Notes: generated by a model not told the origin, from the sequence alone. A DNA stretch of 64,000 nucleotides from an uncultured SAR116 cluster alpha proteobacterium (GCA_902632595.1 CACPDC010000003.1:41001-105000); one strand, 5' to 3'; shown: positions 1 to 64,000, counted from the first letter of the stretch. Program-made: numbers and translations.

Positions 1-761
1 CATCTTTTGGAACAGGTGTTGATCATATTGATGTTCAAGCAGCGCGGAAAAAGGGTATAACCGTAACCAATACACCTGGAGTTTTAAGTGAAGATACTGC
101 AGATGTTGCAATGGCATTAATCCTATCGGTCCCTAGGAGAATAGTTCAAGGAGACACAAAAATTCGTTCTGGTCAGTGGGACGGTTGGTCTCCGACAGGG
201 ATGCTCGGTCATCGGATAAATGGAAAACGATTGGGCATAATTGGAATGGGGTCCATCGGGCAAGCAATTGCTAGAAGAGCAAAAGCGTTTGGGATGTCCA
301 TTCATTATCATAATAGAAAAGCGGTGCATCCCTCAACAGAAGCAGATTTAGAAGCTACTTATTGGGAGAATATAGAGCAAATGCTTCCTCGCATAGATAT
401 TATTTCTATAAATTGTCCTAGTACACCAGCAACTCACCACCTTTTGAATGCTGACAGATTAAGTCTTTTACCCTCGCACTCATACTTGGTTAATACAGGC
501 AGAGGAGACGTTATAGACGAACTAGCTCTCTTAGATCTGTTGAAGGCAAATAAAATTGCAGGTGCTGGTTTGGATGTATATGAGCATGAGCCAGTTGTAA
601 CACCAGAACTAATTGGTTTGCCAAATGTTGTGTTACTTCCACATATCGGTTCAGCAACTATTGAAGGCAGACATGCGATGGGTGATAAGGTCATCATCAA
701 CATTCAAACGTTTTTAGATGGCCACACTCCACCAGACAGGGTGGTTCCTGCAATGCTCTAA
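1..761 (+). CDS. D-isomer specific 2-hydroxyacid dehydrogenase (3' part, truncated by window edge)
   Basis: NAD(P)-dependent oxidoreductase that interconverts 2-oxoacids and D-2-hydroxyacids, probably of the glyoxylate/hydroxypyruvate reductase group. The frame is open from base 3, upstream of the ATG at 111 used by the ORF track; the earlier codons read GTGVDHIDVQAARKKGI, which is family sequence, so the 5' end lies outside the window. The Rossmann motif GIIGMGSIG lies about 80 visible residues in. The catalytic Arg is in NTGRGDVID, the Glu in YEHEPVV and the His in LLPHIGSA. The exact substrate cannot be told from sequence. Hydroxypyruvate isomerase at the other end of the window is consistent with a glyoxylate/hydroxypyruvate role but does not prove it. 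Confidence 0.9.
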   Translation, partial: SFGTGVDHIDVQAARKKGITVTNTPGVLSEDTADVAMALILSVPRRIVQGDTKIRSGQWDGWSPTGMLGHRINGKRLGIIGMGSIGQAIARRAKAFGMSIHYHNRKAVHPSTEADLEATYWENIEQMLPRIDIISINCPSTPATHHLLNADRLSLLPSHSYLVNTGRGDVIDELALLDLLKANKIAGAGLDVYEHEPVVTPELIGLPNVVLLPHIGSATIEGRHAMGDKVIINIQTFLDGHTPPDRVVPAML

Positions 762-792
762 GTTTTGACAGAATTTTAAAGTTTAGAAAATT

Positions 793-1557
793 TTAATCAA
801 AACAAACGGTACACTTTTGGTTTTTTGAAATTTTTATAGAATTAAAGTTGCCTGAATATCCGTCAAATAAGGTGATTTTATTTACGGCAGTTTCACCCGC
901 TTTCGTAATCCACTTAATCGTTTCTAATGACTGCAAGTTGCCTATTATTCCTGTTATTGGAGAGAGAATTCCTGCTTGAGCACAATTTGACACTTGGTTC
1001 GTTTTCACATCTTCCGAAAAAAGACATCCAAAACAAGCAGACTTCTCATATCCAGGCACCCCTGCCATAAAAGTTGCCATTTGCCCATCAAATCGGACAG
1101 CTCCGCCAAAAACATGGGGGACGCCGATTCTAAAACTAGCTCTTGCAGCGGCAAATCTGGTGTCAAAATGATCTGTACAATCTACCAATAAGTCGCAACC
1201 CGCCAAAATCTCGATGAGTGAGTTTTCATTTATTGTTTGTTGTTTTATTTTTACTGAAACATCGGAATTAATGTTTTCAACAAAACGCTGAGCCTGTAAT
1301 GTTTTCGGCTGCCCAACATCTTGTTCTCGGTAAATGAATTGTCTGTTTAAGTTACTTAAATCCACGGTATCATTATCGCATATTATGAGCTCACCTATAC
1401 CGGCAGCTGCTAAATTTGCAATTACAGCCGAACCTAATCCCCCAGCGCCTAATATAACAACTTTGGAAGATAATAATAGTTGCTGACCAGCCTCATTTAT
1501 TTCGGGCATTACTAATTGGCGGGCATACCTATAAATTTGAGTTTCTGATATCAGCAT
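793..1557 (-). CDS. moeB: MoeB/ThiF-family adenylyltransferase (molybdopterin-synthase or ThiS activating)
   Basis: E1-like enzyme that adenylates the C-terminal glycine of a small sulfur-carrier protein (MoaD or ThiS) for molybdopterin or thiamine synthesis. At 254 residues it has the usual length of stand-alone MoeB/HesA proteins. The nucleotide-binding motif GAGGLG is at residues 37-42, followed by the Asp-rich segment CDNDTVDLSNLNRQF. Two zinc CxxC pairs are present, CFGC near residue 175 and CTVC at 249-252, and a conserved Cys sits in SNCAQAG. There is no C-terminal rhodanese domain. It follows dut on the same strand with only 6 bases between them and is probably the last gene of the ubiE-ubiB-coaBC-dut unit. 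MoeB and ThiF cannot be separated without their partner genes. Confidence 0.85.
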   Translation of the reverse strand: MLISETQIYRYARQLVMPEINEAGQQLLLSSKVVILGAGGLGSAVIANLAAAGIGELIICDNDTVDLSNLNRQFIYREQDVGQPKTLQAQRFVENINSDVSVKIKQQTINENSLIEILAGCDLLVDCTDHFDTRFAAARASFRIGVPHVFGGAVRFDGQMATFMAGVPGYEKSACFGCLFSEDVKTNQVSNCAQAGILSPITGIIGNLQSLETIKWITKAGETAVNKITLFDGYSGNFNSIKISKNQKCTVCFD

Positions 1558-1563
1558 GTTTGC

Positions 1564-2022
1564 TTATGCCTTCCAACCTGTAGACCCAAATCCCTTTGAA
1601 CCTCTTTTGGTATCGTCAAGTGTTAATACCACATCAAGTTTGGCTTTTGAAATGGGTGCAATTATTATTTGTGCAATTCTTGATCCGCGCTCAATCACAA
1701 ACTCATCGTTACTCATGTTTATTAAAATTACTTTAACTTCGCCTCTATAATCGCTGTCAATAGTGCCTGGTGCATTTAGGACAGTAATACCATGTTTATA
1801 CGCGAGTCCAGAACGCGGTCTAATTTGAGCTTCCATGTCAGATGGGATACTTATTTTTAATCCAGTGGGTATTAAAATGCGTTCTAAAGGACCTATTTTC
1901 AGAGGCTCAGTTACTGCTGCATATAAATCCATACCTGCTGAACCTGCTGTCTGATAGTTAGGAATAGGTAAATTGTTTGCGTGTTTTAGAATTTCAACTT
2001 TTATATTTATAAGTGAGTTCAT
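1564..2022 (-). CDS. dut: dUTP diphosphatase
   Basis: Trimeric dUTPase that hydrolyses dUTP to dUMP and pyrophosphate, keeping uracil out of DNA and supplying the thymidylate precursor. Family motifs appear in order: AGMDLYA (motif 1), [10 protein letters not shown] (motif 3 region), [13 protein letters not shown] with the catalytic Asp, and the C-terminal arm [10 protein letters not shown] (motif 5). The ORF track begins 13 codons upstream, but the ATG at 2022 gives the normal 152-residue protein ([12 protein letters not shown]). Its first bases overlap the coaBC stop as ATGA, a typical coupled junction. The extra upstream residues would lie inside coaBC and have no family counterpart. Confidence 0.95.
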
Positions 2023-3488
2023 GTAACCTCTTTTTGCTGAAAACAGGAAAAATATTCGCAAATCTTGCTAGTTAGTTTGTTAGCAATTGAAATTTTACTT
2101 TTGGCTTCCCAATATAGAGATTCTTTATCTGAGATGAAAAAGATTTCATTACTATCAGAATTGAAGACTGAGGCGCTAGATTGAAAAATTGGATTTGCTA
2201 AAATCCAATCAGCATTTTTTATTTTTCTCTTATTTTTTGCATTAGTTTCCAGATTGTCCGTTTCTGCAGCAAACCCTATCACTAGTTTTGGTCTGGATGG
2301 GTGATGTCCAATAAAAGATAGAATGTCCGGTGTTTTTGTGAGACTAATTTTAGGATTTGTTTCTGGTGTTTTTTTTATCTTTTTATTTGCTACTTTGATT
2401 GGTTTCCAATCAGAAACAGCAGCAGCGCAAATCACACAATCTGCGTTTATCTCTTTTTCACATGCCTCCTTCATCTGATCAGCTGTTTCAACTTGAATAA
2501 GCCGAACCCCACCCGGTGTTTCTAAATTGACTGGCCCCGAGATAAGGCAAACTGACGCTCCCGCCGCAGCGCAACTAGCTGCTATTGCATATCCTTGTTT
2601 TCCAGATGAGCGATTCCCAACAAAGCGAACCGGGTCAATCGGTTCAAAAGTTGGTCCCGCAGTTATTAGAATTTGGATACCGTCCAATAATTTTAGATGC
2701 TCTAAATTATTATTGTTGACTTTTTTATTTACTTTTTTTTGAAGCGCCATTTGTATTTCTGAAATAATATATCCCGTTTCCGCAAATCTTCCAGAACCAA
2801 TCTCTCCGCAAGCAGTATTTCCGTCATCAGGACCCAGAAATCTAAAGCCTCTACTTAGGAGGGTAGCGCAATTGTCCTTTGTTGCAATGTTTGACCACAT
2901 CTGAGGGTTCATTGCAGGGGCTATATAGATTGGAGCATTTGTAACAAGACAAATGGTGCTCGCTAGGTCATCGGCCAAACCATTCGCTAACTTACCTATA
3001 AAATTGGCCGTTGCTGGAGCAACTAAAATTAAATCCGCTTTACGAGCAAGTTGGATATGACCCATTTCCTGTTCTTCCGTAAAATCAAACATCTCTGAAT
3101 AGACTTTATTGCCAGAGAGAGCAGTTACAGATAAGGGGGTTATAAATTTTTTAGCCGACTCGGTCATTACAGAAGTAATTGAGAAGTCAAAGTCTTTTAA
3201 TCTTCGAATAAGCTCAAGAGCTTTATATGCCGCAATACCGCCAGTTATAATAAGCAATATTTCTAAATTTTGATTCTCATTTTTGAAACTGATTTTCAAG
3301 TTATGTGGGTCAAGATTAAATCCAAATTGGGGAGCTATTTTAGACAATTTCCTAGCTTGAATTAAAGGTAGGTGTTTTCGTGTTCGATAGTTGCTAAGAG
3401 CGCTCGGGCCAACACCAAGTAACTTTTGAAGTTTTTCAGCACCCCCAAAAACATCAATCAAAAAGTCTAGTGTATCATGATAATCCAT
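2019..3488 (-). CDS. coaBC: Bifunctional phosphopantothenoylcysteine decarboxylase / phosphopantothenate-cysteine ligase with N-terminal HTH-like extension
   Basis: Coenzyme A synthesis: the CoaB part joins cysteine to 4'-phosphopantothenate and the CoaC part decarboxylates the product to 4'-phosphopantetheine. The flavoprotein CoaC domain starts about residue 75 ([16 protein letters not shown]), with the decarboxylase motif PAMNPQMW and the substrate-flap motif ACGEIGSGR. The ligase domain follows from about residue 265 ([25 protein letters not shown]). Unusually, about 70 residues precede CoaC and look like a Cro/YdaS-type helix-turn-helix ([22 protein letters not shown]). No ATG or GTG lies near the expected CoaC start; only a TTG near 3299 without a ribosome site. 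The ATG at 3488 is chosen here; an in-frame GTG at 3515 would add nine residues. It sits between ubiB and dut. Confidence 0.9.
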
Positions 3489-3525
3489 TTTTTCACACTT
3501 TAGTGAATAATTCACATGATTGATT

Positions 3526-5046
3526 TTACCTGTAAAAATTTATAAATGCAATGGTTGCTGAGACTCCAGCAATAAACCACCCCATGTAAGATAGGAAAAC
3601 AAATTTTTTAGAGTTATTTTTTTCTGTGTCTTTTTCGTTTGCGTTGCGTTCATACTTCTCAATAATATTAGGCAAAACGCTAAATAAGCGTTCTAAATCT
3701 GAAAAGATGTGTTTTATTCTAAATGCGAATCCTGTTTGAGATTGAACCCAGTCAGAAGCAAGAGGCTTGGCTAAATGCCACATATTAGCTTTTGGATTTA
3801 GACTTCTTGCAACTCCTTCAGCCATTACCATCGTCTTCTGTAGTAAATTAAATTGAGGTTGGACAAAAATATCGAATCTAGCAGAGATTTGTAATATTTG
3901 ACCAAGGGCTTCGCTTAGCTCTATTTCACCAATGGGTTTGTCCATTATAGGATCAACAAGCGCCCTTAAACTTTGTGAAAATAATGCTAAAGAGACAGTT
4001 TCAGGCAACATGCCAGCATCATAGTGTAGCTTCGCTACTTGGTCATAGTCCCGTTCTAGCAGGGATATAAGAAGACTACCTAGGAAAAATTTATCTTCCG
4101 ATTTAAGACTACCCATGATGCCAAAATCGATTGGTACAAGCATTCCATCAGAGGTCACAAATATATTTCCAGGATGCATATCTGCATGAAAGTACCCATC
4201 TCTAAATACCTGGTTAAAAAAACTTGTTGCAGCCTTATTAGTTATATCATCAATTTTGTGACCCGCGGCGATGAGGCCATCTACATCATCAATTCGAAGC
4301 CCGGAGATCCATTCAGACACAAGAATATTTTCACTTGTGAGACTGTTTTCAATCCACGGTACCCTTATTCCTGAATCAGCTAGCAAATTATCACGTAATT
4401 TTCCTCCGGCAGCTGCTTCCATTCGCATGTCAAGTTCAAGTTCAGATAATTGCTTAAACTGTTCCACCGCTATTACAAGCCGCAATCGTTTCAGTTTTGG
4501 TGCAATAAACTCCATTATTTTGGCAAGCGCACCAAATAGTGCTATATCTGTAGCCATACGTTTATGAATGTTGGGCCGAAGTATTTTGACGGCAACGTTC
4601 CGTCCATCAATAAGCTGCGCTTTATGCACCTGGGCAACAGAGGCTGCAGCAACGGGATCTTCATCGAAATGGGCAAAAATTTCTCCCAGCTTTTTACCCG
4701 TCTCTCTTTCAATTGTCTCTTTTACTCTTTGATAGGAAAAAGCTGGGAGACTGTCTTGAAGTAAGACAAGTCCGCGCGCGATATCTGGTCCAAGTAAATC
4801 TGCTCGTGTGGAGAGAGCTTGTCCAAATTTAATGAAAACTGGCCCTAATTTCTGCAGAGCAATACAAAGCGTTTCGCCAGCGTTTTTCCTACTATTTCTT
4901 CCTGCAATAAGAAAATCTACGAAGCTAAAAAACCCTTTCTGCCAACTGGGAAGTGGCGCCAATCTGCTAACATGACCGAGGACACCGGCTCGTCCCAGCA
5001 CAAATCCAATATAGGGTATTCTCAACATCGCAATTATGAACGGCAT
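3526..5046 (-). CDS. ubiB: UbiB, ABC1/aarF atypical kinase for ubiquinone biosynthesis
   Basis: Membrane-associated atypical protein-kinase-like ATPase needed for ubiquinone synthesis, where it is thought to help release or handle prenylated intermediates. The invariant KxGQ motif (FIKFGQALSTRADLL) is near residue 72, the Ala-rich loop motif AASVAQVHKA near 134, and the catalytic loop HADMHPGNIFV near 286, followed by the metal-binding segment PIDFGIMG. A single hydrophobic helix ends the protein (residues about 482-502), the C-terminal anchor expected for UbiB. The 506-residue length is normal. Its ATG overlaps the ubiE stop by one base (TAATG), so the two are probably co-translated. Confidence 0.95.
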   Translation of the reverse strand: MPFIIAMLRIPYIGFVLGRAGVLGHVSRLAPLPSWQKGFFSFVDFLIAGRNSRKNAGETLCIALQKLGPVFIKFGQALSTRADLLGPDIARGLVLLQDSLPAFSYQRVKETIERETGKKLGEIFAHFDEDPVAAASVAQVHKAQLIDGRNVAVKILRPNIHKRMATDIALFGALAKIMEFIAPKLKRLRLVIAVEQFKQLSELELDMRMEAAAGGKLRDNLLADSGIRVPWIENSLTSENILVSEWISGLRIDDVDGLIAAGHKIDDITNKAATSFFNQVFRDGYFHADMHPGNIFVTSDGMLVPIDFGIMGSLKSEDKFFLGSLLISLLERDYDQVAKLHYDAGMLPETVSLALFSQSLRALVDPIMDKPIGEIELSEALGQILQISARFDIFVQPQFNLLQKTMVMAEGVARSLNPKANMWHLAKPLASDWVQSQTGFAFRIKHIFSDLERLFSVLPNIIEKYERNANEKDTEKNNSKKFVFLSYMGWFIAGVSATIAFINFYR

Positions 5047-5783
5047 TAATCTAACTTCCAGCCAGAGTGAATTGTTGCAATTCCTCCAGAAAGGCTCCTT
5101 ACTTTAATTTGTACCAAACCTGCATCCGCCATCATTGTACAAAGTTCAGATTGAGAAGGAAATTTTCGGATAGACTCAACTAGATAAATATAAGAGTGCA
5201 TATCTCCAGCAACTAATTGACCAACTTTTGGGAGTATATTAAATGACCACATATCATATAGACTGGATAGTAAGGGGTTTTTTACATGCGAAAACTCAAG
5301 GCAGCAAAATCTACCCCCAGGTTTCAAAATACGAACTATCTGCTTTAAAGCCAGCTCTCTATCTGGCACATTTCTGAGTCCAAACGCTATAGTTGCTCTA
5401 TCAACGCTATTATCTTTAAGTGGAATTGATTGAGCATCTCCTATTACCCAAGCGAGTTTGGACCGAAATTTATTTATCTCTCTTCGTCTTTGACCTTCAG
5501 CCATCATTTTTTCATTTATATCTATTACGTGGGCAAATTGACCTCCTCGCTGTAAAAATCGCACCGCTATGTCACCTGTTCCGCCGGCCAAATCTGCTAG
5601 TGTTTGATTTGGGCGTGGCGCCATCCAGTCTAGCAAAGTCTCTTTCCACAAACGATGTACACCAAGGCTAATCAGGTCATTCATAATATCATATGAAGAT
5701 GCTACCGAATCGAATACGTCGTTTACTAAACCTTGCTTTTGTTCCATTTCTACCTCTCGGTAGCCAAAGTCAATTTTTTTCAT
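5046..5783 (-). CDS. ubiE: Demethylmenaquinone/ubiquinone C-methyltransferase UbiE
   Basis: SAM-dependent class I methyltransferase that C-methylates the 2-polyprenyl-6-methoxy-1,4-benzoquinol ring in ubiquinone synthesis. It is 245 residues long. Motif I is DLAGGTGDIAVRF near residues 63-75; the family signatures YDIMNDLISLGVHRLWK (N-terminal) and GLRNVPDRELALKQIVRILKPGG (middle) are both present. It is the first gene of the minus-strand run ubiE-ubiB-coaBC-dut-moeB and is divergent from mutM, with about 166 bases between the two starts. Because the cell uses ubiquinone with this cluster, UbiE activity is more likely here than a menaquinone-only role. Confidence 0.95.
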   Translation of the reverse strand: MKKIDFGYREVEMEQKQGLVNDVFDSVASSYDIMNDLISLGVHRLWKETLLDWMAPRPNQTLADLAGGTGDIAVRFLQRGGQFAHVIDINEKMMAEGQRRREINKFRSKLAWVIGDAQSIPLKDNSVDRATIAFGLRNVPDRELALKQIVRILKPGGRFCCLEFSHVKNPLLSSLYDMWSFNILPKVGQLVAGDMHSYIYLVESIRKFPSQSELCTMMADAGLVQIKVRSLSGGIATIHSGWKLD

Positions 5784-5858
5784 TATCTAAAAATTTCGTT
5801 GTACTTCTTGAACCTGCACTCATTTATTGAGTTTCCTATTAACAATACTATATTTTGT

Positions 5859-5880
5859 TATGATATAGGTCGAAATCATA
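5859..5880. repeat. Inverted repeat in the ubiE/mutM divergent intergenic region
   Basis: TATGAT and ATCATA are separated by 10 bases, and the left arm also reads as a good -10 hexamer for the mutM direction. A second short palindrome, TGTTATAACA, lies at 5914-5923. These could be an operator and promoter for the divergent pair, but no matching -35 is clear and no regulator can be named. Confidence 0.3.
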
Positions 5881-5949
5881 ATTTCCAAAATTCACTTAAT
5901 TTGTTTGTGATGTTGTTATAACAGGATAACGTAAAAAGAGTAAATGTAA

Positions 5950-6771
5950 TTGCCAGAGTTACCAGAAGTAGAGACAGTTAAACGTGGAATTACGCCCATA
6001 ACTACGGGGAAAAAAATCACAAGCATCTTTGTAGGAAAAAAAGATTTGCGTTGGCCTATACCAAAATCAATTAAAAAAGATTTGAGAGGGTTGACCTGCA
6101 AAGAGCCAAAAAGACGCGGCAAATATATTCTGATTCCGCTGTCCAATAAACAAATTTTGCTTTCACATCTCGGTATGTCAGGGTCCTTTCGGATCTATTC
6201 AAATCGCCCAAAATTCCAAAAACATGATCATTTTGCGTTAGGATTTGAAAGTGACGAATGGCTAGTTTTCGGCGACCCAAGAAGATTTGGCTACATTGAC
6301 GTATTTAGTGAGGAGTATGTAACATCACATAGATTTTTGAAAAACCTTGGAGTTGAGCCTCTTAGTAATGACTTTAATTCTGATTATCTAATGGCAAGGA
6401 CAGCAGGTAAAAACTGCACAATTAAATCCTTTCTTCTAGACCAGACAAAAATAGCCGGCATTGGTAATATTTACGCATCAGAAGCACTGTTCGATGCAAA
6501 AATCTCGCCAAAACGTCAAGCAAAGACGATTAAAGGAAAAAGGGCGAAAAGGCTTGTAACTTCTATTAAAACAATTTTACTTCAAGCGATTGAGGCTGGA
6601 GGAACCAGTCTTCGCAATCATATTCAACCAAGGGGAGAATTAGGTTATTTTGTTCAATCACTAAAGATTTATGGAAGGTCTGGTAATCCATGCTTTAATT
6701 GTGGCTCTGTAGTCAAGGAGTTTAAACAAACAGGTCGAACTACGTTTTATTGTAGCTTGTGTCAACGTTGA
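5950..6771 (+). CDS. mutM: Formamidopyrimidine-DNA glycosylase (Fpg/MutM)
   Basis: Base-excision repair enzyme that removes 8-oxoguanine and formamidopyrimidines and cleaves the abasic site. The protein must begin with Pro after Met removal, because Pro2 is the Schiff-base nucleophile; PELPEVET is intact here and is preceded by a TTG start codon. Immediately upstream and in frame lies ATG-TAA, so initiation at the ATG would stop after one residue, which makes TTG the working start. Glu3, the LGMSGSF region and the C-terminal zinc finger (CFNCGSV ... CSLCQ, residues about 246-272) are present. The length of 273 is normal. It is divergent from ubiE and followed on the same strand by a small exported protein and rpsT. 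Confidence 0.93.
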   Translation: MPELPEVETVKRGITPITTGKKITSIFVGKKDLRWPIPKSIKKDLRGLTCKEPKRRGKYILIPLSNKQILLSHLGMSGSFRIYSNRPKFQKHDHFALGFESDEWLVFGDPRRFGYIDVFSEEYVTSHRFLKNLGVEPLSNDFNSDYLMARTAGKNCTIKSFLLDQTKIAGIGNIYASEALFDAKISPKRQAKTIKGKRAKRLVTSIKTILLQAIEAGGTSLRNHIQPRGELGYFVQSLKIYGRSGNPCFNCGSVVKEFKQTGRTTFYCSLCQR

Positions 6772-6810
6772 TTCCTGTTACAATTATCATTACCGGCTAG
6801 GACTTATGGG

Positions 6811-7212
6811 ATGTTTAATTTGAAATATTTAATGGTGTTACCTAAAAATCGAATTGTTATGATAATAGCAATTTTGTTTGCAACAATTTACGTTTCAAAA
6901 AGCGTGTTTTGTGAAGAAAAAAAAAGTATAATTTTTATCGATGACATACCGCTGATAGATACGATGAGCGTTGAACCCGAACTTAGTTTTAGTTTTGATT
7001 CTCCATCTGGTCGCATAATGATTTTAATTGGTACTTCCCATGATAACGAAGATTTAATCAAGCAATTTTACCGTCAAGTGATGCCAACACTTGGTTGGGA
7101 ATTGGTGGGGGATCAATACCAAAAGGGGGAAGAGAAATTTCAAATAATATCCTCTCAAAAACAGGACGGTTTAATTTGGCGCTTAACTATATCGCCTTTA
7201 AACGCTGAGTGA
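6811..7212 (+). CDS. Small exported protein of unknown function
   Basis: A 133-residue protein whose first about 34 residues form a Sec-type signal or anchor (MIIAILFATIYV hydrophobic core, possible cleavage around SVFCEE; the Cys there is not in a convincing lipobox). The mature part contains FYRQVMPTLGWELVGDQYQK, a pattern I associate with a group of short alphaproteobacterial exported proteins without an assigned role, in which a Phe-Tyr-Arg helix leads into a Gly-Trp turn and a charged beta segment. It has no catalytic motif that I recognise. It follows mutM by about 40 bases and precedes the rpsT promoter. An in-frame ATG seven codons in (MVLPKNR) could be the real start. Function unknown. 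Confidence 0.65.
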   Translation: MFNLKYLMVLPKNRIVMIIAILFATIYVSKSVFCEEKKSIIFIDDIPLIDTMSVEPELSFSFDSPSGRIMILIGTSHDNEDLIKQFYRQVMPTLGWELVGDQYQKGEEKFQIISSQKQDGLIWRLTISPLNAE

Positions 7213-7247
7213 ACCCAGTAAATTCATCTTAAAAAGGTATTTATAGC

Positions 7248-7277
7248 TTGACTTGTCTACTGGTTCAGTCATATACA
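7248..7277 (+). promoter_or_regulatory. Sigma-70-like promoter for rpsT
   Basis: TTGACT at 7248-7253 and TATACA at 7272-7277 are separated by 18 bases and lie about 32 bases upstream of the rpsT ATG. Each hexamer has one mismatch to consensus. The placement after the small exported gene suggests rpsT has its own transcription unit, closed by the terminator at 7626. Confidence 0.6.
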
Positions 7278-7308
7278 ACCCCAAATTTAAAAACGTGGAT
7301 GGTAATAG

Positions 7309-7584
7309 ATGGCGAACCATAAGTCAGCAAAAAAAAGAATACGTAGAAATTTAGCGAGAGCAGAAATCAACAAATCTAGAATAAGCCGTATTCGTACCTT
7401 TATAAAGAAAGTTGAGTCTGCTATTGGGTCAGGTGATGCTGAGAAAGCTACAAACGCTTTAAAACAGGCCCAACCAGAAATCATGCGAGGTGTTAGTAAA
7501 GGTGTTTTGCATAAGAATACAGCTTCAAGAAAGATATCACGACTCGCAGCTAGCGTTAAAAATATTTCGTTGAAAGCTAGTTAA
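7309..7584 (+). CDS. rpsT: 30S ribosomal protein S20
   Basis: Primary 16S rRNA-binding protein of the small subunit. The 91-residue, lysine/arginine-rich helical protein begins with the family signature [14 protein letters not shown] and contains [16 protein letters not shown] near the C-terminus, which is standard for S20. It is flanked by a good promoter and a clear intrinsic terminator and sits immediately upstream of dnaA, the usual alphaproteobacterial arrangement. Confidence 0.97.
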
Positions 7585-7625
7585 AATAGAGTGTAAATAG
7601 GAAAAAATTTTTTTTCTTTTGATAT

Positions 7626-7651
7626 AAGAGGGTTCTGGCCCTCTTTTTTTT
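7626..7651 (+). terminator. Rho-independent terminator after rpsT
   Basis: AAGAGGG (7626-7632) pairs with CCCTCTT (7639-7645) across a six-base loop, and the stem runs directly into an eight- to nine-base T tract. This is the cleanest intrinsic terminator in the window and separates rpsT from dnaA. The following roughly 190 bases to dnaA are AT-rich with no ORF and no clear TTATCCACA-type DnaA box. Confidence 0.85.
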
Positions 7652-7844
7652 GCCTAAGGTATTTCATGTTTAAACTGATTCGTTTTTGTAACAGCTTGAA
7701 TCTTTTAAATAACTAATTTTTTTCCATAAAGCAGCCAAACAGATGTCAAGAGCTTAATTGTTATTTAAATATATTTATTTACCTTTTTGCTTTAGATTCT
7801 AGCTTGATCAAAAGTTTGATAAACGGGTATCCTACTTCGGTATT

Positions 7845-9368
7845 GTGGTCAGAATAGTTACATCACCAAAATTTCATATATCTTGTCAGGAACACCTTTT
7901 GGAAAAAGATTTTTATAAAAAAGAAGAAATAAATTCTACTGACAAGGGAAATAAAACCCTAGTTGAAAATCTGAAAAATAGTGATTCGAACAAAATTGAA
8001 TCTGACAAGCCAAATGTTGTCTGGAAAGTTTTAAGTGAACAGATACGAAAAGATATCGGTGAAACGGCTTGGCGGAATTGGATTAAACCTCTTGAATTTG
8101 AATGTTTGGACGAAGAAATAATTTACTTGAAATCATCAAGTAAATTGGTTCGAGACAGAGTGAAATCACACTATTCAGACAAATTAAGAATTGTTGCCAA
8201 AAGTTTATCATTGCCAGTGTCTGATTTTGATATAAATTGGACCGAATCTTCAGTATTAATGAATTTGCACGAAGCACCTTCCAGCAAAGCACCGCGAATA
8301 ACAGAAATGAAGGAAACGACGTCTAACAATAATGCTATATCCTCTACACACGGTTTGGATCCCCGGTTTACATTTTCAAATTTCTTTGTTGGCAAGCCAA
8401 ACGAGTTGGCGTTTGCTGCAGCGAGACGTGTCGTTGAGAGTGCTACGGCAGCTTTTAACCCCTTGTTTCTATATAGCGGTGTTGGTTTGGGTAAAACACA
8501 TCTAATGCATGCAATAGCTTGGGAGATCAATGCGCGTCAGCCAAATCGCAAAGTGATGTATCTTTCGGCTGAAAAATTTATGTATCGTTTCATCCAGGCC
8601 TTAAGACATCAGGACACTATGACTTTTAAAGAACAATTTCGTTCGGTTGATGTGTTAATGATAGACGATGTGCAATTTATTTCTGGAAAAGAATCAACTC
8701 AAGAAGAGTTTTTTCACACATTCAACGCATTGGTAGATGAAGGAAAACAGGTTGTTTTGTCCGCTGATAAATCACCAACTGATTTATCGGGTATGGAAGA
8801 ACGTCTTAGAAGTCGCCTAGGATGGGGGATGGTTGCTGACATTCATGCTACAACCTATGAGTTGAGGCTTGGAATTCTCATTTCTAAAAGAGACTCGGTT
8901 GCCGTAAGTGTGCCTGATACAGTCCTTGAATTTTTAGCTCGTAAAATTACCAGTAATATACGGGAGTTAGAGGGTGCATTTAATAGGATTGTAGCTCATG
9001 CAAGCCTTGTTGGCAGAACTATTACTGTTGAAATGGCGCGTGAAACTTTGTCCGATCTCATAAGAGCTTCTAGTCGTCGTGTTACAATTGATGATATACA
9101 GAAACAGGTCTCGAAACATTTCTCCATAAGAACATCGGATATGTTTTCAGCAAGGCGCGCAAGGTCTATTGCAAGACCGCGCCAAATAGCAATGTATCTT
9201 GCGAAAAACTTAACAACATCATCTTATCCCGAAATCGGTAGAAAGTTTGGTGGGAGAGACCATACAACTATCATGCATGCTGTAAAAAAGGTAGAAGAGT
9301 TGCTCATCAATGATAGCGAAATGTGCGACGATGTAGAATTGCTACGCTCGTTATTATCTGATAATTAA
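7845..9368 (+). CDS. dnaA: Chromosomal replication initiator protein DnaA
   Basis: AAA+ ATPase that binds DnaA boxes and opens the replication origin. Domain I (VWKVLSEQIRKDIGETAWRNWIKPL) starts near residue 58, after an unusually long polar leader. A variable linker runs to about 170. Domain III follows with Walker A GVGLGKTHL (212-220) and Walker B VLMIDDVQFI. The DNA-binding domain IV has the signature GRDHTTIMHAVKKV near 476-489. The only start giving the full ORF is GTG at 7845, and there is no clear Shine-Dalgarno, so the true start could be further in and the leader partly untranslated. It is followed by dnaN, recF and gyrB in the classic order. Confidence 0.95.
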   Translation: MVRIVTSPKFHISCQEHLLEKDFYKKEEINSTDKGNKTLVENLKNSDSNKIESDKPNVVWKVLSEQIRKDIGETAWRNWIKPLEFECLDEEIIYLKSSSKLVRDRVKSHYSDKLRIVAKSLSLPVSDFDINWTESSVLMNLHEAPSSKAPRITEMKETTSNNNAISSTHGLDPRFTFSNFFVGKPNELAFAAARRVVESATAAFNPLFLYSGVGLGKTHLMHAIAWEINARQPNRKVMYLSAEKFMYRFIQALRHQDTMTFKEQFRSVDVLMIDDVQFISGKESTQEEFFHTFNALVDEGKQVVLSADKSPTDLSGMEERLRSRLGWGMVADIHATTYELRLGILISKRDSVAVSVPDTVLEFLARKITSNIRELEGAFNRIVAHASLVGRTITVEMARETLSDLIRASSRRVTIDDIQKQVSKHFSIRTSDMFSARRARSIARPRQIAMYLAKNLTTSSYPEIGRKFGGRDHTTIMHAVKKVEELLINDSEMCDDVELLRSLLSDN

Positions 9369-9421
9369 ATTGATACTAAAGATCTTTCATTTAGCGACAT
9401 CTTGTTGCTTAAGGGGATTGG

Positions 9422-9439
9422 CATACAACATTTTGTATG
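9422..9439. repeat. Perfect inverted repeat between dnaA and dnaN
   Basis: CATACAA and TTGTATG flank a four-base loop (CATT), giving a perfect 7-bp stem 43 bases before the dnaN start. It has no T tract on the plus strand, so it is not a standard terminator. It may be a protein-binding site or a weak mRNA hairpin modulating dnaN expression. Confidence 0.5.
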
Positions 9440-9471
9440 TCAAAATAGTATAAATCACCTGATCTTATGGT

Positions 9472-9476
9472 GGAGG
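9472..9476 (+). promoter_or_regulatory. Shine-Dalgarno site that sets the dnaN start
   Basis: GGAGG lies 5 bases before the ATG at 9482 and inside the longer ORF that begins at 9467. This favours 9482 as the true start, giving MKLAIDRMNLL, the normal DnaN N-terminus. Confidence 0.8.
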
Positions 9477-9481
9477 TAGAA

Positions 9482-10585
9482 ATGAAATTAGCTATTGATC
9501 GCATGAATTTATTGCGCCCGCTTAGCCATATCAATTCTGTGGTTGAGCGACGAAATACTATACCTATTTTATCAAACGTTGTCTTGAAAGCAGGGTCTCA
9601 AAAATTGTCACTTACAGCAACTGATATGGATATGGATATTGTCACCACTACTACATGTTCGATATCAAACGAGGGAGCAACAACAATTCCAGCTCACTTA
9701 TTATTTGAAATTGTAAAAAAGTTGCCAGAGGGTTCTGAAGTTCAAATTCAAGTGGCTGATGGTCATGCCCAAATTAGCTCTGGGAGGTCAAACTTTAAAT
9801 TGCCAACATTACCTATCGAAGATTTTCCAGCTATAAACAGCTCAGATATGCGAGTTAAATTCTCGATTGCTCCACCAGATTTAAGAAATCTTGTTGATAC
9901 TACAAAGTTTGCAGTGTCTATGGAGGAAACCAGGTATTATTTAAATGGCATTTATATGCATATTTCAGATACGACTAATTTAACAGCCGTAGCAACAGAC
10001 GGTCACAGACTTGCATTATCACAGATGAAAGCCCCCTCTGGTTCAGAGAGCATGCCTTCTGTTATTTTACCTCGTAAGGCAGTTCTGGAACTTCGAAAAC
10101 TATTGGATGATGAGTCGCAAGAAATAGACATGCGATTATCAGAGAGTCGAGCTGAATTTAGTGTTGGAGATATAAGGCTCACCACAAAATTGATTGATGG
10201 GTCTTTTCCAGATTACAAACGCGTAATTCCAACTGGAAATGACAAAATAATTTCAATTAACGTAGACTTACTAAGTGCTGCTGTGGATAGAGTATCAACT
10301 ATAGCCTCAGACAAGTCGCGTGCCATTAAACTCAACATAGGTTCTGGTCAATTGGTGTTATCAGCAACTAATCCAGATGCATCAAGCGCAACTGAAACGC
10401 TTGAGATTGAATATGAGGGAGAGACAATAGACATTGGTTTTAACGCCAGATATCTTATGGATATTTTAACTCAAATAAAAGGTGAGGTCATAGCGATAGA
10501 ACTTGCAGATTCTGGCTCTCCAAGCCTGCTTCGTGACCCTGAAGATGATGCAAACATTTTTGTGTTGATGCCAATGAGAGTTTAG
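9482..10585 (+). CDS. dnaN: DNA polymerase III beta subunit (sliding clamp)
   Basis: Ring-shaped processivity clamp that tethers DNA polymerase III and many repair proteins to DNA. The 367-residue chain contains three clamp-fold repeats. Recognisable segments include ERRNTIPILSNV near the N-terminus, YYLNGIYMH and ATDGHRLAL in the middle, and the C-terminal FVLMPMRV, which matches the usual (M)PMR(V/L) end forming part of the partner-binding pocket. The start at 9482 is chosen from the GGAGG just upstream; the ORF-track start adds five residues that would contain the ribosome site. It lies between dnaA and recF, 11 bases before the recF start. Confidence 0.96.
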   Translation: MKLAIDRMNLLRPLSHINSVVERRNTIPILSNVVLKAGSQKLSLTATDMDMDIVTTTTCSISNEGATTIPAHLLFEIVKKLPEGSEVQIQVADGHAQISSGRSNFKLPTLPIEDFPAINSSDMRVKFSIAPPDLRNLVDTTKFAVSMEETRYYLNGIYMHISDTTNLTAVATDGHRLALSQMKAPSGSESMPSVILPRKAVLELRKLLDDESQEIDMRLSESRAEFSVGDIRLTTKLIDGSFPDYKRVIPTGNDKIISINVDLLSAAVDRVSTIASDKSRAIKLNIGSGQLVLSATNPDASSATETLEIEYEGETIDIGFNARYLMDILTQIKGEVIAIELADSGSPSLLRDPEDDANIFVLMPMRV

Positions 10586-10596
10586 TAATTAGTTTT

Positions 10597-15520
<4,924 letters not shown>

Positions 15521-15525
15521 AATTA

Positions 15526-16056
15526 ATGAATTTAGGAAAAGTATTAATTTTGGATGATGATAAAATTCTTTTGCGAAGACTTACGAAGTCTTTGGATTCC
15601 TTTGGTTTTCATGTGACCGCAGTTTCGTCAATACGAGAAGCAGAAGAACATATAGGTAATGCGAAATTTGACTCAGCTGTTCTTGATTTAAAATTAGAGG
15701 ATGGAAGTGGACTCTCCATTGTGAAAAAAATCTCTTCGATAAATCCGAAATGCAGGGTAATAATGCTTACCGGCTTTGGTAACATCGCAACAGCAGTTGC
15801 TGCGATGAAAGTGGGAGCTATTGATTACCTACCAAAACCTGCCAGTGCAGAGCAAATAAAAAATGCACTTATACATTATGACAATCCCTTGCCTCCACCA
15901 CCGGATAATCCGATGTCAGCAGATAGAGTCAGATGGGAGCATATTCAACGAGTATTCGAACAGTGTAATCGAAATGTCTCTGAAACAGCAAGAAGGCTAA
16001 AAATGCATCGTCGTACTTTGCAACGCATTCTTGCAAAACATGCGCCGAAAAGTTAA
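15526..16056 (+). CDS. regA: Response regulator of the RegA/PrrA/ActR family
   Basis: DNA-binding regulator phosphorylated by RegB; in other alphaproteobacteria it controls respiration, carbon and nitrogen genes in response to redox state. The receiver domain has the acidic pair in LILDDDK, the phospho-acceptor Asp in SAVLDLKLEDG, the Thr in MLTGFGNIA and the Lys in YLPKPAS. A proline-rich linker (PLPPPPDNP), typical of RegA, leads to a short Fis-like HTH (NVSETARRLKMHRRTLQRIL). ATG 15526 gives 176 residues and starts MNLGKVLIL; the ORF-track GTG at 15517 overlaps the regB stop and would add three residues. The pair is clearly co-expressed with regB. Confidence 0.92.
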   Translation: MNLGKVLILDDDKILLRRLTKSLDSFGFHVTAVSSIREAEEHIGNAKFDSAVLDLKLEDGSGLSIVKKISSINPKCRVIMLTGFGNIATAVAAMKVGAIDYLPKPASAEQIKNALIHYDNPLPPPPDNPMSADRVRWEHIQRVFEQCNRNVSETARRLKMHRRTLQRILAKHAPKS

Positions 16057-16242
16057 TGCGGACCATTTGGGTATTTTTGTTGGTAAAATTGTTTTAAGTT
16101 ACCTCCATAAATTGAAGTTTGCCATTTCAGTTACCAGTGGTGTAAGCTTTTGATTCACAAAAGTCTCAAATGTTTCTGGAATTAACTATAAAAATAATTT
16201 TAATAGCAATGTTTTGCAAATGCTCACACATGAGTTCTCAGA

Positions 16243-17130
16243 ATGGATAATTCTGCTTTGTTGGCGTTAGCTGCCTCCTTTAGTTGGGTTTTATCTCAAT
16301 TATTTGGACACAAACCTGCCCTATATTATGGATCTCTTCAATTTAATAGATTAAGAATGATTATTGCTTCTTTCTTGTTGGCAATAATGATTTTACTTAC
16401 AGGAAATCATTGGGAGATAGCATCTAACTCATGGAAATGGATTATAGTATCGGGTATCGTTGGGATTGGTTTCGGTGATTTATTTTTATTTATCGCGATG
16501 GAAAGGCTTGGACCAAGAAGAACAGGGGTATTATTTGCCGTAAATGCTCCATTGGCAGCGCTGTTTGCTTGGTTACTTTTGGATGAGGCACTAACTTATT
16601 TTACTATATTCGCTGTTTTATTTGGTTTCACAGGAATAGTACTCGCAGTAATTTATGGAGGCCCCAAAACAAATATCCATGTCTGGGAATTCACAAAACC
16701 ACCTCTATGGATAGGTGTTGGAGCAGGTCTTATTGCGGCATCTGGACAGGCTGCGGGAGTATTGATTCTTCGACCAGTTATGGAACAAGGAACAGACCCA
16801 TTACAAGTGAGCCTGATAAGAGTTCTCGCTGCTGGTTTTTTTTTATGGGCACTAATATTTTTTGATAAAAATAAAACCAAGATATGGGAAATACCACCAA
16901 TGAGTGTAAGGTGGCATGTTATTGGAAATGGTTTTTTTGGATTAAGTTTTGGTTTGGCGCTATTTCTTAAAGCGTTGGAAACAGGTCAAGTAGCTAAAGT
17001 GACTATGTTGGTTTCCATAAGTCCAGTTTTGATGTTGCCATTTGTTTGGTTTCAAACAAAAAAAATGCCAGTTCTTGGAGCCTGGCTGGGGGCATTTTTA
17101 GTCGTTTTGGGCTCTTGGATGATTGTTTAG
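16243..17130 (+). CDS. EamA/DMT-family transporter
   Basis: Ten-helix drug/metabolite transporter of the EamA type, usually an exporter or facilitator of small metabolites such as amino acids; the substrate is not predictable. The 295 residues contain two tandem EamA repeats of about 140 residues; the first includes MERLGPRRTGVLFAVNAPLAALFAWLL-type sequence and the second KALETGQVAKVTMLVSISPV, the standard repeat ends. It is preceded by 186 bases without an ORF or clear promoter after regA. A second EamA gene follows by 14 bases, so the two may be co-transcribed. Confidence 0.85.
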   Translation: MDNSALLALAASFSWVLSQLFGHKPALYYGSLQFNRLRMIIASFLLAIMILLTGNHWEIASNSWKWIIVSGIVGIGFGDLFLFIAMERLGPRRTGVLFAVNAPLAALFAWLLLDEALTYFTIFAVLFGFTGIVLAVIYGGPKTNIHVWEFTKPPLWIGVGAGLIAASGQAAGVLILRPVMEQGTDPLQVSLIRVLAAGFFLWALIFFDKNKTKIWEIPPMSVRWHVIGNGFFGLSFGLALFLKALETGQVAKVTMLVSISPVLMLPFVWFQTKKMPVLGAWLGAFLVVLGSWMIV

Positions 17131-17144
17131 GGAAGTAATAAAAA

Positions 17145-18032
17145 ATGCGTGTATCACATAAAACCGCTTATGTTTATTTATTTCTAACTATGACTTTTTG
17201 GGCTGGAAATTCTATTACAGCACGAATGTTTGCAGCCGATTTACCCCCATTGCAACATGCATTTTGGAGGTGGCTTATTGCTTCCTTTTTAATTTTGATA
17301 ATTTTTAGACCACCCCTTAAGAGAGATCTTCCAATAATTTGGGAAAATAAATGGCCTATTTTTTGGATCGCAACTACCGGAATAGGTGCTTATAATACTA
17401 TGCAATATTGGGCTTTAAACTTTACAACAGTTAGCAACGTTGGATTGCTGCAAACAACAATTCCAATAATCTTATGTTTTTTTGAATGGGTTTTTTTTAA
17501 GGAGAAAACAACAAAAATACAGATTCTAGGTATGATGTTAGCAACGATTGGAGTATTTGTTGTCTTAATAAAAGCTAATTTGACCAATTTGATAAATCTC
17601 ACCTTTAATTACGGAGATTTGATTATGGTTGGAGCTATCTTACTATATGGTGTGTTTTCACTTTTAATAAGGTTTTCTCCCAAAAAAGTGAACCATTGGT
17701 CTCTCATATGGGTTTTATTTTTTATTGGTGCAATAGAGTTATTTCCCCTGCAATTATTGGAATATCAGGCAGGTTACAGAATTAATTTATCGATTGGACC
17801 AATGCTTGGATTAACCTATATTGTGATCGGTCCTGCTATACTTGCGTATAAGTTTTATACTTCAGCTGTTGTGACTCTTGGCGCAATACGCACGGGCCTG
17901 TTTTTTTATTGGTTGCCTATTGCTTCTGTTTTTTTAGCTATATTGATATTAGGAGAACCTTTACAAATTTATCACCTTATCGGTTTTGTTTTTGTCGTCT
18001 GTGGACTAAGGTTAGGCCTCACCAGAAGTTGA
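17145..18032 (+). CDS. EamA/DMT-family transporter
   Basis: Second 295-residue EamA permease in tandem with the preceding one. It starts MRVSHKTAYVYLFLTMTFWAGN, where the Trp-Ala-Gly-Asn motif is typical of the first EamA helix, and has two five-helix halves. The first half ends around ATIGVFVVLIK and the second around FVVCGLRLGLTRS. The two neighbours are not close copies by eye, so this looks like an old paralogous pair rather than a recent duplication. Substrate unknown. The spacing of 14 bases from the upstream gene suggests co-transcription. Confidence 0.85.
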   Translation: MRVSHKTAYVYLFLTMTFWAGNSITARMFAADLPPLQHAFWRWLIASFLILIIFRPPLKRDLPIIWENKWPIFWIATTGIGAYNTMQYWALNFTTVSNVGLLQTTIPIILCFFEWVFFKEKTTKIQILGMMLATIGVFVVLIKANLTNLINLTFNYGDLIMVGAILLYGVFSLLIRFSPKKVNHWSLIWVLFFIGAIELFPLQLLEYQAGYRINLSIGPMLGLTYIVIGPAILAYKFYTSAVVTLGAIRTGLFFYWLPIASVFLAILILGEPLQIYHLIGFVFVVCGLRLGLTRS

Positions 18033-18084
18033 AAATAAATATAGTTCATTATAAACCAACATATTTTTGAGAGATAACTTAACA

Positions 18085-18555
18085 ATGTATAATAAGAAAA
18101 AAATAAACTTTGTAGCAGCATTATTTTTTGTGGTCATAATAATTGCCAAGCAGGCTTTTTCCGAAGAACTTATTGAGCCAAATGAAAGCTATACTCCTCT
18201 AGAAGTTATTGAAATACAATTATTAGGACTTCAATCAGGGGATACTGGACAAGGAATCGAGCAAGTATGGGTTTTTGCGCATCCTAATAATAAAAGAGCG
18301 ACAGGACCCCTAGAACGTTTTAGAACCTTATTTGAAATGCCTTCCTATTCTCCGCTTATTAATTTGCAAAGCTACTCAATCAATTTATTAAATGAAACAG
18401 ACATTGAAAGTCAGTTTATTGTTTCGATTGTTTCTGATGATGGTATATCTTACGATTATTTGTGGGCTTTAGAGAGAGTTCTTTCAGGTATCCAAGAGGG
18501 TTTCTGGATGACGACAATGGTATCATCACCGCGTCAGCTGAGTCGAGCTAGTTGA
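18085..18555 (+). CDS. Small exported DUF4864-like protein
   Basis: A 156-residue protein with an N-terminal signal peptide (KINFVAALFFVVIIIAKQAFSEE). The mature part has WVFAHPNNKRATGPLERFRTLFEMP-type sequence followed by a beta-rich segment ending SYDYLWALERV and GFWMTT. I recognise this arrangement from a conserved family of unknown function (DUF4864-like) that also occurs in photosynthetic eukaryotes, where an AHP..N....GP..RF block is typical. The ORF track starts at TTG 18067; ATG 18085 is preferred because GAGAG lies upstream and the signal peptide then has normal length. Its stop overlaps the TTG start of the following EamA gene, which suggests a coupled pair. Confidence 0.7.
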   Translation: MYNKKKINFVAALFFVVIIIAKQAFSEELIEPNESYTPLEVIEIQLLGLQSGDTGQGIEQVWVFAHPNNKRATGPLERFRTLFEMPSYSPLINLQSYSINLLNETDIESQFIVSIVSDDGISYDYLWALERVLSGIQEGFWMTTMVSSPRQLSRAS

Positions 18556-19499
18556 GCTTAATTTCTGGTTTAATTATAAAGTCTGAGCAAATTCCCGTTT
18601 CCTTGCGAGCAGGTTTGTTAATATTATCTGGAGTCTTCCTACTCGGTTTATCCGATAATCTTGTTCTGTTAATAAATGATGAAACAGGTATATGGCAGTT
18701 TCATGCAATTCGAAGTTTAATAACTTCAATATTGATTTTTGGAATAGCTGTTTTTTTTAGACATGATGTCAGGCCCAAAAACTTATTACCTGTGGTAATA
18801 CGTTCCTTGCTTCTCAGTGGCGCTATGATTTGCTATTTTGGAGGCCTATCTTTCCTTTCCGTAGCCGAAGCAGGTGCCGGACTCTTTTTGTCCCCCATAT
18901 TTGTACTCATATTTTCAGTGATTATATTTAAGATACGAATCGGTATTTTTCGAATCCTTGCAGTGTTAATTGGTAGCTTAGGTGTATTTATTTTACTTGA
19001 GCCTGATTTGACGGAAATTCACTTATTGCAAATTATTCCCCTTTTGGCTGGGGTTTTTTATGCCATGGCTGCACTCTATACACGTCATTATTGTAGGGAG
19101 GAATCTGCTCTTGGCTTAACATTGAGTTATCTCATAGCTATTGGTGTGATTGGAGCCTTTGTGGCAACTATTTTTTGGTTTATTCCGTCAATTCACCAAC
19201 ATTCTTCTGAAATGTATATTTTTTTTCAAGGATGGAAAACTGTAAACATTAGATTTTTAATTTGGATAACTTTTCAAGCTGTTCTTACTGTTACGGCCTT
19301 AGCTCTAATTACAAGGGCTTATCAGATGGTTGATACAAGCATACTGGCGGTTTATGAATACGGATTTTTGATCTTTGCGGCCTTTTGGGGTTGGTTATTA
19401 TGGTCAACAGTTTTGGGTTTAAGTGAAATTACAGGTATCTTTTTAATCATGGCCGCGGGTATCATTATAATAGTTAGGTCAGCTCGCACGAATTCTTGA
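18552..19499 (+). CDS. EamA/DMT-family transporter
   Basis: A 315-residue EamA permease, the third in this 3-kb stretch, with ten predicted membrane helices in two repeats. The first repeat contains FHAIRSLITSILIFGIAVFF and SVAEAGAGLFLSPIFVLIFS; the second contains YQMVDTSILAVYEYGFLIFAAFWGWLLW, a pattern seen in riboflavin/S-adenosylmethionine-type EamA subgroups, although that does not fix the substrate. The start TTG overlaps the previous gene's stop (TTGA), and a longer or shorter start is possible because no strong ribosome site is present. Function: small-metabolite transport, substrate unknown. Confidence 0.8.
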   Translation: MSLISGLIIKSEQIPVSLRAGLLILSGVFLLGLSDNLVLLINDETGIWQFHAIRSLITSILIFGIAVFFRHDVRPKNLLPVVIRSLLLSGAMICYFGGLSFLSVAEAGAGLFLSPIFVLIFSVIIFKIRIGIFRILAVLIGSLGVFILLEPDLTEIHLLQIIPLLAGVFYAMAALYTRHYCREESALGLTLSYLIAIGVIGAFVATIFWFIPSIHQHSSEMYIFFQGWKTVNIRFLIWITFQAVLTVTALALITRAYQMVDTSILAVYEYGFLIFAAFWGWLLWSTVLGLSEITGIFLIMAAGIIIIVRSARTNS

Positions 19500-19608
19500 A
19501 TTAAGTCAGACTAGCAAATATGGTCAGATTAACATATTTGAGTAAGCAGGACATATGCGTTTCTTATCATAATTTTATGATTTAAGCAGATAATAATGGA
19601 AATATTAA

Positions 19609-20607
19609 ATGAAGATTCTCGTTGTTTCAGATGCCTGGTATCCTCAAATAAATGGTGTGGTTAATTCCATTTTATGTACCAGAAATTGTCTACAAGATTT
19701 AGGTCATCAGGTGATTATGTTAACACCTGAAAGGTTCAAAACAATTCCATGCCCAACCTATCCTGAAATTCGATTGTCTGTTTTCCCAAAAAAAGGGGTG
19801 CAAAAATTTCTAAATAGTCAAGAATTCGATGCAATTCATATTGCAACAGAGGGGCCGCTTGGCATAGCAACTAGAAATTATGCGATAAAAAATAAATTGC
19901 AGTTTACAACTGCATTTCATACCAAGTTTCCTGACTATATTAGGGCAAGAATTGGTCTTCCTACTATTATCAGTTATAGTTTTTTGCGTTGGTTCCATAA
20001 TAAATCGGAAGCTGTGCTTACGCCGACTGATTCAATTATAGAGGAATTGAAAAAATATCAAATAGGTAATCCAGTTCATTGGCCAAGAGGTGTAGAAACC
20101 GATTTTTTTAAACCGTTTGCTAACCGTAAGCCAAATAGAGAGCCAATATATTTATATGTTGGGAGGGTCGCCATTGAAAAAAATATTGAAGCTTTTTTGT
20201 CTTTAGATTTAATTGGAAAAAAAATCATCGTTGGAGATGGCCCATTGTTATCCAAGCTAAAGCTGCGTTATCCTAAAGCAACTTTTTTAGGAAACAAAGA
20301 TAAAAAAGATCTGCCCGAAATTTATAATCAAGCAGATGTTTTTGTCTTCCCGAGTCGTACAGATACTTTTGGTTTAGTATTATTGGAAGCAATGGCGTGC
20401 GGAGTTCCCATTGCGGCTTTTCCTACAGCTGGCCCAATCGACGTGATTGGTGATTCTAGTGCAGGCTGTCTATCAGAAGATCTAGCAGAAGCTATAAAGG
20501 GGGCTCTAAAAATACCTCGTAACATTGCAAGAGAGCATGCGTTGAGATACTCATGGTTAGAAGCGTCGCGATTGTTTCTTAAACAGCAAATTCAAATAAA
20601 TAAGTAA
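19609..20607 (+). CDS. GT4-family glycosyltransferase
   Basis: A GT-B-fold retaining glycosyltransferase of 332 residues, related to the lipid or phosphatidylinositol mannosyl/glucosyl/sulfoquinovosyl transferases. The acceptor half begins with ILVVSDAWYPQINGVVNSI, the classic start of this subgroup, and contains FHTKFPDYIRAR. The donor half has the EX7E region FPSRTDTFGLVLLEAMACGVPIAAF. In several marine alphaproteobacteria, GT4 enzymes of this kind replace phospholipids with glycolipids under phosphate stress. Here the gene is convergent with ppx and ppk1, which fits phosphate physiology, but no plcP partner is visible, so that link is inference. Confidence 0.85.
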   Translation: MKILVVSDAWYPQINGVVNSILCTRNCLQDLGHQVIMLTPERFKTIPCPTYPEIRLSVFPKKGVQKFLNSQEFDAIHIATEGPLGIATRNYAIKNKLQFTTAFHTKFPDYIRARIGLPTIISYSFLRWFHNKSEAVLTPTDSIIEELKKYQIGNPVHWPRGVETDFFKPFANRKPNREPIYLYVGRVAIEKNIEAFLSLDLIGKKIIVGDGPLLSKLKLRYPKATFLGNKDKKDLPEIYNQADVFVFPSRTDTFGLVLLEAMACGVPIAAFPTAGPIDVIGDSSAGCLSEDLAEAIKGALKIPRNIAREHALRYSWLEASRLFLKQQIQINK

Positions 20608-20621
20608 TCGTGGAAGTTTTT

Positions 20622-22115
20622 TTAGTTTACATATGAAACTTTAGTGTTAAAGGATAGTGTTTTTGCGAAGCTAATTATGAGTTTTTCATTTTTAGATGTG
20701 AAAAGCTGTGATGCTGATTTTGTAATTTCAACGATTAGCGTTTTTTCTTTAATTTTTAATTTAATGAAACTTAGATTTTGATTTATTCCAGCGCTGAAAC
20801 TTAAACCAAATTTTAAGCCAAGACCAATAAAAAGTGCATATTGTTGTTGTTTTTTGGTAAGAATAAATGCACATGAAACTGGTTGTTCTAAAGTAGAGTT
20901 AACACCGTTATATCTATGAAATAATGTGAGAGATATCCATAAACGCTCGGGGTGAGACAGACTGTAAATAGGAAGTGCATTTATTTTTTCAAAAGCCAAA
21001 CTAGCGCGCATTGAAGACTCTTCATCCCAGCAAATTTCAGATAACAAACAAGCAGCTTTAACTAAACGTTTAGTATTCAGATCCGCCATATTTGTTGTTC
21101 CTATCTTTATACATGGCTCAATAAACTTAAATAAATTATCATTTATAGAGGAAAACCGCTGCCTATGTGCTGCAATTTCTGCGCAGGCTATATGCAGCGG
21201 GTCCTTTTTTATTTGGTGGGCTAATTCTGGTTGCTCAGAAATTTCCTTTGCAATTAATCCGTCTCTAATACTAGTACCACTTATAACCAAATTATTTACT
21301 TTGGTGATAGATAATAAACATGCAATTATTTCCGATGCTTTCGGCATTGAAAAACGTCGTCCTTCGGGAACGCCATCTAGATCGGATGGCATAGTTAAGA
21401 TCTTATTCAATAATGAGTTTGTTGCCATTCTGGATATAGTTAGAGCATGTAACATGCCTAGAGGATATCTAGTTTTATGAATATATGCAGAGCCAAGTGC
21501 CCTAAAACTGCCACCTACACCGTATAAATCTAAACCTGCTAAATTAGAGAGCCAATTAATTTTTGAGATCATTTCGGTGATCTCAGACTGAGTTTTTATA
21601 CTTAAATGTCCAACATTGAGGCTAGTGGAATTGACAGGTTCTTTATTTTTGACATATATCAATTCAAGGCTTCCACCACCGAGATCTGCGATAAGACCGT
21701 CGCTTATGTTAAAGTTTGATAGAAGACCAATGGCTACTAAATGAGCTTCTTCTTCTTGCTCTAATACTTGAATTTTTTGATTAAGTATTTGCTGTGCGGG
21801 AATCAAAAAATCTTTCGCATTATGGGCGCGCCTTGTAGCTGCAGTGGCAACAATTTTTATGGACAGATTGGGAAGGGATTTTAGGATATAGGCGAACCTA
21901 CCCAAGGTCTCTAATGCTGTTTTAATTCTTGCTGGTTGAAGAATATTATCTGGTTCTATTCCCTCTCCTAGCCGGCAAGTTACACGTTCATTAAATAAAG
22001 GAAAAGGAAACCTCCCCATAGTTTTGAAAATCACCAGCCTAATAGAGCTTGAACCAATATCTATTACTCCAATATGGTCAGATGAATTAGAAGATATTAA
22101 GGATTGCTCAAACAT
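20622..22115 (-). CDS. ppx: Exopolyphosphatase / guanosine pentaphosphatase (Ppx/GppA family)
   Basis: Actin-like ATPase-fold enzyme that releases phosphate from polyphosphate chains or hydrolyses pppGpp. The 497 residues contain the two phosphate-binding loops, DIGSSSIRLVIF near residue 20 and GLIADLGGGSLELIYV near 140, with KIVATAATRRAHNAKDFL between them, followed by a helical HD-like C-terminal region. The segment TSIRDGLIAKE closes the phosphatase domain. It lies directly downstream of ppk1 on the same strand (17 bases), so polyphosphate synthesis and breakdown are likely co-expressed. Ppx and GppA cannot be separated by eye; the ppk1 neighbour favours Ppx. Confidence 0.92.
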   Translation of the reverse strand: MFEQSLISSNSSDHIGVIDIGSSSIRLVIFKTMGRFPFPLFNERVTCRLGEGIEPDNILQPARIKTALETLGRFAYILKSLPNLSIKIVATAATRRAHNAKDFLIPAQQILNQKIQVLEQEEEAHLVAIGLLSNFNISDGLIADLGGGSLELIYVKNKEPVNSTSLNVGHLSIKTQSEITEMISKINWLSNLAGLDLYGVGGSFRALGSAYIHKTRYPLGMLHALTISRMATNSLLNKILTMPSDLDGVPEGRRFSMPKASEIIACLLSITKVNNLVISGTSIRDGLIAKEISEQPELAHQIKKDPLHIACAEIAAHRQRFSSINDNLFKFIEPCIKIGTTNMADLNTKRLVKAACLLSEICWDEESSMRASLAFEKINALPIYSLSHPERLWISLTLFHRYNGVNSTLEQPVSCAFILTKKQQQYALFIGLGLKFGLSFSAGINQNLSFIKLKIKEKTLIVEITKSASQLFTSKNEKLIISFAKTLSFNTKVSYVN

Positions 22116-22132
22116 GCAGAAATTTCCGATTT

Positions 22133-24241
22133 TCAGTCTGTTATTGAAAGACTCCCCAATCCTGACAGACTTGGGTTTTTCATAAAATAGGTGTGTGATG
22201 AAAAGTTCTTTTTGGAATTCTCTAACTTATTATATATGCCATCTGATTGAAGCTCCCAGCAATTGCTTGTGTCTTTTAGTGAGGCTACCATAACTTGTTT
22301 TAGTACTTGTGCACGAACAGTTTCATTTTCTAGCGGTATAAAAGTCTCTAAACGCTGATATAGATTACGAGGCATCAAATCACCAGATGCCATAACCACT
22401 ATATTCTTTTCGGATAAAAATTCTCCTCCATTGGCAAAAATATAAACTCTAGAATGCTCCAGAAATCTTCCAATAATTGAAGTGACAGTTATATTTTCTG
22501 ATAACCCTTTAACTTTTGGCCGCAGGCAGCAAATTCCGCGCACAATAAGTTGAATCTTTACCCCGGCTTGAGAAGCTTCATATAATTTTGTGATTATGTC
22601 TTTATCTACAAGCGCATTTGTTTTCATCCATATTCCAGAAGGAATTCCTGCTTTGGCTGCTTTGATTTCAGCTTCAATATGACGGAGAAACCATTTTGCA
22701 GATGAAAACGGAGATATGACAACTTTCTCAAAATGTTTAGGTTCAATGTGACTCGTTAGGTAGTTGAAAATGCGCCAGGCATCCCTGCAAATTTCTGGAT
22801 TACAGGTAAAATAAGATAAATCTGTGTAGCTTTTGGCAGTGATAGGATGATAATTTCCAGTCCCGTAATGGGCATAAGAAACTAATTTACCGCCCTCTCG
22901 TCGCGTTATTAATGATAATTTGGCATGAATTTTCATATTTGCCAAACCATAAGCAACCTGTACCCCGGCTCTCTCAAGAAGTCTTGCAAGTTGGATGTTA
23001 TTTTCTTCATCAAAACGTGCTTTAATTTCAATCAACGCGGAGACCGTTTTCCCACTTTCGGCAGCGTCAACAAGAGCTTTTACTATGGGAGAGTCAATGG
23101 ATGTTCGATATAACGTCTGGCGAATTGTTAATACTTTTGGGTCGTCTGCGGCTTGTTCTAAAAATCTCAAAACAACGTCAAAACTTTCATATGGATGGTG
23201 AATAATTATGTCTTTGTTTCGGATGGCTGCAAAGCAGTCCCCCTTAAAATCCAAAATACGCTGGGGAAAACGTGCCTGATAAGGTGTAAAACACAACGAT
23301 GGTTTAAGAAAGGCTGAGAATCCAGAAAAATCTGAAATTCCTATGTAGCCATTCGAAATAGTTATTTGACTCTCGCGAAGATGCATTTCTTGCTTTAAAA
23401 AACTTACTACCTCTTTCGACAAACTATCTGAAACAGTTAAATTAACCGAATTTCCTCGTCTTCTTGCACGTAAAGCCGACTCAAACTGTCGGATTAAATC
23501 ATCTGCTTCATCATCTATCTCAATTTCTGAGTCACGAAGTAACCTAAACATGCCAGAACTTTTGACCGAATATCCTGGATAAATTATATCGATAAACATT
23601 TTTATTATGGTATCGATACATGCAACTCGTACTCCTTTATCTGGGAGCCTAACGAAACGCTTTACATTTTCTGGTATAAGAATAACTGACTTAATAATTT
23701 CACCAGTTGCAGAAACTAATTCAAAAAACACCCCTTTTCCGTTATTCTGGATAAAAGGAAATGGATGAGATGGGTCAAGTGTGGTGGGTGCTAAAAGTGG
23801 GAGAATTTCTTTCTCATACCAAGTTCTAAGCCATTGGATGTCAGAGGGTAAAAGTGTTGTTTCATCGGTTAAAAACACCCCTACTTTTGAACATTCAGTT
23901 AAAATTGAGTCGAGTTGTTTACGCTGATTAATTTCTAATTGTTTGGCTCGTTCGGTTATTTTTAAAATAAGATAATCAAGGGTGGTATTTTGTTCAGGCA
24001 GCGTAGTAAATCCTCTTGTGCTGAGCTGATACAAGCCAGCAAGTCGTATCATATAGAACTCATCTAGGTTATTCGCTGCAATAGTCACAAAGCGTAATCG
24101 CTCTGCTAATGGTATGCTAATATCATATGAATTAGCTAAAACACGCTCGTTAAATGCCAACCAGCTGAGCTCTCTGTTAAAAAAGGACGTATTTTGATTA
24201 TCAGGATCGATGAGAGGTTTTGTTGGTGGAATTTTATTCAT
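22133..24241 (-). CDS. ppk1: Polyphosphate kinase 1
   Basis: Makes inorganic polyphosphate reversibly from ATP. At 702 residues it has the standard length and four-domain order: N-terminal helical domain (NRELSWLAFNERVLANS near 22), head domain, and two phospholipase-D-like catalytic domains. The autophosphorylated His region is IHAKLSLITRR and the second catalytic His lies in YAHYGTGNYHPITAKSYTDLS. Other family blocks are present (RQTLYRTSIDSPIV and ARFDEENNIQLARLLERAGV). It is upstream of ppx. I saw no convincing Pho box in the 180-base region upstream. Confidence 0.96.
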   Translation of the reverse strand: MNKIPPTKPLIDPDNQNTSFFNRELSWLAFNERVLANSYDISIPLAERLRFVTIAANNLDEFYMIRLAGLYQLSTRGFTTLPEQNTTLDYLILKITERAKQLEINQRKQLDSILTECSKVGVFLTDETTLLPSDIQWLRTWYEKEILPLLAPTTLDPSHPFPFIQNNGKGVFFELVSATGEIIKSVILIPENVKRFVRLPDKGVRVACIDTIIKMFIDIIYPGYSVKSSGMFRLLRDSEIEIDDEADDLIRQFESALRARRRGNSVNLTVSDSLSKEVVSFLKQEMHLRESQITISNGYIGISDFSGFSAFLKPSLCFTPYQARFPQRILDFKGDCFAAIRNKDIIIHHPYESFDVVLRFLEQAADDPKVLTIRQTLYRTSIDSPIVKALVDAAESGKTVSALIEIKARFDEENNIQLARLLERAGVQVAYGLANMKIHAKLSLITRREGGKLVSYAHYGTGNYHPITAKSYTDLSYFTCNPEICRDAWRIFNYLTSHIEPKHFEKVVISPFSSAKWFLRHIEAEIKAAKAGIPSGIWMKTNALVDKDIITKLYEASQAGVKIQLIVRGICCLRPKVKGLSENITVTSIIGRFLEHSRVYIFANGGEFLSEKNIVVMASGDLMPRNLYQRLETFIPLENETVRAQVLKQVMVASLKDTSNCWELQSDGIYNKLENSKKNFSSHTYFMKNPSLSGLGSLSITD

Positions 24242-24398
24242 AAATTTCTGGTATTTTGGTTATGATTAGTATGAACTAAAAATAGTACTAATAAAAAATT
24301 TTTTAGATTCTATTATATTATGGTTGCAGACTCAATCAAGAAGCATCTTTAAATAGCCTTGCTATACTCACGAAAAATAAACATCTTTATCACACAAA

Positions 24399-24417
24399 AA
24401 TGATATTGAAAATCATT
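24399..24417. promoter_or_regulatory. Fur-box / iron-Rhodo-box-like palindrome
   Basis: AATGAT and ATCATT form a palindrome around ATTGAAA, and the inner TGA-N9-TCA (24401-24415) fits the iron-Rhodo-box (RirA) consensus as well as a degenerate 7-1-7 Fur box. It lies about 45 bases upstream of the ATG of the iron-type ABC permease gene, just downstream of a possible -10 (TATACT at 24363). It is a plausible iron-responsive operator. Confidence 0.6.
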
Positions 24418-24460
24418 CTCAGCTGTGGCAATCATATTCTTTTTAAAGAAACTTATAAGT

Positions 24461-26143
24461 ATGATTAAACTTGCTAGTAACTTGTTGAACAATATAGGAT
24501 ATTTAAAATATAAAAAGAAAATATCATTCGATTTGCTTTTACAAATTTTAGCTTTGTTCCTCGTTTTTTTTACTTTAGCGCCAGTATTCAATATTATTTT
24601 TGTGTCATTGGGTGATAATAAGAATTTGTTGTTTCACCTTATGGAAACTGTTCTACCTAGATATTTTATTAATACTATTTTCTTGATGGTTGGTGTTGGC
24701 TTGCTCGCAGCCATTTTTGGCATTTCTTCGGGTTGGATAATTGCAAGATATGATTTTTGGGGAAGAAAGACCCTTAGCTGGATGTTAGTCTTACCTGCTG
24801 CTATACCAGCTTACTTAATAGCTTTTACGTATACTGATTTTTTAGAATATGCGGGTCCAGTTCAAACCTATCTTCGCTTACTTTTTGGTTGGAATGGACC
24901 ACGTGATTATTGGTTTCCTGATGTCAGAACCCATTTTGGGGCAATTTTGATGATGGCATGTGTGCTATATCCATATATTTATATTTTCGTGAGAACCGCA
25001 TTTCAGAGAATTTCTCGAACATTATTTGAAGCAGCAGCCTTAACGGGTAAACCATTATTCTCAAGTGTTGCTATTCCTCTTGCTAGACCTGCAATAATTG
25101 CAAGTTTATCCCTTGTGTTAATGGAAGTTGTATCCGATTTTGGCACAGTTGATTATTTTGGGATAGAAACGCTTACACTCGGAATTTTTAATGTATGGCT
25201 TGGTATGAATAATATCGTAGCAGCAGCACAAATATCTTTGATTGCTTTTATACTAATTTTACTTTTATTAGCTTTAGAACGTTATGCCCGTTCTAACAGG
25301 CTTTTTTCAAATAAATCTCCTGGTTTTAAGGGTATGCCAAAAATAAAACTAGCGCCAAAAAAACAAATAGTATGTTTTTTAATCTGTAGTCTCCCAGTAA
25401 CAATAGGTTTTGTGATACCAGTCATGATTTTAATATCTTTCATTATACAATCCCATGCTTTGAATTCCTTTCATTTCCTAAATAAGACGTTTCATAACAC
25501 GCTTATGATTTCATTTATTGGCGCAATAATCATTATTATCGTTTCAACATTCCTTTCTATAATTAGCTTTTACAGGTTAAATAAATCTGGGAAATTTCTA
25601 GCAAGTCTATCTGCAAGCGGCTACGCCTTTCCAGGAACAATACTGGCAATTGGCGTTCTACATTTTTTAGCTCAACTAGAAATCATGTTTCAATCACTCT
25701 GGTCGGTTTTAATTACACAGCCTTATGAGGCAGTTATAAGCGGTAGTTTTCTTGTGTTGATAATAGCTTATCTCGCAAGATTTAATGCAGTTGGCTATGG
25801 CTCAGTAATGGCCGGGCTTGAGCAAATACCACGAGACCTAATATCCGCTAGCCAAATTTTGGGTAAGCGTTTTGGTAGTTCAGTGGGTGCTGTTTTACTT
25901 CCAAACTTATGGCCTGCAATTTTAGCTGGAGGACTTTTGTTATTTGTAGATATAATGAAAGAATTACCGCTGACACTGCTATTGCGACCTATGGACTTTG
26001 AAACCTTTGCAACCATTACCTATCAATTAGCTAAAAGTGAAATGTTGGAACAAGCCGCTTACCCAGCGCTTTGCATTGTGGTCTCTGGTTTGATTCCCGT
26101 TGTGATTGCAAACATAGCTTTGTCCAAAATAGCTGAAAAATAA
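24461..26143 (+). CDS. fbpB: Iron(III)-type ABC transporter permease (FbpB/SfuB family)
   Basis: Double-length permease (560 residues from this start) with about 12 helices, made of two fused permease units, the architecture of FbpB/SfuB/AfuB ferric-iron importers. Each half has an EAA loop for contact with the ATPase: one around FEAAALTGKPLFSSVAIPLARPA, the other around LISASQILGKRFGSSVGAVLLPNLWPA. No periplasmic binding protein or ATPase gene is adjacent, so those parts must be encoded elsewhere. The ORF-track GTG start at 24425 would place the coding region almost on the iron-box-like palindrome, so the ATG at 24461 is preferred. The iron-box-like element upstream supports iron as substrate. 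Confidence 0.82.
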   Translation: MIKLASNLLNNIGYLKYKKKISFDLLLQILALFLVFFTLAPVFNIIFVSLGDNKNLLFHLMETVLPRYFINTIFLMVGVGLLAAIFGISSGWIIARYDFWGRKTLSWMLVLPAAIPAYLIAFTYTDFLEYAGPVQTYLRLLFGWNGPRDYWFPDVRTHFGAILMMACVLYPYIYIFVRTAFQRISRTLFEAAALTGKPLFSSVAIPLARPAIIASLSLVLMEVVSDFGTVDYFGIETLTLGIFNVWLGMNNIVAAAQISLIAFILILLLLALERYARSNRLFSNKSPGFKGMPKIKLAPKKQIVCFLICSLPVTIGFVIPVMILISFIIQSHALNSFHFLNKTFHNTLMISFIGAIIIIIVSTFLSIISFYRLNKSGKFLASLSASGYAFPGTILAIGVLHFLAQLEIMFQSLWSVLITQPYEAVISGSFLVLIIAYLARFNAVGYGSVMAGLEQIPRDLISASQILGKRFGSSVGAVLLPNLWPAILAGGLLLFVDIMKELPLTLLLRPMDFETFATITYQLAKSEMLEQAAYPALCIVVSGLIPVVIANIALSKIAEK

Positions 26144-26162
26144 AATTGTAATTTAAGAATTT

Positions 26163-27275
26163 TTAAGAAACGATTTTTTTTCTAGCCGCGTCAATTCCCT
26201 CTGCCATACTGGCACAATCAAATGGGTAATCATTCCATGCAACGTCAAGCAATTTTTTCAACATTTTTGTTTCTGAAAGTAACGCCCTAACGGCGCTTGC
26301 CAAACTGGTACTGTTAGGTTTTTCTACAATTAATGCTCTGCCTTCGGCACGTTCTGGAATACCCCCCACTCTAGTAGTTATAAGAGCACATCCGTTGGCG
26401 AGTGCTTCGAGTACCGCTCTTGAGGCCGGTTCCTGCCAAACAGAAGGTACAATGGCTATCGCCGCTTTTGCTAGCTCATCATTTACCTTAGTTAGAGGTA
26501 AAAACCCAGTTAGCTCAGCTTGTTCCTGTAATGGTTCAATCATTTCCCTTACGGATTTTTCATATTCTGAAGTTTTACCATCTTCAAAACGCCTTGCACC
26601 TATAATTTTTACTTTCCAATCTGGAAATTCTGGCAATATTTGCTTGAGCGCAACCGCAGCTTCTAAAATACCTTTCTCTGGCACAATTCTGGACGCAATA
26701 ATTATTGTTTTTTCTTTTTGAGGTTTCTTAGTTAATGTTCTTTCTGCGCCAAGGGGTGTTAAAAATATTGGCGTTTGGGCGATTTCTTCCGGTTTAAACT
26801 CATCTAAGAAGCAATTTTTTGTATAAGCTGAATTTGCAAAAATACCAGCCAGGTTTCTTGCTAGCCAAAGACGTTCCTTCAACGTTTTACCACCTACCAT
26901 CTGTCTAGGGTCATTATGAAGAAAAAGAGCTACTTTGATGTTGTTGCATTTCTTAGCAATAAGTTGTGCCACCTGACATCGCCCATGGATTTCTATAAGT
27001 GAGGGATGCCTATTTTGTTTTTTTAGATGCGCAATATAGCTGTACGCAAGCCCCAAATTATGCCCATTAACAAGGGGCCATTTTGGCTTTAGAGCTATGT
27101 AAGAAAGTTTTGGGAAGGTCTCAGAGACAAGGTGCCTTCCAAAAACATACATCTTATAACCTGACTTTGTGTGATATGCAAGGTCACTCACTACAGTTGC
27201 CACCGCGCCTGCATTAGTGGGCGTGAAGTGTTCCTTATAAGGCAACAGCAAATCAATATATGGCCTGTTAGACAA
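26163..27275 (-). CDS. GT4-family glycosyltransferase
   Basis: A 370-residue GT-B glycosyltransferase. The donor-binding half has IIIASRIVPEKGILEAAVAL near residue 190 and the EX7E-type motif WQEPASRAVLEALANGCALI near 285, followed by TTRVGGIPE. The acceptor half carries NAGAVATVVSDLAYHTKSG, which resembles enzymes that decorate lipopolysaccharide or capsule. It stands alone on the minus strand, convergent with the iron permease and divergent from an MFS gene, so context gives no pathway. It is not a close relative of the GT4 gene at 19609. Likely a cell-surface polysaccharide or LPS glycosyltransferase; acceptor unknown. Confidence 0.8.
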   Translation of the reverse strand: MSNRPYIDLLLPYKEHFTPTNAGAVATVVSDLAYHTKSGYKMYVFGRHLVSETFPKLSYIALKPKWPLVNGHNLGLAYSYIAHLKKQNRHPSLIEIHGRCQVAQLIAKKCNNIKVALFLHNDPRQMVGGKTLKERLWLARNLAGIFANSAYTKNCFLDEFKPEEIAQTPIFLTPLGAERTLTKKPQKEKTIIIASRIVPEKGILEAAVALKQILPEFPDWKVKIIGARRFEDGKTSEYEKSVREMIEPLQEQAELTGFLPLTKVNDELAKAAIAIVPSVWQEPASRAVLEALANGCALITTRVGGIPERAEGRALIVEKPNSTSLASAVRALLSETKMLKKLLDVAWNDYPFDCASMAEGIDAARKKIVS

Positions 27276-27458
27276 AGATTACTCCAGAACTGATAGTTTA
27301 AAAAAATATCTTCTAAGGGATTATACTTGACCAACTTAATAGCAAGCTAGATAACCAATGTGAAATTTAATAATTTGCTCACGCTCTGATAATATTAGAA
27401 ACCCTCTGAGATATAAAGTTGAAACTTGCTATTTACAATTGAAGCCTCGGATTTTTAA

Positions 27459-28655
27459 ATGAATTTATCTGCATTTCAATCTCACTCATTTCGACATTAC
27501 TTAGCGTGTATAGCTATTGCTCTTCACGGTGTTTGGATTCAAAGGATTGTGGTTGCTTGGCTTGCCTGGGATGTTTCTAGGTCACCTGCGTTTGTTGGCT
27601 TTGCTACCTTTTTGAGTTTTGTACCAACCATGATAACAGGACCTTTCTTTGGAGTGATTGCGGATAGAATCGAGATACGAATCGCTATTTTTTCAAATTA
27701 CATAGCGATGCTGTTAGTTACGTTAACCTTTATTTTGTCGGCGTATGTTTTTGGTATAAATAAAATATCTGTTGTTTTTTTCTCGACGGTAATTGGAATT
27801 ACCGCATCCGCCAACCATCCATTTAGAATGTCTATTGCAGCAAGACTTGGTTATAAAGAACAGCTTTCATCAATAATTGCTATTACCACTCTAAATTTCA
27901 ATATTTCAAGGCTTATTGGACCAGCAATAGGTGGTGTGTTGCTTGCACAATTTGGTCCGATTCAAACATTATGGGTGACATGCATAAGTTTTCTGCCAAT
28001 AATTTTTTTAGTTCGAAATATAAAGATTAGGCCAAGGGATTTTAGTGCCAAGGCACAGCAACAGTTCCTTTCAGCACTAAGAGATGGCCTTTCATACACA
28101 AAAAAAGACCGATTCATGCTATACATTTTTGGATTAACCGTCTGTGTAACTATGGTGGGTCGCGGTTTGCTTGAGACTTTACCTATCATCGCTCAAGGTA
28201 TGTTTGATAAAGGACCAAATGAACTGGGTTTTTTAACCGCCAGCGCTGGTGGTGGCGCGATATTTGCATCTTTTGCAAAAGCAGCGGGAAGGCCTCAGCA
28301 GGCCGGCAAAGTTGGTTTTCTTGGCATAGCATCCTCTATTCTTATACCAATGTCAGTTATTTCGTTGGGGTTTTCGCGTGATATTTTAGCAACAGCAGGT
28401 TTAATTGCTCTGCTTGGGTTTTCCGCCACTTTTTTTGCTACAACAATGCAGTCAGCAGCCCAACTCCAACTGACAGACGAGTTCAGGGGAAGAGTGATGA
28501 GTTTATGGACTATGATTGCAATGGGTGGTGGTGCCATAGGTGCATTAACATTGGGAGTAGTGTCCGAAATACTTGGCATTTCAGTTACCTTGATCGCGCT
28601 TGGAGGCATAACTACAATTATAACCATATTTATTTTATTGTTTGCGCGTTCATGA
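27459..28655 (+). CDS. Major facilitator superfamily transporter (EntS-like)
   Basis: A 398-residue, 12-helix MFS permease. The loop between helices 2 and 3 has GPFFGVIADRIEIR, a version of the MFS motif A (GxLaDr), and the second half has the matching region QSAAQLQLTDEFRGRVMSLWTM, which is typical of the MFS_3/EntS-type exporter group. Those proteins include siderophore and drug exporters. The iron permease lies 1.3 kb upstream across one convergent gene, so a siderophore link is possible but weak. Substrate unknown. Confidence 0.82.
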   Translation: MNLSAFQSHSFRHYLACIAIALHGVWIQRIVVAWLAWDVSRSPAFVGFATFLSFVPTMITGPFFGVIADRIEIRIAIFSNYIAMLLVTLTFILSAYVFGINKISVVFFSTVIGITASANHPFRMSIAARLGYKEQLSSIIAITTLNFNISRLIGPAIGGVLLAQFGPIQTLWVTCISFLPIIFLVRNIKIRPRDFSAKAQQQFLSALRDGLSYTKKDRFMLYIFGLTVCVTMVGRGLLETLPIIAQGMFDKGPNELGFLTASAGGGAIFASFAKAAGRPQQAGKVGFLGIASSILIPMSVISLGFSRDILATAGLIALLGFSATFFATTMQSAAQLQLTDEFRGRVMSLWTMIAMGGGAIGALTLGVVSEILGISVTLIALGGITTIITIFILLFARS

Positions 28656-28808
28656 GGTTAAACTAGGCTGCTTACTGGATAGGATAAAAAAAGCTAGCCT
28701 ATTTAAATAAAATGGTTACTGGAATATTTTTAATGAGACACTATTTTATTTATGTAGCTTGGATATTTTCGTTTAACTATTGTTTTGATGTAAAGTAAAT
28801 GTGATTAA

Positions 28809-29786
28809 ATGAAAAAAAATTCTTTTTTACCACTATTAACGAGTTGGATAGAAAACAATCATTCAGCATGTTTGGCTATTGTAATTTCAACTTGGGGTTC
28901 TGCACCTAGACAGCCTGGTTCTACAATGGTTGTTAGAGATGATTTACATGTTGAAGGTTCTGTTTCAGGTGGTTGTGTTGAGGGTGAGGTTATTCGTTTA
29001 AGTCAAGAGATCATGATGGATGGAATTCCACGCCTTAAACAATTTGGTGTAGCTGACGAGAGTGCTTGGGAAGTTGGTTTGTCATGTGGTGGTAATATTT
29101 CTGTCCTGATACTCCCAGTAGCAGATACCGGTATTTCATTATCCATATTAAAACAATTAACTGCTGCTGAGAGCAAAAGGAAACCACTAGACGTTATATT
29201 TAATATTTCGGATATCGAGAAAATAAATATCATGATCCAAAATCCCTCGTCACCTATGAATTTTGTTCATAAAAGTACTTATAATGAAAAGGAGCAAATT
29301 TTCACATTGCGAATTCGACCTAGAAATCAGGTTATAATAGTAGGTGCCGGACATATTAGCCAAGTACTAAGTCAGCTTTCAGTTGCAATGGATTTAGATG
29401 TTACAGTAATAGATCCTCGGTCTGTATTTTTGAATGAAAAGAGATTTCCTGACATTGAAATAAGGCTTGGCTGGCCTCAGGATGTTTTACCTAACTTATC
29501 TATAGACGCGCAAACAGCAATTGTAACATTAACTCACGATCCTAAGATTGATGACCCAGCTCTGTTGCATTCTCTAAACACAAACGCTTACTATATAGGT
29601 TGTTTGGGGAGTACTAAAACACATCAAGCAAGACTAAAGCGATTAAAGATGGTCGGGGTCTCAGATAAATCAGTTTCTAGACTTTATGGTCCAGCAGGTA
29701 TTCCTCTTGGTGGTCGTGCAGCGTCCGAAATAGCATTATCAATTTTAGCCGAGTTGGTATCTATTTTTAATAAACCAAATAATTAA
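28809..29786 (+). CDS. XdhC/CoxF-family molybdenum-enzyme maturation protein
   Basis: Member of the XdhC/CoxI family, which in known cases inserts the sulfurated molybdenum cofactor into xanthine dehydrogenase or CO dehydrogenase-type enzymes. The N-terminal XdhC_CoxI domain has AIVISTWGSAPRQPGSTMVV and SVSGGCVEGEV. The C-terminal Rossmann domain starts with VIIVGAGHISQVLSQL near residue 172 and has TVIDPRSVF and YIGCLGSTKTHQAR. At 325 residues both domains are present, as in full-length XdhC. No xanthine dehydrogenase or molybdenum hydroxylase genes are nearby, so the client enzyme lies elsewhere. MoeB earlier in the window is compatible with molybdenum cofactor use. Confidence 0.88.
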   Translation: MKKNSFLPLLTSWIENNHSACLAIVISTWGSAPRQPGSTMVVRDDLHVEGSVSGGCVEGEVIRLSQEIMMDGIPRLKQFGVADESAWEVGLSCGGNISVLILPVADTGISLSILKQLTAAESKRKPLDVIFNISDIEKINIMIQNPSSPMNFVHKSTYNEKEQIFTLRIRPRNQVIIVGAGHISQVLSQLSVAMDLDVTVIDPRSVFLNEKRFPDIEIRLGWPQDVLPNLSIDAQTAIVTLTHDPKIDDPALLHSLNTNAYYIGCLGSTKTHQARLKRLKMVGVSDKSVSRLYGPAGIPLGGRAASEIALSILAELVSIFNKPNN

Positions 29787-29911
29787 ACACCATTCGAGCA
29801 GTTTAGCCAAAAATAGGAAATTTTTTATCCCAAATTTCAAAAAACATGGTTAGAATTGTTCGATGAAAAACTTAATTTTGGCTCTAACATTTAATATTAG
29901 GCAAAAAAAAC

Positions 29912-31738
29912 ATGCAATTAAGGCGATGGCAAAAAGATATTATTGACGATTTTCAGTCTATTTTAGACTCACATCGACGCTTTATTATAAAAGCTCCAAC
30001 TGGTGCGGGTAAAACAGTGCTTGCTAGTGAAATTATAAAACAGTTTTATTCTGGTGAAAAAGTTATTGTCTTATGTCATAGGTTGGTTTTGTTGGAGCAG
30101 CTTGAAAAAGCGTTAGCGAAAGAGCATAGAGTACGAAAGTTGGGTCTTAATCATACGGAAGCAGCTTTCTCAGATTATGATGTCCTTTTATCAACTAGCA
30201 CTCGTGCCAGAGATATATTGGATGATGCTATAGAACAAGCCAAACTTGTTATAATAGATGAAGCGCATCGCGTATCTCCCAATGGGACAGGGTATAAACG
30301 CATATTGGACTGTTTTTTGGAAAATGGGAGAGATGACGCCCACATGCTGGGTTTGACTGCGTCCCCAGAGAGGCGAACGGCTGACCAAAAAGACCAACTC
30401 AGTTTGGCCTTTGATGCTATTATCGATGGTGCTAATATGGATAAGCTTTTCGATGAAGGCATATTGGTTAGACCATTTTATAGACCTCACTTTATTCACG
30501 ACTTGGACCTTGGAGAGATCGATATAAGTAGCGGTGATTTTCCAGTAGCAAAATTAGCGCCTGCTATCATAAAATCATCTATGATTAGTCATGCATGCTC
30601 CATTTATTTGGAAGAGCGAGAAAATGTAAAACCAATCCCAATTTCAGCTTGGTTCTGCCCCGATGTTACAGTGGCTGAGACCACAGTTGAAGCTATTGAA
30701 GAATTAGGAATAAGTGTCTCTTTAATTACGGCCAACACCCCTATAAAGGAGCGGATGCAGATGTTGACAGATCATGCAGAAGGAAAAGTAGAGGCAGTAG
30801 TCTCTGTGGGTGTTCTTGCTGAAGGTTGGGACAATCCGCATTGTAATATAATAGTTCACATGCGCCCAACCCTTTCAAAGGTATTATGGGGCCAGTCAGT
30901 AGGTCGTGGTTTACGTGCAGCTTCAAATAAAGAGAGGTGTGTTGTCATAGATGTATCTTCTAACTGGTCAACTTTTGGACCTGTTGAAAAATTACAATGG
31001 ACATTATGGTCTCATAGAGGTTCCTATTTAAAATTTAAAAATAGATTTGAATGGATAGCTCAGCAGCCAGTAGACGAACAAACAAGTTATTATTTGTGTG
31101 ATAATAAATTACATTCTGGTCTGCGTTGTTCTCATATTTATAAAAAAGACAAATTTTCTGACACAGGTTGCCCTGTGTGCAATTCATTTTCTGCTATTGA
31201 TATTCATAAAGAACAGAAAATGGATAGCTCTGTAAATGATATTGGCTTACACCGATTATTCTTCGAGCGTATTCCTGTAGTTTATGAAGAGATGAATCAT
31301 AACATATGGCGCACCTTAGGAACTACAGCTTGGACAGGAGCCGAGAAACAAGAGCTTATTTTTCTTTCTTTTTGTAAAGCTTTCGAGCTTGTAGGTGGAC
31401 AACCATCAAACTCTGATTCTGAATTCTGGAAGATCACATTAGATGGTGAAGCCGCTTTACGAACATTCCTTGTTGAAAATAAAATTCAAATTGTTAAGCA
31501 GGAAGAATTTAATCATGCTATATTGGTAGATGGTTTGATGCATGGGAGAAGAATAAGGGCATTACAATCTAATCATGGAATATTACTATGCGGTCAGCAG
31601 TTCGAGGCCCTTGAAGAAGAGGAATTAGAAAGAAGGTACCAACGTGCTCTCCAGATAATCGAGAGAATTACGGTTATGGGTTGCTCAAGTCAAGATAACT
31701 TACCTTACTTTAAGGCAAAGAATGTGGTAGCAAAATGA
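29912..31738 (+). CDS. Superfamily 2 DEAD/DEAH helicase, RadD-like
   Basis: A 608-residue SF2 ATPase. The N-terminal RecA fold has Walker A KAPTGAGKTVLASEI near residue 28, the DEAH box LVIIDEAHRVS near 111, and motif III GLTASPERR. The second RecA fold has motif V-like VGVLAEGWDNPHCNIIVHMRPT and motif VI GQSVGRGLRAA. A Cys cluster (CDNKLHSGLRC ... CPVC, residues about 405-430) looks like a zinc finger, as in E. coli RadD, and an about 170-residue C-terminal domain has no recognised motif. RadD acts in double-strand-break repair and at stalled forks; whether this protein does the same is inference. Its stop overlaps the rpe start as ATGA. No methylase or nuclease gene is nearby. Confidence 0.8.
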   Translation: MQLRRWQKDIIDDFQSILDSHRRFIIKAPTGAGKTVLASEIIKQFYSGEKVIVLCHRLVLLEQLEKALAKEHRVRKLGLNHTEAAFSDYDVLLSTSTRARDILDDAIEQAKLVIIDEAHRVSPNGTGYKRILDCFLENGRDDAHMLGLTASPERRTADQKDQLSLAFDAIIDGANMDKLFDEGILVRPFYRPHFIHDLDLGEIDISSGDFPVAKLAPAIIKSSMISHACSIYLEERENVKPIPISAWFCPDVTVAETTVEAIEELGISVSLITANTPIKERMQMLTDHAEGKVEAVVSVGVLAEGWDNPHCNIIVHMRPTLSKVLWGQSVGRGLRAASNKERCVVIDVSSNWSTFGPVEKLQWTLWSHRGSYLKFKNRFEWIAQQPVDEQTSYYLCDNKLHSGLRCSHIYKKDKFSDTGCPVCNSFSAIDIHKEQKMDSSVNDIGLHRLFFERIPVVYEEMNHNIWRTLGTTAWTGAEKQELIFLSFCKAFELVGGQPSNSDSEFWKITLDGEAALRTFLVENKIQIVKQEEFNHAILVDGLMHGRRIRALQSNHGILLCGQQFEALEEEELERRYQRALQIIERITVMGCSSQDNLPYFKAKNVVAK

Positions 31739-32391
31739 CAAATAGTACGATAATTGCCCCCTCTATTTTAGCCGCCAATTTTGGAAAACTGGCTGCTGAA
31801 GTAAAACAGGTGGAAGACGCAGGTGCAGACTGGATTCACCTTGATGTTATGGATGGAAACTTTGTACCAAACCTTAGCTTTGGAGCCCCAGTCATTGCTG
31901 CTCTTCGAAAAAGCTCATCTAGCTATTTTGATGCGCACTTAATGGTTAATAAGCCCGAATCATTAATTGGGGATATGAAAAACGCTGGATGTGACGGTAT
32001 TACTGTACATTTTGAAGCTTGTACGCATCTTGATAGAACTCTTTCAATTATAAATGAACATGGTTGTTGTGCTGGTGTTGCCCTAAACCCACATACTGGT
32101 GTGGAGAATTTGTCGCAAATCTTAGACAAAATTGGTTTGATTCTGATCATGACGGTGAACCCTGGGTATGGTGGTCAGAAGTTTATTTCAACAATGATAA
32201 ATAAAATACGACAGGCTCGACAATTGATTGGAGATAGACCAATTCAATTGCAAGTAGATGGGGGTATCACTGAGCAAACAGCGCCGTTAGCAGTCGCAGC
32301 AGGTGCTAATAATCTCGTTGCTGGTTCAGCTATTTTTGGGGTGGGTGCTGATAAATATAAACTTCAAATAAAAGCAATTAGGGGTCAATGA
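31735..32391 (+). CDS. rpe: Ribulose-phosphate 3-epimerase
   Basis: TIM-barrel metalloenzyme that interconverts D-ribulose 5-phosphate and D-xylulose 5-phosphate in the pentose phosphate pathway. The 218-residue chain has the N-terminal signature IAPSILAANFGKLAAEV, the metal-site segment HLDVMDGNFVPNLSFGAP, the middle FDAHLMVNKPE and the phosphate loop NLVAGSAIFG, all expected for Rpe. Its ATG overlaps the stop of the upstream helicase gene (ATGA), so translation is coupled to it. It is convergent with trhO, with about 20 bases between the two ends. Confidence 0.96.
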   Translation: MTNSTIIAPSILAANFGKLAAEVKQVEDAGADWIHLDVMDGNFVPNLSFGAPVIAALRKSSSSYFDAHLMVNKPESLIGDMKNAGCDGITVHFEACTHLDRTLSIINEHGCCAGVALNPHTGVENLSQILDKIGLILIMTVNPGYGGQKFISTMINKIRQARQLIGDRPIQLQVDGGITEQTAPLAVAAGANNLVAGSAIFGVGADKYKLQIKAIRGQ

Positions 32392-32411
32392 AATATGTTA
32401 CTTTTTGATGC

Positions 32412-33389
32412 TTAGTATTTATCATTCCTTAATTCAGCACCTAAATGTTTTTTACCTCGTTTCTGGGCTATCTCAATTTGTTTTTGTCTTTCTCTAAACC
32501 TCTCTTTTTGTTTTGTTGTGGTCCTTGATATACAATGGGGGCAGCTAATACCATTTTGATAACTAGCGGATTTCATATCGTCTAAAGACAAAGGATGCCT
32601 ACAGGCATTGCATAGAGCGTAGGAACCTTTTTCCAACTTATGGTTAACACTAACTCGATTATCAAATACGAAACATTCACCCTGCCAAAGAGATTGGTTT
32701 GAAGGCACTTCCTCAAAATATTTTAGTATACCACCTTCTAGGTGGTATACTTCTTCAAACCCTATTTTTTTTAAATAAGCTGTTGATTTTTCGCACCTGA
32801 TACCGCCTGTGCAATACATAGCAATTTTAACTTGTTTTTTATCTTGTTTTTTTGAGCTGAATTTATCCGCCCATCTTGGAAATTCACGAAATGAAGTTGT
32901 GTTTGGATTTATTGCATTTTTGAATTTTCCAATGGCTACTTCGTAATCATTACGTGTATCAACAATCAGTACATTTGGAGATGAAATAAATTTGTTCCAC
33001 TCACTCGGCTTTACGTAAATCCCTCTCGATTTTGACGGGTTAATATCAGGTTTTCCCATTGTGACAATTTCTTTTTTTAGTCTTACTTTCATTCGGTTGA
33101 AAGGACAGATATTGTTTTGAGAATATTTAATTTCTGTATTTTCGAATTCAATTTGTTGATGTAGCCAAGTAACAAAACTAATAATATTATTGTGGCGTCC
33201 AGCAATTGTTCCGTTAATACCCTCAGGTGCGATAAGAATCGTTCCAAAAAGTGAATTTTTGGTACAAATATTTTGGAGTTTTTTTTGCCAGTTTTGTATC
33301 TTTTCTAAGTTCACAAAATGATAGAGAGTTGCAATCAAAAAAGATTTTGCTTCCAATTCAACAGATTTTTTATTTGATTGATCTATCAT
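32412..33389 (-). CDS. trhO: tRNA uridine-34 5-hydroxylase TrhO (rhodanese-related)
   Basis: Oxygen-dependent enzyme that makes 5-hydroxyuridine at the wobble position of tRNAs (YceA/UPF0176 family). An N-terminal ferredoxin-like domain carries GTILIAPEGINGTIAG near residue 35, and the rhodanese domain has VDTRNDYEVAIGKFKNAINP and the catalytic loop YCTGGIRCEKSTAYL, with the active-site Cys and a second Cys. A C-terminal zinc-finger-like stretch with four Cys (CNACRHPLS ... CPHC) is present, as in many family members. ATG 33389 is chosen (325 residues, MIDQSNKKSVELE); the ORF-track start is a TTG that adds 19 residues without family match. Stand-alone gene on the minus strand. Confidence 0.92.
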   Translation of the reverse strand: MIDQSNKKSVELEAKSFLIATLYHFVNLEKIQNWQKKLQNICTKNSLFGTILIAPEGINGTIAGRHNNIISFVTWLHQQIEFENTEIKYSQNNICPFNRMKVRLKKEIVTMGKPDINPSKSRGIYVKPSEWNKFISSPNVLIVDTRNDYEVAIGKFKNAINPNTTSFREFPRWADKFSSKKQDKKQVKIAMYCTGGIRCEKSTAYLKKIGFEEVYHLEGGILKYFEEVPSNQSLWQGECFVFDNRVSVNHKLEKGSYALCNACRHPLSLDDMKSASYQNGISCPHCISRTTTKQKERFRERQKQIEIAQKRGKKHLGAELRNDKY

Positions 33390-33641
33390 TGTTATCTTTT
33401 GTAAAGATTTATTTTGTCTAAAATCTGAACCTTTTTTACTAATCAAATTGGATATAGCATCTAAATTGATTTAACTGCAAGTATGGTTATTTTCTAAAGT
33501 TGATAATTGTGTAGATTAAATTTTTGTTAGCTTAAATTCTTTATAGAATTTCAATATGGCGCTATGTTAGAATAATAAAATGTATTTTAAGCAGATTATT
33601 TAAAATCAATACAAAATGGTATTTGTTAGGATAAATTAATT

Positions 33642-34421
33642 GTGATTGCAATTGAAAATAGCCCAATATTGGAAGTTCGTAATTTAAAGAAAAGTTATGG
33701 AGAGTTGTCTGTCTTGAGAGACATTAGTTTTTCAGCAAATTCTGGCTCCGTCATCAGCTTTATTGGTTCCTCTGGCTCAGGAAAATCAACTTTGTTGAGA
33801 TGTTGTAATCTTTTAGAAATTCCACAAGGTGGTGAGATAATTTTCAAGGGCGAAGCTGTATCTTGGACTAGTAAAGCAGAAACAAGACAGTTATCTGATA
33901 AAAAACAGATTATTAAGTTCAGAACTAATTTATCGATGGTATTCCAGTCATTTAATCTGTGGTCCCATTTGTCGATTCTAGATAATATTGTTGAGGCACC
34001 AGTTACCGTTCTTGGAAAAGACAGACAGACAATGCGAGATGTCGCTCTCACCCTTTTAGACAAGGTTGGCATCGCAGACAAAGCAGAGAATTGGCCATCG
34101 CAATTATCTGGTGGCCAGCAACAACGGGCTGCTATAGCTAGAGCACTGGCAATGGAACCGGATGCATTATTATTTGATGAGCCTACATCTGCACTTGACC
34201 CAGAGCTTGAACAAGAAGTGGTGAAAGTAATAAAAGATCTTGCATCCGAAGGGCGTACCATGCTTTTAGTGACTCATGATATGCAATTGGCGCGAGAATT
34301 ATCAGATCGAGTGTTTTTCTTGCATCAAGGGATTGTCGAGGAGGAGGGTCGACCAGATAGTTTATTTGAGAACCCTAAATCTAATCGGCTAAAGCAGTTT
34401 TTAAGTGCAGCTGCAAGTTAA
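33642..34421 (+). CDS. Polar amino-acid ABC transporter ATP-binding protein
   Basis: Nucleotide-binding subunit of an amino-acid importer in the HisP/GlnQ/AapP family. The 259 residues show Walker A GSSGSGKSTLL near 44-54, the Q-loop FQSFNLWSHLS, the signature LSGGQQQRAAIARAL and Walker B ALLFDEPTSALDPE, then the H-loop VTHDMQLA. The start is GTG at 33642 with AGGA about 11 bases upstream. It opens a run of ATPase, binding protein and two permeases, with the spacing of one operon, followed by a deacylase-type gene. The upstream intergenic region of about 200 bases contains no ORF; I could not define its promoter. Confidence 0.93.
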   Translation: MIAIENSPILEVRNLKKSYGELSVLRDISFSANSGSVISFIGSSGSGKSTLLRCCNLLEIPQGGEIIFKGEAVSWTSKAETRQLSDKKQIIKFRTNLSMVFQSFNLWSHLSILDNIVEAPVTVLGKDRQTMRDVALTLLDKVGIADKAENWPSQLSGGQQQRAAIARALAMEPDALLFDEPTSALDPELEQEVVKVIKDLASEGRTMLLVTHDMQLARELSDRVFFLHQGIVEEEGRPDSLFENPKSNRLKQFLSAAAS

Positions 34422-34459
34422 TTTAAATTGTACTTATGTGTTTATATAGGAGAAATGAC

Positions 34460-35179
34460 ATGAAGAAAATTTTAATAGCAGCCGTTCTGGCTGGTTTAAC
34501 TTTTAGCTCTGCTTTTGCGGATACGGTTCGTATGGGCACAGAGGGAGCTTATATGCCATATAATGGTATTGACGATAATGGTAAGTTTATAGGTTTTGAA
34601 ATCGATTTAGGAGACGAGCTTTGTAAAAGAGCAAAACTGGATTGTACATGGGTAAAGAATGATTGGGACTCGATTATTCCAAACCTTAAAGCAGGTAATT
34701 ATGACACCATTATAGCTGGTATGTCCATTACGGAAGAGCGTATGAAAGAAATTGACTTTACCACAAATTATACACAGCCAGATCCCTCAAAATATCTAGC
34801 TTTATCAGGCGGTTCGGTTAATGTTACTTCTGGTGTGATAGCCGCACAAACAGGCACTATACAAGCCAGTTTTATTGTTGAATCGGGTGCTACATTGGTA
34901 GAATTTGCAACACCAGACGAGACAATTGCTGCAGTTCAAAATGGTGAAGCAGACGCAGTCTTAGCGGATAAAGCATTTTTAGAGCCCTATGCAAAAGATT
35001 CTGGTGGCAAATTAGAATTCGTTGGTGATAGCGTTCTAATTGGCGGTGGTGTCGGAATGGGCATACGCAAATCAGATACAGACTTAAAAAATAAGTTTAA
35101 TGCTGCGATTAATTCAATGAAGGCAGACGGTTCACTTAACGATCTAATCAAGAAGTGGGAAATTGGCGAGTTGTTCTAG
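34460..35179 (+). CDS. Amino-acid ABC transporter periplasmic binding protein
   Basis: Secreted solute-binding protein of the SBP_bac_3 family (lysine/arginine/ornithine or histidine type). A signal peptide of about 20 residues (MKKILIAAVLAGLTFSSAFA, cleavage before DTVRMG) leads to the family core VRMGTEGAYMPYNGIDDNGKFIGFEIDL, then IIPNLKAGNYDTIIAGMSITEER and the C-terminal KWEIGELF. The ORF-track start at 34436 adds eight residues; the ATG at 34460 is preferred because AGGAG lies just upstream and the signal peptide then begins normally. The protein has 239 residues, normal for the family. A strong hairpin follows the stop codon. The ligand cannot be fixed from sequence. Confidence 0.93.
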   Translation: MKKILIAAVLAGLTFSSAFADTVRMGTEGAYMPYNGIDDNGKFIGFEIDLGDELCKRAKLDCTWVKNDWDSIIPNLKAGNYDTIIAGMSITEERMKEIDFTTNYTQPDPSKYLALSGGSVNVTSGVIAAQTGTIQASFIVESGATLVEFATPDETIAAVQNGEADAVLADKAFLEPYAKDSGGKLEFVGDSVLIGGGVGMGIRKSDTDLKNKFNAAINSMKADGSLNDLIKKWEIGELF

Positions 35180-35202
35180 TTTCCAAGAAATCATGTTTTT
35201 AC

Positions 35203-35232
35203 AAACGCGGAGACAATGTAAGCTCCGCGTTT
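35203..35232 (+). terminator. Strong intercistronic hairpin after the amino-acid binding-protein gene
   Basis: AAACGCGGAG pairs with CTCCGCGTTT over 10 perfect base pairs with a 10-base loop, 24 bases after the stop codon of the binding-protein gene and 65 bases before the permease gene. The following TTATTATTAC is T-rich but not a clean run, so a partial terminator or a stabilising 3' hairpin that raises the ratio of binding protein to permease is most likely. Confidence 0.75.
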
Positions 35233-35297
35233 ATTATTACTAAATTTTGGTATAATTTCTTAAATGACTCATTTATTGCCGTTGCGAAGAGATATTC

Positions 35298-36179
35298 ATG
35301 TTTAATACTTGTATTGATCCATCTTCGATTGAGGGGTTCATTTGGCTTATTTGCTATTTAACTACGGCAAAGCATTTCGCCTTCTATTTTTCTTTTTTGG
35401 TGGTATTGCTATTGCTTATCTTTGCGGCTCCGTTATCTTTGCTGTTTGGTTTTATCGCCACCGCTGGTGTACGTTCTTCAATTATTCCGATAAGGATATT
35501 AGCCAAAGGCTATATACATATGGTGAGAGGAATTCCAGACGTTGTTTTCTTTCTTTTTGTGCCATTGGCGCTTGATCAATTATTCGAATTTATTCGCCAT
35601 AAAATTATATGTTTTGAGCAATCAGAACCAATATGGCGGGGAACTGATTTTGTTGTATGTAAAGCAGCCAAGCTTCCTTTATCAACAGCAGATTTATGGG
35701 TTCATCAATTATACGCATTTATATTAGCATTAATTGCCTTCGCACTTGTTTTTGGTGCGTTTGCTGGCAACGTTTTGAGCGGCGCAATGAGTGCTGTCCC
35801 AAAAGCGCAGACTGAAACAGGTATGGCATTTGGCTTTACAAAAAAACAAACATTTTGGCGAATCTTAGTGCCGCAGATGTGGGTGTATGCTATTCCCGGT
35901 TTATCAAACTTGTGGATGATATTAATCAAGGCAACGCCTCTTTTATTTTTGCTAGGAGTTGAAGACATTGTTTACTGGGCGCGGGAGCTGGGAGGGTCAA
36001 AAACCTCCCTATATGCTTATCCCCATCCAGATTGGAGGGTCTATTATTTTGCGGGTTTGTTGGTGTTTTATTTATTAATGACATGGTTGAGTGGTAAGGT
36101 ACTAAATAGACTTCAATCGAAATTAAGTCATGGTCAAGCAACCATGGCTGGAAGAGAGTTGCAGGGATATCAGGGATGA
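35298..36179 (+). CDS. Amino-acid ABC transporter permease (HisQ-type)
   Basis: Inner-membrane permease of the His/Glu/Gln/Arg subfamily, 293 residues. The EAA loop for coupling to the ATPase is TETGMAFGFTKKQTFWRILVPQMW near residue 170-195, and the segment HMVRGIPDVVFFLFVPLAL is the conserved RGxPx motif of polar amino-acid permeases. It has an insertion of about 40 residues between the RGIP region and the next helix (DQLFEFIRHKIIC ... ADLWVHQ), longer than in HisQ. It overlaps the next permease gene by 4 bases (ATGA), and the strong hairpin precedes it. Confidence 0.9.
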   Translation: MFNTCIDPSSIEGFIWLICYLTTAKHFAFYFSFLVVLLLLIFAAPLSLLFGFIATAGVRSSIIPIRILAKGYIHMVRGIPDVVFFLFVPLALDQLFEFIRHKIICFEQSEPIWRGTDFVVCKAAKLPLSTADLWVHQLYAFILALIAFALVFGAFAGNVLSGAMSAVPKAQTETGMAFGFTKKQTFWRILVPQMWVYAIPGLSNLWMILIKATPLLFLLGVEDIVYWARELGGSKTSLYAYPHPDWRVYYFAGLLVFYLLMTWLSGKVLNRLQSKLSHGQATMAGRELQGYQG

Positions 36180-37018
36180 GTAACTGCTGGACAACTATAC
36201 AAGATTATGGCCTTCGCTCAATTGGGATTGGTGAACGCATTCTGCCAAAAACAGATATTACTATATGTGAACAAGTTGTATTAATTGGTTCGGGATTAAT
36301 TTGGAATATTTATTTTGGCATAATTGCTGTTTTTTTTGGCTTTTGGTTTGCGCTAATGCTTGCCATTGGTAAAAACAACAAGTTAGCTATATTTCGCAAT
36401 CCGTCTAACAGTTTTATTTTTTTATTCAGAGGCTCACCTCTATTTATTCAGTTCTTCTTTGTTTATGAGCTATTCGTACTCTTACCCAAAATTGGTGTTA
36501 CACTAGATTTTGGATTCTTAAGTTTCTCATTACAAACTCACTGGCTTACAAAAGCATGGCTTGGTGGGCTGTTTGTTCTATTTTGTAATACTGCTGCTTA
36601 TTCAGCAGAGATATTTTACGGTGCTATTCGTTCCGTGCCGTCCACTGAATTAGAAGCTGCAGAAGCATTTGGAATAACAGGGTGGCATAAATTCTGGCGG
36701 ATTATATGGCCCTCCATGCTCCGACTTGCCTGGCCTTCCTATACTAATGAAGCCATCTTCCTGTTTCATGCTACAGCACTAATTTTCTTTACTGGTTTTC
36801 CAGCTTGGCGGCAATCTGGAGATGCTCTGTATTATGCTAATTATTTCTCGGATAGAACCTTCAATCCATTTTTGCCCTACCCAATAGTGGCTGCCTATTT
36901 TATATTAGTAACATTGATAATCATTTCTATATTCGGGTTTGCCAATAGGTATCTCAACAGACACCTTGATGTTGAACAAAGGACTCAAATAAAACTATCA
37001 ATTAATTTGTTGCGATAA
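36176..37018 (+). CDS. Amino-acid ABC transporter permease (HisM-type)
   Basis: Second permease of the same importer, 280 residues. It has the polar amino-acid permease motif FLFRGSPLFIQFFFVYELFV and the EAA loop TELEAAEAFGITGWHKFWRIIWPSMLRLAWP near residues 160-190. An N-terminal soluble segment of about 30 residues (MSNCWTTIQDYGLRSIGIGE) precedes the first membrane helix. Its start overlaps the preceding permease stop. Together the two permeases, the ATPase and the binding protein make a complete importer. The deacylase-type gene follows after only 35 bases. Confidence 0.9.
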   Translation: MSNCWTTIQDYGLRSIGIGERILPKTDITICEQVVLIGSGLIWNIYFGIIAVFFGFWFALMLAIGKNNKLAIFRNPSNSFIFLFRGSPLFIQFFFVYELFVLLPKIGVTLDFGFLSFSLQTHWLTKAWLGGLFVLFCNTAAYSAEIFYGAIRSVPSTELEAAEAFGITGWHKFWRIIWPSMLRLAWPSYTNEAIFLFHATALIFFTGFPAWRQSGDALYYANYFSDRTFNPFLPYPIVAAYFILVTLIIISIFGFANRYLNRHLDVEQRTQIKLSINLLR

Positions 37019-37042
37019 GTATTTTCATAAACTTAGGAGATA

Positions 37043-37048
37043 GGGAGG
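37043..37048 (+). promoter_or_regulatory. Strong Shine-Dalgarno ahead of a non-canonical start
   Basis: GGGAGG sits 5 bases before the codon ATA at 37054, in frame with the following deacylase. No ATG, GTG, TTG or CTG is in frame between this site and the internal ATG at 37180, which lies inside the catalytic motif. The site therefore points to ATA as the start, or to a mutated ATG. Confidence 0.65.
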
Positions 37049-37053
37049 AAAAA

Positions 37054-37914
37054 ATAAGCGAAAAATATGTAACAATTGATTTATCGGCGGACACAGCTGG
37101 CTGCTCTTATCAATTATCCTACTATCACTACATACCAGATGGCAAAAGTAATGCGCCAAAAATATATTTACAAGCAGGCATGCACGCAGACGAGCAGCCA
37201 GGTACGCTTATAATGCACTACTTATTGGAGATGTTAGAAAAGGCTGATAAATTAGGACAGCTAAACGCTGAATTTTTCGTATTTCCTATGGTAAACCCAA
37301 TCGGAATGGCACAAATTCATCATCATCATCATAATGGCAGGTTTGATTTTTCTACAGGGATAAATTTTAATCGCAACTGGCCAGATTTGGCTAACTGCAT
37401 CATAAGTGATGATGAGGAAATAACAGGAAAATTTACGCAAGATATTAAAGATAATAAAAATAGAGTGATATCAGCAGTTATGAAATGGATATCCAACCAA
37501 AATCCGATTACTGCATTAGATAAACTTAGATTAGAAATCATTAAAATAGCAATGCATTGTGATGTTGTTTTAGATCTGCACTGCGATGTGCATGCATTAA
37601 ATCATATTTACATAGCCCCACAATTAATGCCTGAATATCAAGATTTGGCTGATTGGATGGACTCTAGAGTAACATTAACCGCAGAAAACTCAGGGGGAGG
37701 ATCTTTTGATGAAGTTTGGTCAAGATTATGGATAGATATTCAACGCCTTTGCCCAAATAAGCCAATTCCAAACCCCGTGTTATCTGCAACTCTTGAATAC
37801 CGAGGATTAGTTGATGTCGAGGAAGCGCTGAACAGGAAAGATGCAGAAAATTTAATGGGGTTTTTCATTTCCCGTGGATTTGTAAATGCAAAAAACAGAA
37901 GTTATTCCTCCTAA
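37054..37914 (+). CDS. Succinylglutamate desuccinylase/aspartoacylase-family deacylase, N-terminal part (frameshifted gene)
   Basis: M14-type zinc carboxypeptidase-fold enzyme, a family that removes acyl groups from amino acids. The catalytic domain shows the zinc motif AGMHADEQPG, the NFNRNWPDL block, the third ligand region DLHCDVHALNHIY and the catalytic Glu in LEYRGLVDVEE. The ORF track begins at an ATG inside the zinc motif (37180), so the real protein must start upstream; the only position with a good ribosome site is ATA at 37054, which would give (M)SEKYVTIDLSADT. The frame then stops early at 37914, and the family's C-terminal domain continues in the +1 frame. It follows the amino-acid importer by 35 bases and probably acts on an imported acylated amino acid (inference). 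Confidence 0.75.
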   Translation: MSEKYVTIDLSADTAGCSYQLSYYHYIPDGKSNAPKIYLQAGMHADEQPGTLIMHYLLEMLEKADKLGQLNAEFFVFPMVNPIGMAQIHHHHHNGRFDFSTGINFNRNWPDLANCIISDDEEITGKFTQDIKDNKNRVISAVMKWISNQNPITALDKLRLEIIKIAMHCDVVLDLHCDVHALNHIYIAPQLMPEYQDLADWMDSRVTLTAENSGGGSFDEVWSRLWIDIQRLCPNKPIPNPVLSATLEYRGLVDVEEALNRKDAENLMGFFISRGFVNAKNRSYSS

Positions 37915-38209
37915 AACGCCACCTGCCCTGCCGTTTAATGCCACTCAGATATTAAAATCACAAGTAAGTGGATTAGTTTGTTATAGAGTTCAGCTTGGTC
38001 AGGTTGTTGCTGAGGGTGAGCTAATCGCAACAATACTTTTATTAGATGGCCCTAATGCTTTTCGTTCTAGTGTTCCAATATATGCTGGTACAAGCGGGAT
38101 AATTTTTTCTATGATGCTTCAAAAATATACATGGAAAGGAGAGACCATAGCAAAAATAGCTGGTTCAAAAGCTTTGCCTGATAGGACGGGTGTGTTATTA
38201 GAGGCCTGA
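37886..38209 (+). CDS. Deacylase C-terminal domain fragment (downstream half of the frameshifted gene)
   Basis: A 107-residue ORF in the +1 frame relative to the upstream half. Its content (ILKSQVSGLVCYRVQLGQVV, then VPIYAGTSGIIFSMM and IAKIAGSKALPDRTGVLLEA) is the lipoyl/barrel-like C-terminal domain normally fused to this deacylase family, where a block ending in a RTG-x-LL segment closes the protein. The overlap with the upstream frame contains a run of six A, so a one-base indel there explains the split. It could be a real mutation, a sequencing or assembly error, or two separately translated pieces; the start ATG here has no convincing ribosome site, so the split is most likely a broken single gene. 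Confidence 0.7.
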   Translation: MQKTEVIPPKTPPALPFNATQILKSQVSGLVCYRVQLGQVVAEGELIATILLLDGPNAFRSSVPIYAGTSGIIFSMMLQKYTWKGETIAKIAGSKALPDRTGVLLEA

Positions 38210-38215
38210 TGGTAT

Positions 38216-38794
38216 TTAATTAGATATTAATAATTCTGATTTTGCGAGTAACTCAACTATTTTTTCTCGAAGATTAGATGAATCCGCGCTTACCATTGAT
38301 GAAAAAGAATCCTGTAAAGAACCATCCCTAGCAATAAGATATTTATGAAAGTTCCATTTAGGACTAGCCATCCAACCAAGCTCATCGTTTGCCCATTTGT
38401 AAAAAGGGTGGGCGTTGTTTCCCTTAACAGATGTTTTTGCAGTCATTGGAAAATTTATATTAAAATTTACAGCGCAGAAACGTTTAATTTGGTCATTTGT
38501 ACCAGGCTCTTGTCCTCCAAAATCATTACTTGGGACACCTATTACAACAAGTCCGTCTTCTTTATATTCGTTCCATAAAGATTGGAGTGACTCATATTGG
38601 CGAGTAAATCCGCACTCAGAGGCTGTGTTAACAACGAGTATAACATCACCTTGGTAATCAGAGAGGGGCATAACCCCTCCTTCTATTGAATTGAACTCAA
38701 AATTATATGCTGATTTAGCACTTACCATTGATAAAGTCCCCAAGTATATTGAGATGATAATTAGACAGAATAATTTTAAATATTTAATATCCAT
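38216..38794 (-). CDS. Glutathione peroxidase-family thiol peroxidase, exported or membrane-anchored
   Basis: Reduces hydrogen or lipid peroxides. It is a thioredoxin-fold protein of 192 residues, about 30 longer than cytosolic BtuE because of an N-terminal signal or anchor (YLKLFCLIIISIYLGTLSMVSA). The peroxidatic Cys is in NTASECGFTRQY, a Cys variant rather than selenocysteine. The Gln is in FGGQEPGT and the Trp-Asn pair in KWNFHKYLI; a second Cys in RFCAVNFNINFPM could resolve the disulfide with thioredoxin. Export suggests protection of the periplasm or envelope. It is convergent with the deacylase gene, with 6 bases between the stops. Confidence 0.88.
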   Translation of the reverse strand: MDIKYLKLFCLIIISIYLGTLSMVSAKSAYNFEFNSIEGGVMPLSDYQGDVILVVNTASECGFTRQYESLQSLWNEYKEDGLVVIGVPSNDFGGQEPGTNDQIKRFCAVNFNINFPMTAKTSVKGNNAHPFYKWANDELGWMASPKWNFHKYLIARDGSLQDSFSSMVSADSSNLREKIVELLAKSELLISN

Positions 38795-38925
38795 TTCGAA
38801 CCTATTCTAAGATTATTCTTATTCGAAAATATGAAATGGTATTTTTTATCCAGAAAACAAGTGATTTTCTTATAAAATAAGAGAAATCAATAAAGAAAAT
38901 GGCTATAAAACATAAATTGATTAAT

Positions 38926-40041
38926 CTAGGCTGAAAGCCATAATTCCTGTAGAAACTCATCTATTATTTTCTGGCCAGCTAATCCTATGATTTGATTTCG
39001 TAAATTTGCAAATGGTCCGTACATTCGAAAGATATTGCCAGATATTTGACTTTTCCTAGCAACAGAGTGGGCTTCAGGCATTCGTAATTTTATCATATTA
39101 TCTAATGTATCAGAGATAGAAGAGCCATTTGCAAGTTCTGTCTCAATACATGCAACATCCATAAAGGATTGACCCGCACCTTGGGCCAAGTGGGGCGGCA
39201 TGGGGTGTGCAGCATCTCCAATTAAAGTAATGGAACCCCTGCGCCAGTTAAATGAAAGTTCACTATTTTTAATTGTTGTTAAGTTCCAAAAATCTGATTT
39301 TTCTCCAAGGATAGAGAGTACGGGGTGATTTAAAAATATAGATTTGATGGAGGTTTTTGAGAAAAATTTTTCAGAAAATGCAAATACAAAGTTGACATAT
39401 TTACCGTTCCGAATTGGGTAGGATACCAAGTGGCAGGAGTCACCTAACCATAATTGAAGATTTGGATAGGAAAAACCAGTTGGGATTATTGATGAAGGAA
39501 ATACACCCCTATAAATTGAATATCCAGAATCTGCTCGATTAGCGCTTGGGTTAACAAATTTTCTTGTCTTACCATCCCAGCCATCAGCACCAATTATAAA
39601 AGAGGCTGTAAGTATATCAGCGTTATCAAGTATCAAGCTGGTATTATTCAATTGGTCGGAAATGGCGATAACTTTTGAATCGATGAATTCAATCAGAGTA
39701 TTTTCTAAACATTTTTTTAATAGGATCTGGAAGAGATCTTGGCGCGACATTGATAAATAAGGAGAGCTATCTTTCGATAAGGATATATTTGTAAGACTGG
39801 AACCCAATTCAAATGATTTGATATCGACTGCCAACAGCTTATCGGCTTGACGTAAAACTTCATTATCTAAATCCAATCTAGATAAAGCGGATAACCCGTT
39901 GGGAGCGATTTGCAATCCACCTATAATTTGTGCCTTTTTTTTAGGTGCGATAATTTTAATCTTGTGTCCATACTTTGCAAAGGCAATGGCTGTTCCAAGA
40001 CCGCTAAAACTATTCCCTATAACAATGATCTCTTCATTCAT
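38926..40041 (-). CDS. FAD-dependent monooxygenase (salicylate-hydroxylase/UbiH-like)
   Basis: A 371-residue flavoprotein of the aromatic hydroxylase (PHBH) fold. The second FAD motif is LIGDAAHPMPPHLAQGAGQSFMDV near residue 280, and FIIGADGWDGKTRKF near 147 is the DG region. The N-terminal dinucleotide motif reads IVIGNSFSGLGTAIAFAK instead of the usual GxGxxG, so the first Gly pair is altered (G-N-S-F-S-G). The family includes salicylate 1-hydroxylase, UbiH-like and 6-hydroxynicotinate monooxygenases; I cannot choose a substrate. It stands alone on the minus strand between hppA and the peroxidase. The altered motif could still bind FAD, since variants of this loop exist. Confidence 0.8.
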   Translation of the reverse strand: MNEEIIVIGNSFSGLGTAIAFAKYGHKIKIIAPKKKAQIIGGLQIAPNGLSALSRLDLDNEVLRQADKLLAVDIKSFELGSSLTNISLSKDSSPYLSMSRQDLFQILLKKCLENTLIEFIDSKVIAISDQLNNTSLILDNADILTASFIIGADGWDGKTRKFVNPSANRADSGYSIYRGVFPSSIIPTGFSYPNLQLWLGDSCHLVSYPIRNGKYVNFVFAFSEKFFSKTSIKSIFLNHPVLSILGEKSDFWNLTTIKNSELSFNWRRGSITLIGDAAHPMPPHLAQGAGQSFMDVACIETELANGSSISDTLDNMIKLRMPEAHSVARKSQISGNIFRMYGPFANLRNQIIGLAGQKIIDEFLQELWLSA

Positions 40042-40130
40042 TTTAGCTTATAATCTAACGTAAATAGAAAAGCAGGTTAACAATTAGCCAACCCAAATTT
40101 TTTAAGTATTTTGAAAATGGCATGAGTTAA

Positions 40131-42137
40131 TTATATTAGGAGCGGAGCAATTACTAGACTCACAATAGCCATGACATTAATCAGAATGTTCATTGAAGGG
40201 CCAGAGGTATCTTTCAGGGGGTCCCCCACTGTATCTCCAACCACAGCTGCCTTATGAACGTCGGAACCCTTGCCGCCAAAGTTTCCTTTCTCCACATGTT
40301 TTTTTGCATTATCCCAAGCTCCACCAGCATTAGCCATCATTAGTGCCATCATCACGCAACATATTAGTGCGCCACCTAACATGCCTCCAAGTGCTTTAGG
40401 ACCGAGGCCAAATCCAATTATAACAGGAGCAAGAACCGCAAGCGAACCTGGAAGTATCATTCGACGGAGCGCGGCGCGCGTTGCAATGTCAACACACCTC
40501 GCTGTATCTGGTTTTGCCTTTCCTTCCATAAGACCAGGAATTTCTTTAAATTGACGACGAACTTCGATGATCATTTCGAACGCCGCATCGCCGACCGCAG
40601 TCATTGTAATAGAGCTAACAATGAAAGGAAAGATTCCACCAATAAACATACCAACCAACACAATTGGATCGTTTATCGCTAAAACAAAATTAGGATCTCC
40701 GTTACTTACCTTAACAATATAAGCGCTTATTAAAGCAAGAGCAGCGAGAGCGGCTGCACTTATTGCAAACCCTTTGCCAATAGCTGCAGTGCTATTTCCA
40801 ACTTCGTCAAGTGAGTCAGTTATCTCACGTGTTTCAGGACCCATTTCAGCCATTTCTGCAATACCACCAGCATTATCCGCAACTGGACCATAGGCATCAA
40901 TCGCCATGGTAATACCGACAGTAGCTAGCATTCCGACAGCGGCCATTCCAACTCCATAAAGGCCCGCTGAGAGGTTGGCGAAGAAAATAATGGCAGCAAT
41001 TGTTAGGACAGGAATAGCAACAGATTGCATGCCTATTGCTAATCCAGAAATCATAATGGTTGCTGGACCCGTTTCTCCATCTTTAGCGATCTTACGAACG
41101 GGAGCCCCACCAGTGTAGTATTCCGTCACAAGACCAACAATTATACCACCAATCGCTCCAACCAGAACTGCATACCAAACTCCAACTGAGGCACCCATAT
41201 TAGTAATAACAAAATAGGCGGCTACGATAAAAACAACTGCAGAGCCAATAGTTCCAAAACGCAATGCCACATCAGCACTGCGATTTGAAAACATGCGAAC
41301 GGATAAAATGCCGAGTAGAGAACAAATTAGTCCAGTAGAGGCAAGAACGAGAGGCATAAATTGCAACACTGACCTATCTCCACCGAGTCCTTCCAAAGAG
41401 GCCAAAGACATGGATGCCGCTAGGGCCATAGATGCAATCATGGCGCCGCAATAAGATTCAAATATGTCTGACCCCATACCAGCTACATCACCAACGTTAT
41501 CTCCAACATTATCGGCGATGACAGCCGGATTTCGGGGGTCATCTTCTGGGATTCCCGCCTCAACCTTACCAACAAGATCTGCTCCTACATCCGCAGATTT
41601 CGTAAATATTCCTCCACCAACTCGGCTAAATAGCGCTACAGATGAACCACCCATAGCAAACCCTTCTATAGATTCGATGCCGTGCAAAGTGTTTCCCATA
41701 AACCCATAGAGAATACCAATTCCTAACAAACCCATTGAAGCAACAGTCAAGCCCATTATTGAACCGCCAAAAAAGGCAATGTTTAGGGCTTCGGCTGCCC
41801 CCTTGGATTTTGCAGCTACAGCGGTTCTTACATTTGCTTTGGTAGCGGTGTACATGCCTATATACCCAGCAGTTCCAGAACATAATGCGCCTAGTGTAAA
41901 GGCAATAGCGGTGCCTTCTCCTAAGCTAACGTAGAGCGCAATGATGCAAATTAAACAAAAAACGGCAAGCCTCTTATATTCACTTGCCATGAAAACCATA
42001 GCTCCAAGATGTATCTCATCCGCTATATCTTTTTCTGGGCCTGTTCCTACAGGCGATTTTTTGATCCATTGATAAATAAAAAAAGATACCAATAAGCCTA
42101 AAGCTCCGAGAGCGACAGGAATAAGCGCGCTGGTCAT
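40131..42137 (-). CDS. hppA: Membrane-bound proton/sodium-translocating pyrophosphatase
   Basis: Integral pump that uses pyrophosphate hydrolysis to move H+ or Na+ out of the cytoplasm. It has 668 residues and about 16 membrane helices. The substrate motif [20 protein letters not shown], the double [21 protein letters not shown] segment and the C-terminal [17 protein letters not shown] are intact. The determinant after GNSTAA is Ala ([11 protein letters not shown]), as in K+-dependent enzymes, rather than Lys as in K+-independent ones. The pumped ion cannot be fixed from this. Membrane pyrophosphatases are frequent in streamlined marine bacteria as an energy-saving device. Confidence 0.95.
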
Positions 42138-42295
42138 AATTTAACTACCTCTTGAAAGTGTTTTAAAGAAATTACGCTTAGCCAAAATTCTATTTAACCA
42201 AACGAGCTAGGTTATAGTAATAAAGTGTTATTCTGTAAAGTGTAAACCCTCATTACATTGATAAGGCCACATACTTTTTTGCAAAAACTAAATAA

Positions 42296-42324
42296 TTGAT
42301 TAGGCATTAGTTTCGTGATAATAT
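42296..42324 (+). promoter_or_regulatory. Possible sigma-70 promoter for the glycine-riboswitch transcript
   Basis: TTGATT (42296-42301) and TAATAT (42319-42324) have a 17-base spacer, and the first riboswitch aptamer begins about 18 bases later. It fits a promoter whose transcript starts at the riboswitch. The preceding 160 bases, up to the hppA start, hold no ORF and presumably also the divergent hppA promoter. Confidence 0.5.
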
Positions 42325-42342
42325 ATTTCTGTTCAATACGCT

Positions 42343-42545
42343 AGTTGGGAGAGACCGTAAATAAACTCAGCATAAGGGTTCTAATACGGCGCCGAAGGAG
42401 CACAAGCCTCATAATCTCTCAGGCACAAAGGGTCAATTAGTGTGAGCAGTCTGGAAAGTGATCAAAAAAAGATCCACCGAAGGGGATAACAAGATAGATA
42501 TAAGTTTTTTATCTTGGAAAACATCAGGTTAAAAAGACAGGCGAG
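42343..42545 (+). promoter_or_regulatory. Tandem glycine riboswitch (two aptamers)
   Basis: Two glycine aptamers in series, the classic cooperative arrangement. Aptamer 1 shows GGGAGAGACC (42347-42356), GCGCCGAAGGAG (42389-42400) and CTCTCAGGCACAAAGG (42416-42431). Aptamer 2 shows GTCTGGAAAG (42449-42458), CCACCGAAGGGG (about 42474-42485) and ATCAGGTTAAAAAGACAG (42523-42540). These match the conserved GCCGAAGGAGCAA / CTCTCAGGCAAAAGG and ACCGAAGGGG / TCAGGT...GACAG cores of the class. It ends about 50 bases before a D-amino-acid dehydrogenase-type gene, so free glycine should control that gene. Confidence 0.92.
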
Positions 42546-42580
42546 GTGTATTTTTAAAGCCTTAAAAGGCAGTTATACAC
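42546..42580 (+). promoter_or_regulatory. Hairpin in the riboswitch expression platform
   Basis: GTGTAT (42546-42551) pairs with ATACAC (42575-42580), and inside it GCCTT pairs with AAGGC (42559-42570). The hairpin ends three bases before the GGAG ribosome site at 42584. There is no T tract after it, so control is more likely at translation initiation, or via the fold competing with aptamer 2, than by termination. Confidence 0.5.
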
Positions 42581-42596
42581 GTTGGAGCCTGTAGTA

Positions 42597-43811
42597 ATGA
42601 AATCTATCGCGATTATAGGAGCTGGTGTTACTGGAGTAACCACCGCATTCGTATTGTGTCAACTTGGATACAAAGTCACAGTTTTTGAGAAACAAAAATA
42701 TCCATCTGTTATGACTTCATATGCCAATGGGGGACAGCTTTCTGCTAGCAATGCAGAGGTATGGAATCATTTTGGCATTATTTTAAAAGCAACGAAATGG
42801 TTGTTGAGGAAGGATGCTCCCCTTAAGATTAACTTTTGGCCTGACTGGCATAAAGTAAGCTGGCTTACCGAATTTTTTTTTCAAATACGAAATTATGAAA
42901 AAAATACTATAGCAACCACAGAAATGGCGATTGAGTCGCGTAAATATATGCAAAAAATTATTGATGATACTGGTATAAAATTTGATCGATCAAATTGCGG
43001 TATATTACATGTATATAAAAGCCATGCTGAGTTCGAACACGCACACAGGGTAAACGAACTATTGGCCAAAGGTGGTTTAGAGCGTCGCCGATTGAACGAA
43101 AAAGAGGTTCTAGAAATAGAGCCTAGCTTAAAGACAAACTATGTAGGTGGATATTATACAAAAACAGATTCTACAGGCGATATTCACAAATTCACATTAA
43201 ATTTAGCAAGAGTTGCCAATGAACGGGGCGTTAAATTTCAACTTAATACGAATGTAAAGTCAATCAAAGCTAAGGGTTCAGAAGTAGATATAAGGTTTTA
43301 CCCGTTTAATATGGGCCAAAAAATAGAAACATTTGATACGTGCGTTATTTGTGCTGGCGTTGCTAGTCACAGATTTGCAAAAATGTTGGGAGACAGAGTT
43401 AATATTTATCCAATAAAGGGTTACTCAATTACATTGCCATTAGCTGACAAAGTTTCCCAAAAAAAGGCACCGAAGGTTAGTATACTTGATGACGAGGCAA
43501 AAATAGTCACATCCAGATTGGGTAAAAACAGATTTAGGGTTGCTGGAACAGCAGAAATATCTGGTTGCAATCTAGATATTTTAGATGCTCGTATCAATCC
43601 ACTCAAAAAATGGGTGGAACAGAATTGTCCGGAAGTTTCGACTAAAGATGCGCAACCATGGGCTGGCTTGAGACCGATGAGGCCTAATATGATGCCTCTC
43701 GTTTCGAGAGGCAAAAGAGAAAATATTTTCTATAATACTGGTCATGGCCATTTAGGATGGACTCTTGCATGTTACACCGCAAATATGGTAGGCGAATTGA
43801 TTAGAGATTAG
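42597..43811 (+). CDS. dadA: DadA-type FAD-dependent D-amino-acid dehydrogenase / glycine oxidase-like
   Basis: Flavoprotein that oxidatively deaminates D-amino acids or glycine, feeding electrons to the respiratory chain (DadA) or to oxygen (glycine oxidase). It has 404 residues. The FAD motif is IAIIGAGVTGVTTAFVL near residue 4; DadA-type blocks are SYANGGQLSASNAEVWN near 45, the flavin-pocket segment YPIKGYSITLPL, PWAGLRPMRPNMMPLV and NTGHGHLGWTLAC near the C-terminus. ATG 42597 is chosen because GGAG lies at 42584-42587; the ORF-track TTG at 42582 overlaps that site. It is the only gene downstream of the tandem glycine riboswitch, which points to glycine, or a product of its breakdown, as the physiological cue. 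Confidence 0.9.
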   Translation: MKSIAIIGAGVTGVTTAFVLCQLGYKVTVFEKQKYPSVMTSYANGGQLSASNAEVWNHFGIILKATKWLLRKDAPLKINFWPDWHKVSWLTEFFFQIRNYEKNTIATTEMAIESRKYMQKIIDDTGIKFDRSNCGILHVYKSHAEFEHAHRVNELLAKGGLERRRLNEKEVLEIEPSLKTNYVGGYYTKTDSTGDIHKFTLNLARVANERGVKFQLNTNVKSIKAKGSEVDIRFYPFNMGQKIETFDTCVICAGVASHRFAKMLGDRVNIYPIKGYSITLPLADKVSQKKAPKVSILDDEAKIVTSRLGKNRFRVAGTAEISGCNLDILDARINPLKKWVEQNCPEVSTKDAQPWAGLRPMRPNMMPLVSRGKRENIFYNTGHGHLGWTLACYTANMVGELIRD

Positions 43812-43869
43812 ACTAGCAAAACACTATATTTGTGTTGGTTGATTTATAGAAAAATGAAATGTTTCATTA

Positions 43870-44922
43870 ATGAAAACTTCGCTAAATCAGATCGTCATCA
43901 TTAAACCTGATGATTGGCATTTACATCTTCGGGACGGCGAGATTATGAAGGCAGTATTGCCTTCGAGTTATCGCTGGTCAAGACGGGCAATTGTTATGCC
44001 AAATCTGGTGCCCCCTGTATTAACAAGCAAAGATGCCTGCTCTTATTTAACTAGAATAAAAGCTTGTATAGAAAAAACGGTTGATTTTGACCCGCTACTT
44101 ACTCTTTATCTTACCGAGGAAACAAATGCGAAAGACGTGGTTTTAGCTTTTCGTGAAAAAATTATTAAGGCTGTAAAATTTTATCCAGCTGGAGCGACCA
44201 CTAATTCGCATAATGGTGTAAAAAAAATAAAAAAAATCTATCCTGTTTTGTCGGCCATGTCAGAAGAGGGTATCCCATTACTGATTCATGGGGAAGTTAC
44301 TGACCCTTCTGTAGACATTTTTGATAGAGAAGCTGTTTTTATTGAAAAAATTTTGGCCCCTATTCGTTTGGAATATCCAGACTTAAATATTGTGATGGAA
44401 CACATAACAACAAAGCAATCTGTTGACTATATTTTGTCCGAAAACAGTAGGTTAGCAGCTACCATTACCCCCCACCACCTCATTTTAAATAGAAATGCAA
44501 TTTTTGAGGGTGGTATAAGACCACATTATTATTGTTTACCGGTTTTAAAACGTGAAGTTCATAGGCAAGCCCTAATTAACGTAGCCATAAAAGGGCACAA
44601 AAAATTTTTTCTTGGAACAGATAGCGCACCTCATTTAGATAAAGTAAAGATTGACGCCTGTGGATGTGCTGGTATTTTCAATTCCCCCTATGCCTTAGAA
44701 ATACTGACTCAATTTTTTGATAATCATAATGCACTTGAAAATTTAGAGAAATTCACAAGTATTAATGGAGCAAATTTTTATAAATTACCTCATAACAAAG
44801 AAAAAATATCATTAATAAAAAGTGATAAGTCGTTTCATATGCCAGAGGCACTTGAAACAAGTGAGGGGCCGATCACTCTGTTCAATCCAAAAATGCAAGT
44901 TTTTTGGCAAATTGTAAATTGA
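43870..44922 (+). CDS. pyrC: Dihydroorotase (class II, PyrC)
   Basis: Zinc enzyme that cyclises N-carbamoyl-aspartate to dihydroorotate in pyrimidine synthesis. The 350-residue length and order match E. coli PyrC: metal motif PDDWHLHLRDGE near residue 11, the carboxylated-lysine region KAVKFYPAGATTNSHNGV near 97, LIHGEVTD near 139, ITPHHLILNRN near 200 and the catalytic Asp region LGTDSAPH near 255. It follows the riboswitch gene by 58 bases and may be read through from it, but it is a separate pathway gene. PyrE lies 4.2 kb downstream, beyond the polyamine importer. Confidence 0.95.
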   Translation: MKTSLNQIVIIKPDDWHLHLRDGEIMKAVLPSSYRWSRRAIVMPNLVPPVLTSKDACSYLTRIKACIEKTVDFDPLLTLYLTEETNAKDVVLAFREKIIKAVKFYPAGATTNSHNGVKKIKKIYPVLSAMSEEGIPLLIHGEVTDPSVDIFDREAVFIEKILAPIRLEYPDLNIVMEHITTKQSVDYILSENSRLAATITPHHLILNRNAIFEGGIRPHYYCLPVLKREVHRQALINVAIKGHKKFFLGTDSAPHLDKVKIDACGCAGIFNSPYALEILTQFFDNHNALENLEKFTSINGANFYKLPHNKEKISLIKSDKSFHMPEALETSEGPITLFNPKMQVFWQIVN

Positions 44923-44947
44923 AGTCTGTATAATTTTACTTGTTGGT

Positions 44948-44965
44948 ATGCTTTAATAAGCATAT
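44948..44965. repeat. Perfect inverted repeat between pyrC and potF
   Basis: TATGCTT and AAGCATA flank a four-base loop (TAAT). There is no T run downstream, so a terminator is unlikely. It lies 45 bases before the potF ATG and could be an operator or a leader hairpin. It is similar in design to the repeat ahead of dnaN. Confidence 0.45.
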
Positions 44966-45009
44966 AAATGAAGCTATTTTTAATCGAGGTTTTTTGAGGA
45001 GTTAGTTCT

Positions 45010-46143
45010 ATGTCTCGTTCAAATCTTTTTTTAGTTGTTGGTGTAATTATTGCTGCTTTGGCTATTTTTCTAAATTTTGATACTGAAAATGCCCAAAAAA
45101 GCAAGGTTGCTGATTTAGACAACAAACTTAATATTTATAACTGGTCAGATTATATCGCGGAGGATACGATTTCTAATTTCGAGGCAGAGACTGGTATTCA
45201 GGTTACTTACGATATGTATGATTCTAATGAAGTTTTGGAAGCAAAAATGCTCGCTGGATCCTCCGGTTATGACCTTGTTGTCCCAACTGCCGATTTTCTT
45301 GCGCGTGGTCGTGAAGCCGGGGCCTATCAGGATATGGATATATCAAAAATTCCTAATGCAAAAAATCAGAATCCCCAAATTCAGGCTCAAGCTGATGAAA
45401 TGACGGGTTCAACTAATGCGGGACTCGTATACATGTGGGGTTCCACGGGAATTGCTTATAATGAGGACATGATAGCGGAACGATTTGGAGAAGATGCCCC
45501 CACGGATAGTTGGTCGCTCATTTTAGATCCTGTAAATGCTGCGAAATTGGAAGATTGTGGTATTGCTGTACTAGACGCACCTACAGATGTATTGCCAAAC
45601 ATTATGACCTATTTAGGTTATGACGGTACTTCAATGGAGGAGGCCCATTTTGAGGCTGCGGGAGAAGCTTTAACTGCAATTCGCCCTTATTTAAGATACA
45701 TAAATTCTAGTCAGTCCATTAATGACATAGCAAATGGTGATATTTGTGCAGCTATAATGTGGTCAGGTGATGCGTTTCAAGCTGCATATAGAGCGGAGGA
45801 AGCAGAAAACGGAAATGTGATTGATTATTACATTCCTAATGAGGGTACTAATCTTTGGTTTGATGTCATGGCTATCCCTGCAGACGCTAAAAACATTGAT
45901 AACGCCTATAAATTTGTAGATTACATGATGCGAGCAGATGTAGCCGCAGAGAATGTTAATTACGTTTGGTATGCAAGCGGGAATAAAGCTGCTGAGGCAT
46001 CTATAGATCCTGAGATTTTATCACATCCAGGCATTTATCCCACAGAAAAGGCAAAAGAAAAATTATTTGTTACTCCGGTTTATGACCCCGAAACAGATAG
46101 GATTGTAACAAGGGTTTGGAACCGTTTTCTTGCAGGTAATTAA
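45010..46143 (+). CDS. potF: Polyamine ABC transporter periplasmic binding protein
   Basis: Putrescine/spermidine-binding protein of the PotD/PotF family, 377 residues. A hydrophobic N-terminus (LFLVVGVIIAALAIFLNF) serves as signal peptide or anchor. The mature start LNIYNWSDYIAEDTISNFEAETGI is the family hallmark, and GYDLVVPTADFLARG, MWGSTGIAYNEDM and MWSGDAFQAAYRAEE carry conserved ligand-pocket residues. GGAG lies just upstream of the ATG. A strong hairpin follows the stop. Similarity to PotF is suggested by sequence, but the preferred polyamine needs experiment. Confidence 0.93.
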   Translation: MSRSNLFLVVGVIIAALAIFLNFDTENAQKSKVADLDNKLNIYNWSDYIAEDTISNFEAETGIQVTYDMYDSNEVLEAKMLAGSSGYDLVVPTADFLARGREAGAYQDMDISKIPNAKNQNPQIQAQADEMTGSTNAGLVYMWGSTGIAYNEDMIAERFGEDAPTDSWSLILDPVNAAKLEDCGIAVLDAPTDVLPNIMTYLGYDGTSMEEAHFEAAGEALTAIRPYLRYINSSQSINDIANGDICAAIMWSGDAFQAAYRAEEAENGNVIDYYIPNEGTNLWFDVMAIPADAKNIDNAYKFVDYMMRADVAAENVNYVWYASGNKAAEASIDPEILSHPGIYPTEKAKEKLFVTPVYDPETDRIVTRVWNRFLAGN

Positions 46144-46171
46144 AAGCTGTTAAGAGATTTTGCGTAAGTTT

Positions 46172-46210
46172 TGAAAGCCACCTTTTTTGTGAGTAAATTG
46201 GTGGCTTTCA
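46172..46210 (+). terminator. Strong intercistronic hairpin after potF
   Basis: TGAAAGCCACC pairs with GGTGGCTTTCA over 11 perfect base pairs with a 17-base loop, starting 28 bases after the potF stop and ending 33 bases before potG. A TTTTG follows. It probably reduces readthrough or stabilises the potF message, as seen after the other binding-protein genes in the window. Confidence 0.75.
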
Positions 46211-46242
46211 TTTTGTGAAATTAGGGAGCATCTAGCTATTAT

Positions 46243-47316
46243 ATGGCCCCATTTATTAGTATAAAAAATATCTCGAAAAAATACGGTAATTTTTCAGCAG
46301 TGGATAATGTATCTTTTAATTTGCAAAAAGGTGAATTGTTTAGCCTTTTAGGTCCATCTGGTTGCGGTAAAACCACCTTATTGAGGATTTTAGCTGGCTT
46401 TGAGGTCTCAAACACAGGTTCTTTTGAGATCGATGGTCATGATATGGACAATGTCGATCCTGCGGACCGCCCCGTTAACATAATGTTTCAACACTATGCA
46501 CTTTTTCCCCATATGAGTGTTTTCAATAATATTAGTTATGGATTAAGACGAACATCCTTGCCAAAGAGTGAGATTAAAAGTCGTGTTGAAGAATTGCTAG
46601 AGCTAGTCCGTCTTTCTGGTATGAGTGAGCGCAAACCGAAAACGTTATCTGGAGGACAAAAACAGCGTGTCGCGTTAGCACGGGCACTTGCCAGACGTCC
46701 AAAACTTTTATTGTTGGATGAGCCACTTGCAGCTCTAGACAAAAAGTTGCGCTCTGACACTCAGTTTGAAATTTGTAAAATTCAAGAGCAACTTGGTACG
46801 ACGTTTATTGTGGTAACTCATGATCAAGAAGAAGCCATGACTTTGTCTACTAGAATTGGTGTAATGAATGAAGGAAAATTGATACAACTTGGTACGCCAA
46901 AGGAAATCTACGAACAACCACAGACATCGTTTGTTGCAGATTTTGTGGGTGAAATCAGCTTTCTTGAAGCGGTAGTAAAAGAAAACAAAAATACTCACTG
47001 GTTGATGCAGGCAGCTGTGCCCATTTATGTTTCCAGTGATTCTAATTTTAATGTAGGGCAAAAAGTTAAGCTCGCCCTAAGGCCTGAAAAAATTTCACTC
47101 ACATCAAGGCCAACAGGAAATATAAATGAATTTAAGGTCGATATTTTAGATTTTGCTTTCTACGGAGCAGGTACCCAATATAGGGTGATTGGGCCGGAGG
47201 GTGTAAAATTAAAATTGTATCAGTCTCATAATCAGCCAAGCAAAGCTAATTCACCAATGTTAAAAACAGGGTTTGTAAATTTTTCACCAGAAGCGATTAT
47301 TGTTCTCGAAAGTTAA
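46243..47316 (+). CDS. potG: Polyamine ABC transporter ATP-binding protein
   Basis: ATPase subunit of the polyamine importer, 357 residues. The ABC domain has Walker A GPSGCGKTTLL near 38, the Q-loop FQHYALFPHMSV, the signature LSGGQKQRVALARAL near 136 and Walker B LLLLDEPLAALDKKLR, then VTHDQEEAM. The C-terminal TOBE domain (from about 240) has the LALRPEKISL motif and ends the protein. PotA/PotG-type length and domain order are normal. It is followed by two permease genes with almost no spacing, so the four genes form one operon with potF. Confidence 0.95.
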   Translation: MAPFISIKNISKKYGNFSAVDNVSFNLQKGELFSLLGPSGCGKTTLLRILAGFEVSNTGSFEIDGHDMDNVDPADRPVNIMFQHYALFPHMSVFNNISYGLRRTSLPKSEIKSRVEELLELVRLSGMSERKPKTLSGGQKQRVALARALARRPKLLLLDEPLAALDKKLRSDTQFEICKIQEQLGTTFIVVTHDQEEAMTLSTRIGVMNEGKLIQLGTPKEIYEQPQTSFVADFVGEISFLEAVVKENKNTHWLMQAAVPIYVSSDSNFNVGQKVKLALRPEKISLTSRPTGNINEFKVDILDFAFYGAGTQYRVIGPEGVKLKLYQSHNQPSKANSPMLKTGFVNFSPEAIIVLES

Positions 47317-47319
47317 AAA

Positions 47320-48210
47320 ATGAATTATTTTTTTCAAAGATTTGGACGACAGATTGTAATTTGGTTGCCTCTAGCATGGCTTTTGTTATTTTTTATGCTT
47401 CCACTAATAGAAATGATAAATGTGTCTTTTTCCGAAGCAAGGCGAGCAGTGCCACCCTATAATCCTGCATTTCAATTTGGTCCCGGCGGTATATCGTTCC
47501 AACCAGTGGTAGACAATTACTATTTAATTTACGAATACTGGGAAGATTACTTATGGCCTGCGGTTAATAGCATCCGCTTGGCTTTTTTTTCTACACTATA
47601 TTGTCTTTTATTTGCTTACCCAATGGCCTGGTGGATAGCGCGTTCAAATAAATCCTTACAACATATTTTGCTTATATTGGTATTGATGCCTTTCTGGACT
47701 TCATCTCTGTTAAGAATGTATGCATTAATTGGTTTGTTGAACCCAAACGGCTTTATAAATGATATTTTGATATGGGCTGGTGTTACGGTAATTCCCATCC
47801 AAATGATGCAAACTGACTTTTCAATTTATGCTGGGATGGTTCTTACCTATTTACCATTGATGATCTTACCATTATACGCATCTCTTGTGCGACTAGATGG
47901 TTCCATTATAGAGGCAGCAGCAGACCTTGGTGCCAGAAAATGGGATATATTCAAAACTATAATTCTGCCCCTCAGCATACCTGGCATAATTGCAGGTAGT
48001 TTACTCGTTTTCATCCCCGCTGTAGGCGAATTTGTGATACCAGCTTTGCTTGGGGGACCAGAGCAACTAATGCTTGGAAAAGTCATTTGGACTGAATTTT
48101 TCAGGAATAGAGATTGGCCGGTGGCATCTGCGATAGCGATAATACTTATTGCAATAATCATACTACCAATTGTTTACGCGAGATATCAAGATAAAGAGGG
48201 AATTAGCTAA
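47320..48210 (+). CDS. potH: Polyamine ABC transporter permease (PotH/PotB-type)
   Basis: Six-helix inner-membrane permease, 296 residues. After the first helix (IVIWLPLAWLLLFFMLPLIEM) it has the periplasmic stretch typical of PotH, and the EAA loop is IIEAAADLGARKWDIFKTIILPLSIPG near residues 200-222. VFIPAVGEFVIPALLGG near 227 is characteristic of spermidine/putrescine permeases. It starts 3 bases after potG and overlaps potI by one base (TAATG). Together with potI it forms the membrane channel. Confidence 0.94.
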   Translation: MNYFFQRFGRQIVIWLPLAWLLLFFMLPLIEMINVSFSEARRAVPPYNPAFQFGPGGISFQPVVDNYYLIYEYWEDYLWPAVNSIRLAFFSTLYCLLFAYPMAWWIARSNKSLQHILLILVLMPFWTSSLLRMYALIGLLNPNGFINDILIWAGVTVIPIQMMQTDFSIYAGMVLTYLPLMILPLYASLVRLDGSIIEAAADLGARKWDIFKTIILPLSIPGIIAGSLLVFIPAVGEFVIPALLGGPEQLMLGKVIWTEFFRNRDWPVASAIAIILIAIIILPIVYARYQDKEGIS

Positions 48211-49025
48211 TGCGGTATGATGTCCCACTAATAGTAAAGGTCCTAGCTATTGTTGGATTTGGTATTTTATATATCCCTGTGATGATAATGATGATTTATA
48301 GTTTTAATAGCGGTAAACTCGTAGCTGTTTGGGCTGGCTTTTCAACTAAGTGGTATAGAGAACTTTGGACAGATGATATTTTGCTCTCAGCTTTATATAA
48401 GTCGCTTTTAATTGGTATGAGCTCTGCAACGATTTCCACTTTTTTCGGTTTATTGATCGCTATCGCCTTTGTTAGATTTTCAGCTTTTAGAGCTAGGTTG
48501 ACTTTGAGCCTTGTTGCAAGTGCGCCATTAGTCATGCCTGAAGCAGTAACGGGCTTGTCTATGTTACTACTATTTATAGCTATGGAGACAACTTTTGGTT
48601 GGCCGTCTGGCCGTGGTGTGGATACAATCATGATCGCACATGCAACTTTTGGGATGTGTTTTGCTGCAGTTGTCATTCAAACAAGACTTCGTGATATGGA
48701 TAGATACCTTGAGGAAGCGGCAAGAGATTTAGGAGAAAGGCAGCCTTTTGTGTTCATGTCAATTACCTTGCCGCTTATTTTCCCTTCAATTATTGCTGCA
48801 TGGTTATTATCATTTACTTTAAGTTTCGATGATTTAGTAATTGCAAGCTTTGTTAGTGGACCAGGGAGCTCAACTCTTCCTATCGTAATATTTTCGAAAA
48901 TTCGTCTTGGTGTTTCACCGGAAATAAATGCCATAGCAACATTGATGATACTAACTATTTCTGGAATGGTCTTAGCGGGAAGTATGTTAATATTAAAGCG
49001 AGATAGCAGGGGCAAAAAAAATTAA
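48210..49025 (+). CDS. potI: Polyamine ABC transporter permease (PotI/PotC-type)
   Basis: Second permease of the polyamine importer, 271 residues with six helices. The conserved FNSGKLVAVWAGFSTKWYRELW segment after the first helix is a PotC/PotI hallmark, VMPEAVTGLSMLLLFI follows, and the EAA loop is LEEAARDLGERQPFVFMSITLPLIFPS near residues 168-192. LSFDDLVIASFVSGPGSSTLP near 215 is also family sequence. Last gene of the pot operon; the pyrE gene follows after about 100 bases without a visible terminator. Confidence 0.94.
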   Translation: MRYDVPLIVKVLAIVGFGILYIPVMIMMIYSFNSGKLVAVWAGFSTKWYRELWTDDILLSALYKSLLIGMSSATISTFFGLLIAIAFVRFSAFRARLTLSLVASAPLVMPEAVTGLSMLLLFIAMETTFGWPSGRGVDTIMIAHATFGMCFAAVVIQTRLRDMDRYLEEAARDLGERQPFVFMSITLPLIFPSIIAAWLLSFTLSFDDLVIASFVSGPGSSTLPIVIFSKIRLGVSPEINAIATLMILTISGMVLAGSMLILKRDSRGKKN

Positions 49026-49124
49026 TTTTAGCGTCACATGAAATTAATAAAAAATTAATGTATAAAACTTTGAATGGTACAAAAATTGAGTTAGTTCTGC
49101 TGAAACAAAAAGGCTTAAAGACAA

Positions 49125-49811
49125 ATGATTAGCCATAGTCATACATCACGAAAGGTCATCGCCCGGTCAACCGCAAGAATGTTATTAGATATTGAGGCAG
49201 TCCATGTAAATGCCGCTCAGCCATTTGTTCTAACTTCTGGGGCAAAAAGTCCTGTTTATATTGATTGTCGAAAACTTATATCTTTTCCAGAAATAAGAGC
49301 TACTTTAATGGGTTACTCTGCTTCTTTGCTAGCAGATTCTGTTGGCTTAGAATATTTTGACTCGGTGGCTGGTGGCGAAACAGCAGGCATCCCTTTCGCC
49401 GCTTTTCTTAGCGAGCATCTTGCTCTTCCAATGCAGTATGTTCGAAAAAAAGCGAAGGGCTTCGGCAGGGACGCGCAGATAGAGGGGCACCTAGAACCCG
49501 GAGCAAAAGTTTTATTAATGGAAGACCTAGCGACAGATGGAGGAAGCAAGTTTATGTTTGCCGACGCTTTAAGACTGGCAGGCGCAGAATGTAAACATAT
49601 TTTAGTTATATTCTACTATGATTTGTTTAAAGATGCCAAAAAAAAACTTTCAGAACATGGACTAGAATTACATTATTTGGCTACATGGTGGGATATATTA
49701 GTGGAGTTAAAAACTCATAAAAAATTTGATAGAAAAACGGTCGAAACGGTTGAAGCATTTTTGCATGACCCAATTGGTTGGTCTTTGAAAAATGGTGGTA
49801 AGGGTGCTTAA
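49125..49811 (+). CDS. pyrE: Orotate phosphoribosyltransferase
   Basis: Transfers ribose phosphate from PRPP to orotate to give OMP in pyrimidine synthesis. The 228 residues have FVLTSGAKSPVYIDCRKLISFP near 34, the lysine-rich loop VRKKAKGFGRDAQIEG near 105 and the PRPP-binding motif VLLMEDLATDGGSKFMFADAL near 128, in which the usual V-[T/V]-T-G-G-S reads A-T-D-G-G-S. The length is typical. It opens a run of closely spaced genes that continues with ribokinase, nucleoside hydrolase and nucleoside transport, which links de novo and salvage pyrimidine supply. Confidence 0.94.
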   Translation: MISHSHTSRKVIARSTARMLLDIEAVHVNAAQPFVLTSGAKSPVYIDCRKLISFPEIRATLMGYSASLLADSVGLEYFDSVAGGETAGIPFAAFLSEHLALPMQYVRKKAKGFGRDAQIEGHLEPGAKVLLMEDLATDGGSKFMFADALRLAGAECKHILVIFYYDLFKDAKKKLSEHGLELHYLATWWDILVELKTHKKFDRKTVETVEAFLHDPIGWSLKNGGKGA

Positions 49812-49829
49812 AAAAAGGTAAAAATTTTT

Positions 49830-50708
49830 ATGACAATATATAATCTCGGGTCAATAAATTTAGATTATTTTTATCGATTACCGCATCTTGTTTCTGCTGG
49901 TGAAACGCTTTCAGCAACAGAGTATAGAATTGCTCTTGGCGGTAAAGGTGCTAATCAATCAGTTGCACTCGCCAAAGCAGGCGCAGACGTTTTCCATATT
50001 GGCGCGTTCGGAAGAAAAGATTTAATCTTTTTAGATGAGATGAGTGATGTAGGCGTGAATATCAAAAACGTAGCTTTATTAGAGGCGGAATCAGGGCACG
50101 CTATTGTGATGGTAGATTCAAAAACGGGAGAGAATCAGATAGTGCTCTCTGGCTCTGCCAATTATCAAATCTCTGAAAAACAAATTATATCTGCACTAGC
50201 AAACGCAAAAGAGACCGATTGGGCACTTGCACAAAATGAGACATGTTTAGTTCATGAATTTTTGCTGCGAGCAAGAAAGAAGGGTTTAAAAATTTGTTAT
50301 AGTGCGGCGCCATTCGTCGCAGAACAAACTGCTTCCCTTCTACATCTTACCGATTTATTGGTAGTTAACGAGGGAGAAGCGGATGCTTTGACAAAATTTA
50401 CCAATAAAGATATTCAAGCTCTCGGATTGCCAAATCTTGTTATTACTCTTGGTTCAAAAGGAGCTCGATATATTGGAAACGAGGGCGATTTTTTTGTTTC
50501 TCCATTTAATGTTAATGCAATAGACACAACGGGTGCAGGAGACACTTTTCTTGGCTATTTGCTAGCTTCTTTAGGCCAAGGTTTAACAATGATGCAGGCC
50601 ATGAGATATGGTTCCGCGGCGGCTTCGTTGCAAATTACCAAACCAGGAGCTTTAGCAGCAATTCCAACCATAAAAGAAGTTAAACATTTTTTGAAGAAAA
50701 ACGTATAG
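49830..50708 (+). CDS. rbsK: Ribokinase (PfkB family)
   Basis: Phosphorylates ribose, or another sugar released from nucleosides, at the 5 position. The 292-residue PfkB fold has the N-terminal signature ALGGKGANQSVALAKAGADV near 32 and the C-terminal catalytic motif DTTGAGDTFLGYLLASL near 231 with the base Asp. The start NLGSINLDYFYRLPHL is a typical RbsK opening. It lies 18 bases after pyrE and 10 before the nucleoside hydrolase. In this setting it should handle ribose freed by the hydrolase. A nucleoside-kinase role in the same family cannot be excluded. Confidence 0.88.
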   Translation: MTIYNLGSINLDYFYRLPHLVSAGETLSATEYRIALGGKGANQSVALAKAGADVFHIGAFGRKDLIFLDEMSDVGVNIKNVALLEAESGHAIVMVDSKTGENQIVLSGSANYQISEKQIISALANAKETDWALAQNETCLVHEFLLRARKKGLKICYSAAPFVAEQTASLLHLTDLLVVNEGEADALTKFTNKDIQALGLPNLVITLGSKGARYIGNEGDFFVSPFNVNAIDTTGAGDTFLGYLLASLGQGLTMMQAMRYGSAAASLQITKPGALAAIPTIKEVKHFLKKNV

Positions 50709-50718
50709 GTTTGTTGTC

Positions 50719-51690
50719 GTGTCAGTTCAAAAGATTATTATTGATACAGACCCTGGCATTGATGACGCGATGGCAATACATCAGGCTTTTGCGGATAGTA
50801 GACTGGAAGTGGTTGGTTTAACCACAATTTTTGGGAATGTTTACGTAGACCAAGCAACACGCAATTCTCTCTGGTTGGCAGAGCATGGTGGTTACAATTG
50901 CGCAGTTGCGAGAGGAGCAGAAAGACCAATATCCATAGAGATGAACACCCCCTCTTTCCATGTTCACGGAGAACAAGGTTTTGGTGAAATAACTGAAATC
51001 ATTCCAGTTGGAACAGCAGATCCTAGGCCCGCCCACATTTATTTGTCTGAGACTATAAGAGCTAATACTGGTGAAATCATTTTGTGCCCTATTGGTCCTT
51101 TGAGTAATATTGCAAACCTACTAGATTATGACCCAGAAATTATTAATCATATTAAAAAACTTGTGATAATGGGTGGTGCTGTGCATGTGCTTGGAAACGT
51201 AACCTCATATGCAGAAGCAAATTTTTGGAATGACCCTCATGCAGCTGAAAAAGTGCTTGAGGCAAATTGGGAGATAGACTTGATTGGTCTTGATGTTACT
51301 TCAAATATCCAATTTTCGCATGATGTATTTACTCAAGGGGCAAAAAACTCGCCTCGAATAGGAGGCTTCATTCACGATTTATCTAAATTTTATATTAATT
51401 TTTATAAAACAGTTGTAGGAAAATCTGTTTGTTTGATGCATGATCCGGCAGCAATATTGGCAATTACTGATCCTGATATTTTTACTTTCCAAAAAGCGCC
51501 GCTATCTGTCATACTTGAAGGAGAAAAAGTAGGAAATTCGTTTGTAAGTGAAAATCTGGAAAGAAGGCCTGTAAATGTAGCGGTGAATGTAGATGCAAAA
51601 GCTGCTCAAAAGAAATTTATATCCATTTTTTCTCAAGCTGATTCTGCCTATAAAAAGCGTTTAAATAGTCAAGGAAATAAAAAATTATGA
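50719..51690 (+). CDS. Inosine-uridine preferring nucleoside hydrolase family protein
   Basis: Calcium-dependent N-ribohydrolase that splits ribonucleosides into base and ribose. The 323 residues start with the calcium and ribose motif IIIDTDPGIDDAMAI (cluster of four Asp) near residue 6 and contain GFGEITEI, LCPIGPLSNIANLL and IMGGAVHVLGNVTSYAEANFWNDPHAA near 145-170, all conserved in IunH. The final motif MHDPAAILAIT supplies the last calcium Asp. It starts with GTG and its stop overlaps the following oxygenase (ATGA). Some family members are purine- or pyrimidine-selective; selectivity cannot be read here. Confidence 0.92.
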   Translation: MSVQKIIIDTDPGIDDAMAIHQAFADSRLEVVGLTTIFGNVYVDQATRNSLWLAEHGGYNCAVARGAERPISIEMNTPSFHVHGEQGFGEITEIIPVGTADPRPAHIYLSETIRANTGEIILCPIGPLSNIANLLDYDPEIINHIKKLVIMGGAVHVLGNVTSYAEANFWNDPHAAEKVLEANWEIDLIGLDVTSNIQFSHDVFTQGAKNSPRIGGFIHDLSKFYINFYKTVVGKSVCLMHDPAAILAITDPDIFTFQKAPLSVILEGEKVGNSFVSENLERRPVNVAVNVDAKAAQKKFISIFSQADSAYKKRLNSQGNKKL

Positions 51691-52520
51691 AGGTTCAAAC
51701 GGTAAGCTACAAAGATGAAAAAGCACCGGAAACATTAACACGTTCACTGCATGAAACCGGTTTTGCCATATTAGAGGATCATCCAATAAGTTCTGAGCAA
51801 GTGCAGTCAATTTATAAAAATTGGGGCACATTTTTTGCGAGTGAGTCGAAGAATCAATATCTGCGAGACATGGAGAAGCAGGATGGTTACTTTCCCTTTC
51901 GCTCAGAAAATGCCAAGGGCGTTGATATAAAAGATCTGAAGGAATTCTATCATGTGTTTCCCTGGGGAAGAGTTCCCCCAGAATTAGAAATAGAAACAAG
52001 AAAATTATATAATGACCTCGTTAGTTTGGGTTTAACATTATTGAGATGGCTCAATGAAAACATGCCCCGGGAAATTCTAAACAAATTGTCTGAACCTTTG
52101 GACGGGATGATGCATGGGAGTGAACAAAGTTTACTTCGTATTTTGCACTACCCCCCTATTGAAAAAGACGTTGAACCAGGTGCAATTCGAGCAGCAGCGC
52201 ACGAAGACATTAATCTTATTACTTTGCTTGTGGCAGGTTCGGAGCCTGGACTACAAGCACAAGATAAAGAAGGCAAATGGCATGACATTTCATGTGACTC
52301 AGGAATGATTACAATTAATAATGGAGACATGCTTGCTATGGCGAGTGAGAACTATTTTCCATCAACACCTCATCGTGTAATAAATCCTGGTGGAAAAAAT
52401 AATAATTCACGTTATTCTATACCAATGTTTTTGCATCCAAGACCAGAGGTAATGTTAAATGACGTGCTTTCGGCAGATGGATATCTGCTAAATAGACTTA
52501 AAGAAATAGGACTAAAATAG
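51687..52520 (+). CDS. 2-oxoglutarate/Fe(II)-dependent oxygenase, isopenicillin N synthase-like
   Basis: Non-haem iron oxygenase of the isopenicillin-N-synthase-like fold, 277 residues. The iron ligands fit an HxD...H triad in AAAHEDINLITLLV (His-x-Asp) near residue 172 and TPHRVIN near 232; the 2-oxoglutarate Arg is in SRYSIPMFLHPRP near 246. The N-terminus has TGFAILEDHPISSEQVQ, typical of the family. It overlaps the nucleoside hydrolase gene and is followed 15 bases later by the nucleoside-binding protein gene. The context suggests it oxidises an imported nucleoside or base. The fungal thymine-7-hydroxylase and pyrimidine deoxynucleoside 2'-hydroxylase are of this fold, so a deoxynucleoside or pyrimidine substrate is a reasonable guess. 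It is a guess only. Confidence 0.85.
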   Translation: MKVQTVSYKDEKAPETLTRSLHETGFAILEDHPISSEQVQSIYKNWGTFFASESKNQYLRDMEKQDGYFPFRSENAKGVDIKDLKEFYHVFPWGRVPPELEIETRKLYNDLVSLGLTLLRWLNENMPREILNKLSEPLDGMMHGSEQSLLRILHYPPIEKDVEPGAIRAAAHEDINLITLLVAGSEPGLQAQDKEGKWHDISCDSGMITINNGDMLAMASENYFPSTPHRVINPGGKNNNSRYSIPMFLHPRPEVMLNDVLSADGYLLNRLKEIGLK

Positions 52521-52535
52521 ATAAATGGAGAAATT

Positions 52536-53567
52536 ATGATTAAAAAAATAAATATATTGTCTATCGCCACAACATTAGTTGTCTCTTGTATGGCGATGTT
52601 TTCAGTCATTACAGCAGCTATAGCTGGCTCACATTCTATGAAGCCTGCTGTGATATATGATATGGGTGGCAAGTTTGACAAGTCTTTCAATGAAGGTGTT
52701 TGGAATGGTGTAAAGAAATTTACAGAAGAAACAGGTATAGAGGTCATGGAATTTGAGGTGACCAACGAAACACAAAGAGAACAGGCAATGCGAAGAATGG
52801 TCGAACGCGGTGCTACAATTGTATTGGGAGTAGGTTTTGCTCAAGCTGATGCAATTGCTGCAGTTGCAGCCGATAATCCTGATGTACAATTTTCAATTAT
52901 CGATGTTAGTTGGTTAGACTCACCTAACCTTCGTCAATATGCGTTCAAAGAACATGAGGGTTCGTATCTGGTGGGCGTTGCAGCTGCTACAGCCTCACAA
53001 ACAAATAAGGTGGGGTTTGTTGGCGGAATGGATATTCCACTTATAAGCAGGTTTGCTTGCGGTTATGTGGGTGGAGTGAAATCAGTGGCAGCTAATGCAG
53101 AAATCTTTCAGAACATGACAGGCTCCACCCCATCCGCATGGAATGACCCTGCCAAAGGAGCTGAGCTAACAAGGAGCCAGATTGATCGAGGTGCAGATGT
53201 TGTGTATCATGCCGCTGGGGGAACAGGTATTGGTGTTATTCAGGCAGCAGCAGACGCCGGTAAACTGGCTATTGGTGTAGACTCAAACCAAAACGGTCTT
53301 GCTCCAGGTTCTGTATTAACGTCTATGCTTAAAAGAGTGGATGTTGCTGCATATAATACATTCATGGATTCCAGTAAGGGTCAATTTACATCTGGAGTTC
53401 AGGTTCTTGGCTTAGCCGAAGGTGGGGTAGATTGGGCTTTAGATGAGAACAATGAAAGCTTAATTACAGCGGATATAAAAAAGGCCGTTGCGTCAGCAAG
53501 AGACGCCATTCTTTCTGGCGACGTTTCAGTCCATGATTATTTAGCGGATAATAATTGTCCTTACTAA
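52536..53567 (+). CDS. BMP-family nucleoside-binding protein
   Basis: Substrate-binding protein of a nucleoside ABC importer (BMP/PnrA family), 343 residues. The signal peptide is near MAMFSVITAAIAGSHS; a Cys earlier in the hydrophobic region (LVVSC) makes a lipoprotein possible but the SPase I site is more convincing. The mature start AVIYDMGGKFDKSFNEGVWNGVKKF is a BMP hallmark, followed by VGFVGGMDIPLISRFACGYVGGVK and AAGGTGIGVIQAA, which line the nucleoside pocket. It leads the ABC components of the island, and its partner ATPase starts 27 bases later. Confidence 0.93.
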   Translation: MIKKINILSIATTLVVSCMAMFSVITAAIAGSHSMKPAVIYDMGGKFDKSFNEGVWNGVKKFTEETGIEVMEFEVTNETQREQAMRRMVERGATIVLGVGFAQADAIAAVAADNPDVQFSIIDVSWLDSPNLRQYAFKEHEGSYLVGVAAATASQTNKVGFVGGMDIPLISRFACGYVGGVKSVAANAEIFQNMTGSTPSAWNDPAKGAELTRSQIDRGADVVYHAAGGTGIGVIQAAADAGKLAIGVDSNQNGLAPGSVLTSMLKRVDVAAYNTFMDSSKGQFTSGVQVLGLAEGGVDWALDENNESLITADIKKAVASARDAILSGDVSVHDYLADNNCPY

Positions 53568-53594
53568 AAATAGTAGTTAAGCGAGTTTAACATT

Positions 53595-55175
53595 TTGAAT
53601 ATTGAAAACTCAAAACAGAACGGCGACTTTAAGTCGCCGTTTGCTGTTGAAATAAAAAATATAAATAAGTCATTTGGTCCAGTTCAGGCAAATAAAGAGA
53701 TTAGTCTGAATGTTTCCGGAGGGACCATTCACGGGATTATTGGTGAAAATGGAGCTGGGAAATCAACATTAATGTCAATTTTATATGGGTTTTATCAGCC
53801 GGATAGTGGTGAAATAAAAGTGCATGGAAAGTTGGCTTATTTTAAACAACCATCAGACGCTCTCAGGCTAGGGATAGGAATGGTCCACCAACATTTTATG
53901 TTGGTACCAAATTTCACAGCTTTAGAAAACATAGTTCTTGGAGCTGAGGGGAAGACAGGTCTTTACAAAGGCCTTCAAAATGCGAGGAAAAAACTTGAAA
54001 AGTTAAAACAAGCATATGGCTTAGAAGTTGAACTCGATAGTCTAACTGAAAATCTGCCCGTGGGTATTCAGCAAAGAATAGAAATATTAAAAGCATTATA
54101 TAGAGGTGCAAGAGTATTAATACTTGATGAACCTACAGGAGTTTTAACTCCTCTGGAGACAGAACAGTTATTTGAGATACTGCTAGCCTTAAAGTCAGAA
54201 GGTGTCACCATATTGCTTATAACGCACAAACTTCATGAGATAATGGCAATTACGGACGAAGTTTCGGTGATGCGGCAAGGAAAGATGGTAGCTAACACTC
54301 TTACTAAACATACTTCCCCTGAAATGTTGGCAGAGCAGATGGTTGGCAGATCTGTTCTTGTAAACAATAAATATGAACTTCAAAGTATAGGAAAAGTTGC
54401 ACTTTCTGTAGAACAATTAGGCGTTGTTGATAAAAGAGGTTTTGATAGCCTTAAAAATGCAACTTTCGACCTTCACGCTGGCGAGATTTTAGGGATAGCA
54501 GGGATCGCTGGAAACGGGCAGTCTGAATTATTATCGGTTTTGTCGGGTATTACCCAGCCAAGCCGCGGGTTTTTTAAAATTGAAGAACATTTGTTTGATG
54601 CAAAAAAAAATCCAAACCCACGATTAATGAGACAACTAGGGGTGTCTCACGTTCCAGAAGACCGTCATTCAGAGGGCTTGGTTTTACAATTTCAAGCCTT
54701 TGAATCAGTGATTCTTGGGTATGAAAATAATAAAAAACTAGGGAATGGATTTTTCACCAATCCAGATACTATACAAGCATATTGCTCCCAACTTCAGGAA
54801 GCTTTTGACGTTCGTCCACAAAATCCGAGATTGTATAGTAGTCAGTTTTCTGGAGGAAATCAGCAAAAGTTGGTTCTTTCACGAGAAATTTCATCAACTC
54901 CCAAAATCCTTCTGGTTGGACAACCTACACGTGGAGTCGACATTGGTGCTATCGAATTTATTCACAAAACTCTTATAGGCATGCGAAATAACGGTTGTGC
55001 AATTCTTCTAGTCTCTGTCGAATTAGAGGAAATACTTAGTTTATCAGATAGAATCCTAGTAATGAATTCTGGTGAAATAATGGGAATCGTCCCCAAAATA
55101 ACTGCTACAAAGGCAATGCTTGGAAAAATGATGGCAGGAATTCCAATAGAAGAGGCGAAAGAGGATAAAAAATAA
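53595..55175 (+). CDS. Nucleoside ABC transporter ATP-binding protein (two ABC domains)
   Basis: Double-ABC ATPase of a BMP-linked nucleoside importer (NupA/YufO type), 526 residues. Domain 1 has Walker [17 protein letters not shown] near 48, the degenerate signature [16 protein letters not shown] and Walker [16 protein letters not shown]. Domain 2 begins about 270 ([25 protein letters not shown], Walker-like) with the signature [15 protein letters not shown] and [14 protein letters not shown]. The start must be upstream of [12 protein letters not shown]; the only candidate is TTG at 53595, because no ATG or GTG is in frame. The hairpin at 53619 lies inside these first codons. The permease gene overlaps its stop by one base. 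Confidence 0.92.
53619..53641 (+). terminator. Strong hairpin after the nucleoside-binding-protein gene, inside the ATPase 5' end
   Basis: AACGGCGACTT and AAGTCGCCGTT are exact inverted repeats with a single base between them, so 8 or 9 base pairs can form with a short loop. They start about 52 bases after the binding-protein stop and lie in the first codons of the ATPase if TTG 53595 is its start. Followed by TTTGC rather than a long T tract. It is probably a stabilising or attenuating hairpin. Confidence 0.65.
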
Positions 55176-56290
55176 TGCAGGCGTCTCGGTTGCCAAGATA
55201 TGTAGATATTGTTCTAATTCCGGTTTTAAATTTACTGACAGCATTATTTGTTGCAGGTATTATCATCGCGATAATTGGCGAAAATCCATTTACTGCATTA
55301 TCAGTCATGCTTAAGGGAGCGTTTGTGTATAAGGGGGGACTTGGATACACTCTTTTTTATACCACTAATTTTATTTTTACAGGGTTAGCGGTGGCAGTGG
55401 CTTTTCATGCTATGTTGTTTAACATTGGTGGTGAAGGCCAGGCTGCAATGGGCGGGTTAGGAATTGGATTGGTAGCAATAAGTCTTGGCAGTTATTTACC
55501 TGTTATAATTGTAATTTTTCTAGCTATTTTGGGGTCAGCTTTATTCGGCGCAATATGGGGTGTAATACCAGGTTATTTGCAGGCCAAAAGAGGAAGTCAT
55601 ATTGTAATAACAACAATTATGTTTAATTTTATTGCTTCTGCGATATTGGTTTGGTTGCTGGCTGGTATGCTCATGGCCCCAAACCAAATGTCTCCGGAAA
55701 CCGTTTCTTTTTCAGATGGTGTAGCGTTATGGCAATTCCATGAGATTTTCAACAAATTGGGATTTGATGTCGGAAGATCACCACTTAATTTATCTTTTGT
55801 TATAGCTTTAATATGTTGTTTGCTTGTCTGGCTATTGATATGGCGAACTCGTTTGGGCTACCGAATTAGAGCTACAGGCTTTAGTTTAAAGGCCTCAGCA
55901 TATGCTGGATATAGACCCGAAACCATCATTATCGTAACCATGGCGATTTCAGGGGGTCTGGCAGGCATGATGGCTGTAAATGAAATTCTTGGGGTTCAGC
56001 ACAGAGTTATACTAAATTTTACCTCTGGATATGGTTTTACAGGCATAGCCGTTGCATTGATGGGTCGCAACCATCCTGTTGGGATAATTTTTGCGAGTTT
56101 GTTATTTGGAGCTCTTTTTCAGGGTGGCGCTGAACTTGATTTTGAATTTCAAGCAATCACCCGAGATATGGTATTAATGATACAAGGTCTTATAATTTTA
56201 TTTTCTGGAGCATTAGCATACATGTTTAACCCGGCGCTGGAAAAATTGTTCTTGCGAAATGAACTTATGATGAGGCCAAAAAATGACTGA
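55175..56290 (+). CDS. Nucleoside ABC transporter permease 1
   Basis: Permease of the BPD_transp_2 (branched-chain/ribose-like) type, 371 residues with about ten helices, as in YufP/NupB nucleoside importers. ATNPFTAL-like family sequence appears as IIGENPFTALSVMLKGAF near residue 31, then LFNIGGEGQAAMGGLGIGLVAI near 87 and LGYRIRATGFSLKASAYAGYRPETI near 225, where the last block contacts the ATPase. VALMGRNHPVGIIFASLLFGAL follows near 290. Its ATG overlaps the ATPase stop by one base and its stop overlaps the second permease by 8 bases, so the ABC genes are tightly coupled. Confidence 0.92.
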   Translation: MQASRLPRYVDIVLIPVLNLLTALFVAGIIIAIIGENPFTALSVMLKGAFVYKGGLGYTLFYTTNFIFTGLAVAVAFHAMLFNIGGEGQAAMGGLGIGLVAISLGSYLPVIIVIFLAILGSALFGAIWGVIPGYLQAKRGSHIVITTIMFNFIASAILVWLLAGMLMAPNQMSPETVSFSDGVALWQFHEIFNKLGFDVGRSPLNLSFVIALICCLLVWLLIWRTRLGYRIRATGFSLKASAYAGYRPETIIIVTMAISGGLAGMMAVNEILGVQHRVILNFTSGYGFTGIAVALMGRNHPVGIIFASLLFGALFQGGAELDFEFQAITRDMVLMIQGLIILFSGALAYMFNPALEKLFLRNELMMRPKND

Positions 56291-57260
56291 TTTTTGGTTT
56301 CAATTTGTTCTTACTTTGGATTCAACGTTACGAGTAGCTACCCCTCTAATTTTCTGTGCAATGGCTGGGATCTTCTCGGAGAGGTCAGGAATTATTGATA
56401 TCTCCTTGGAGGGTAAAATGCTTATGGCCGCTTTCGTCGCTGCAGCTGTAGCATACGGGACAGGTTCACCTTGGATTGGCGCTGTTGCTGCTGTTCTTGT
56501 TTCTATCATTGCTAGCCTAATACATGGTTTTGCTTGCATAATTCATCGTGGTAACCAAGTGATATCTGGACTTGCAATAAATATTTTAGCGTCTGGCCTT
56601 ACAGTCATTATCGGGATAGCATTATTTAGACAAGGTGGTCTTACACCGACTCTAACAAAAACCTCAAGGTTTAACTCTATAGAATTACCATTTATAGAAT
56701 TTTTTGAACTACATACTCCAATCTTTGGTGTTATTTATAAACACCTCATATCTGGTCATAATATACTTGTTTGGGCTGCCATAGTAAGTGTGGCTATCAC
56801 ATATTATATATTGTTTAAGACCACCTTTGGTCTAAGGCTTAGGGCAGTAGGTGAAAAACCAGAGGCCATAGATTCCGCTGGAATCTCTGTAACGAAGATG
56901 CGTTTTCAGGCTATTATTATCGCCGGCATTTTATGTGGGCTAGCAGGCGTTTATTTGTCTACCGCTACAGGAGCCGGTTTCGTAAAAGAAATGACGGCTG
57001 GTAAAGGATATATTGCTTTAGCAGCAATGATTTTTGGTAAATGGAGGCCAGTTCCTGCATTATTTGCTTGTTTACTGTTTGGATTTTTAGAGGCCGTCGC
57101 AACACGTATACAAGGAATAGAATTTATATTAATTGGTGAAATATCATCGGATTTGTTAATTGCGCTTCCTTATTTGCTTACGGTAATACTGTTGGCTGGA
57201 TTTATAGGAGGTGTTACCCCTCCCCGAGCTATAGGCCAGCCTTATATTAAGGAACGGTAA
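56283..57260 (+). CDS. Nucleoside ABC transporter permease 2
   Basis: Second permease, 325 residues, of the same BPD_transp_2 family (YufQ/NupC). It shows ATPLIFCAMAGIFSERSGIIDISLEGKMLMAAF near residue 18, where the FSERSG and LEGKML blocks are typical, and FGLRLRAVGEKPEAIDSAGISVTKMRF near 184 for ATPase contact. VGGKGYIALAAMIFG-like sequence appears near 240 (GKGYIALAAMIFGKWRPVPAL). It completes the importer and is followed by cdd after 5 bases. Confidence 0.92.
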   Translation: MTDFWFQFVLTLDSTLRVATPLIFCAMAGIFSERSGIIDISLEGKMLMAAFVAAAVAYGTGSPWIGAVAAVLVSIIASLIHGFACIIHRGNQVISGLAINILASGLTVIIGIALFRQGGLTPTLTKTSRFNSIELPFIEFFELHTPIFGVIYKHLISGHNILVWAAIVSVAITYYILFKTTFGLRLRAVGEKPEAIDSAGISVTKMRFQAIIIAGILCGLAGVYLSTATGAGFVKEMTAGKGYIALAAMIFGKWRPVPALFACLLFGFLEAVATRIQGIEFILIGEISSDLLIALPYLLTVILLAGFIGGVTPPRAIGQPYIKER

Positions 57261-57265
57261 TCTAT

Positions 57266-57670
57266 ATGCTAACTCAAATAGAAAAGCAATTATGTCGGTC
57301 TGCTATTTCAGCTAGACAAAACGCATACGCACCTTACTCAAAATTTAAAGTTGGCGTAGCAATACTCGACGAATTTGGGAAAATGCACTTAGGTGTAAAC
57401 GTTGAAAATGCTGCTTATCCCCAAGGTAGTTGCGCAGAAGCAGGCGCTATATCTGCTATGATCTTATCAGGTAGTAAGCAAATAAAATTGATAGCTGTAA
57501 GTGGAGGGGGATTGGAACTATGCACACCTTGCGGAGGATGCAGACAAAAAATACGTGAATTTGCTAGTCTAGAAATGCCAGTTTTAATATGCAATGAAAA
57601 AAATTTTAAAAAAAGGTTTCTCTTGAAGACATTGTTACCAGTTTCATTTGGTCCGAAAAACCTGTTCTGA
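57266..57670 (+). CDS. cdd: Cytidine deaminase
   Basis: Zinc enzyme that deaminates cytidine and deoxycytidine to uridine and deoxyuridine. The 134 residues have AYAPYSKFKVGVAI near 20, the ligand and catalytic Glu motif NVENAAYPQGSCAEAGAI near 52 and the zinc motif CTPCGGCRQKIREF near 92. This is the small tetrameric type. The position at the end of the nucleoside transport run suits conversion of imported cytidine. It is convergent with upp, 44 bases between the ends. Confidence 0.95.
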   Translation: MLTQIEKQLCRSAISARQNAYAPYSKFKVGVAILDEFGKMHLGVNVENAAYPQGSCAEAGAISAMILSGSKQIKLIAVSGGGLELCTPCGGCRQKIREFASLEMPVLICNEKNFKKRFLLKTLLPVSFGPKNLF

Positions 57671-57714
57671 ATTTTCACAAATAAAACTCATCAGCGGTAA
57701 TATATTTATAAATT

Positions 57715-58350
57715 CTATTCAGTGCCATAAATCCTATCGCCCGCATCCCCAAGGCCTGGTAAAATATAAGCGTTTTTATCTAATTCACGGTCAAGCGCTC
57801 CGGCGATTATTGGAATATCTGGATGATGATTGTGAAAGTATTTAATCCCCTCTGGTGCAGCAACAAGGCACACAAACAAAATATTTTTTGCCCCATCTCT
57901 TTTTAAAAAATCAGCAGCTTGTTCAGCTGAACTACCTGAAGCAAGCATCGGATCTACCAAAATAATTTGCCGGTTTTGAATTTGGTCTGGAAGCTTTTTG
58001 AAATATGGCTCCGCCAAATGTGTGTCCGCATTTCTTTGCATACCAATATAACCGATGGGTGCCTCTGGAAGAGTCGCTGATAACGCATCAGCCATTCCAT
58101 TTCCTGCCCGTAGGATTGATACTATACATGGATATGGAGAGGTAAGAATTTTTTGTGTGGTCTTCTCCATCGGCGTTGTTATTTCAGTCTCCTTTACGGA
58201 AAGATGGGAAAATACAGGCCAACTCATAATGTGTCCGATTTCCAATAATGTTTTTCGAAATTCCGGTGAACGTGTGTTCTCGTCTCGCAAAATAGCGAGT
58301 TTATGACTCATTACAGGGTGATCTAGTATAGTCAAAGAATCCATAACCAA
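57715..58350 (-). CDS. upp: Uracil phosphoribosyltransferase
   Basis: Salvages uracil to UMP with PRPP. The 211 residues show SILRAGNGMADALSATLPEAPIGYIGMQR near 80-107, the PRPP-binding motif IILVDPMLASGSSAEQAADFL near 128 and the C-terminal uracil-site motif YILPGLGDAGDRIYGTE, as in all Upp. It is convergent with cdd and divergent from tdk. It should use uracil released by the nucleoside hydrolase, closing the salvage route of the island. The end AGDRIYGTE is exact family sequence. Confidence 0.96.
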   Translation of the reverse strand: MVMDSLTILDHPVMSHKLAILRDENTRSPEFRKTLLEIGHIMSWPVFSHLSVKETEITTPMEKTTQKILTSPYPCIVSILRAGNGMADALSATLPEAPIGYIGMQRNADTHLAEPYFKKLPDQIQNRQIILVDPMLASGSSAEQAADFLKRDGAKNILFVCLVAAPEGIKYFHNHHPDIPIIAGALDRELDKNAYILPGLGDAGDRIYGTE

Positions 58351-58452
58351 ATGTTATCCATGTTTTATGACTATTTTCAAGATGAAACTATTTTCACTGG
58401 AAATTTAATTTTTAAAAAAAAGGGGAGAGAATGAAAGCAATTGTTGATTAAC

Positions 58453-58469
58453 TTGTCATATTTTGACAA
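58453..58469. repeat. Palindrome in the upp/tdk divergent region
   Basis: TTGTCA and TGACAA flank TATTT, giving a perfect six-base palindrome; the right half contains TTGACA, a consensus -35 for the tdk direction, without a clear -10. It may be an operator for either gene. Confidence 0.35.
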
Positions 58470-58514
58470 CTTAAAATTGTTAATTTTCAGGTCCCTTTGC
58501 GAATAGAGAGCAAA

Positions 58515-59099
58515 ATGGCTAAATTGTATTTTTCTTATTCCGCAATGAATGCGGGTAAAACAACAATATTATTGCAGGCCTCTCATAACTATGAGGAAAG
58601 AGGTATGCAAACGCTTCTTCTCACCGCTAAGCTAGATACAAGAGCTGGACCTGGTGTAATAGCCTCTAGAATCGGTCTTAGTGCCGATGCCCTTGCGTTT
58701 TGCAACGATACTAATCTTTTGAGTCTAACTGAAAAATCTAATTTAGAAAAAAAATGCTCTTGCGTATTGGTTGATGAGGCTCAATTCTTGTCAAGAGAGC
58801 AAGTTTGGCAATTGGCCACAATTGCAGATATGCTGGATATCCCTGTTATGTGTTTTGGTTTAAGGACTGATTTTCAAGGAAAATTATTTCCTGGCTCAGG
58901 TGAGTTACTTGCAATCGCTGATGATATTCGAGAAATAAAAACTATATGTCATTGTGGTAAAAAGGCTACCATGGTTGTGAGGCAATTAGAAAATGGTACA
59001 GTGGTCAAAGATGGCGAGCAAATTGAGATAGGCGGTAACGATAAGTATATATCATTATGCAGGCGTCATTGGTCTGAAGTGATGGATGAGAAAACTTAA
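58515..59099 (+). CDS. tdk: Thymidine kinase (type II)
   Basis: Phosphorylates thymidine to dTMP with ATP. The 194 residues begin [22 protein letters not shown], with the P-loop MNAGKTT, followed by the Walker B/base-binding motif [18 protein letters not shown] near 87 and a four-Cys zinc lasso ([11 protein letters not shown] and SLCRRHW) near 156-190. The ORF track starts at TTG 58497; ATG 58515 is preferred because GAGAG precedes it and it gives the normal N-terminus. It fits the nucleoside salvage theme together with upp and cdd, and shows that thymidine can also be salvaged directly. Confidence 0.95.
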
Positions 59100-59101
59100 A
59101 T

Positions 59102-59725
59102 ATGAAATTTAAAGAGAGTGATAGTTGTTTGCTCGTGATTGATGTTCAACTGGACTTCTGCCCAGGTGGAGCCCTTTCTGTAGATCAAGGGGATCATGTT
59201 GTGGAGCCAATTAATAAATTAATGAAATGTTTTAGTAATGTTGTGTTAACTCAAGACTGGCATCCGGAGTCACATTCCAGTTTCGCAAGCTCTCATCAAG
59301 GCAGTAAACCGTTCTCAGAAATACAACTGCCTTATGGCTCACAAACTTTGTGGCCTGACCATTGTATTCAAAATAGTCGAGGTGCTGAGTTTCACCCTGA
59401 ATTAAATACAGCGTATGCACAATCAATAATTCGAAAAGGTTTTCGTCATGAAGTAGATAGTTATTCCGCTTTTTTCGAAAATGACGGTCAAACAGTGACT
59501 GGTCTGCAAGGGTGGCTCTCATCAAAACAGATTAAAAATGTCTATTTAGCTGGCTTGGCAACAGATTTTTGTGTTGCTTATTCTGCTCTAGATGCAGTGC
59601 GCCTTGGTTTTGATGCAACTGTTATTTTATCTGCTTGTCGTGCAATTGACTTGGAGGGCTCATTAGATCGTCAGCTAACAAATATGCAACATGCGGGAGT
59701 AACTTTATTGGAAAAAATTCTTTAG
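59102..59725 (+). CDS. pncA: Nicotinamidase / pyrazinamidase
   Basis: Isochorismatase-fold amidohydrolase that deamidates nicotinamide to nicotinic acid for NAD salvage. The 207 residues have LLVIDVQLDFCPGGAL near 10 (catalytic Asp), TQDWHPESHSSFASSH near 50 (metal ligands), a Lys in IIRKG near 110, and the catalytic Cys in VYLAGLATDFCVAYSALDAVRLG near 147. These are all PncA hallmarks. It starts 2 bases after the tdk stop, so it is likely in the same transcript. NAD precursor recycling fits the salvage context. Confidence 0.95.
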   Translation: MKFKESDSCLLVIDVQLDFCPGGALSVDQGDHVVEPINKLMKCFSNVVLTQDWHPESHSSFASSHQGSKPFSEIQLPYGSQTLWPDHCIQNSRGAEFHPELNTAYAQSIIRKGFRHEVDSYSAFFENDGQTVTGLQGWLSSKQIKNVYLAGLATDFCVAYSALDAVRLGFDATVILSACRAIDLEGSLDRQLTNMQHAGVTLLEKIL

Positions 59726-59804
59726 TAAGCAAATCTTGATTTCTTTTCAGCGTATAACGATATAAAACATCCATAAAATATGTCTGTTAAAAGGTCCCTG
59801 TGAA

Positions 59805-61616
59805 ATGACTCAAGAGTTACGCAATATAGCAATTATTGCCCACGTTGATCATGGTAAAACAACCTTAATTGATTCAATTATGAAACAATCTGGCATGTTC
59901 CGTGATAATCAGTCTATTAGCGAAAGATTGATGGATTCAGGTGAATTGGAAAAAGAGAGAGGTATCACAATTCTTGCTAAGCCAACATCTATTCGCTGGA
60001 AGAATGTAAGAATAAATATCATTGATACACCTGGGCATGCTGATTTTGGTGGAGAGGTTGAGCGTGTTTTACATATGGCTGATGGGGTTATATTGCTAAC
60101 TGATTCTGCCGAAGGTCCGATGCCTCAGACAAAATTTGTTTTAGGTAAAGCACTTACACTTGGCTTAAGGCCAATCGTAATTATAAATAAAGTAGATAGA
60201 CCGGATGGTCGCTCTGAAGAGGTGGTAGACGAGGTGTTTGACCTATTTGTTGCCCTTGAAGCAAATGAGCAGCAGCTTGAATTTCCAATTTTATATGCAT
60301 CAGGTCGCGACGGATGGTGCGTAACGGAACTGGAAGATGAACGCACATCATTAGAACCATTATTGAATTTAATTTTGGAACATGTGCCTCCACCAAAACA
60401 AGATTTAAAGGCGCCTTTCGCAATGCTGGCGACATTACTTGACGCAGACCAGTTTCTTGGAAGATGTCTTACTGGAAAAGTTGTACAAGGGACAGCAAAA
60501 ATGAACGAGCAGGTTCGCTCTTTAGATCTTAATGGTAATATTATTGAACACGGTAGACTAACTAAATTAATGCATTTTGAGGGAACAAACAGAGTGCCTG
60601 TTGATAGGGTTGAAGCCGGTGATATAATTTGCATTGCTGGTTTAGCAAAAACGTCTGTTTCAGATACAATCTGTAACTCAGAACAAAAACAGCCAATTCA
60701 GTCAACACCAATTGATCCTCCCACTATGTCAGTTACCATTACTGTGAATGATTCACCATTTGCAGGCCAGGAAGGTAAAAAAGTCACCTCAACAATGATA
60801 CGCGAACGATTGCTATCAGAGGCAGAGACAAATGTAGCAATTACATTCTCAGAGAGTGATAACAAGGATTCTTTCGAAATCGGTGGCAGGGGCGAATTAC
60901 AACTAGGCGTTCTAATTGAGACAATGCGAAGAGAGGGTTTTGAGCTTACTGTATCAAGACCAAGAGTTCTCTATAAGCAAGAAGAAGGACAGCGTTTAGA
61001 GCCAATTGAAGAAGTTATAATAGATGTCGACTCAGAATATTCAAGTTCAGTTATTGATTCCTTAAATCGTCGCAAGGCTGAAATGTTGGATATGCGCGAG
61101 GTTGGCGCAGGTAAGACTAGACTTACTTTTCTTGCTCCATCACGTGGACTGATTGGCTTTCAAAGCAAGTTTCTTACAGACACGAGAGGCACAGGTGTTA
61201 TCAATCGATTATTCCATAGTTATGCAGAATATAAGGGAGATATTCCTGGGCGGAGAAATGGTGTTTTAATCTCAAATGATACTGGTCAGGCTGTTGCTTA
61301 TGCTTTGTTTAATTTGCAGGATCGAGGGGTAATGTTTATCTCCCATCAAACGCATGTATATCAGGGGATGATTGTTGGAGAGCATAATCGTGATAATGAT
61401 TTGGAGGTAAACGTCCTAAAAGGAAAAAAACTTACTAATGTGCGTGCATCTGGAAATGATGACGCAGTTTCCGTATCTCCGCCACGAAACCTCTCGCTAG
61501 AAGAAATGATGGCTTATTTGAATCAGGACGAATTACTTGAAGTAACGCCGACAACATTGCGCCTTCGAAAGCAATATTTATTGTCGCATGAAAGAAAAAA
61601 AGCGGCGAGAAACTAG
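59805..61616 (+). CDS. typA: Ribosome-binding GTPase TypA/BipA
   Basis: Translational GTPase linked to ribosome assembly and stress adaptation. The 603 residues have the G1 loop IAHVDHGKTTLIDSI near 9, effector loop ERGITILAKPTSI, G3 DTPGHADFGGEVERVL near 73, G4 NKVDRPDGR near 128 and G5 YASGRDG near 164, followed by domains 2, 3 and 5 and the TypA-specific C-terminus with SYAEYKGDIPGRRNGVLIS near 464. The protein ends in a basic tail, KKAARN. It stands in a unit of its own; the gap to pncA is about 80 bases without a visible terminator. Confidence 0.96.
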   Translation: MTQELRNIAIIAHVDHGKTTLIDSIMKQSGMFRDNQSISERLMDSGELEKERGITILAKPTSIRWKNVRINIIDTPGHADFGGEVERVLHMADGVILLTDSAEGPMPQTKFVLGKALTLGLRPIVIINKVDRPDGRSEEVVDEVFDLFVALEANEQQLEFPILYASGRDGWCVTELEDERTSLEPLLNLILEHVPPPKQDLKAPFAMLATLLDADQFLGRCLTGKVVQGTAKMNEQVRSLDLNGNIIEHGRLTKLMHFEGTNRVPVDRVEAGDIICIAGLAKTSVSDTICNSEQKQPIQSTPIDPPTMSVTITVNDSPFAGQEGKKVTSTMIRERLLSEAETNVAITFSESDNKDSFEIGGRGELQLGVLIETMRREGFELTVSRPRVLYKQEEGQRLEPIEEVIIDVDSEYSSSVIDSLNRRKAEMLDMREVGAGKTRLTFLAPSRGLIGFQSKFLTDTRGTGVINRLFHSYAEYKGDIPGRRNGVLISNDTGQAVAYALFNLQDRGVMFISHQTHVYQGMIVGEHNRDNDLEVNVLKGKKLTNVRASGNDDAVSVSPPRNLSLEEMMAYLNQDELLEVTPTTLRLRKQYLLSHERKKAARN

Positions 61617-61697
61617 AGATATTTGGCTTTTTAATTGAGACTATGATTATTAAACTGAGGACAACAGTAGAAACCACATTGCAAAAATAGGGGCGAT

Positions 61698-61925
61698 ATG
61701 AAGAGATTAGTATGTGATGAATGTGGCACTAATTTTCAGTGCGGTCCATTTAAAGAAAAATCATGTTGGTGTCACCATTTACCTAATCTCCGCACGAATT
61801 TTGATCTTGCAGGTAATTGTGTTTGTCCAGATTGTCTCACTAAAGGTAAGGCAAAGCAAATTACGAAAATGCGTAAGAAGAAATACTCCCAAAGAAGGTT
61901 GGATAAAATTGAGTTAGGTGCGTAG
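61698..61925 (+). CDS. Small cysteine-rich CWC-family protein
   Basis: A 75-residue protein with eight or nine Cys in the arrangement CDECGTNFQC ... SCWCHHLPNL ... CVCPDCL, which matches the cysteine-rich CWC domain family (PF14375-like) of unknown function. The Cys spacing (CxxC near 6, CWC near 23, CxCxxC near 42) suggests zinc or metal binding. A lysine/arginine-rich tail (KGKAKQITKMRKKKYSQRRL) follows, which might contact nucleic acid. GGGGCG lies just upstream of the ATG. It follows typA by about 80 bases. Probably too small to be annotated by size alone, but the Cys pattern makes it real. Confidence 0.7.
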   Translation: MKRLVCDECGTNFQCGPFKEKSCWCHHLPNLRTNFDLAGNCVCPDCLTKGKAKQITKMRKKKYSQRRLDKIELGA

Positions 61926-61945
61926 CCTAACAGAGCACATATTTT

Positions 61946-62719
61946 TTAGAATGTATCCTTTGCCTTTCTTAGGGCAGAAAACACCTCAATATCACTCGAA
62001 TTAAGAAGATTGAATTTTTCTCGAATTAAAGGAGAGGAGGTCCGAAGAAATGGGTTTGTTTGCTTTTCCAATTCTAAATTAGTTGGAATAGTTGGCTTAT
62101 TTGCTGCTACCATTTCTTCGACCTCGTCAATGCGAGAAATTAAGGCCTTATTTTGGGTTTCAACGCTTAATGCAAATTTTCCATTCGCTTTCGTATATTC
62201 ATGGCTGCAGTAAATTATTGTCTTATTGGGGAGAGCTGAAATTTTATTTAAACTTTTATACATCGTCTCCATATCTCCTTCAAATACTCTGCCACATCCT
62301 AGAGAAAACAATGTATCACCTGAAAAAAAAATGTTTTCTGATGGTAGATAAAAATTTATCATATCAAGTGTGTGACCAGGTGTATGGAGAATTTTCACGG
62401 GCGAATCCGCAAACAAAAAGCTATCTTCTTCTGTTAGTCCTTGAGATAAATGTGCAATTGGAACAGTTGAATTATTAGCGGGTCCTATCACTTTACAATT
62501 CCACCGCTTGTATAGGCTATTTATTCCGTCTGTGTGATCCCAATGATGGTGTGTTACCCAAATCTCAGATAAATGCCACCCGTTTTTATCAAGTACTTTA
62601 TTATAACATGCTGCATCACCTGCGTCGATCGCAATAGTCTTTTTTGTATGTTTGTCATGAAGCAGTATTCCAAAATTATCTGATAGATAATTAAACAGGG
62701 CTATTTCAATTCGAGACAT
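61946..62719 (-). CDS. gloB: Hydroxyacylglutathione hydrolase (glyoxalase II)
   Basis: Metallo-beta-lactamase-fold enzyme that hydrolyses S-D-lactoylglutathione in methylglyoxal detoxification. The binuclear metal motif THHHWDHTDGI is near residue 55 and HTPGHTLDMINFYL near 112, with SGDTLFSLGCGRVFEGD near 135 and CSHEYTKANGKFAL near 170 completing the metal and glutathione sites. ATG 62719 (257 residues, MSRIEIALFNYLSDNFG) is preferred to the ORF-track start, which runs back into gloA. The gene lies 5 bases after gloA, so both glyoxalase steps are in one unit. Confidence 0.93.
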   Translation of the reverse strand: MSRIEIALFNYLSDNFGILLHDKHTKKTIAIDAGDAACYNKVLDKNGWHLSEIWVTHHHWDHTDGINSLYKRWNCKVIGPANNSTVPIAHLSQGLTEEDSFLFADSPVKILHTPGHTLDMINFYLPSENIFFSGDTLFSLGCGRVFEGDMETMYKSLNKISALPNKTIIYCSHEYTKANGKFALSVETQNKALISRIDEVEEMVAANKPTIPTNLELEKQTNPFLRTSSPLIREKFNLLNSSDIEVFSALRKAKDTF

Positions 62720-62724
62720 TTGAG

Positions 62725-63165
62725 TTACCAGCTGCCAGAATTTGGCATTGAGCTCCAAGGCTCCTGTTCAGGCTGTTTTTCGCCTTCTTGAAGAAGCTCA
62801 ATGGAAATTCCGTCAGGAGACTTTATAAACGCCATATACCCATCGCGCGGCGGTCTATTAATTGTGATTCCTTTATCCATTAAACTCTGACATGTTTCAT
62901 AAATATCATCCACTCGATAAGCAAGATGACCAAAATTTCTTCCGTTTGTATACTCTTCTGGATCCCAATTATAGGTTAACTCCAATTCAGGGGACCTATT
63001 TTCTTTTGCAGAATTTTTATCTTTGGGGGCACATAAAAACACATTTGTAAACCTGCCCTTTTCGGAATCATATCTACCTAACTCAATAAATCCTAGCTTG
63101 TTACAATAAAAATCAATTGATACGTCTAAATTTTTTACTCTTACCATAGTGTGAATATAACGCAT
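62725..63165 (-). CDS. gloA: Lactoylglutathione lyase (glyoxalase I)
   Basis: Metal-dependent isomerase that converts the methylglyoxal-glutathione hemithioacetal into S-lactoylglutathione. The 146 residues of the VOC fold begin MRYIHTMVRVKNLDVSIDFYCNKLGF (metal His), followed by ELELTYNWDPEEYTNGRNFGHLAYRVDD (metal Glu and His) and PDGISIELLQ (second metal Glu). The length fits bacterial GloA. It is upstream of gloB in the same unit, so substrate flow is direct. Divergent from the hydroxypyruvate isomerase gene, separated by about 160 bases. Confidence 0.94.
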   Translation of the reverse strand: MRYIHTMVRVKNLDVSIDFYCNKLGFIELGRYDSEKGRFTNVFLCAPKDKNSAKENRSPELELTYNWDPEEYTNGRNFGHLAYRVDDIYETCQSLMDKGITINRPPRDGYMAFIKSPDGISIELLQEGEKQPEQEPWSSMPNSGSW

Positions 63166-63326
63166 GTATTAACCCTCAGATGAATTTCTATCTTGTAGTT
63201 TTCCGAAAGATTCACAGTATATCCATAATCATTTTACTGTTCAATGTCTTTCATTTTAATTATTGTTTTACACAAAACAATGCAAGGTTTGAGGATCATA
63301 ACCCTTATTTGAATAGGAGAAAAGAT

Positions 63327-64000
63327 GTGCCGGACTTCGCCTTATCAGCAAATTTGGGATACTTATTCACGGAATACAATTTAATTGATGCTATAACTCG
63401 TTCTGGTGAAGCAGGATTTCGAGCTGTTGAATGTCAAAGACCTTATCACATATCCCCTAGTGATTTAAGACTGGCATGTGAGCGTGCGGGCATTCCAATG
63501 CTTGTTATAAATACCGCTAAAGGTGATCAGGGACGATTTGGTTTATCAGCGCTCCATGATGCAATTCCGCAAGCAAGGCAGGCAATTAATCAGGCTATAG
63601 CCTATGCAAAAGAAATTGATGTGAAATATATTCACATTCTCTCGGGCATTACCTCCGCTCCTTCTGCTTTCGATACTTTGTGCTTTAACATAGATTATGC
63701 TCTAGAGATGTTACAAGGTACAAAAGTGCAGATATTAATAGAACCTATAAATACATATTCTGTACCTGGGTATTTTCTCTCTTCAGTGCAATGCGCAAGC
63801 AATGTAATAGCTAAAATAAATTCCGACAGAGTAGGCATTATGTTTGATTGTTTCCATATACTTCATATAAAAGGTTCAAGAAAAGCTCTTTTAGAGACTT
63901 TTAAATCTCTAAAGACGGATGTTCGACATATTCAGTTTGCTTCCTTCCCAGATAGAAATGAGCCTAATAAAAATTCTTTTTCTTATGCTCATTTATTTAA
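63327..64000 (+). CDS. hyi: Hydroxypyruvate isomerase-like TIM-barrel enzyme (5' part, cut by window edge)
   Basis: Missing from the ORF track because its stop lies beyond the window; 224 residues are visible. It interconverts hydroxypyruvate and tartronate semialdehyde in glyoxylate metabolism. The frame opens at GTG 63327 (PDFALSANLGYLFTEYNLIDAI); AGGAG lies 7 bases upstream, whereas the ATG at 63325 is in a frame that stops after about 20 codons. The acid/base Glu is in ILIEPINTYSVPGYFL near residue 143, and the late motif HIQFASFPDRNEP is as in Hyi, where a PGRxEP block is usual. Other sugar isomerases of the same family are possible. Confidence 0.85.
   Translation, partial: MPDFALSANLGYLFTEYNLIDAITRSGEAGFRAVECQRPYHISPSDLRLACERAGIPMLVINTAKGDQGRFGLSALHDAIPQARQAINQAIAYAKEIDVKYIHILSGITSAPSAFDTLCFNIDYALEMLQGTKVQILIEPINTYSVPGYFLSSVQCASNVIAKINSDRVGIMFDCFHILHIKGSRKALLETFKSLKTDVRHIQFASFPDRNEPNKNSFSYAHLF

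Follow-up and report, generated by a model that had tools for sequence, protein, structure and literature searches.

What would a 2-oxoglutarate (2OG)/Fe(II) oxygenase (OXY) do in a bacterial operon for nucleoside import, hydrolysis and ribose phosphorylation? The question is raised by a locus in a window of 64,000 nucleotides (the whole stretch analyzed) from a SAR116 (Puniceispirillales) metagenome-assembled genome. SAR116 bacteria live alongside Prochlorococcus, which exudes thymidine, and a SAR116 pyrimidine-usage cluster was reported in 2025 (PMC11698098). Like the present locus, that cluster combines a pyrimidine ABC transporter and a uridine ribohydrolase with upp, cdd and tdk; it was described without an oxygenase, and the main text, in which the words dioxygenase and oxygenase are absent, is silent on deo gene replacement. 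What is new is that the operon includes OXY, that OXY is repeatedly linked to nucleoside genes and that it takes the place of deo genes. Gene context strongly suggests an answer, to which a probability of roughly 0.5 can be assigned: the operon serves nucleoside catabolism and salvage, and OXY 2’-hydroxylates pyrimidine deoxynucleosides, replacing the DeoA-DeoB-DeoC route.

A nucleoside operon that includes an oxygenase gene

The operon, at 49125-57670, consists of nine plus-strand genes in the order pyrE-rbsK-NH-OXY-BMP-ATPase-permease-permease-cdd (NH, nucleoside hydrolase). Gene calls and matches to PyrE, PfkB, IU_nuc_hydro, 2OG-FeII_Oxy/DIOX_N, Bmp, ABC_tran, BPD_transp_2 and cytidine deaminase confirm the places and families that a sequence-only reading had given these genes. 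The intergenic gaps of 18, 10, 15, 27 and 5 bases agree with its upper limit of 27; of the four overlapping junctions it had claimed, three were counted, at NH/OXY (4 bases), ATPase/permease 1 (1 base) and permease 1/permease 2 (8 bases). Downstream, upp is encoded on the minus strand and tdk, like the operon, on the plus strand, and pncA follows; that reading had placed upp and tdk beside the run.

The first gene, pyrE (49125..49811), encodes orotate phosphoribosyltransferase (NF001729, above cut-off) and heads the operon in this genus and some relatives; none was found near the operon in other alphaproteobacterial families, and pyrE is a variable passenger outside the conserved core. It is followed by a gene for an RbsK-like PfkB sugar kinase (49830..50708; PF00294), presumed to be a ribokinase, whose best NCBIfam model is the TIGR02152 ribokinase (210 bits, below the 300-bit cut-off), and by the NH gene (50719..51690; GTG start; PF01156), whose RihC/UriH-like product matches the RihC and UriH models best, both below cut-off, and has the ribonucleoside hydrolases 4kpo and 6zk1 among its PDB relatives. 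With scores below the equivalog cut-offs, the exact specificities of RbsK and NH are presumed rather than fixed.

OXY itself, the proposed pyrimidine-deoxynucleoside 2’-hydroxylase, is encoded at 51687..52520 and is 93% identical to its counterpart in an uncultured SAR116 genome, the nearest named record. The importer genes follow: a BMP/PnrA-type binding protein (52536..53567; PF02608), presumed to bind nucleosides, with PDB relatives that include Lbp (7x0r), BmpA/BmpD and TmpC (2fqw); a double ABC ATPase (53595..55175; TTG start; two PF00005 domains); and two permeases (55175..56290 and 56283..57260; both PF02653). The last gene, cdd (57266..57670), encodes cytidine deaminase (TIGR01354 and NF004064, above cut-off). 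The adjoining upp (57715..58350; uracil phosphoribosyltransferase; TIGR01091, above cut-off) and tdk (58497..59099; thymidine kinase; NF003300, above cut-off) keep their synteny with the operon, the former in many relatives and the latter in relatives. Within the operon, no RNA element reached Rfam gathering scores, and promoter-like sites were no commoner than in shuffled sequences.

Fold and active site of the oxygenase

OXY has 277 residues and contains PF03171 (IPNS-like; 58 bits against a cut-off of 23) and DIOX_N (PF14226) domains. In an alignment of 58 homologues, the iron ligands H172/D174/H229 and the 2OG residues R242/S244 are invariant, and the active site is therefore intact. An AlphaFold2 model built from this alignment (pLDDT 89.6) and the sequence both have their best match among solved structures in 3on7, Shewanella oneidensis SO_2589, with 49% identity over the full length; OXY is a member of an uncharacterized PF03171 subfamily of which SO_2589 is the sole solved representative. 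Unlike OXY of the window, most of the gammaproteobacterial homologues examined lack nucleoside neighbors. The next PDB match, 3oox, is likewise uncharacterized, and no function for 3on7, 3oox or the OXY subfamily was found in open-access papers.

The fungal thymine-7-hydroxylase (T7H) comes next, at 23% identity and a TM score of about 0.8. Comparison with T7H gives a divided result: it is the nearest characterized fold, but the residues that would contact the substrate mostly differ in a profile-to-sequence alignment, from which all equivalences given here are taken. The T7H contacts are N87, E122, R190, Y217, F292 and N294 (PMC4787775). Arg190 is retained as R151 and the base-stacking Phe292 as the invariant F248. 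Tyr217, which covers the base and may be replaced by Phe or Trp in T7H, corresponds to I175, an invariant Ile; the polar base contacts Asn87, Glu122 and Asn294 correspond to Q65 (44 of the 58 homologues), H89 (invariant) and H250 (55 of 58). Because four of the six contact residues are changed, the base is probably held otherwise than in T7H. That OXY would work as a thymine-7-hydroxylase on the base set free by NH, as the fold might suggest, is thus highly improbable, and this role was rejected on the substrate-contact residues; the thymine branch of the sequence-only reading receives no support from these residues or from the uridine kinase neighbor described below, which points to a nucleoside.

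The same residues bear on oxidation of other positions in a nucleoside, an unlikely reading in which OXY would attack either the 5-methyl group of 5-methyluridine or thymidine or C1’ of deoxyuridine, the latter yielding uracil and deoxyribonolactone. T7H does oxidize a 5-methyl group, but its substrate residues are mostly altered in OXY. For C1’ there is a precedent in the fungal 1’-hydroxylase activity on deoxyuridine, but such a reaction would make NH, RbsK and uridine kinase (Udk) unnecessary as the next step. The favored 2’-hydroxylation also has chemical relatives. AdaV, a remote sequence match of OXY in the PDB search, and enzymes of its type work at the C2’ of deoxynucleotides, and the halogenase CtNTH, an AdaV homologue, yields traces of GMP from dGMP via hydroxylation (PMC11186838). 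These enzymes carry an HxG/A halogenase motif and use nucleoside monophosphates, whereas the iron motif of OXY, H172-E-D174, is of the HxD hydroxylase type with an invariant Asp, and the HxG/A motif is absent from it.

The unrelated PHYHD1/FJS family provides a known example of 2OG enzymes that oxidize modified nucleosides and channel them into salvage (PMC12709175). These enzymes belong to PF05721 (PhyH), and the available part of that source reports no operon for them. The domain search of OXY gave PF03171 and PF14226 only, with no PF05721, and membership of OXY in the PHYHD1/FJS group was rejected on this difference in Pfam family.

Linkage to nucleoside genes and exchange with deo genes

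To follow conservation, the SAR116 order was searched through 61 genomes, and gene context was read in 39 from its two operon-carrying families. In 36 of the 39, the gene immediately upstream of OXY, on the same strand, is NH; two of the others are broken by contig ends and one (G017) has no NH. Since NH-OXY-BMP keeps its gene order throughout the SAR116 order, with protein identities of about 60%, the arrangement is not due to chance. Wherever a SAR116 genome has a BMP protein at 75% identity or more, as 37 do, it also has OXY. Beside OXY, both the genome G017 and one other SAR116 genus have a divergent importer of the BMP kind (about 30% identity); in that other genus NH-OXY stays in place despite the swap, and OXY thus persists through importer replacement.

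The search of related genomes for an OXY gene between NH and BMP, which the sequence-only reading had called for, found this arrangement across the SAR116 order and in three other alphaproteobacterial families, where the rbsK-NH-OXY-BMP-ATPase-permease-permease core recurs (G156; G176 and G280; and G621, with cdd). In another alphaproteobacterial family (G209), a gene for a CNT-type nucleoside transporter ends 5 bases upstream of OXY, and seven genomes from a single gammaproteobacterial family have udk, nupC and OXY in succession in the same direction. OXY is therefore tied to nucleoside genes in three arrangements, NH-OXY-BMP, udk-nupC-OXY and CNT-OXY, with perhaps only three or four independent origins; the linked gammaproteobacteria all fall in one clade of the tree. 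The udk-nupC-OXY operons contain no hydrolase that could release a base, which also counts against a T7H role. Ribonucleosides are the substrates common to uridine kinase and nucleoside hydrolase, and the product of OXY is therefore likely to be a ribonucleoside; the neighbors thus point away from a free-base substrate.

The repeated linkage supports the earlier placement of OXY in a pathway of nucleoside import, hydrolysis and ribose use, and OXY very probably acts on nucleosides or their bases. The linkage could be incidental, with a substrate unrelated to nucleosides: substrates vary widely among other superfamily members, and many carriers have OXY alone. Such a coincidence is improbable in view of the three gene arrangements in unrelated families, the retention of OXY after importer replacement and the fact that, among the 37 SAR116 genomes, no BMP orthologue at or above 75% identity occurs without OXY. 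The solitary genes are found in many gammaproteobacteria that retain deoA and deoC, and loss of the Deo route is therefore not required for carriage of OXY.

What stands at the importer when OXY does not? BMP-ABC operons without OXY were inspected in 20 cases, with ten more around BMP genes, and deo genes were identified with NCBIfam equivalog models. In most such alphaproteobacterial operons, cdd, pnp and at least one of deoC, deoA and deoB come after the importer genes. The resulting bmp-ABC-cdd-pnp-deoC-deoA-deoB operon shares an orthologous importer (BMP identity about 50-69%) and cdd with the SAR116 operon; the latter lacks the phosphorolytic deo genes and has rbsK-NH-OXY upstream of the importer instead. 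A different oxygenase substituting for OXY was not noticed in the OXY-less operons, whose neighbors were identified in part; deo genes are found there instead. Among 48 BMP-bearing genomes without OXY, deoC is present in 39 and deoA in 44 (43 above cut-off and one split gene). Four of the nine that lack deoC also lack deoA, and other solutions to missing deo genes therefore exist.

In genomes with linked OXY outside SAR116, deoA is found in 0 of 12 and deoC in 0 of the 10 tested, whereas 22 of 32 genomes with unlinked OXY have deoA; the difference in deoA is significant by genome (Fisher 6e-5) and by genus (0/7 versus 13/18, p = 0.0016), phylogeny being ignored in both. One gammaproteobacterial family splits perfectly: its seven udk-nupC-OXY genomes lack deoA and its five unlinked-OXY genomes have it. 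The relation holds only for nucleoside-linked OXY; a phylum-wide anticorrelation between OXY and deoA fails, with deoA retained in 18 of 29 gammaproteobacterial OXY genomes. Within the SAR116 order, neither deoA nor deoC scores above family cut-offs in any of the 61 genomes, that of the window included; because carriers and non-carriers of OXY alike lack both genes, their absence does not discriminate there. The OXY operon thus replaces deo genes in organisms without deoA and deoC, and this gives strong new support to the suggestion, made from the sequence, that deoxynucleosides would be oxidized before the hydrolase and ribokinase act.

The exchange also weighs on the main rival reading, an unlikely form of the modified-nucleoside option raised from the sequence, in which OXY would demethylate RNA-derived 2’-O-methyluridine and 2’-O-methylcytidine to formaldehyde and a ribonucleoside for NH or Udk. 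The product would be as suitable for NH, RbsK and Udk, import through CNT or BMP transporters would fit just as well, and 2’-O-demethylation has a precedent in FJS and PHYHD1 (PMC12709175). The known 2’-O-demethylases are, however, PF05721 proteins, and demethylation leaves unexplained why linked OXY coincides with the loss of deoA and deoC and stands at the importer where deo genes are otherwise found.

A possible oxidative route for pyrimidine deoxynucleosides

Nucleoside hydrolases and ribokinase require ribose. A cell without DeoA and DeoC can import deoxynucleosides but would not degrade their sugar by the usual route, and a 2’-hydroxylase would make products on which NH and RbsK, or Udk, could act. 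From these considerations we infer what OXY acts on, where it hydroxylates and which way the flux runs. The BMP-ABC importer would take up pyrimidine nucleosides and Cdd would deaminate cytidine and deoxycytidine. OXY would hydroxylate the 2’ carbon of the deoxyribose, converting deoxyuridine to uridine, thymidine to 5-methyluridine and deoxycytidine to cytidine. NH would then split the ribonucleoside into base and ribose, the RbsK-like kinase would convert ribose to ribose 5-phosphate, and Upp would convert uracil to UMP; in the gammaproteobacteria with udk-nupC-OXY, uridine kinase would take the OXY product instead.

The closest functional parallel is thymidine salvage in fungi, in which a pyrimidine-deoxynucleoside 2’-dioxygenase (EC 1.14.11.3) is followed by a ribonucleoside hydrolase and T7H; thymidine is converted there to the thymine ribonucleoside, which is hydrolyzed afterwards (PMC4787775, citing Shaffer et al., 1972). 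The proposed first step and the hydrolysis follow the same logic in SAR116, and T7H provides the nearest characterized fold. The SAR116 version differs in being a bacterial operon with an importer and a ribokinase, in which no T7H or iso-orotate decarboxylase step was seen. No gene or sequence for the fungal 2’-hydroxylase was found in the open-access literature, and the comparison of OXY with it is one of reaction logic.

The loss of deo genes, the fungal precedent and the C2’ chemistry of related enzymes together make 2’-hydroxylation of pyrimidine deoxynucleosides the most likely activity of OXY. Put more broadly and more tentatively, at a little under even odds, OXY would be a bacterial pyrimidine-deoxynucleoside 2’-hydroxylase, perhaps the first to which a gene is assigned, and the oxidative route would have displaced DeoA/DeoB/DeoC in the abundant SAR116 clade and several other lineages.

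If this is true, a gene would be at hand for an activity known from fungi for decades, apparently without a sequence in the open-access literature, and the enzyme would be a biocatalyst for nucleoside 2’-hydroxylation. The structural-genomics orphan 3on7 would gain a testable function. The route would stand beside textbook deoxynucleoside catabolism as an alternative that depends on oxygen, and would explain how SAR116 bacteria, lacking DeoA and DeoC, can use both the sugar and the base of deoxynucleosides.

Genes flanking the nucleoside operon

Just upstream of the operon (window 45010-49025) lie genes for a binding protein, an ATPase and two permeases; judged by eye, they make up an ABC importer of the polyamine type, which adjoins pyrE in close relatives too. 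Downstream follow the nicotinamidase gene pncA (window 59102-59725; NF008623) and typA (window 59805-61616), both conserved in position throughout the genus and in part of the family.

BMP importers with and without OXY

In one SAR116 genus and in genome G017, the importer adjacent to OXY, the 2OG/Fe(II) oxygenase proposed, at about even odds, to be a pyrimidine-deoxynucleoside 2'-hydroxylase, is a divergent BMP system of ~30% identity (loci L077/G010, L088/G036, L089/G026 and L092/G017), which may bind a different ligand from the usual one. The G017 locus is missing the nucleoside hydrolase and has an aminotransferase/MFS region upstream. Four further genomes (G423, locus L151; G120, G135 and G241) carry BMP and lack deoA, deoC and, at the threshold used, OXY of this subfamily.

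Other oxygenases and their neighbors

In alphaproteobacterial family f9 (L066-L068), a gene of ~111 residues, similar in three genomes, stands directly 3' of an OXY without nucleoside-gene neighbors; where scanned, its product is a 2Fe-2S ferredoxin (PF00111), possibly a redox partner, or possibly there through plain synteny. The window's own genome encodes a second PF03171 oxygenase (contig 31, 6965-7474; L001), and the ORF adjoining it is putatively the terminal portion of the large subunit of a molybdenum hydroxylase.

OXY across proteobacterial classes

The alphaproteobacterium G367 (L055) retains deoA. Its OXY groups inside the gammaproteobacterial udk-nupC clade, a placement that suggests horizontal transfer.
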